Source: Acetobacteraceae bacterium
Lineage (GTDB): Bacteria; Pseudomonadota; Alphaproteobacteria; Acetobacterales; Acetobacteraceae
Direction: 5' to 3'
Assembly: GCA_947478535.1 (NCBI GenBank)
Contig: CANJXD010000012.1
Location: 1 to 25,634, forward strand
DNA: 25,634 bases
Shown here: positions 1-25,634 of the stretch, piece after piece
Layout: each line of letters opens with the position of its first letter
How positions within the stretch are numbered: position 1 is the stretch's first letter
Made by a program: the position numbers and the translations under genes
The notes under the pieces: generated by a model
What the model was told of the DNA's origin: nothing
The model's input: only the letters and a program-made list of their open reading frames with translations
Databases searched by the model: none

Positions 1-145
1 GCATCACACCAAGACCGCGATCATCGCCGCACTGGTCAACCTCGAAGCAGGGTTCCTGCCCTGCTGACCGAGGCCCTGCTGACCGAGGGCGCCGGCCACG
101 GCCAGCACGGCCGCACCAAAATCACGCAACTTTCGCAACAAGTCT
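1..145. mobile_element. possible insertion-sequence end abutting the tannase gene
   Basis: This stretch replaces the expected 3' end of the tannase-family gene: that reading frame stays family-like down to about base 146 and then runs into seven unrelated codons and a stop. The outer edge (about 122-145) reads AGACTTGTTGCGAAAGTTGC on the minus strand, which resembles the terminal inverted repeats of IS5-superfamily elements. This is judged from memory, not from a search. A short open frame at 2-67 on the plus strand (starts HHTKTAIIAALVNLE, stop at 65-67) could be the C-terminus of a transposase, but I do not recognise it. The other end of the element lies outside the window, so neither target duplication nor full length can be seen. 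Confidence 0.35.
59..88. repeat. perfect 15-bp tandem direct repeat
   Basis: CCCTGCTGACCGAGG occurs twice in direct succession, at 59-73 and 74-88. The first copy contains the TGA that ends the small plus-strand frame at 2-67. It looks like a local slippage duplication inside the non-tannase sequence at the left edge. Confidence 0.8.
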
Positions 146-1459
146 ATTGCCTTGCAGGAAGATCATCCGCCCGCCCCGTGCCGCGAAGGCGGACAGGTCC
201 GTCGCCGTCGCATCGAACAGGCTTGAGATCTCCAGGATGCGGTCCCGCTGCGGCCCCTCCGCCGTGACGTCGAGCTGGCGCATGTCGAGATCCCGCCCAC
301 CATTCACGAAGTAGCGGAAGAACTGATAGGCGCGGTCCACGTGATGCGCGTTCGGCCCCGATCGCGGCGGCGAGGTCAGCGCCGCCTGGCTGCCGATCTG
401 CATCGCGATACCCTCCAGGCTGTTGTAGCCGAGGTAGTCGCGATTGCCGCTGGCGAAGGCGTAGGGCAGCGCGTAGCCCGCGTGATAGACGCGCATCGTG
501 CGGTCCACCTGCACCGCGGTCAGGCACTGGGCGGGGTGGCCCGTCTCACCGGCCTTGCAGCGCAATGCCTCCAGCGCGGCGGCGGAGCCTTCGCGGCAGC
601 GGCCGGGATTGCTGACGAGCCCATCCTCCACGCCATCCAGCGCATCGCAGCGGGCCAGCGATTCGCGGGCGATCCGGTCCACCATGGCGGGCGGAATCCA
701 GCCTGCGGCACCATCGTCATAGACCGCGCGGCCGAGCATCGCGCCCCAGAGGCGGAGCCCCATATACGCGGTGACAGGATACCAGGTGATGACGCCGTCA
801 TAGGCTTCCGGCCAGCGGATCGCCGCCGTCAGCCCTTCCCGCCCGCCGGTCGAGCCGCCGTTGAAATAGACCTTGCCCGGGGCCTGGCCGTAGCGCGCGG
901 TGGCGACCTGGCGCACCGCGTCCAGCGTCTTGCGGATATGGGCGTAGCCGAAATTGTGCAGCGCCTCCGCATTCAGGGCGAAGGAGGCATCGTCGGCGCT
1001 TTCGGCCTGATGCCCGCTATCACTCGCGAAGGTCAGGAAGCCGCGGGCGAGCGGCGTCGGCGTGCCTTCCAGCCCGTGGACTTCGAGACCCAGCGTGTTC
1101 GGGATGCGGCCATTGTAGCCGCCACCACCGAATTGCAGCGCCTTGCGGTTCCAATGCGTCGGCAGGTTCGCCTGAAAGCGGATCTCCGGCGCGGTGGGAT
1201 CGACCGGGGCGATGGCGCCGCGCACCCGGCAGTATTCGCCATTCTGGTTGCCCGCCTGGGTGGCCGGCACCAGCACCGCTTCGCCCACCACCGCGCCGCC
1301 GGTGGGCAGGGTGATGGCGGTGGCGGGAATCCGCAGCCCCGACAGCGCGGCGCAGGCCTGGGCCGGAGTGGCGGCGGGTTGGGCCTGGGCAGGCAGGGCA
1401 ACGACGCCGGCGGCCGCCATCGCGGCCGCGAGCCCCAGCGGGACGAGGTGATGTTTCAT
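122..1459 (-). pseudogene. tannase/feruloyl esterase family protein, C-terminally truncated
   Basis: The 445-residue frame begins with a signal peptide (MKHHLVPLGLAAAMAAAGVV, then ALPAQAQ) and carries the tannase-family alpha/beta-hydrolase core. A nucleophile elbow GGSTGGRE places the serine near residue 203, and a calcium-loop-like CDALDGVEDGLVSNPGRC lies near residues 270-290. Family members hydrolyse ester bonds of aromatic acids (gallate, ferulate or phthalate monoesters) in the periplasm or outside the cell. The frame stops right after GGRMIFLQGN, where family members continue with the segments holding the catalytic Asp and His, so both are missing. The last residues (RLVAKVA) look foreign. 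The Cys that usually precedes the nucleophile in this family (GCSTGG) is Gly here. It lies 44 bp downstream of a Bug receptor on the same strand, probably one operon for uptake and hydrolysis. An active product is unlikely, though the truncated protein may still be made. Confidence 0.75.
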
Positions 1460-1503
1460 GGTGCGTTTCCTTCCCCACCACCCCGCCTGTGCCGCCGGGT
1501 GGT

Positions 1504-2481
1504 TCAGTCCACGGTGATCCTGGCCTGCCGGACGACGGTTGCCCAGCGTTCCCGTTCCCAGCGGATCAATTCAGCAAAACCCGCGCCATCCAGGGTGCTC
1601 GGCTCCGCGCCCTCATCCCGCAGGCGGCGGATCACCTCGGGGTTGGCCAGCGCGTCGCGCATCGCCGCGAACAGCCGGGCGCGGACCGGCGCCGGCGTGC
1701 CCTTCGGCACCAGCAGCCCATACCAGGCGGTCGCCTTGTAGCCGGGGATGGTCTCCGCGACGGTCGGGATATTGGGATAGAGCGCCATCCGCGCATCGCC
1801 CGTCACCGCCAGCGGACGGAGCGAATTGCTGGTCAGCAGGCCGACGACGGAAGGCAGCGTCGTGATCATGAAGTGCAGGTGGCCGGCCACCACATCCGTC
1901 AGCGCCGGGGCGGCGCCACGGAAGGGCACATGCTCCGCCTCCAGCCCCGCCATCTGCAGCATCAGCGCCGCGGCGAGGTGGCTGGCGGACCCGTTGGAGG
2001 CGCTGCCATAGGTGATGTTGCCGCGCGCGGCGCGAATCTCCGCGAGCAGCTCCGTCATGTTGGTGGCGCGGGATTTCGGCCCGACGACGACGACCAGCGG
2101 CGCATCGGCGACGAGGCCCACCGGCTCCAGCGCGGCCTCAGGGTTCACGCGCATATTGGGGAAGAGCGAGACATTCACGCTCATCGGCCCGTGATTGCCC
2201 ATCAGGATCGTGTAGCCATCCGGGCGGGCGCTGGCGGCGGCTTCGGTGGCGAGGTTGCCGCCGGCGCCGGGGCGGTTTTCCACCACCACGGGCTGGCCGA
2301 GGCTCGGCGTCATCGCATGCGCCACGGTGCGCGCGATCAGATCCGTGCCGCCGCCGGGGGCGAAGGCCAGCAGGATGCGCATCGGCCGGTTGGGGAAGGC
2401 GGCGTCCTGCGCCAAGGCGGGGGGTGCGGCGAAGGCCGGCGCGCCAAGGGCGGCGCCCAGCAGGGTGCGGCGCAGGATCAT
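1504..2481 (-). CDS. Bug-family tripartite tricarboxylate transporter substrate-binding protein
   Basis: A 325-residue secreted protein with an N-terminal export signal (MILRRTLLGAALGAPAFA, cleavage probable after APPALAQ). It shows the Bug/TctC hallmarks: FPNRPMRILLAFAPGGGTD at the start of the mature domain, then VVENRPGAGGNLATEAAA and ARPDGYTILMGN. These proteins bind small carboxylates or aromatic acids in the periplasm and pass them to a TctA/TctB-type permease, or act as orphan receptors. No permease gene is present nearby. The gene is upstream of and co-directional with the truncated tannase-family esterase, so the ligand may be an acid released by that esterase. The substrate cannot be read from sequence. 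Confidence 0.93.
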   Translation of the reverse strand: MILRRTLLGAALGAPAFAAPPALAQDAAFPNRPMRILLAFAPGGGTDLIARTVAHAMTPSLGQPVVVENRPGAGGNLATEAAASARPDGYTILMGNHGPMSVNVSLFPNMRVNPEAALEPVGLVADAPLVVVVGPKSRATNMTELLAEIRAARGNITYGSASNGSASHLAAALMLQMAGLEAEHVPFRGAAPALTDVVAGHLHFMITTLPSVVGLLTSNSLRPLAVTGDARMALYPNIPTVAETIPGYKATAWYGLLVPKGTPAPVRARLFAAMRDALANPEVIRRLRDEGAEPSTLDGAGFAELIRWERERWATVVRQARITVD

Positions 2482-2632
2482 GGTGGGTGGTTCCGTTGAC
2501 TGGTGGCCGGCTGACGGTCGGCGTTCTGGCGCGCGCTTCTACACGGCGGGTGCCGGCGCCTCATAGCGCAAAGATCGGCTCGGCGCTCCGGGGGGGCTTG
2601 ATCCCGGGCCGCCCAGGCTGTCCCTTGGCCGC
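2482..2632. promoter_or_regulatory. divergent intergenic region between Bug receptor and chromate transporter
   Basis: This 151-bp gap separates two divergent transcription units and must hold both promoters. It includes a seven-G run near 2591. I see no convincing -35/-10 pair or operator palindrome by eye. Confidence 0.35.
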
Positions 2633-3202
2633 ATGGCAGACCTCCCGGCCCGTCCGCACCCCACGGTGTCGGCGCTGTTTCTCACCTATCTCCGCATCGG
2701 CCTGATCGGCTTCGGCGGCGTCAACGCCTGGGCGCGCCGCGTCATCGTCGAGGAGAAGCACTGGCTGTCGGAGCAGGAGTACGCGGAGACGCTGGGCCTC
2801 GGGCAGGTGCTGCCCGGCCCGAATGCCCTGAATGTCGCGATCCATATCGGCGACCGCTTCCGCGGCGGCCTGGGCGCGCTGGCCGCCGTGTTCGGCCTGT
2901 TCGGCGGGCCGATGACGCTGCTGGCCGGCCTCGCCATGTTGCATGACGCCTATGGGGAGGTGCCGCTGGTCAAGGCGGTGCTGGCCGGCACGGCGGCGGC
3001 GGCGGCCGGGATGGTCCTGGGCACCGCCGCCAAGATAGCGACGAAACTGAAGCCGAGCCTGCCCATTCTTGGCGTCGGCGCCTGCGCCCTGTTGGGCGGC
3101 GCGGTGCTGCGCCTGCCACTGCCCTTCATCGTGCTCGGCCTGGCGCCCTTCGGCATCGCCGCCGCCTGGTGGACGGCGAAGCAGAAGGCGACGGCGGCGT
3201 GA
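2633..3202 (+). CDS. chromate transporter family (CHR) subunit, first half
   Basis: A 189-residue membrane protein of the monodomain (short-chain) CHR family. It starts with a short cytoplasmic tail, then the family signature: GLIGFGG near residues 23-29, EKHWLSEQEYAETLGLGQ at 41-58 and the loop motif LPGPN at 60-64. Several hydrophobic segments follow (about 80-98, 110-130, 145-175). Short-chain CHR proteins work as a pair of subunits with inverted topology, and the second half is the next gene, overlapping by GTGA. The family exports chromate or related oxyanions, but many members have no demonstrated substrate, so resistance to chromate is not assured. Confidence 0.9.
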   Translation: MADLPARPHPTVSALFLTYLRIGLIGFGGVNAWARRVIVEEKHWLSEQEYAETLGLGQVLPGPNALNVAIHIGDRFRGGLGALAAVFGLFGGPMTLLAGLAMLHDAYGEVPLVKAVLAGTAAAAAGMVLGTAAKIATKLKPSLPILGVGACALLGGAVLRLPLPFIVLGLAPFGIAAAWWTAKQKATAA

Positions 3203-3732
3203 GCGAGGACAGTTCCGAGATTCTCTGGCAATTGGCCGCCGGCTTCGCCGCGATCTCGATGATCGCGGTCGGCGGCGGCATCGCCGTGGTGCCGGAGATG
3301 AATCGCCTCGTCGTCGATGTGCATGGCTGGATGAGCGATGCGCGCTTCGCCCAGCTTTTCGCGCTTGCCCAGGCGGCGCCGGGGCCGAATGTGCTGGTGG
3401 TGGGGCTGATCGGCTGGCAGGTGGCCGGCCTGCCCGGCATGTTCGTGGCCATCCTGGCGATGACCGGGCCTTCGGGCCTGTTCGCCTTTGGGTTTTCCAG
3501 GCTGCGAGGGCGGCTGGCCGGGGCCACCTGGCTGCGGATCCTCGAAAAGGGGCTGGTGCCGATCGCGGTTGGCCTCATCTTCTCCTCCGGTATCATCCTG
3601 GCCCAGGGGGCGGCGGTGAACGCGCTGGCCGTCGGGCTGACCGTGTTCTCCACGCTCTTTGTCTGGCGCACCGATTTCAGCCCCCTTTGGGTGCTGGGGG
3701 TCGGGGCGGCGGCGGGCGCGCTTTTCCTGTAG
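3199..3732 (+). CDS. chromate transporter family (CHR) subunit, second half
   Basis: A 177-residue membrane protein, partner of the preceding CHR subunit. I chose the GTG start at 3199 because it overlaps the upstream stop (GTGA) and gives a length typical of the family; an upstream ATG in the same frame at 3169 lies inside the preceding gene. It contains MIAVGGGIAVVPEMNR near 21-36 and the repeated CHR loop LAQAAPGPN near 56-64, at the same offset as in its partner. The rest is hydrophobic. The overlap suggests translational coupling and a roughly 1:1 ratio of the two subunits. Confidence 0.88.
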   Translation: MSEDSSEILWQLAAGFAAISMIAVGGGIAVVPEMNRLVVDVHGWMSDARFAQLFALAQAAPGPNVLVVGLIGWQVAGLPGMFVAILAMTGPSGLFAFGFSRLRGRLAGATWLRILEKGLVPIAVGLIFSSGIILAQGAAVNALAVGLTVFSTLFVWRTDFSPLWVLGVGAAAGALFL

Positions 3733-3741
3733 GTTTCGCGA

Positions 3742-5196
3742 ATGACCGACCCGACCCACGCCCCCACCCCAGGCATCCCCTACGCCCCGCCGGGTCTGCT
3801 GGAAGCCCTCGGCACGCTGCTCGGCCCGCGCGGGCTGCTGACGGCGCCGTCCGACCTGGAACCCCATCTGGCCGATTGGCGCGCGCTGTATCGCGGGGCG
3901 ACACCCTGCGTCGTCCGGCCGGGCGATACGGCGGAACTCGCCGCCGCCGTGAAGCTCTGCGCCGCGGCGGGGGTCCCGATGGTGCCGCAGGGGGGCAATA
4001 CCTCCATGGTCGGCGGCGCCGTGCCGGATGAGGGTGGGCGGCAGATCGTCATCAGCCTGACGCGGCTCAACCGCATCCGCCACATCGACCCCGTGGACAT
4101 GACGATGACGGCGGAAGCCGGCGTGGTGCTGAAGACGGCGCAATTGGCGGCGCAGGAGGCGGGGTGCCTGTTTCCGCTCAGCCTCGGCGCGGAAGGCACG
4201 GCGACGATCGGCGGCGTGTTGTCCACCAATGCGGGCGGCAACACCACCGTCCGCTACGGCAATGCGCGGGAATTGATGCTGGGGATCGAGGCGGTGCTGC
4301 CCGATGGCCAGATCTGGAATGGCCTCCGCCGGCTGCGAAAGGACAATACGGGCTACGCGCTGCGCCACCTGTTCGTCGGCGGCGAAGGCACGCTCGGCTT
4401 CATCACCGCCGCCGTGCTGCGGATGTTCCCCCGCCCGCGCGACACCGCCCTCGCGCTGTGCGCCGTGGCGGATGAAGATGCGGCGCTCGGCCTGTTCCGC
4501 CGCTTCCGCGACCGGGATGACAGCGCCGTGCGGGCCTTCGAATACATGTCCGGCGCCGGCGTCGATTTCGCGGTGAAGCACATCGAGGGCATCCCCCAGC
4601 CGCTGGCCGCGCGGGCCGACCATTATGTGCTGGTCGACCTCGCCTCCCCCCGCCCCGATGCCGGCCTCAGGGAAATGGCGGAAAGCGTGCTGTTCGAGGC
4701 GATGCAGGACGGCACGGTGCTCGACGCCGTGCTGGCGGAAAGCGAGGCGCAGGCCCAGAAGCTGTGGCGCATCCGGGAAGAACACCCGGAAGCCCAGAAG
4801 CGGGAAGGGGCCAGTGTGAAGAACGACGTCTCCGTCCCCGTCTCCCGGGTGCCGGAGATGATCCGCCGCTGTTCGGCCGCGCTCGTGGCGCTCATCCCCG
4901 GCAGCCGCCCGGTGCCCTTCGGGCATATCGGCGACGGCAATATCCACATGAACCTGGAACAGCCCGTGGGGATGGACCCGGCCGCCTTCCTCGCCCGCAG
5001 CCATGACATCATGGATTGCGTGAATGCCGTGGTCCGGGACCTGGAAGGCAGCTTCAGCGCCGAACACGGCATCGGGCGGCTGAAGACGGACATGATGGAG
5101 GATTGGCGCGGCGGGGCGGAAATCGACGCCATGCGCCGCATCAAGGCCGCCTTCGACCCGAAGGGCCTGATGAACCCCGGCAAGGTCTTCCCCTGA
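3742..5196 (+). CDS. FAD-linked D-2-hydroxyacid dehydrogenase (GlcD / D-2-hydroxyglutarate dehydrogenase-like)
   Basis: A 484-residue flavoenzyme of the vanillyl-alcohol-oxidase fold. The PCMH FAD-binding domain spans about 53-232, with PQGGNTSMVGGAVP at 82-95, LGAEGTATIGGVLSTNAGG near 148-166, RYGNARELMLGIEAVLPDG and VGGEGTLGFIT at 212-222. The C-terminal substrate domain has the metal-site histidines in GHIGDGNIHMN (His395, His402), then SAEHGIGRLK (Glu441, His442) and ends in LMNPGKVFP, as expected for D-lactate or D-2-hydroxyglutarate dehydrogenases. Such enzymes oxidise D-2-hydroxyacids to 2-oxoacids and pass electrons to a cytochrome or flavoprotein carrier. It starts 9 bp after the chromate transporter pair and may share its transcript. 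The exact substrate is open. Confidence 0.92.
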   Translation: MTDPTHAPTPGIPYAPPGLLEALGTLLGPRGLLTAPSDLEPHLADWRALYRGATPCVVRPGDTAELAAAVKLCAAAGVPMVPQGGNTSMVGGAVPDEGGRQIVISLTRLNRIRHIDPVDMTMTAEAGVVLKTAQLAAQEAGCLFPLSLGAEGTATIGGVLSTNAGGNTTVRYGNARELMLGIEAVLPDGQIWNGLRRLRKDNTGYALRHLFVGGEGTLGFITAAVLRMFPRPRDTALALCAVADEDAALGLFRRFRDRDDSAVRAFEYMSGAGVDFAVKHIEGIPQPLAARADHYVLVDLASPRPDAGLREMAESVLFEAMQDGTVLDAVLAESEAQAQKLWRIREEHPEAQKREGASVKNDVSVPVSRVPEMIRRCSAALVALIPGSRPVPFGHIGDGNIHMNLEQPVGMDPAAFLARSHDIMDCVNAVVRDLEGSFSAEHGIGRLKTDMMEDWRGGAEIDAMRRIKAAFDPKGLMNPGKVFP

Positions 5197-5907
5197 GGGT
5201 CTTCCTCACGCTCGGCGTGCTGGCGCTGGCAGGCTGTGCCACCCCGCCAGACGGGCGCCCGCTGGCAGGTCGCACCGCTGACCCGGCGCTGGCCGCGATG
5301 GTGGCGGTGGCGGAGGTGCGGTCCGGCACGCCGCCGCGCTGCAATGCCTCCGGCGCCGCCATCCATCTCGGCGGCGGGGTCTTCGTGACGGCGGCGCATG
5401 TGGTGGACGGGTCCGCGCAGCGCCTGCGGGGCGGCTGCCCGCCTGGCGGTGCCTCGGGCCAGCCCGCCATCGCCATCGGGGTGCGGGGCACCGAAGCGCC
5501 CGCCCGGCTGCTGCGCGCGGGGCGGGACCGCGTCGATGCCGGGATCGGCCAGCGCTACCTCGGGGGGAGAGGATCTGGCGCTGATCGCACCCACCACGGC
5601 CCTGCCGGGTCTGGGCACCGCAACACCCTGCGCCGGGGGATCGCCCGCGGGAACCCCGGTGCTGCTGGTGACGCCGCGCCGGTCGATCCGCGCCCGCATC
5701 ACCGGCACCTGGCAGGACCCGGACCCGCAGTTCGGCGCCTATCTGGAGATCGCGGAGGCCTTGCAGGGCGGCGAATCCGGAGGCGCCGCCTTCGATGCGG
5801 CCTCCGGCTGCCTGCTCGGCCTGGTCAGCCACCGCGACGAGGATGGCGGCCCGCCGCGCGCCCGGCTGGTGCCGGCGGCCACCATCCGGCGGTTCGCGGG
5901 GCCATGA
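5193..5907 (+). pseudogene. trypsin-like serine protease lipoprotein, frameshifted
   Basis: The coding signal is split over two frames. The first frame gives a lipoprotein signal (RVFLTLGVLALAGC, lipobox LAGC with Cys at 5235) and the catalytic-His motif FVTAAHVVDG. At the G run 5562-5567 the frame must shift: removing one G joins QRYLGG directly to EDLALIAPT, the catalytic-Asp motif, and further on to the catalytic-Ser motif GGESGGAAFD, ending at 5907. The triad is therefore complete apart from one extra base. No ATG, GTG or TTG sits at a suitable place for the signal peptide; a CTG at 5193 overlaps the stop of the upstream gene (CTGA) and would give (M)RVFLTLGVLALAGC. The gene could be a recent pseudogene, a phase-variable gene, or a sequencing error. 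Confidence 0.75.
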
Positions 5908-5929
5908 ATCCCCCCGGCTTTGCCGCGAG

Positions 5930-5952
5930 CCCCTTCGGGCTGATAGAAGGGG
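5930..5952 (+). promoter_or_regulatory. hairpin covering the lptF ribosome-binding site
   Basis: CCCCTTC (5930-5936) and GAAGGGG (5946-5952) form a perfect 7-bp stem with a 9-base loop. The right arm is the purine-rich Shine-Dalgarno sequence of lptF, whose ATG is at 5957. If it folds, it would hide the ribosome-binding site. Confidence 0.45.
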
Positions 5953-5956
5953 AGTG

Positions 5957-7165
5957 ATGACCCGGATCGACAGCTATATCCTGCGCCAACTCGCCGGCGG
6001 CCTGCTGGCAGTGACCTGCGGGCTCGCGGCGCTGGTGTGGCTGACGCAGTCGCTGCGGTTCATCGAGCTGGTGCTGGATCGCGGCCTGTCGTTCTTCGTG
6101 TTCGTCCAGCTCACCGGCCTGATGCTGCCCGGCTTCTTCGCCGTGATCCTGCCGATCACCACCTTCGTCGTCGTGCTGTTCGTCTATGTCCGGATGAATA
6201 GCGACCGCGAATTGGTGGTGATGCGGGCCGCCGGGCTTTCCCAGCTTCGCCTCGCCCGGCCCGGCATCGCACTCGCTTTGGCCGCGGTCGGCATGGGCTA
6301 TGCGCTGAATCTGTGGCTGGTGCCGATGTCGCACACGGCCTTTCGCATCTGGCAGTTCGAGATCCGCAACCAGATGGCCGCGATCCTGGTGCAGGAAGGC
6401 GTGTTTTCCTCCGTCGGCGGGGATCTCACGGTCTATGCGCGGCTGCGGGACCGCGATGGCACGCTGCGCGGCATCATGGTGCATGATGGGCGGGAAGCCG
6501 GGGCGCCGGTCACCATCCTTGCGGAACAGGGGCGCATCTCCATCGGCCCCACCGGCCCGCGCGTGACCTTGCAGAACGGGGTGCGCCAGCAGATGGAACG
6601 GGTTCCGAACCCGCAGCCGGGCCAGCAGCCGATGCGGCTTTCCGTGCTCAGCTTTGCCGAGAACAGCGTCGATCTCGCCCGCGCCACGCGGCAGGAGGAA
6701 GCGCGCTTCCGCGATTCGCGCGAACGCAACGTGCAGGAATTGCTGCACCCGGACCCGGCGGAGGGCCTGCGACCGCGGGAGCTCGCCCGCTTCGTGGGGG
6801 AGGCGCATCAGCGCATGTCGGCGCCTATCACCTCCCTGTCCTTCGCCCTGGTTGGGCTGGCGGTGGCGTTGACCGGGCAGTTCCGCCGCCATGGCGGTGG
6901 CGTGCGGCTGGCGATGGGCATCGGCCTTGTTGTCGGGCTGCTGGCGCTGGGGCTGACCATCGGCAACCTCGCCACCCGTGACAACAGCTTCGTCTGGCTG
7001 ATCTGGCTGCATGCCAGCCTGCCCGGGCTGGTGGCGTTCTGGTGGATGGTGGGCGCCCCCGGCCTGCCGAAGCCGCGCGCCCTGCCGATGCCCGCACAAG
7101 CTGGGCCCGCACAAGCTGGGCCTGTGCAACCGATGCCGATCCAACCGGGCGGGGCGGCAGGCTGA
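5957..7165 (+). CDS. lptF: LPS export system permease LptF
   Basis: A 402-residue YjgP/YjgQ-family inner-membrane protein. It begins MTRIDSYILRQLAGGLLAVT and has hydrophobic segments near 12-35, 50-85 and 95-120, a long periplasmic beta-jellyroll region in the middle (about 140-290), and three more hydrophobic segments at about 295-370, the usual six-helix LptF/LptG layout. With LptG and the ATPase LptB it extracts LPS from the inner membrane and feeds it to the LptC-LptA-LptD bridge. I chose ATG 5957, preceded by GAAGGGGAG, over in-frame starts inside the protease gene. It is the first gene of the run lptF-lptG-lptD-surA-rsmA. Its C-terminal tail is Pro/Gln/Ala-rich and includes a duplicated AQAGP segment. 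Confidence 0.93.
   Translation: MTRIDSYILRQLAGGLLAVTCGLAALVWLTQSLRFIELVLDRGLSFFVFVQLTGLMLPGFFAVILPITTFVVVLFVYVRMNSDRELVVMRAAGLSQLRLARPGIALALAAVGMGYALNLWLVPMSHTAFRIWQFEIRNQMAAILVQEGVFSSVGGDLTVYARLRDRDGTLRGIMVHDGREAGAPVTILAEQGRISIGPTGPRVTLQNGVRQQMERVPNPQPGQQPMRLSVLSFAENSVDLARATRQEEARFRDSRERNVQELLHPDPAEGLRPRELARFVGEAHQRMSAPITSLSFALVGLAVALTGQFRRHGGGVRLAMGIGLVVGLLALGLTIGNLATRDNSFVWLIWLHASLPGLVAFWWMVGAPGLPKPRALPMPAQAGPAQAGPVQPMPIQPGGAAG
7091..7120 (+). repeat. 15-bp perfect tandem repeat in the lptF 3' end
   Basis: CCCGCACAAGCTGGG occurs at 7091-7105 and again at 7106-7120, coding for two AQAGP units in the tail of LptF. It keeps the frame, so it only changes tail length. Confidence 0.9.
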
Positions 7166-7169
7166 TCCG

Positions 7170-8324
7170 ATGGTGCTGACCCCCACCCTGACCGGCTATG
7201 TCGCGCGCGGCTTCCTCGGCATGACGATGACCATGCTCGGCGCACTGACCGGGCTGGTCGCGCTGTTCGACTTCATCGAATTGCTGCGCCGGGCGGCGAC
7301 GCGCCCCGATGTCGGCTTCGGCATGGCCGCCCAGATCGCGGCCTTGCGCCTGCCTTTCGTGGCGATGCAGATCATGCCCTTCGCCATCCTGCTCGGCGGC
7401 ATCGTCGCCTTCTGGCGGCTCACCCGCTCATCGGAGCTGATCGTCGCGCGGGCGGCCGGCATTTCCGCCTGGGGGTTCCTCACCGGCCCGCTGGTGGTGG
7501 CGCTGTTGATGGGGGCCACGGCCACCACCGCCATCTCTCCCATCTCCTCCGCCCTGCTGTCGCGGGCGGAACGGCTGGACCAGACTTTCCTGCGGACCGG
7601 CGGCGGCATGTCGGCCCTCGCCGGTGGGCGGCTCTGGCTGCGCCAGGCGGATAAGGACCTCGACCCCCAGGGCGTCGCCATCCTGTCCGGCCGCCCGGTG
7701 GCGATGCGCGCGGGGAGCGAGCCGGCGCCGCGCGCCAACTCCCCCCAGGTAGGGGCACGGTTCGAGTTGCAGGACGTCTCGGTCTGGCGGCTGAGTGGCG
7801 GTGACCAGCCGCTGGCCCGCATCGAGGCGCCGCGCGCGCGCCTGTCCGAAGGCGCCTGGGTGCTGGAGGACGCGACGGTCTTCGGCGCCGATCGCGTGGC
7901 CCGCCCCGTCGGCCGCTTCAGCCTGCCGACGGAGCTGACGCCTGGCCGCATCGAGGACAGCTTCGCCTCCCCGGAAACGCTGGATTTCTGGTCCCTGCCC
8001 GGCTTCATTGCGGTGCTGGAGGAAGCGGGCTTTTCCGCCGTGCGCCACCGCATCCAGTTCCAGTCCCTGCTGGCCCTGCCGATACTGGCGCTGGCCATGG
8101 CGCTGCTCGCCGCCGGGTTTTCCATGCGCCAGACCCGGCGCGGCGGCGTCGCGCAGATGATCGGCGGCGGTGTCGCGGCCGGATTCGCACTGTTCGTGGT
8201 GGACAAGGTGAGCAATGAATTCGGTGAGGCTGGGTCGCTGCCGGTGATCCTGGCGGCCTGGGCACCTACACTTGCGGGGCTGCTGCTTGCGCTCGCGCTC
8301 CTGCTCCACCTGGAGGATGGCTAA
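7170..8324 (+). CDS. lptG: LPS export system permease LptG
   Basis: A 384-residue YjgP/YjgQ-family permease, paralogue and partner of LptF. It starts MVLTPTLTGYVARGFLGMT, with N-terminal membrane segments near 12-35, 55-85 and 95-120 (including RSSELIVARAAGIS, the cytoplasmic coupling region also seen in LptF), a periplasmic domain at about 125-280, and C-terminal helices at about 290-380. Start 7170 lies 4 bp after the lptF stop; an upstream in-frame ATG at 7011 is inside lptF. Its TAA stop overlaps the ATG of lptD (TAATG). The assignment of LptG versus LptF rests on gene order and sequence feel and is firm at family level. Confidence 0.92.
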   Translation: MVLTPTLTGYVARGFLGMTMTMLGALTGLVALFDFIELLRRAATRPDVGFGMAAQIAALRLPFVAMQIMPFAILLGGIVAFWRLTRSSELIVARAAGISAWGFLTGPLVVALLMGATATTAISPISSALLSRAERLDQTFLRTGGGMSALAGGRLWLRQADKDLDPQGVAILSGRPVAMRAGSEPAPRANSPQVGARFELQDVSVWRLSGGDQPLARIEAPRARLSEGAWVLEDATVFGADRVARPVGRFSLPTELTPGRIEDSFASPETLDFWSLPGFIAVLEEAGFSAVRHRIQFQSLLALPILALAMALLAAGFSMRQTRRGGVAQMIGGGVAAGFALFVVDKVSNEFGEAGSLPVILAAWAPTLAGLLLALALLLHLEDG

Positions 8325-10798
8325 TGCCGGCGCCCAGCAGGCAGGGGGGCAAGCTGCCGCCCCCGATCCGCCCGATCGAGGCGGGGCTGGAATGGCGGGG
8401 ACCCGGACAGGCGCCGGGCGCCGAAGCTGTGCCGCGCCATGCCGCCGCGCGAAAGCTGCCGCCCGCCATGCGCCCGTCGGGGATGGGTAACGCCAGACTG
8501 ACGCCGACGCCGACGCCGCCAATCGCACAGGGCCGGCCTGTCGCCGCCTCCCGCGCCATCCGCCCGCGGCGGGGCGATGGTGGCCCGCGACAGGGCGATG
8601 GCGGGTCGCTCCGCCGGCGCCTGCTCGGCGGCGTCGCCGCCATGGCGGTGATGATGCTGCTGACCACCGTGGCGACGGAAGCCCAGCAGGGGCTGGGCGG
8701 CATCGGCAGCAGCCGGCAGAGCGATGAGCCCGTCACCTTCACTGCCGCCGAAGTCGAATACGACCAGGCCGCCAATACCGTCACCGCCCGAGGCCGGGTG
8801 GAAGCCTGGCAGGGCGACCGGGTGCTGCGGGCGGATGAGTTCACTTACAATCGCGAAACCGGCGTCGCCACGGCCCGCGGCAATGTCGCGCTGATCGAGG
8901 CCGATGGGCAGACCCTGTTCGCCGACCGGGCGGAGCTGACAGGCGGCATGCGCGATGCCGCGGTGGAAGGGCTGCGCGGGCTGCTTGCCTCCAACGCCCG
9001 GCTGGCCGCGGCCGGCGCCCGGCGCACCGGTGGCGTGATGACGGATATGGCGCGCGTCACCTATTCGTCCTGCGATCTCTGCGCCGAGGACCCCTCCCGC
9101 CCGCCGCTTTGGCAATTGCGGGCGCGCATCGCCTCCCTGGATGGGGAGGACCAGCGCGTGCGCTATCGCGACGCGCAACTGCAATTCGCGGGCTGGCCGA
9201 TGCTCTACGCGCCCTATTTTTCGCACGCCTCGCCGGATGCACCGCGGGCTTCGGGCTTCCTCTCGCCCACCCTCGGCACGACCCGCCGGCTCGGCGCCTT
9301 CGCGGAGCTGCCCTACTACTGGGCGATCGACGACCAGTCCGATGCGACCTTCACGCCGCTGCTGTCGGTGGACCAGATGCCGAACCTCGGCGCCACCTAT
9401 CGGCGCCGGTTCAACAATGGCGAATTCTCGGTCGAGGGCTCGGTCGGCTCGCTGCAGGATTCGGCCGCGGACGGCACGGGCGGGCACATCTTCTCCCGCG
9501 GTCGCTTCGCGCTCGATGAGCATTGGCGCGCCGGCTTCGGCGTCAACCGCGCCTCCTCCCGCGAATATCTCCGCACCTTCCGCTATGGCGGCCCGCGGGT
9601 GCTGACGACCTCCGCCTATCTGGAAGGCTTCTGGGGGCCGGAAGCCTATGTTCGCGTCGACAGCATGCTCTACCAGGGGTTGGAAGCCCATAGCAGCACT
9701 GCGCAGGTACCGGCCGTGCTGCCGCGGCTCTACTCAGACTACGTCTTTCCGAACGATGATTTCGGCGGGCATTTCACCGTGGATGCGCAGGCCTTCAGCG
9801 TGTTCCGCACCACCGGCACCGATACCCGCCGCGTCGCCCAGCGCAGCAGCTATACCCTGCCCTGGACCGGGGAGGCCGGGGATCTCTGGACCTTCCAGGC
9901 CCAGGCGGATGTGATCGGTGGCTGGGCGGATGGCATGGCGCTGGCGCCGACCTATGGCGATCCGAATGCCGATGGCTTCTTCGGCCGCGGCCATGCCCGC
10001 GCCGCGCTCGACTGGCGGATGCCCTTCGTGCGCAGCGCCGGCGACTGGGGATCGCAGGTGGTGGAACCCCGGGTGCAACTGGTCACCGGCCCGTCCACCG
10101 GGGCGCAGACTCGCTTCCCGAACGAGGACAGCATCGATTTCGAGTTCACCGACGCCAACCTGTTCTCCCTGAACCGCTTCCCCGGCCGGGACCGGCTGGA
10201 AGGCGGCACCCGCGCCGATGCGGCGCTGCGCGGCGCCTGGCTGTTCCCCAATGGCGGGCAGTTGGAAGGCCTGGCGGGGCGGTCCGTCCGCGCCGCGACG
10301 GATGCGACCTTCGCCGCCGGATCGGGCCTTGAGGGCCGGTCCTCGGACTGGGTCGGCCGGGTGCGGCTCGCCCCGGTGCCGTGGCTGGAATTGATGGGCC
10401 GCACCCGGCTGGATCGCAATGATGGCGAGGCCCGGCTGTGGGACGGCACCGCGACCTATTACGGCACGGGCTATTCGCTGAGCGGCGGCTACCTGCTGAC
10501 CAGCCCCGCGGCCGGCGTCACCACCCGCAAGCGGGAGGAGATCGGCATCGGCGGAACGATGCGGATCAATGAAAATTGGCGGCTCGGCACCTTCGGCCGC
10601 TATGATATCCACCTCGACCGCGCCGTCTCCGGCTCCGCCAGCCTGATCTATGAGGATGAGTGCCTGGTGCTGGAGACCCGCTTCCTCCGCAACCGGGCGC
10701 AGGACCCCTCGACGCTGCGCGATTATGCCGGTGGCACGCTGCTGCTGTTCCGCATCACGCTGAAGACCGTGGGCGATTTCGGCTTCCGCGCGCTGTGA
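8324..10798 (+). CDS. lptD: LPS-assembly outer-membrane protein LptD
   Basis: An 824-residue LptD (OstA/Imp) homologue. The jellyroll N-domain (about 135-245) reads VTFTAAEVEYDQAANTVTA and then repeated strand motifs such as RGNVALIEADGQTLFADRAEL. A YSSCDLC motif puts Cys250 and Cys253 before the barrel, and a late YEDECLVLETRF carries the third Cys, matching the disulfide pattern of the family. The remainder is a 26-strand-type barrel rich in aromatic and acidic residues. The ATG overlaps the lptG stop (TAATG), but about 95 low-complexity Pro/Arg/Gly residues precede the apparent signal peptide (RRRLLGGVAAMAVMMLLTTV, ending ATEAQQ). The true start may lie further in, though no good GTG or TTG is obvious. 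Confidence 0.92.
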   Translation: MPAPSRQGGKLPPPIRPIEAGLEWRGPGQAPGAEAVPRHAAARKLPPAMRPSGMGNARLTPTPTPPIAQGRPVAASRAIRPRRGDGGPRQGDGGSLRRRLLGGVAAMAVMMLLTTVATEAQQGLGGIGSSRQSDEPVTFTAAEVEYDQAANTVTARGRVEAWQGDRVLRADEFTYNRETGVATARGNVALIEADGQTLFADRAELTGGMRDAAVEGLRGLLASNARLAAAGARRTGGVMTDMARVTYSSCDLCAEDPSRPPLWQLRARIASLDGEDQRVRYRDAQLQFAGWPMLYAPYFSHASPDAPRASGFLSPTLGTTRRLGAFAELPYYWAIDDQSDATFTPLLSVDQMPNLGATYRRRFNNGEFSVEGSVGSLQDSAADGTGGHIFSRGRFALDEHWRAGFGVNRASSREYLRTFRYGGPRVLTTSAYLEGFWGPEAYVRVDSMLYQGLEAHSSTAQVPAVLPRLYSDYVFPNDDFGGHFTVDAQAFSVFRTTGTDTRRVAQRSSYTLPWTGEAGDLWTFQAQADVIGGWADGMALAPTYGDPNADGFFGRGHARAALDWRMPFVRSAGDWGSQVVEPRVQLVTGPSTGAQTRFPNEDSIDFEFTDANLFSLNRFPGRDRLEGGTRADAALRGAWLFPNGGQLEGLAGRSVRAATDATFAAGSGLEGRSSDWVGRVRLAPVPWLELMGRTRLDRNDGEARLWDGTATYYGTGYSLSGGYLLTSPAAGVTTRKREEIGIGGTMRINENWRLGTFGRYDIHLDRAVSGSASLIYEDECLVLETRFLRNRAQDPSTLRDYAGGTLLLFRITLKTVGDFGFRAL

Positions 10799-10848
10799 TG
10801 ATCCGCATCGCCCTTCCCTTCCCCCCCCCGCACGCCTAGGAAAGCGCC

Positions 10849-12186
10849 ATGCGTCCCACCGCCCGCGCCCTGCTGCTGCTCTCGGCCCTGGCCGGCACCG
10901 CCCCGGCGCTGCCTGCCCTCGCCCAGGCTCCCGCCGCCCCTGCCGCGCCCGCCGCCCCTGGAGCCCCCGCACCGGGTCGCGACCAGGTGGTGAACGGCAT
11001 CATCGCCGTCATCAACGGGGACATCATTACCCGTGGCGATGTCGATGGCCGGCGGCGCCTGTTCGCGCTGAATGCCGGGCTCGGCATGTCCCAGCCGGTG
11101 CTGGACCGGCTGACGCCGCAGGTCACGCGCCTGCTGGTGGATGAACGGCTGCGCATGCAGGAAATGCAGCGCCGCCGCATCCCCGTCGCCGATGACGATG
11201 TCGCCCAGGCCGTGGCCGAGCTCGAACGCCGCAACGGGCTGCCCGCCGGCGGCCTGGTCAGCCAGCTTCGCCGCGCAGCGGTGGAGCCGCGGGTGCTGTA
11301 TGACCAGATCCGCGTGCAGATCGGCTGGTCCCGCCTGCTGCGCCAGTTGCTCGGCCCCCAGGCCCAGCCGAGCGACGAGGAGGTGGCGGAATACGTCGCC
11401 CGCCAGCGGGCCCGCGCCGGGCAGCAGGAATTCCTGATCAGCGAAATCTTCGTCCCCGTCGACGACCCGGCGGAGGAGCCGGATGTGCGCCGCTTCGTGG
11501 ACGAGGTTGTCACCCAGCTTCGCCAGGGCGTTCCCTTCCCCGTCGCCGCCACGCAGTTCAGCCAGGCGCAGACCGCGTTGCAGGGCGGCGACCTCGGCTG
11601 GGTGGGCACCGAGGCGCTGGACCCGGCCGTGGCGCGCATCGTGCCGCAAATGCCGCCCGGCGCCGTCAGCGGCGCCATCGCCGTGCCCGGCGGCTTCCAG
11701 ATCGTGGCGCTGCGCCAGCGCCGGGAAGTCGGCCGCGACGAAGCGACGATCCTGAGCGTGCGGCAGGTCTTCATGCCGTTCAGCGCGCCACTCGACCCGC
11801 AGAACCCGACGCCGCAGCAGATCGCGACGGTGGAGCGGGCTCGTGGCCTGGCCGGCAGCGCCCGCACCTGCGAGGCCATGGATCAGGCGGCGCTGTCCAC
11901 CGGCAGCAACCGCAATCCCGATCCGGGGCCGGTGCGGCTCGACACCATCCAGCCGCCGGCGCTTCGCAGCCTGCTCGCCGGCCTGCAGCCGGGCCGTCCC
12001 AGCCAGCCCGTCATCGCCCCAGATGGTGTGATGATCCTGATGGTCTGCTCGCGGGAGACGCGGAACCAGGCGGAGGTGACGCCCGCGGTGGCCCGCCAGC
12101 AATTGCTGCGGGACCGCGTGGAGCTGCTGTCCCGCCAGGTGCAGCGCGAATTGCGCCGCCGCGCCCAGATCGAGATGCGGAGCTGA
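10849..12186 (+). CDS. surA: periplasmic chaperone / peptidyl-prolyl isomerase SurA
   Basis: A 445-residue exported protein. The signal peptide is [20 protein letters not shown] up to ALAQ (residue 26), followed by a Pro/Ala linker (27-43). The SurA N-domain follows ([20 protein letters not shown] at 49-68, then helices to about 185) and one parvulin-type isomerase domain (about 195-290; [32 protein letters not shown]). A C-terminal region carries a second, degenerate parvulin-like half. SurA helps outer-membrane proteins such as LptD fold, which fits its place straight after lptD. It is preceded by a 50-bp gap with a 9-C run (10821-10829) and GGAAAG as ribosome-binding site. Confidence 0.9.
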
Positions 12187-13067
12187 CCGAGCCCCCGGTT
12201 GCTCCCCTGGTTGCCCCCTTGGTCGCCCCGTTGGCACCGGCGGGGGACAGCCTGCCCTCGCTGCGCGACACGATCGCGCGGCATGGGCTGGATGCCCGCA
12301 AGTCGCTCGGCCAGCACTTCCTGCTGGACCCCGCGCTCTGCGCCCGTATCGCCGCCCTGGCGGGAGATCTGACGGGCCGGCAGGTGCTGGAAGTGGGGCC
12401 TGGCCCCGGCGGGCTGACCCGCGCGCTGCTCGCCTCCCCGGCCGCGCATATCCATGCGGTGGAACTCGACCGGCGCGCCATCGCGGCCTTGCAGGAACTC
12501 GCCGCCGCCTATCCCGGCCGGCTGACCATCCAGGAAGCCGATGCGCTCGGCGTCGATGTCGTGGCCACCCTGCCGGCGCCGCGCCGCATCATCGCCAATC
12601 TGCCCTACAACGTCGCGACGCCGCTGCTGGTCGGCTGGCTGCGCCGCGCCGCCGACCTCGAATCCATGACGCTGATGTTCCAGCAGGAAGTGGCGGAACG
12701 CATCTGCGCCGCCCCGGATTCGGACCAGTATGGCCGACTCGGCGTGCTCGCGCAGTGGCGCTGCCAGGCCCGCTTCCTGATGAGCCTGCCGCCCGGCGCC
12801 TTTTCGCCGCCGCCCAAGGTGTTCTCCGCCGTGGTGGGGCTGATCCCACATGCCGAGGACCCGGGCCCGGCGCTGTTCGCCACCATGGAACGCGTCACCG
12901 CCGCCGCTTTCGGGCAGCGCCGCAAGATGCTGCGCGGATCGCTGAAATCCCTCGGCAAGCCCGAGGAATTGCTGGAACAGGCAGGGATTTCCGGCGAACG
13001 CCGGGCGGAGACGCTCTCCATCGCCGAATTCGATCGCCTGGCGCGGCTGCTGCACGCCAGGGCATAA
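12183..13067 (+). CDS. rsmA: 16S rRNA dimethyladenosine transferase RsmA (KsgA)
   Basis: SAM-dependent dimethylation of the two adjacent adenines near the 3' end of 16S rRNA. Visible motifs are [13 protein letters not shown], the SAM-binding [13 protein letters not shown], the acidic VELD, and the catalytic IIANLPYNV. The C-terminal part has [16 protein letters not shown] and [13 protein letters not shown], all typical of the family. No ATG precedes the conserved core. The candidates are a CTG at 12183 that overlaps the surA stop (CTGA, giving (M)TEPPVAPL...), TTG at 12219 (282 residues) and TTG at 12231. I mark the CTG because the overlap mirrors ATGA junctions in such operons. The choice is uncertain, but the function is not. 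The first codons are a 12-bp repeat coding VAPL. Confidence 0.9.
12198..12233 (+). repeat. three imperfect 12-bp repeats in the rsmA 5' region
   Basis: GTTGCTCCCCTG, GTTGCCCCCTTG and GTCGCCCCGTTG follow one another at 12198, 12210 and 12222, each coding Val-Ala-Pro-Leu in the rsmA frame. They fall between the surA stop and the conserved start of RsmA, just where the start codon has to be chosen. Confidence 0.85.
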
Positions 13068-13138
13068 CGCACGGCAGGCAGGCTTGCGCGATCCCGCGGG
13101 CGGCGCTTTGGTCGCGCCAATCGCTGGAGAAACCCCCG

Positions 13139-14107
13139 ATGCTGCCGCCCGACACCACGCTGACCCTCTGCTTCGCCCATGTCGCCTACCGCTTCGCGGA
13201 ACGCTACGCGGAGCGCGGCGGCAGGCTGGCGCATTTCGAGGTTCGCAGCCTCGATGAGCTGGAAGCCCGGATCGGCGAGGCCGATGTCCTGCTGGTCTCC
13301 GGCATGTGGCGCAACCATCTGGCGGCCAAGGCGCCGCGGCTGAAGTTCATCCAGTCCATCAGCGCCGGCATCGATCAGTATGACCGTGCCGTGCTCGCCG
13401 GCGCCGGCATCCGCCTCGCCTCCGCGCAGGGCGCCAATGCCAATGCCGTGTCGGAACACGCGATCTCCCTGATCCTCGCCATCGCCCGCCGCCTGCCGGA
13501 AGCGCGGGACAACCAGGCCCGCAAGCACTGGCGCGGCATGATCGGCGACCTGGCGCGGCGGGAGGATGAACTCGGCGGCAAGACGCTGCTGGTGGTGGGC
13601 ATCGGCCGCATCGGCGGGCGGCTGGCGCGTCTGGCCAAGGCGTTCGGGATGAATGTCATCGGCCTGCGCCAGGACCCCGCCAAGGGGGCGGAAGGCGCCG
13701 ATGAGATCCACGGCATGGGCGCGCTGATGGCGCAGCTTCCCCGTGCCGACTACGTGGCGCTGACCTGCGCCCTGACGCCCGAGACGCGCGGCCTGATGGG
13801 CGCGGCGCAATTCGCCGCCATGAAGCCCGCCGCCACCCTGGTGAACGTCGCCCGCGGAGCGGTCTGCGTGGAGGCGGAGTTGGTGCAGGCGCTGGCCAGC
13901 GGGCACCTGGGCGCGGCGGCGCTGGATGTAACGGCGGAAGAACCGCTGGCGGAGGCGAGCCCGCTCTGGGCGATGCCGAATGTCTTCATCACGCCCCATA
14001 CCGGCGGCGAGACACGGGCCTATGAGGGGAATGTCCTCGACCTGATGGAGGAGAACCTGGGGCGCCTGCGGGCCGGCGAGACGGTGTTGCGGAACCAGGT
14101 GGTGTAG
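13139..14107 (+). CDS. D-2-hydroxyacid dehydrogenase, NAD(P)-dependent
   Basis: A 322-residue member of the D-isomer-specific 2-hydroxyacid dehydrogenase family, reducing 2-oxoacids or oxidising D-2-hydroxyacids. The Rossmann motif VVGIGRIGGRLARLAKAFG lies at 152-170 (GxGxxG at 154-159). The catalytic set is Arg239 (VNVARGAVCV), Glu268 (TAEEPL) and His287 (ITPHTGGE). The residue after the GxGxxG beta-strand gives GLRQDP rather than an acidic residue, which hints at NADP preference. ATG 13139 was chosen, 71 bp after rsmA; longer in-frame starts lie inside rsmA. It converges with the lolA-like gene, 21 bp away. Substrate unknown; GhrA-like glyoxylate/hydroxypyruvate reductase is one possibility. 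Confidence 0.9.
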   Translation: MLPPDTTLTLCFAHVAYRFAERYAERGGRLAHFEVRSLDELEARIGEADVLLVSGMWRNHLAAKAPRLKFIQSISAGIDQYDRAVLAGAGIRLASAQGANANAVSEHAISLILAIARRLPEARDNQARKHWRGMIGDLARREDELGGKTLLVVGIGRIGGRLARLAKAFGMNVIGLRQDPAKGAEGADEIHGMGALMAQLPRADYVALTCALTPETRGLMGAAQFAAMKPAATLVNVARGAVCVEAELVQALASGHLGAAALDVTAEEPLAEASPLWAMPNVFITPHTGGETRAYEGNVLDLMEENLGRLRAGETVLRNQVV

Positions 14108-14128
14108 ACGCGGCGCAACCGTCGCGCG

Positions 14129-14803
14129 TCAGCGCGGTCGCGCGCCCTCACGGTCGAAGAAGGTGGGGTCGTTGAAGTCGAACAGCGCGTTCTCGATCCG
14201 CATCCCGGTCTCGATGCCATAGAGCGTGACGCGGGTTTCCCGCGACTGGGCATCGAGCACGGTCCATTGCCGCAATTCCATCGGCGTTTCGGCGAAGGAC
14301 AGGGTGAGCCGGCCGTCCGCCGCCGCACCGGTGCGGTGCAGGGAGAGGCGCAGGAAACCGCCGCTGCGTTCGAGCGCCGTCACGGTGATATCGCCGGAAA
14401 AGCGGATCTCCGGGCGCAGCAGCAGGCCGAGTGGCGTGGAGCCGGCCGGGACGACCGAAGGCTGGCGGAGTTCCCGGTCATACATCACGACCTGGCCGCC
14501 AGCCGCGATCAGCAGCATCGGCTCTGGCGGGTCGTAGTCGAAGCGCATCCGGCCGGGGCGGCTGATCAGCGCCGTACCCTCCGCCGAGGCGCCGTTCTGG
14601 GCGATTTGCAGGAAGCGTGCCTTCAACGTGCGCAGCCCGTTGAGATAGGCCTCGATCCGGGCGAGCGCGGCGCGGTCGATCGCGGCCTCCGCCGCGGGGG
14701 GCGGCGGGGCGGGGCGGGCGGGCTGTGCCACGCCATGCCGCGGCGCGGCGAGCAGGGCGGCGGAGGCGGCGGGCAGGCCAGCCAGCAGGGAACGGCGGTG
14801 CAT
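14129..14803 (-). CDS. lolA: LolA-like outer-membrane lipoprotein carrier protein
   Basis: A 224-residue periplasmic protein. The signal peptide MHRRSLLAGLPAASAALLAA ends near GVAQPA, followed by a Pro/Ala linker. The LolA fold then starts with an amphipathic helix (AALARIEAYLNGLRTLKARF), the RFLQIAQNG strand, RPGRMRFDYDPPEPMLLIA and VVMYDRELRQ, all typical of LolA/YcdE-type carriers. LolA shuttles lipoproteins from LolCDE to the outer membrane. An in-frame ATG at 14821 adds six residues; I prefer 14803 for a compact signal peptide. The gene is divergent from the orphan gene at 15016. Placement near lpt/surA genes fits an envelope-biogenesis neighbourhood. Confidence 0.85.
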   Translation of the reverse strand: MHRRSLLAGLPAASAALLAAPRHGVAQPARPAPPPPAAEAAIDRAALARIEAYLNGLRTLKARFLQIAQNGASAEGTALISRPGRMRFDYDPPEPMLLIAAGGQVVMYDRELRQPSVVPAGSTPLGLLLRPEIRFSGDITVTALERSGGFLRLSLHRTGAAADGRLTLSFAETPMELRQWTVLDAQSRETRVTLYGIETGMRIENALFDFNDPTFFDREGARPR

Positions 14804-14938
14804 GCTGTGCAGATGGCGCATTCGGCCCGCTTCGGAAAGGGCGCTTCGGCTTTACCACGCATCAACCTCTCTGGCGCCTAATGCTGCCACGCCACCCCGC
14901 CAGAACAGGCCGGGACTACCCGAGGACCGGGACCAGAT

Positions 14939-14972
14939 CACCGATCAGCGCCAGGCACCGATCCGCGCCAGG
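14939..14972. repeat. 17-bp imperfect tandem repeat upstream of orphan gene
   Basis: CACCGATCAGCGCCAGG (14939-14955) is followed directly by CACCGATCCGCGCCAGG (14956-14972), 16 of 17 bases identical. It lies in the divergent region between lolA and the 89-aa gene, where it might be a regulator-binding site or plain slippage. Confidence 0.6.
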
Positions 14973-15015
14973 CACAGGTCGGTCGAACCGATCGAACCAG
15001 GTCACGGAGCCCGCC

Positions 15016-15285
15016 ATGCCCTTCGATTTCGCCGCCACCACCCTGATGCCGATCGATGCCGGCACCATCCATGGCGTGCCGCGGCATGAGCTGGTCTCCC
15101 ACGCGATGGAGCAGATCCGTCCCTCGCTGCGGGCCCAGGTGGCGGAAATCGAGGTCTCGGCGGGCGGCACCTTCGTCCATATGGGCGCGGTGTTCGACCA
15201 GGTGGCGTGGCGCGCGGTCTGGCGCCGCCCGGGCCTGCCCGCCGCCGCCGGCAGCTTCCCCGTCTGGAACGGCCAGCCGGTGTGA
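15016..15285 (+). CDS. hypothetical protein, 89 residues
   Basis: A small soluble-looking protein starting MPFDFAATTLMPIDAGTIHG and ending FPVWNGQPV, with no signal peptide or membrane segment. ATG 15016 was chosen over the in-frame ATG at 14725, which would extend through the lolA signal region and a low-complexity stretch. A GGAGCC stretch precedes the ATG. The middle is amphipathic (HELVSHAMEQIRPSLRAQVAEIEVS). I do not recognise a family. Upstream lies a divergent region with a 17-bp tandem repeat; downstream, after 126 bp without a gene, comes the hydratase-like gene. Confidence 0.6.
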   Translation: MPFDFAATTLMPIDAGTIHGVPRHELVSHAMEQIRPSLRAQVAEIEVSAGGTFVHMGAVFDQVAWRAVWRRPGLPAAAGSFPVWNGQPV

Positions 15286-15411
15286 TCAGGCGGTGGCACC
15301 GGAAATATTCGCCCCATCAGCACGAAATTGCCGGCCCCCTGATTAAGCCCCCGCCGATACTGCTGTAGCGTCCCCCCGCCCTGATCTGACGGGCACAGCA
15401 GGAGACGCCGC
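15286..15411. other. intergenic gap without a recognisable feature
   Basis: The 126 bp between the 89-aa gene and the hydratase-like gene hold no ORF of note. A GGAGAC ribosome-binding site lies just before 15412. I could not find a -35/-10 pair with acceptable spacing. Confidence 0.4.
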
Positions 15412-16212
15412 ATGTTCGCAGCCGCCGAGACCCGTGAAGCCCGGATCGCCGGCGCCGCGAGCCTGCTTGCCGATATCCGGCGCGGCCGGCGGGACAAGCC
15501 GCCAGGCCTGCCCCAGCCGCTGCAACCCGCCGACCAAGTGGAGGCGGAAGCCATGCAGCTCGCCACCTATGCCGCCATGGGCTGGAAGATCGGCGGCTGG
15601 AAGGTCGGCCGTTCCGCCGACATGACCTTCGCCGCACCGGTCGCCGATACGATGACCACCGAGGTCTCCGCCACCACGCTCCGCCTGCCGCTCGGCGCGG
15701 GGATGGAACTGGAATGCGCGCTGCGCCTCAAGCGCGCCCTGACGCGGGCGGAGCTGGAAGGCCTGACGATGGCGGCGCTGCCAGACCTCGCCGATCTCGT
15801 CATGCTGTTCGAGTTGGTGGAGTCCCGCTACGCCGCCGGCCATCCGCAGAATCCCCTGGAAAGGCTGGCGGATTGCGTGCTGAATCACAGCGTCGTCGTC
15901 GGCCCTGCCACCGGCGCCTGGACCTGGGCGGATATCGAACAGGCGGCGATGCGTCTGACCGTCGATGGCATCGAGGTGGCCAAGCACGCCGGCTCCCATG
16001 CCGCCCCCCACCGGGCGATGCCGCTGGAGCCCCTGGTGATGGCCTGGCGCGACCGCTGCCTTGGCATAGGCCACCTTCCCCAGGCTGGGGAGGTGGTGAC
16101 GCTTGGCAGCCTGACGGGGCTGCTGCCGGTGCCGGCCGCGGGCGGCGTGCTGGTCGGCGAATTGGCCGGGCGGGGGACGCTCGAGATCAAGGTCGGGCCG
16201 CTTGGTGCCTGA
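15412..16212 (+). CDS. 2-keto-4-pentenoate hydratase / fumarylacetoacetase-like protein
   Basis: A 266-residue protein of the MhpD/DmpE/DmpH hydratase-decarboxylase branch of the FAH superfamily. It shows GWKIGGWKVG near residues 56-65, the metal-binding region MELECALRLKRAL near 98-112, LFELVESRY near 132-140, and ADCVLNHSVVVGP. In meta-cleavage pathways such enzymes add water to 2-hydroxypenta-2,4-dienoate or decarboxylate 4-oxalocrotonate. No partner genes of a meta pathway (aldolase, semialdehyde dehydrogenase, extradiol dioxygenase) are visible nearby, so it may be an isolated enzyme acting on another 2-oxo acid. Starts at an ATG with GGAGAC upstream; 76 bp upstream of uppP on the same strand. 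Confidence 0.82.
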   Translation: MFAAAETREARIAGAASLLADIRRGRRDKPPGLPQPLQPADQVEAEAMQLATYAAMGWKIGGWKVGRSADMTFAAPVADTMTTEVSATTLRLPLGAGMELECALRLKRALTRAELEGLTMAALPDLADLVMLFELVESRYAAGHPQNPLERLADCVLNHSVVVGPATGAWTWADIEQAAMRLTVDGIEVAKHAGSHAAPHRAMPLEPLVMAWRDRCLGIGHLPQAGEVVTLGSLTGLLPVPAAGGVLVGELAGRGTLEIKVGPLGA

Positions 16213-16288
16213 TGATGCTCAGGGCGGGCGTTGGCGCGGCGCGGCGCGGGGGGGTATCACCGCCTCCCGCCCGGAGTGACCCGCGCCC

Positions 16289-17092
16289 ATGGACGCACCC
16301 GCCCTGCTTTCCGCCCTGCTGATGGGCATCATCGAGGGACTGACCGAGTTCCTGCCGATTTCCTCCACCGGGCATCTGATCCTGCTCGGGGAATTGCTGG
16401 GCTTCCAGGGTCCGCCCGGCAAGGTGTTCGAGATTACGATCCAGCTGGGCGCCATCCTGGCCGTGGTGGTGGTGTTCTGGCCGACCCTGATGTCCCTGCT
16501 GCTGAAGGCCTGGCGGCCGGGGCCTGAACGCTTCTACGCGCAGAACCTGATCCTTGCCTTCCTGCCTGCGGCGGTGATCGGCGCCACCCTGCACGGCACC
16601 ATCACGCGGCTGCTGTTCAACCCCTATGTCGTGTCCGTCGCGCTGATCGTGGGTGGCGTCGCCATCATCGCCATCGAACGCTTCCGCCGCACGCCGAGCA
16701 TCCACACGGTGCCGCAGATCGGGCCTCTGGCGGCGCTGATCATCGGCTTCGGCCAGGCGCTGGCGATGATCCCGGGCACCTCCCGATCCGGGGCCACCAT
16801 CATCACGGCGCTGCTGATCGGGGTGGACCGGAAGGTGGCGGCCGAATTTTCCTTCGTCCTGGCGATCCCGACCATGGTGGCCGCCACTGCCTACAGCCTG
16901 TTCAAGGCGCGGGCGGAGCTGGAATTCTCCGGCCTCGCGCAGATCGGCGTCGGCTTTTTCACGGCGTTTGTCGTGGCGCTGGTGGTGGTGCGCTGGGTGC
17001 TCGCGGTGATCGGGCGGATGGGGTTCACCCCGTTCGGCTGGTACCGCATCGCACTCGGCAGCGTGATGCTGGGCTTCCTGCTGACGCGGTAG
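16289..17092 (+). CDS. uppP: undecaprenyl-diphosphatase UppP (BacA)
   Basis: A 267-residue integral membrane enzyme that removes a phosphate from undecaprenyl diphosphate to recycle the lipid carrier of peptidoglycan and O-antigen synthesis. Both family motifs are present: EGLTEFLPISSTGHL at 16-30 (Glu16, Glu20, Ser26, His29) and PGTSRSGATI at 162-171 (Arg167). Eight hydrophobic segments span the rest, and length matches the family. The gene is preceded by a seven-G run near 16247 and starts at ATG 16289. Overproduction in other bacteria gives bacitracin tolerance, but here it is presumably a housekeeping gene. Confidence 0.97.
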   Translation: MDAPALLSALLMGIIEGLTEFLPISSTGHLILLGELLGFQGPPGKVFEITIQLGAILAVVVVFWPTLMSLLLKAWRPGPERFYAQNLILAFLPAAVIGATLHGTITRLLFNPYVVSVALIVGGVAIIAIERFRRTPSIHTVPQIGPLAALIIGFGQALAMIPGTSRSGATIITALLIGVDRKVAAEFSFVLAIPTMVAATAYSLFKARAELEFSGLAQIGVGFFTAFVVALVVVRWVLAVIGRMGFTPFGWYRIALGSVMLGFLLTR

Positions 17093-17202
17093 TTGGGCCT
17101 GCTTCGGCCAGCCGAACCCGCCCGGCGCGGCCAAAGCTTGTGCTGAATCACCGGGGCAGCCATCTTGCGGGGATGACTCGCCCTCGGAGCCGGACCCCCC
17201 TC

Positions 17203-17712
17203 ATGCGCCGCCTCACCCTTCTCGCCGCTCCCCTTGGGCTGCTGCTCGCCATGCCGGCCGCAGCGCAGCACTGGAATGACACCGGCCCCGGCAAGGACCT
17301 GATGACCTCCACCGGGGTTGATTTCGACGCCTTCCGCCAGCGCCTGCCCGCCGCGCAGCCAAGCTTCAGCGCCGCCGCCCCAGCCACCGGGCTTGGCCAG
17401 CAGCAGGCGCGCGGGCCGATCCCGATCCTGGATTGGGTGCCGCCCCCGCCCGTGCCGGTGACACCAACGACGACGCGCCGGCGCAGCAGTTCTACGGCCT
17501 ATGCCGCCCCGCGCCGGACGTCCCGGCGGGCGGTGGAGCCGGTGTCCTCGATGGACCCGCAGCCGCTGACCCCCTCGGTGCAGCCGGTCTCGGCGGGCTC
17601 CGAAGTCGAGCGGTCCCTGGCGGAGCGGGAGCGGGAGCTCGACCGCCTGCGCCGCATTCTCGAAGAAGACCGCCTGCGCTACCAGCAGCGCCAGCAGCCG
17701 CAGCTGCGATAG
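17203..17712 (+). CDS. secreted protein with C-terminal coiled coil, function unknown
   Basis: A 169-residue protein starting with a clear signal peptide (MRRLTLLAAPLGLLLAMPAA, cleavage near AAAQ). I chose ATG 17203; upstream in-frame ATGs at 17140 and 17173 only add a polar extension. The mature part is low-complexity, rich in Pro, Ala, Ser, Thr and Arg (residues about 40-125), and the tail is a charged helix likely to be a coiled coil (SLAERERELDRLRRILEEDR, about 138-157) ending QQRQQPQLR. I do not recognise a family. A strong terminator follows 20 bp after the stop. It may be an envelope scaffold or adaptor, but this is a guess. Confidence 0.7.
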   Translation: MRRLTLLAAPLGLLLAMPAAAQHWNDTGPGKDLMTSTGVDFDAFRQRLPAAQPSFSAAAPATGLGQQQARGPIPILDWVPPPPVPVTPTTTRRRSSSTAYAAPRRTSRRAVEPVSSMDPQPLTPSVQPVSAGSEVERSLAERERELDRLRRILEEDRLRYQQRQQPQLR

Positions 17713-17725
17713 CGCCATGGGGGGG

Positions 17726-17759
17726 CCATCTGGGGCGCACCAGATGGGCGCCCCTTTTT
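17726..17759 (+). terminator. Rho-independent terminator with an overlapping alternative hairpin
   Basis: GGGGCGC (17732-17738) and GCGCCCC (17748-17754) form a 7-bp stem followed by five T, a classic terminator for the plus strand. The segment also contains CCATCTGG (17726-17733) and CCAGATGG (17740-17747), a perfect 8-bp inverted repeat that overlaps the first stem and cannot form with it. It lies between convergent genes. Confidence 0.75.
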
Positions 17760-17775
17760 CGGCGTGCCGTTTCGG

Positions 17776-18414
17776 TTACGCCGCCACGTAGTCCGCCTCG
17801 GTCCGCGCGCGGACTTCGTCGGCGGAAACGCCCGGCGCCATCTCGACCAGCCGCATTGGCGCATCGCCCTTCTTGTCGATGGCGAAGACGCCGAGATCCG
17901 TCACCACCAGATCGACCACGCGCCGGCCGGTCAGCGGCAGGTTGCAGGCGCGGAGCAGCTTCGCCGAGGCGCCGGCATTGTGCTCCATCAGCACGATCAC
18001 CTTCTTGACGCCGGCGACCAGGTCCATCGCGCCGCCCATCCCCTTGACCATCTTGCCGGGGATCATCCAGTTCGCGAGGTCGCCATTCTGCGCGACCTGC
18101 AGGGCGCCCAGGATCGACAGGTCGATATGCCCGCCGCGGATCATCCCGAAGCTCTGCGCGCTGTCGAAGAAGCTGCTGGTCGGCAGGGCGGTGATGGTCT
18201 GCTTGCCGGCATTGATGAGGTCCGCATCCTCCTCCCCCTCATAGGGGAAGGGGCCGAGGCCGAGCATGCCGTTCTCGCTCTGCAGCTGCACCGTCATCCC
18301 CGTGGGGACGTGGTTGGCCACCAGCGTCGGGATGCCGATGCCGAGGTTGACGTAGAAGCCGTCCTGCAATTCGCGGGCGGCGCGGGCGGCCATCTGGTCA
18401 CGGGTCCAGGGCAT
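17776..18414 (-). CDS. scoB: 3-oxoacid CoA-transferase subunit B
   Basis: A 212-residue beta subunit of a SCOT-type family I CoA transferase, which moves CoA from succinyl-CoA to acetoacetate or a related 3-oxoacid. The catalytic glutamate is in [14 protein letters not shown] (Glu47), which forms the acyl-CoA thioester. [15 protein letters not shown] near 25-39 and [22 protein letters not shown] are typical of the subunit. The start lies 13 bp downstream of the scoA stop, so the two genes form an operon. The C-terminal tail ends EADYVAA. The substrate could be acetoacetate (ScoAB) or 3-oxoadipate (PcaIJ); these differ little by eye. Confidence 0.93.
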
Positions 18415-18427
18415 GGTCGTCTTCTCC

Positions 18428-19165
18428 TCAGGCCTGCGATTCGGCGCCGGCGGCGGCAGCGGCCGGGTGCTTGCGGACCGTGCGCTGTTCGATGCGCTTA
18501 TCGAATTCCGCGGGCAGCGTGATCATCCGCTTCACGAAGATGCCGGGGGTGTGGATGTCATCCGCATCGATCTCCCCGGGGCGGACCAGGTGTTCGACCT
18601 GCGCGACCGTCACCTTCGCCGCCGTCGCCATGATCGGGTTGAAGTTCCGCGCCGTCTTGCGGTAGCGGAGGTTGCCCTCGTGGTCGCCCATATAGGCGTG
18701 GATCACGGCGATATCGGCCAACAGGCCGCGTTCCATGATGAAGTGCTCGCCGTCGAATTCGCGGACTTCCTTGCCCTCCGCCACAGCCGTGCCGTAGCCG
18801 GTCTTGGTGAAGAAGGCGGGCACGCCCGCGCCACCGGCGCGGATGCGCTCCGCCAGCGTGCCCTGCGGGTTGAACTCGATCTCCAACTCGCCCGCCAGGA
18901 ACTGCTTCGCGAAGGTCGCATTCTCCCCCACATAGGAGCTGATCATCTTCCGGATCTGGCGCGTCTCCAGCAGCATGCCGAGGCCGGCGCCATCGATGCC
19001 CGCATTGTTGGAGATGACCGTCAGGTCCTTCACGCCGCTTTCGCGGATCGCTTCGATGAGCACCGAGGGAATGCCGCAGAGGCCGAAGCCACCGGACATG
19101 ATGGTCATGCCGTCCTTGAGCAGGCCGGCGAGGGCTGCCTTGGCATCGGGGTAGATCTTTCGCAT
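18428..19165 (-). CDS. scoA: 3-oxoacid CoA-transferase subunit A
   Basis: A 245-residue alpha subunit of the same transferase. It has the CoA-transferase family I motif [16 protein letters not shown] near 20-36, [11 protein letters not shown], and [17 protein letters not shown], then [23 protein letters not shown] 19165 is preceded by GGAGAG at good spacing; longer in-frame extensions run into the upstream tRNA gene region and are not credible. It is first of the scoA-scoB pair. A tRNA gene and a strong terminator separate it from the catabolic cluster on its right, so it has its own promoter in 19166-19324. Confidence 0.93.
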
Positions 19166-19276
19166 GCGCACTCTCCGGCCGGGGTTCGCGGTGGGGCGGA
19201 ACCTATGCGCTGACGTGACCTTCGGAAAGGGGGCTGGGCCGAAAGGGGATTGGGCGGAAACCGGCTTGGGGGAGGC

Positions 19277-19305
19277 TTGCGCACCCCGAACTCGGCGGCT
19301 ATACG
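19277..19305 (+). promoter_or_regulatory. promoter of the tRNA-Ala gene
   Basis: TTGCGC (19277-19282) and TATACG (19300-19305) are separated by 17 bp and lie 20 bp before the mature tRNA 5' end, a good match to a housekeeping promoter. Confidence 0.55.
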
Positions 19306-19324
19306 GCCGGCCTCCCAATACTAC

Positions 19325-19400
19325 GGGGCCATAGCTCAGTTGGTAGAGCGCTTGAATGGCATTCAAGAGGTCTGGGGTTCGACTCCCCATGGCTCCACCA
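19325..19400 (+). tRNA. tRNA-Ala (anticodon GGC)
   Basis: A 76-base tRNA with the CCA end encoded. The acceptor stem GGGGCCA pairs with TGGCTCC and includes the G3-U70 wobble that marks alanine tRNAs. The D arm has AGCTCAGTTGGTAGAGC, the anticodon arm CTTGA-ATGGCAT-TCAAG places GGC at 34-36, and the T arm is CTGGGGTTCGACTCCCCAT. It decodes GCC/GCU. It stands alone, with its own promoter and terminator. I found no second copy of its 3' end in the window, so no sign that it serves as an integration site here. Confidence 0.97.
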
Positions 19401-19404
19401 GTTC

Positions 19405-19442
19405 AAACCGCCGGTCCCGAATATTCGGGACTGGCGGTTTTT
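19405..19442 (+). terminator. very strong Rho-independent terminator after the tRNA
   Basis: A 17-bp stem (19405-19421 with 19424-19440, one G-T wobble) is centred on the palindrome CCCGAATATTCGGG and followed by five T (19438-19442). It begins five bases after the tRNA. The arms start with AAA and end in TTT, so it should also stop transcription arriving on the minus strand from the catabolic cluster. Confidence 0.92.
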
Positions 19443-19480
19443 CGTTGAGGGGGGCGGCGGGGCTCGCGACTGACGAAAAC

Positions 19481-20164
19481 TCAGCGATCGCCTTCCGCGG
19501 GGATCGCGACCCAGGCGCGGAAATCATCGCTGGCGGGCACGGCGCCGCTGGCGATCAGCCCGCGCCACAGGCCCGCGGCGTGGACCAGGTTGGGCAGGCC
19601 GGCGGGCTGCACCGTGAGGCACATGGCCTCCGCCATGCCGGCTTCCGGCGCGCCGGCGGCATAGGCGGCGCGGAGGTAGCGTTCCACCCCGGCGCCGTCC
19701 CGCCGCGCCGTGCAGGCCGCCAGCATCGCCATGGCGCGGCGCGCGGGTGGCACCTCCGGCACCAGGGCTTGCAGCGCCGCCGCTTCCGCCGCCGCGCCGT
19801 CCCAGCCCGGCAATTGCCCGGCCCAGGCATCGGCCGCGAAATCGAAGCGCGTGCGGCCGAAGGCGAAGGCGGAAAGCCGCAGCGCCGCTTCCACCCCCGC
19901 CACGCCGCCACCGGCTTCTCGGTAGCGGCGGACATGGTGGCGCGCTGTCGGGCTGCCGACGGTAGCGACGATGACGAGCCAGAGGAATTCCTTGTCCTCC
20001 GCCGGCAGCGCCACCGGTTGCAGGGCGAGCCGCCCATAGGCGGCCTCGTAGCTTTCCGCGAATTCCGGCGAGAGCAGGCGGAACAGCCCATGATGCGGCA
20101 GCAGGTAGCCACGCTTCGCGCGCGCCGCCTCCAGCCCTTCGACGAAGCCGTCCCGCACGCTCAT
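19481..20164 (-). CDS. carboxymuconolactone decarboxylase (CMD/AhpD-fold)-like protein
   Basis: A 227-residue soluble protein made of two AhpD-like helical halves. The first has AEDKEFLWLVIVATVGSPTA with a HHVRRYREAGG segment about residues 55-90, the second ARRAMAMLAACTARRDGAGV to RYLRAAYAAGAPEAGMAEAM. The redox CxxC of AhpD is absent. It could be a gamma-carboxymuconolactone decarboxylase-like enzyme or a paralogue of unknown reaction. I chose ATG 20164, seven bases past the Bug receptor stop, over an upstream start that would overlap that gene. It is the last gene of the catabolic cluster, close to the terminator at 19405. Confidence 0.7.
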   Translation of the reverse strand: MSVRDGFVEGLEAARAKRGYLLPHHGLFRLLSPEFAESYEAAYGRLALQPVALPAEDKEFLWLVIVATVGSPTARHHVRRYREAGGGVAGVEAALRLSAFAFGRTRFDFAADAWAGQLPGWDGAAAEAAALQALVPEVPPARRAMAMLAACTARRDGAGVERYLRAAYAAGAPEAGMAEAMCLTVQPAGLPNLVHAAGLWRGLIASGAVPASDDFRAWVAIPAEGDR

Positions 20165-20171
20165 CGCACCA

Positions 20172-21161
20172 TCAATCCGCGAACTGGCCCGCCGCCTGCA
20201 GGATCGGGCGCCAGCGCTCGATCTCGGCGGCGAGGTGGGCGCGATGGACATCCGGGTTCTGGCGCGATTCCGGCTCCGGCGGGCTGCCCAGCTCATTCAG
20301 CCGGGCGACCACGCGGGCGTCCTTCAGCGCGTTCCGCAGCGCGAGGTTCAGGCGGTCGATGATCGGGCGCGGCGTGCCACGCGGCGCGTAGAGGCCGTGC
20401 CAGATGGAGACCTCGAAGCCCGGCAGCCCGGCCTGGCCGGCAGTCGGCACGCCCGGTACCTGCGGCAGCGGTGCCGGCGTGGTGACGGCCATCGCCTTGA
20501 CGCTGCGCGCCTGGATGAACGGAATGGCGCTGGTGGTCTGGTCGCAATAGATGTCGATCCGCCCGCCGATCATCTCGGGATAGACGGGGCCCGAACCGCG
20601 GAAGGTGATGGCGGTCAGCCCGATACCGAGGGAGGCCTGCAACAGCGTGCCGCAAAGCTGGCTGGCGGAGCCGAGCCCGGCATTGGCCAGGTTCACCCGG
20701 TCCCCACGCTCGCGGATGAAGCGCAGCATGTCGCCGAAAGTCTCGCCTTCGAAATTCGGCCGCGTCACCCACACCATCGGCGTGGGCGTCACCAGGCCGA
20801 TGGTCTCGAAGCTGGTCAGCGGGTTGTAGGGCAGGCTGCGATACAGCGTGGCGGCCGTCGCCATGCCGATATTGTGCAGCAGCAGCGACTGCCCATCCGG
20901 CCGCGCCTGCGCCACGCGGTTCACGCCGATGGTGCCGCCGCCGCCGCCGACATTCTCAATCACCACATTGGTGCCGAGGTCACGGCCCATCGCCTCGCCC
21001 ACCATGCGGCCCACGGCATCCGTGGGGCCACCTGGGGCGAAGGGAATCATCAGCGAGATGGGCCCGTTCGGGAAGCTCTGCGCCCGCGCGGCGCCGGGCA
21101 GCAGGAAGGGCGCGGCCAGTGCCGCGGCGAGCGCCATTCGGCGCGCGATCTTGATGCTCAT
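20172..21161 (-). CDS. Bug-family tripartite tricarboxylate transporter substrate-binding protein
   Basis: A 329-residue secreted receptor, second of its family in the window. The signal peptide is MSIKIARRMALAAALAAPFL with cleavage near ARAQS. Family motifs are FPNGPISLMIPFAPGGPTD, VVIENVGGGGGTIGVNRVAQ and ARPDGQSLLLHN. The start at 21161 has a GGGAGA ribosome-binding site; an in-frame ATG at 21197 adds twelve charged residues and no better signal. No TctA/TctB permease genes follow. Its position inside the ring-cleavage cluster suggests an aromatic acid or ring-fission-related ligand. It is distinct in sequence from the receptor at 1504. Confidence 0.93.
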   Translation of the reverse strand: MSIKIARRMALAAALAAPFLLPGAARAQSFPNGPISLMIPFAPGGPTDAVGRMVGEAMGRDLGTNVVIENVGGGGGTIGVNRVAQARPDGQSLLLHNIGMATAATLYRSLPYNPLTSFETIGLVTPTPMVWVTRPNFEGETFGDMLRFIRERGDRVNLANAGLGSASQLCGTLLQASLGIGLTAITFRGSGPVYPEMIGGRIDIYCDQTTSAIPFIQARSVKAMAVTTPAPLPQVPGVPTAGQAGLPGFEVSIWHGLYAPRGTPRPIIDRLNLALRNALKDARVVARLNELGSPPEPESRQNPDVHRAHLAAEIERWRPILQAAGQFAD

Positions 21162-21228
21162 GGTCCGTCTCCCTGGATCTTTTTCGGTAGCAATCATCTG
21201 GACGCGAGGGCGGCCTATCCAATCAGCG

Positions 21229-21260
21229 GCGGCGGCGGCTGTCCATGCAGCCGCCGCCGC
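21229..21260 (-). other. 13-bp perfect intergenic hairpin between BKACE and Bug genes
   Basis: GCGGCGGCGGCTG (21229-21241) and CAGCCGCCGCCGC (21248-21260) form a perfect 13-bp stem with a six-base loop. It starts 9 bases after the BKACE stop in transcription direction. No T run follows on either strand, so it is not a simple terminator; it may set mRNA stability or lower expression of the downstream receptor. Confidence 0.6.
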
Positions 21261-21269
21261 GCTTCGCCT

Positions 21270-22160
21270 TCAGCGGCTCCAGCCGCCGACCTGCGCCAAT
21301 TCGGCGCGGGCTTCGGCCGCCGTCATCGGCTCCACGCCCATCTCCCGCAGCAGGCGCACGGCGCGCTCCACCAGCACGGTGTTGCTCGTCGCGAGCTCGC
21401 CCTTGTTGAGGTAGATGTTGTCTTCAAGTCCCACGCGGACGTGCCCGCCCAGCAGCAGCGCCTGCATCAGCATCGGGAATTCCATCCGCCCGATGGCGAA
21501 GGCGGCCCAGGGGCTGCCGGGGGGCAGGATGGAGCGTGCGTAGTTCAGCGTCTCCGGGTTCCAGTCGAAGCCCCAGCGGATGCCCATGCAGACCTGGAAC
21601 AGGCAGGGGCCCTTCAGCACGCCCTGCTCCATCAGGTTCTTGGCGAGCCCGATATCGCCGCTGTCGAAAACCTCCAGCTCGGGGATGGTGCCGACGGAAT
21701 AGATCAGCTCCGCCATCTTCGTCACCGACCATGGCGCGTTGATGACGACGGCGGTGCCCGACCACATCGTGTTGAGGTCGAGCGTCGCGATCTCGGGCTT
21801 GAGGGCGACGATGTGCTCGACCCGCTTTTCCGGCGGCAGCAGCGTGGAATTCGGCCCCGCCACGCGGGGATTGTCCCGCGACGGATCGAAGCGCCCGCCC
21901 GGCCCGGTCGTCAGGTTGATGACGACATCGGTGGAGGAGGAGCGGATGCGGTCCACCACCTCCTTGTAGAGGTCGAGCGACATGGAGGGCTTGCCCGTCA
22001 CGGGGTCCCGCACATGGATATGCGCGACCGCCGCGCCGGCCTTCGCCGCATCGATCGCGGCATTGGCGATCTGTTCCGGCGTGATCGGCAGATGGGGGGT
22101 CTGCTCGGGGGTCGTGATGTTGCCCGTCACCGCGCAGGTGAGGATGACCTTGCGACGCAT
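21270..22160 (-). CDS. beta-keto acid cleavage enzyme (BKACE, DUF849 family)
   Basis: A 296-residue zinc enzyme of the family that includes 3-keto-5-aminohexanoate cleavage enzyme (Kce). The family condenses a beta-keto acid with acetyl-CoA to give acetoacetate and a new acyl-CoA. Visible marks are KVILTCAVTGN at the first strand, HIHVRD with zinc ligands His47 and His49, INLTTGPGG, and GHVRVGLEDNIY near the end, where the conserved Arg/Glu sit. I chose ATG 22160, the family-typical MRRKVILT start. It lies 4 bp downstream of a 35-aa small ORF, which in turn overlaps the dioxygenase stop, so it is probably co-translated with ring-cleavage genes. The substrate is unknown; subgroups use dehydrocarnitine, 3-keto-5-aminohexanoate, beta-ketoglutarate or beta-ketoadipate. 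Confidence 0.92.
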   Translation of the reverse strand: MRRKVILTCAVTGNITTPEQTPHLPITPEQIANAAIDAAKAGAAVAHIHVRDPVTGKPSMSLDLYKEVVDRIRSSSTDVVINLTTGPGGRFDPSRDNPRVAGPNSTLLPPEKRVEHIVALKPEIATLDLNTMWSGTAVVINAPWSVTKMAELIYSVGTIPELEVFDSGDIGLAKNLMEQGVLKGPCLFQVCMGIRWGFDWNPETLNYARSILPPGSPWAAFAIGRMEFPMLMQALLLGGHVRVGLEDNIYLNKGELATSNTVLVERAVRLLREMGVEPMTAAEARAELAQVGGWSR

Positions 22161-22164
22161 GGTG

Positions 22165-22272
22165 TCAGTCCTTCGCCGGCCCGCGGACGGGCCTGCCATT
22201 GGTGATATCGAGGAAGCGCGTGACGATCACGCGCGCGAAAAGCCCGGCCTTGCCGAAGGGCGGGACCAGCAT
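22165..22272 (-). CDS. small ORF, 35 residues, coupled between dioxygenase and BKACE
   Basis: The ATG shares one base with the dioxygenase stop (TGATG) and the TGA stop is 4 bp before the BKACE start, so a ribosome could pass through all three. The product begins MLVPPFGKAGLF, has RVIVTRFLDITNG in the middle and ends RPVRGPAKD; it is basic, with no clear membrane segment. I do not recognise it. It may be a real small protein, a leader that couples translation of BKACE, or the remnant of a larger gene. Confidence 0.45.
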   Translation of the reverse strand: MLVPPFGKAGLFARVIVTRFLDITNGRPVRGPAKD

Positions 22273-23162
22273 CAGGCGGCCCCCTCCTTCGGGATGCGGA
22301 ATTCATAGGTCAGGGTGGCCGGCCTGCCATCCTTTTTCGCGGCGTCCCAATCCGTCACCAGGCTGGCCTTCACGCCGAACACCGCATCTTCATGCAGATA
22401 CGGGTCGCCATCCTTGAAGATGTGGGTGATGAGGTCGCGGTAGCCCGGCTTCTTGATCCAGAAATGCACATGCGCCGGGCGCATCGGCCCGCGCCCCATG
22501 GCCGACAGCACGCGGCCGACGGGCCCGTCATGCGGCACCGGATAGGCGGCGGGCACCACGGTGGGGAAGGCGATCACGCCATCCGGGCCGGTCACGAAGC
22601 GGCCGCGCATGCTGTGTTCATCGCCGAGCTGGCTGTCGTAGAATCCCTCCGGCGAGGTGTGCCACGCATCGACCTGCGCGCCTTCGAGCGGCGCGCCCTG
22701 CTCGTCACAGATGCGGACGGAGACTTCGAGCAATTCGCCCACCACGCCGGGGGACATGTTGTCCCCGTTCCGCATCGCCGGCGGATTTTCGCGGTGGAAG
22801 GGGCCGAGTACCGTGGTCTCGCTGACCGAGGCATGGGTGCGGTGCGCGATGGCATCCACCAGCATCGACACGCCGAGGATGTCGGACAGCAGGATCACTT
22901 CCTGCCGCTTGTCGTCGCACCATCGACCGAGCTCGGACAGGAAGGCGACGCCCTTCTCCCATTCCTCCGGCGTCAGTTCCACGTCCCGCACGAAGTCATG
23001 CACATGGCGGATCAGCGCCGTCATCACGGTCTGCACGCGGGCATCCGCATCGGGGCGGATGCGGCCGAGCACGGCTGCCGTGAGGTTTTCGCTCGTATAG
23101 GTGACGTGGCCTTCGGTATGGCTATCGTGGCCTTCGGTATGGTTATCGTGGCCTTCGGCCAT
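22272..23162 (-). CDS. intradiol ring-cleavage dioxygenase (hydroxyquinol/catechol 1,2-dioxygenase)
   Basis: A 296-residue non-haem Fe(III) enzyme. The N-terminal dimerisation domain (about 25-115) reads SENLTAAVLGRI, TALIRHVHDFVRDVELTPEEW and ILGVSMLVDAI. The catalytic domain shows ETTVLGPF, VDAWHTSPEGFYD with iron ligand Tyr175, AAYPVPHDGPVG with Tyr207, and RPAHVHFWIKKPGY with His231 and His233 plus Arg228. It opens catechol or hydroxyquinol between the hydroxyls, giving muconate or maleylacetate; the overall look is closer to hydroxyquinol dioxygenases. The first 19 residues are an unusual His-rich repeat. GGAAGGAAA is the ribosome-binding site. It follows the MDR gene by 50 bp. Confidence 0.92.
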   Translation of the reverse strand: MAEGHDNHTEGHDSHTEGHVTYTSENLTAAVLGRIRPDADARVQTVMTALIRHVHDFVRDVELTPEEWEKGVAFLSELGRWCDDKRQEVILLSDILGVSMLVDAIAHRTHASVSETTVLGPFHRENPPAMRNGDNMSPGVVGELLEVSVRICDEQGAPLEGAQVDAWHTSPEGFYDSQLGDEHSMRGRFVTGPDGVIAFPTVVPAAYPVPHDGPVGRVLSAMGRGPMRPAHVHFWIKKPGYRDLITHIFKDGDPYLHEDAVFGVKASLVTDWDAAKKDGRPATLTYEFRIPKEGAA

Positions 23163-23163
23163 G
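23106..23163 (-). repeat. 21-bp tandem repeats coding a His-rich N-terminus
   Basis: A 21-bp unit (starts GTGGCCTTCGG on the plus strand) fills 23106-23126 and 23127-23147 with one mismatch, with a partial third copy at 23148-23163. On the minus strand it codes the heptads EGHDNHT and EGHDSHT, then EGHVTYT. This puts five His in the first 19 residues of the dioxygenase. Confidence 0.9.
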
Positions 23164-23212
23164 GCCTGTTTCCTTCCGTGGGCTCGGGCTTATGCGGGGG
23201 CGGCGTGGGGCG

Positions 23213-24223
23213 TCAGCGCATCGTCAGGACAACGCGCCCGCGCGTACCGCGGGCGACGGAGGCATAGGCAGCGGCACCATCGGCCAGCGCGTGGCGCTCC
23301 GCGATGGCGGGGGCGGGATAGGTCCCGGCTTCGAAGCCGGGCCGCAGCGCGTCCATCATCGGCGCGCAGTCGGCTGCTTTCCGCTTCAGGCTATCGACGC
23401 CGATGATGCGGCATTCCCGGCGGTAGAAGGGGATCATCTCGAACTTCATCGCCCCGCCCGGCGTGCCGGAAATCAGGATGATCCGCCCGCCGAAGCCGAG
23501 CGCGGCCAGCGCGGCTTCCACCAGCTCCGGCCGGCCGACACAGTCATAGACCACGTCGATCGGCTTGCCGCCGCTGGCGCGCTGGATCGCGGCGCTGAAA
23601 TCGGGCTCGGTCAGGTCGATGAAATCGGCCGTCGCGTGGCGCGCCGGGCTATCCGCGGGGGCGGCGCCCCGGCAGGCGGCGATGACCTTCATCCCCTTGC
23701 CACGCGCGATGCCGCAGGCCGCCCCACCGACACCGCCGGTGGCGCCGATGACGAGCAGCGTCTCTCCAGCCTTCACCTGGGCATAGTCCAGCCCGATCCA
23801 GGCGCTGATGTAGTTCACGCCGACCGCGCCGGCCTGCTCGAAGCTGAGATTGGCGGGCTTGCGGGACAGGGCGGCGATGGGCAGGCGCAGGTAGTGGGCG
23901 TGGCTGCCATCCCGCGTGAAGCCGATATCGCCCCCGGTGCCCCAGACCTCGACGCCCATCCAGGCCGCGGGGCCGGCGACGACGACGCCGGCAAAATCCC
24001 GCCCGGGCGTGCGCGGCGGCACGGTCTGTTGCATCCGGCCGAGCACGTTCTTCGTGTCCGAGGGGTTGATGGAGGCCGCACGCACGGCGACCAGCGCCTC
24101 CTCCGCGCCGGGGTGCGGGATGTCCGCCTCCACCAGCCGCAGGACCTCCGGGCCGCCAAAGGCTTCGAAGCGCAGGGCGGGCGCGCGGGCAGGCAGGGCC
24201 ACGGCAAGCGGCGCGTCGTTCAT
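23213..24223 (-). CDS. zinc-independent MDR oxidoreductase (quinone oxidoreductase-like)
   Basis: A 336-residue medium-chain dehydrogenase/reductase. The N-terminal GroES-like domain has RFEAFGGPEVLRL, AASINPSDTKN and PGRDFAGVVV. The NADPH-binding domain begins LLVIGATGGVGGAACGIA (GATGGVG at 160-166). The zinc-ligand Cys and His of alcohol dehydrogenases are missing, as in quinone oxidoreductases and enoyl reductases. I chose ATG 24223; the ATG at 24268 adds fifteen polar residues. As first gene of the minus-strand cluster it lies next to the putative LacI operator. It might reduce a quinone or an enoyl/maleylacetate-type intermediate, but the substrate cannot be read from sequence. Confidence 0.88.
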   Translation of the reverse strand: MNDAPLAVALPARAPALRFEAFGGPEVLRLVEADIPHPGAEEALVAVRAASINPSDTKNVLGRMQQTVPPRTPGRDFAGVVVAGPAAWMGVEVWGTGGDIGFTRDGSHAHYLRLPIAALSRKPANLSFEQAGAVGVNYISAWIGLDYAQVKAGETLLVIGATGGVGGAACGIARGKGMKVIAACRGAAPADSPARHATADFIDLTEPDFSAAIQRASGGKPIDVVYDCVGRPELVEAALAALGFGGRIILISGTPGGAMKFEMIPFYRRECRIIGVDSLKRKAADCAPMMDALRPGFEAGTYPAPAIAERHALADGAAAYASVARGTRGRVVLTMR

Positions 24224-24323
24224 CGGCGGGCATTTCCTCTCTGGCGGCTTCTCGGGCGTCTTCGCCATCTCTTCACGGCGGCATCTTCGTAAGGGTGGGT
24301 GAAAGGGGGGTCAAGCGAAAGAC

Positions 24324-24335
24324 GCAATCGATTGC
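24324..24335. promoter_or_regulatory. putative LacI-family operator
   Basis: GCAATCGATTGC is a perfect 12-bp palindrome with the central CG step and flanks common in LacI/GalR-family operators. It lies 101 bp from the MDR start and 43 bp before the lacI-type start, in the divergent region (24224-24377). It is a good candidate for binding by the adjacent regulator, controlling both directions. Confidence 0.65.
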
Positions 24336-24377
24336 ACCGCTTGCCTGCCCGGCCTGCCCGCTAGAGAGTGCGCCCCC

Positions 24378-25445
24378 ATGCCGCCGCGCCGCCAGACGCC
24401 TGAATCGCCCCAGCCCGCCCCCTTCGCGCGGGCCACCATCGCCGATGTCGCACGCGCGGCGGGGGTGCACGCCTCCACCGTGTCGCGCGCCCTGAACCCG
24501 GCGACGCGGGGGATGGTGACGGACGCGGTGGCGCTGCGCGTCACGGCGGCGGCAGATGCGCTGGGCTGGCGGCCCTCGGCGCTGGCCGCCGGGTTGCGGA
24601 CCCGCAAATCCCGCACAATCGGCATCCTGGTGCCGGACCTCATCAACCCGATCTTCCCGCCGATCGTCCGCGCCGCCGAAACCCTGCTTGCGGCGCAGGG
24701 CTACGCCACGCTCGTCGCGAACACCGACAACGACGCGGCGCGGGAGGAGATGCTGATCTCCCGCATGTCGGAACACCTGGTGGATGGGCTGATGCTGGCC
24801 TCCGCCGCGGAAGGAACACGGGCGATCGAGCTCTGCGCCCGCTGGGGCATCCCCGTGGTGCTGATCAACCGCCGCCTGCCCGGCGCCACCTGTTCGGCGG
24901 TGACGAATGATGACCGGCGCGGCATCGCGCTGGCGGTCGGCCACCTTGTCGGGCTCGGCCATCGCCGCATCGCGCATCTCGCCGGGCCGCCCGGCGTGTC
25001 GACCGCGATCGATCGGCGGGACGGGTTTCTCGAAGCCCTGCGCGGGGCGGGGCTGGACCCCGCGGCCATGGTGGATGCGGCGGCCTATACGCGGGACGCC
25101 GGGCGGGCGGCGATGCAGGCTCTGCTGCGAGGGCCGGCCTTCACCGCCGTGATCGTGGCGAACGACATGCTGTGCCTCGGCGTGTATGACGCGCTGAAGC
25201 AGGCCGGCCTGCGGATCGGCGCCGATATCGCCGTCACCGGCTTCAATGACATGCCCTTCGTGGACATGATCGACCCGCCGCTGACCACCATCCGCATCCA
25301 GCACGCCGCCATGGGGCGGGAGGCGGCGGAGGCCCTGCTGGCCGAGATCGCCGATCCCGCCACCGCGCGCCGGGACACGCGGCTGGTGCCCGAGCTCATC
25401 CTTCGCGCCTCCACGGCACGCCCCTCAGCCAGCCAGGACCGCTGA
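24378..25445 (+). CDS. LacI-family transcriptional regulator
   Basis: A 355-residue repressor-type protein. The N-terminal helix-turn-helix is TIADVARAAGVHASTVSRAL (20-39), followed by the hinge ALGWRPSALAAGLRTRKS and the periplasmic-binding-protein-like effector domain (about 72-345): TIGILVPDLINPIFPPIV, VDGLMLASAAEG, GHRRIAHLAGPPG, VIVANDMLCLGVYDALKQAG and VTGFNDMPFVDMIDPPLTT. It is divergent from the MDR-dioxygenase-BKACE-Bug cluster with a palindrome between them, which points to local control of that cluster. The ligand is probably a pathway metabolite or the imported acid, though most relatives bind sugars. Its TGA overlaps the ATG of the next gene. Confidence 0.95.
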   Translation: MPPRRQTPESPQPAPFARATIADVARAAGVHASTVSRALNPATRGMVTDAVALRVTAAADALGWRPSALAAGLRTRKSRTIGILVPDLINPIFPPIVRAAETLLAAQGYATLVANTDNDAAREEMLISRMSEHLVDGLMLASAAEGTRAIELCARWGIPVVLINRRLPGATCSAVTNDDRRGIALAVGHLVGLGHRRIAHLAGPPGVSTAIDRRDGFLEALRGAGLDPAAMVDAAAYTRDAGRAAMQALLRGPAFTAVIVANDMLCLGVYDALKQAGLRIGADIAVTGFNDMPFVDMIDPPLTTIRIQHAAMGREAAEALLAEIADPATARRDTRLVPELILRASTARPSASQDR

Positions 25446-25634
25446 TGCCCATTACGATCGCGCAGATCTCGGACGCTCACCTCGCGCCGAAGACGAAGGT
25501 CTTCCAGGCCAACATGGCGCTGATCGAGGCCGCGCTGCGCGCCAGCCCGCCGGATGTGCTGGTGGCCAGCGGGGATCTGTCGCTGGATGGCGCGGACCGG
25601 GACGAGGATTTGCTCTTCGCCGCCGCCGCCTACC
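25445..25634 (+). CDS. metallophosphoesterase, N-terminal part (runs off the window)
   Basis: The visible 63 codons start MPITIAQISDAHLAPKTKVF, with the calcineurin-like metal-binding DxH at Asp10/His12 and the GD motif at ASGDLSLDG (Asp44). The family cleaves phosphodiester or phosphomonoester bonds; cyclic-nucleotide and nucleotide phosphodiesterases are common members. The ATG overlaps the LacI-type gene stop (TGATG), so the two are translationally coupled. The substrate cannot be judged from this fragment. Confidence 0.85.
   Translation, partial: MPITIAQISDAHLAPKTKVFQANMALIEAALRASPPDVLVASGDLSLDGADRDEDLLFAAAAY

Follow-up and report, generated by a model that had tools for sequence, protein, structure and literature searches.

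Replacement of the PcaIJ/PcaF steps of an aromatic pathway by a BKACE enzyme is, as a general idea, already published: the excerpted text of PMC8963497 proposes it for a BKACE (kce) in a Methylobacterium pca cluster, and an excerpt of PMC12379598 restates it. The locus described here resembles that system in following intradiol ring cleavage with a BKACE that would stand in for PcaIJ/PcaF, but the Methylobacterium (NF053568) system, as the excerpts present it, serves the protocatechuate or catechol branch and uses another BKACE subfamily. The classical hydroxyquinol pathway consists of a hydroxyquinol-1,2-dioxygenase-type intradiol dioxygenase (HQDO), an iron-type maleylacetate reductase, PcaIJ and PcaF. 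Our locus has an HQDO of the same clade, whereas it has an MDR reductase instead of maleylacetate reductase and a BKACE instead of PcaIJ/PcaF. The deoxyribonate oxidation cluster resembles relatives of our locus in having an SDR near the BKACE and in passing acetoacetate to general metabolism; however, the excerpted description mentions no dioxygenase, and our locus lacks the SDR (PMC6365646).

The stretch of DNA that we analysed (the window) comprises 25,634 nucleotides from an Acetobacteraceae bacterium (contig CANJXD010000012.1). We give roughly even chances to the reading that its minus-strand genes form a LacI-controlled operon catabolising a compound of the hydroxyquinol type (1,2,4-trihydroxybenzene itself or one of its close derivatives) through HQDO, MDR and BKACE. 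Judging by its family, tree position and active-site residues, HQDO would open the ring to give maleylacetate or a substituted maleylacetate. The MDR would then reduce the C=C bond conjugated to the ketone, as iron-type maleylacetate reductase does in the classical pathway. This would give a beta-keto acid, either 3-oxoadipate or an analogue, whose acetyl end the BKACE would transfer to acetyl-CoA; the products would be acetoacetate and either succinyl-CoA or a counterpart of it. The acetoacetate would enter general metabolism, for which housekeeping ScoAB would serve. The order of ring cleavage, reduction and BKACE cleavage was already laid out in the initial annotation and is a fair one, as HQDO, MDR and BKACE form a conserved and apparently co-regulated unit.

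Table 1. Features of the locus, with window positions, strand and supporting evidence
Feature	Position	Strand	Evidence or remark
LacI-family regulator	24378..25445	+	LacI 40 bits, Peripla_BP_3 125 bits; divergent from operon
Candidate LacI operator CGCAATCGATTGCA	24323..24336	.	13/14 match to palindrome TGCAAWCGWTTGCA
MDR reductase, quinone-oxidoreductase/enoyl-reductase type	23213..24223	-	ADH_zinc_N 60.5 bits, ADH_N
HQDO	22272..23162	-	Dioxygenase_N/C 105.6/113.6 bits
YciI gene remnant, last 31 of 102 residues	22168..22260	-	Similarity to L008 YciI
BKACE (DUF849)	21270..22160	-	PF05853, 320 bits (cut-off 24.8)
Bug/TctC periplasmic receptor	20172..21161	-	TctC PF03401, 143 bits
CMD-like protein, without PcaC equivalog	19481..20164	-	PF02627, 30 bits (cut-off 23)
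Hairpin and T run, 3' of tRNA, between two transcription units	19405..19442	+	
tRNA-Ala(GGC), in neighbouring block, outside operon	19325..19400	+	
scoA, neighbour, not a module member	18428..19165	-	TIGR02429, 264 bits
scoB, neighbour, not a module member	17776..18414	-	TIGR02428, 309 bits

The genes listed by the initial annotation are all present and real by profile; the divergent LacI gene, the palindrome and the YciI remnant are additions to that set. The MDR start is probably 24223, which coincides with the end coordinate given previously and agrees with a 336-aa database copy. Relatives and an upstream GAAGGA favour the short start of BKACE, and the open frame of the Bug receptor offers an alternative start at 21197 beside 21161.

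To place the locus among its relatives, we fetched 80 BKACE loci with up to 10 kb on each side, many contigs being shorter, and compared the window with those in which HQDO adjoins BKACE (module loci) and with their genomes. There are 25 such loci, 13 in Acetobacteraceae and 12 in Betaproteobacteria/Bosea, and every one also carries an MDR, a recurrence that argues against a chance gene set. The module occurs in two gene orders, with HQDOs from different lineages. A Pigmentiphaga locus (L233) combines MDR and HQDO in the absence of BKACE, which ties the MDR to the ring-cleavage step. Our search of open-licence papers found nothing on the module, which may still have been published elsewhere.

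A LacI gene adjoins the module in 12 of the 13 Acetobacteraceae loci and in 7 of the 12 others; the sole Acetobacteraceae exception (L005) lies on a contig that begins inside the MDR gene. At the junction of LacI and the first gene, all 19 LacI-bearing loci display a palindrome that fits the pattern at 13 or 14 of its 14 positions, and in five scanned module loci with no LacI in range the best match reached at most 11 of 14. Over the 25 module genomes the exact pattern occurs at 18 sites, 14 of them at the module, and a reversed control pattern at none. Two of the four remaining sites lie by a RidA and Bug gene pair (L215, L216) and two inside long open frames (L217, L218). The palindrome is therefore, in these genomes, nearly confined to the module, and we consider it a candidate LacI operator. 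Together, the recurrence of HQDO, BKACE and MDR and this shared palindrome argue for a real catabolic operon.

The best PDB matches of the window HQDO were 8r2x, 1tmx and 3n9t (PnpC). All three fall with it in a 22-row clade (SH-aLRT 89) that also holds four HQDOs from clusters with a maleylacetate reductase, and 8r2w, a PDB chain named hydroxyquinol 1,2-dioxygenase, lies outside the clade in a tree with several long branches. The alignment showed that the Tyr/Tyr/His/His iron ligands are retained. Of the seven residues that we take to form the hydroxyquinol-type pocket of 1tmx (Leu80, Asp83, Val107, Phe108, Ile199, Arg218 and Val251), five are kept, including the equivalents of Leu80, Asp83 and Arg218, and the changes are Phe108 to Leu and Ile199 to Val.

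The window reductase is an MDR protein (best PDB match 1yb5, a quinone oxidoreductase) without the Fe-ADH domain of iron-containing maleylacetate reductase. A maleylacetate reductase query had no match in the window at E 1e-5, in agreement with the initial annotation. To our knowledge, all known maleylacetate reductases are of the iron type; the MDR may still act like one and is the obvious substitute in the module. The initial annotation had also proposed a bypass of PcaIJ/PcaF and a look at the genome for pcaF and maleylacetate reductase. A PcaF query likewise had no match in the window at E 1e-5, but a pcaF equivalog is present in 23 of the 25 module genomes, and hence gene absence does not compel the bypass. 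A protein of the maleylacetate reductase clade (at least 310 bits) is found in 11 of the 25 genomes, and the best score in the other 14 is at most 136 bits. Going by their record titles, six of these 14 are isolates (G005, G006, G008, G011, G018 and G025); the remaining eight are MAGs whose completeness is not given, making absence there weak evidence.

In the window BKACE, alignment with Kce demonstrated conservation of H47, H49, E246, R242, D247 and E163, which correspond to the residues that we take to bind Zn and carry out catalysis in Kce. These residues and the fold are shared with the BKACE structures 9zsc (53% identity), 3c6c (49%), 8rip (Paracoccus) and 2y7f (Kce, 36%), but Ile15 replaces Glu14 of Kce. 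The structural model that we used was alignment-based, a single-sequence model being poor (pLDDT 39.7) and set aside. The initial annotation had the BKACE split 3-oxoadipate; we reject its identity with the known 3-oxoadipate enzyme. It scored 159 bits against NF053568, the 3-oxoadipate equivalog (cut-off 350), and the module BKACEs of two relatives scored 156 and 178 bits. In the alignment Thr17 takes the position of an Arg (RKK) of the 3-oxoadipate enzymes, and the true members are paralogs encoded elsewhere: NF053568 members occur at other loci in 7 of the 25 module genomes, 5 of the 7 such loci examined adjoin ben/cat or pca genes, and two of these paralogs in relatives scored 473-474 bits, the window BKACE being 31% identical to one. 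The window BKACE scored higher against the 3-keto-5-aminohexanoate (245) and 3,5-dioxohexanoate (203) models, though below cut-off there as well. Position 17 is Thr in 12 of 13 Acetobacteraceae rows and Lys/Arg in 10 of 12 Betaproteobacteria/Bosea rows, a difference that may extend to the substrates of the two groups; in the BKACE tree these groups are not joined as one clade.

The substrate could also be a substituted hydroxyquinol or an SDR-oxidised cyclic precursor, so that BKACE would act on some beta-keto acid different from 3-oxoadipate and SDR, YciI or cupin proteins would handle the extra group. We regard this as unlikely, though deserving of serious attention. Among the 25 module loci, 24 encode an SDR and 21 encode YciI or a cupin, namely a cupin in all 12 Betaproteobacteria/Bosea loci and, in 9 of the 13 Acetobacteraceae relatives, a whole YciI situated between HQDO and BKACE. 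Plain hydroxyquinol breakdown needs none of the three, suggesting that the substrate may not be plain hydroxyquinol. The same is suggested by the 11 genomes that also have a maleylacetate-reductase-clade protein, in the two cases read within classical HQDO clusters located apart from the module (L170, L171), and Thr17 in place of the basic residue fits as well. However, the window and L003 have no SDR, and the window retains a mere YciI remnant (67.7% identity to the YciI of L008, E 2e-10), so that the window operon could be partly decayed. Our gene survey of module loci used a 35% length cut, which passes over such remnants; none of the window kind was found in L001, L002 and L014. The CMD-like gene lies beside the module in 3 of the 13 Acetobacteraceae loci and in none of the 12 others; its product had no NCBIfam match, and a PDB search returned chance-level matches, nearly all antibody chains.

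The scheme as initially drawn, hydroxyquinol to maleylacetate to 3-oxoadipate, which BKACE would cleave to succinyl-CoA and acetoacetate, with ScoAB as a dedicated last step, is improbable. The gene set, the hydroxyquinol signature of HQDO and the 14 genomes without a maleylacetate-reductase-clade protein agree with it, but the NF053568 results do not, nor does the placement of scoAB. As previously noted, scoAB lies just past the cluster end, 315 bp separating the CMD stop from the scoA start, with a tRNA and a terminator in between. The hairpin is followed by a T run on the tRNA strand (MFE -31 kcal/mol, z -5.1); on the operon strand it folds too (z -5.3) and is followed there by GAAC, and it is absent from the list of a simple terminator scan. 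The ScoAB proteins pass subfamily models common to PcaIJ, and their CoA_trans profile scores are 154 and 250 bits. We reject them as module members, since no module locus of the 25 has scoAB near it within the sequence fetched, and scoAB forms its own block. Among the 80 BKACE loci only L060 has scoAB nearby, 7 kb off. For 8 of the 13 module-bearing Acetobacteraceae genomes we fetched the scoAB region, in two cases as short pieces of 5 and 9 kb. All eight have scoAB next to tRNA-Ala, four have it near UppP, and none has the module within 130 kb on the same contig. Orthologs of scoB (79-96% identity) are present in 16 of 16 genomes searched. Downstream of the tRNA, a 124-aa gene and a Kup-like gene adjoin in three of six regions read, and the other three differ. 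An integrated island would leave the tRNA 3' end duplicated; no such copy was found within the window, which may end too early to include it. A plasmid search gave 34 records, and the 20 matches listed hit scoAB, except for one 419-base piece in BKACE. Thus scoAB look like an unrelated housekeeping pair, adjacent by happenstance.

Decidedly improbable is that the MDR acts ahead of the dioxygenase as a hydroxybenzoquinone reductase and that BKACE cleaves maleylacetate itself into maleyl- or fumaryl-CoA and acetoacetate. The quinone-oxidoreductase type of the MDR is consistent with this, as is the position of YciI, the family to which TftG belongs, between HQDO and BKACE; but no BKACE is known to us to accept an unsaturated substrate, and the module shows no enzyme that would process the CoA ester so formed. 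Scarcely credible is a separate beta-hydroxy-acid route for BKACE (with SDR), merely co-regulated with the ring-cleavage genes: excerpts of PMC6365646 describe SDR-BKACE clusters in deoxyribonate catabolism, and HQDO does not adjoin BKACE in 55 of the 80 BKACE loci, where the neighbourhoods that we read hold other kinds of genes, but the MDR accompanies every HQDO-BKACE pair and the SDR can be missing.

Returning to the operon for hydroxyquinol-type compounds, we tentatively propose, at somewhat less than even chances, a route common to Roseomonas-type alphaproteobacteria, Bosea and Betaproteobacteria that dispenses with iron-type maleylacetate reductase, 3-oxoadipate CoA-transferase and thiolase. 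Its enzymes would be HQDO, a maleylacetate reductase of the MDR family and a BKACE whose subfamily has no named substrate, all controlled by a dedicated LacI. The shared LacI palindrome gives an easy starting point in the search for the inducer. If true, the proposal would add an MDR-type maleylacetate reductase and give a physiological role to this BKACE subfamily, and a genome without maleylacetate reductase or pcaF could still support growth on hydroxyquinol-type compounds.

The gene set described in the initial annotation holds: the MDR reductase, the hydroxyquinol-1,2-dioxygenase-type intradiol dioxygenase (HQDO), the BKACE enzyme, the Bug receptor, the CMD-like protein, the tRNA-Ala and scoA/scoB were all found in the window, whose GC content is 0.70. 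At 122-2481 we also noticed a tannase/feruloyl esterase-like gene (read by eye), adjoining a second Bug-like receptor that is 34% identical to the Bug of the operon.

Features of the operon and its surroundings in the window
Feature	Position	Strand	Remark
LacI regulator	24378-25445		faces operon
MDR reductase	23213-24223	minus	
HQDO-type dioxygenase	22272-23162	minus	
YciI remnant	22168-22260	minus	between HQDO and BKACE; last 31 of 102 residues
BKACE	21270-22160	minus	
Bug receptor	20172 to 21161 or 21197	minus	
CMD-like protein	19481-20164	minus	
tRNA-Ala(GGC)	19325-19400	plus	beyond operon, followed by scoA/scoB

The cluster is a real, conserved catabolic unit. A scan of genome contigs with BKACE found 164 relatives, of which the 80 best supplied the loci compared here. 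HQDO adjoins BKACE in 25 of these, all of which carry MDR (module loci). Thirteen module loci belong to Acetobacteraceae/Roseomonadaceae and keep the gene order of the window; LacI is absent only from L005, whose contig begins within MDR. The other 12, from Betaproteobacteria or Bosea, usually read HQDO, SDR, BKACE, MDR, cupin, with MDR and cupin inverted in one Bosea locus (L034), and LacI is present in seven. The remaining 55 loci hold BKACE in other contexts, including close Acetobacteraceae relatives (L013, L046) without HQDO. Discarding matches below 35% of query length, the window-type loci additionally carry SDR (12/13), YciI (9/13), an NMT1-like binding protein (9/13) and a CMD-like protein (3/13). 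In the window neither an SDR nor an NMT1-like gene was matched, and just the C-terminal remnant of YciI is left, so its operon is a reduced form; no such remnant was seen in the relatives' loci L001, L002 and L014. Beyond LacI in Falsiroseomonas loci (L001:74-4698) lie, by eye, an aminopeptidase-like dioxygenase, an alpha/beta hydrolase and MarR, a set resembling nicotinate lower-pathway genes. Another pairing of ring cleavage with BKACE, again by eye, is at L040:9995-13033, where a BKACE of the same subfamily follows an aminotransferase and directly precedes two PcaG/PcaH-like intradiol dioxygenase genes, the first of which was found again in five loci.

The gap between LacI and MDR contains the palindrome CGCAATCGATTGCA (24323-24336), and the predicted LacI operator is TGCAATCGATTGCA. 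Within the window alone the palindrome is not significant, its 13-base form with up to two mismatches being expected 0.77 times. A scan of the module loci other than L031 demonstrated a site matching at 13 or 14 of 14 positions near the LacI and first-gene starts in all 19 loci holding LacI; in L035 and L037 it falls where the HQDO frame begins. The best match is at most 11 in L005, L030, L039, L052 and L053, where LacI is not in range. The exact pattern TGCAAWCGWTTGCA occurs at 18 sites in 15 of the 25 genomes searched, 14 of these sites lying at the module; its reversed control occurs at none. Presence at module promoters follows by construction, since the pattern was derived from them; its rarity away from the module does not. 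LacI probably regulates the cluster. In two genomes of Roseomonas type (L215:6223, L216:6724) the pattern also lies upstream of a RidA gene paired with a Bug gene, a possible second regulon member.

In a quick tree of 48 rows with several long branches, the HQDO of the window grouped with 1tmx, 3n9t and 8r2x in a 22-row clade (SH-aLRT 89) that also holds a further Variovorax row and four HQDOs whose clusters include a maleylacetate reductase; 8r2w and the Betaproteobacteria/Bosea module HQDOs lay outside. The iron ligands are conserved, as is the hydroxyquinol pocket save for two substitutions, Leu for Phe108 and Val for Ile199, and NCBIfam catechol and chlorocatechol models scored well under cut-off. 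The reductase is an MDR of quinone-oxidoreductase type, judged by reading its sequence to be without the zinc-binding cysteine motif. Searching the 25 module genomes with a maleylacetate reductase (the L170 protein) separated them by a clear gap, 11 scoring at least 310 bits and the other 14 none above 136. Falsiroseomonas oryziterrae, Roseomonas oleicola, Humitalea rosea and Variovorax soli are isolates in the group lacking the enzyme. An MDR-HQDO pair without BKACE occurs at L233:8724-10707 in a Pigmentiphaga-group genome that also carries the full module (L234).

The catalytic residues of the BKACE are all conserved and its predicted structure model is good. Its sequence identity is 53% with 9zsc and 31% with a 3-oxoadipate-type paralog, and it fails NF053568, the NCBIfam equivalog for 3-oxoadipate:acetyl-CoA acetyltransferase (159 bits; cut-off 350). 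A true NF053568 member lies at a separate locus in seven of the 25 module genomes. Among seven such loci, from the six genomes other than G002, CatA, CatB and BenC matches accompany L163, L164 and L165, PcaH accompanies L166, and L168 has PcaH, PcaC-like, PcaD-like and PcaI matches; L167 and L169 have none of these. The PcaI match of L168 (41%) adjoins the BKACE, showing that some of these clusters retain a CoA-transferase. In Falsiroseomonas stagni the paralog at L163 (G001:C14:6100-6918) contains an in-frame TAG, and a further copy, at L166, is without the stop. Because NF053568 members lie elsewhere, in five of these seven loci beside ben/cat or pca matches, the BKACE-ended beta-ketoadipate pathway first proposed for the window seems to exist in these bacteria, with the other BKACE and not that of the window. 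Passages of PMC8963497 and PMC12379598 respectively raise and restate this ending for Methylobacterium, and passages of PMC4922564 and PMC11961710 cite the original BKACE survey.

pcaF equivalogs are present in 23 of the 25 module genomes, so nothing in these genomes forces the module to stand in for PcaF. The exceptions are a Bosea genome (G019), which carries an NF053568 BKACE, and G022, where the gene appears split across contig ends. Membership of scoAB in the module was rejected. ScoB orthologs (79-96% identity) occur in all 16 Acetobacteraceae-type genomes searched, three of which came from BKACE loci without HQDO. In 8/8 regions fetched, scoAB adjoins tRNA-Ala(GGC) apart from the module, with UppP near in four, as in the window. 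As scoAB keeps its own block at the tRNA while the downstream genes vary among relatives, its adjacency to the operon is a feature of the window's lineage. The site with differing genes (window 19401 onward) is possibly an insertion hot spot; L195 has a recombinase-like gene, by eye, ~6 kb beyond the tRNA.

Most likely, the unit serves a hydroxyquinol-type compound, with MDR as the putative reductase. Plain hydroxyquinol is doubted, mainly because relatives carry SDR, YciI and cupin genes and because the 3-oxoadipate signature is absent.
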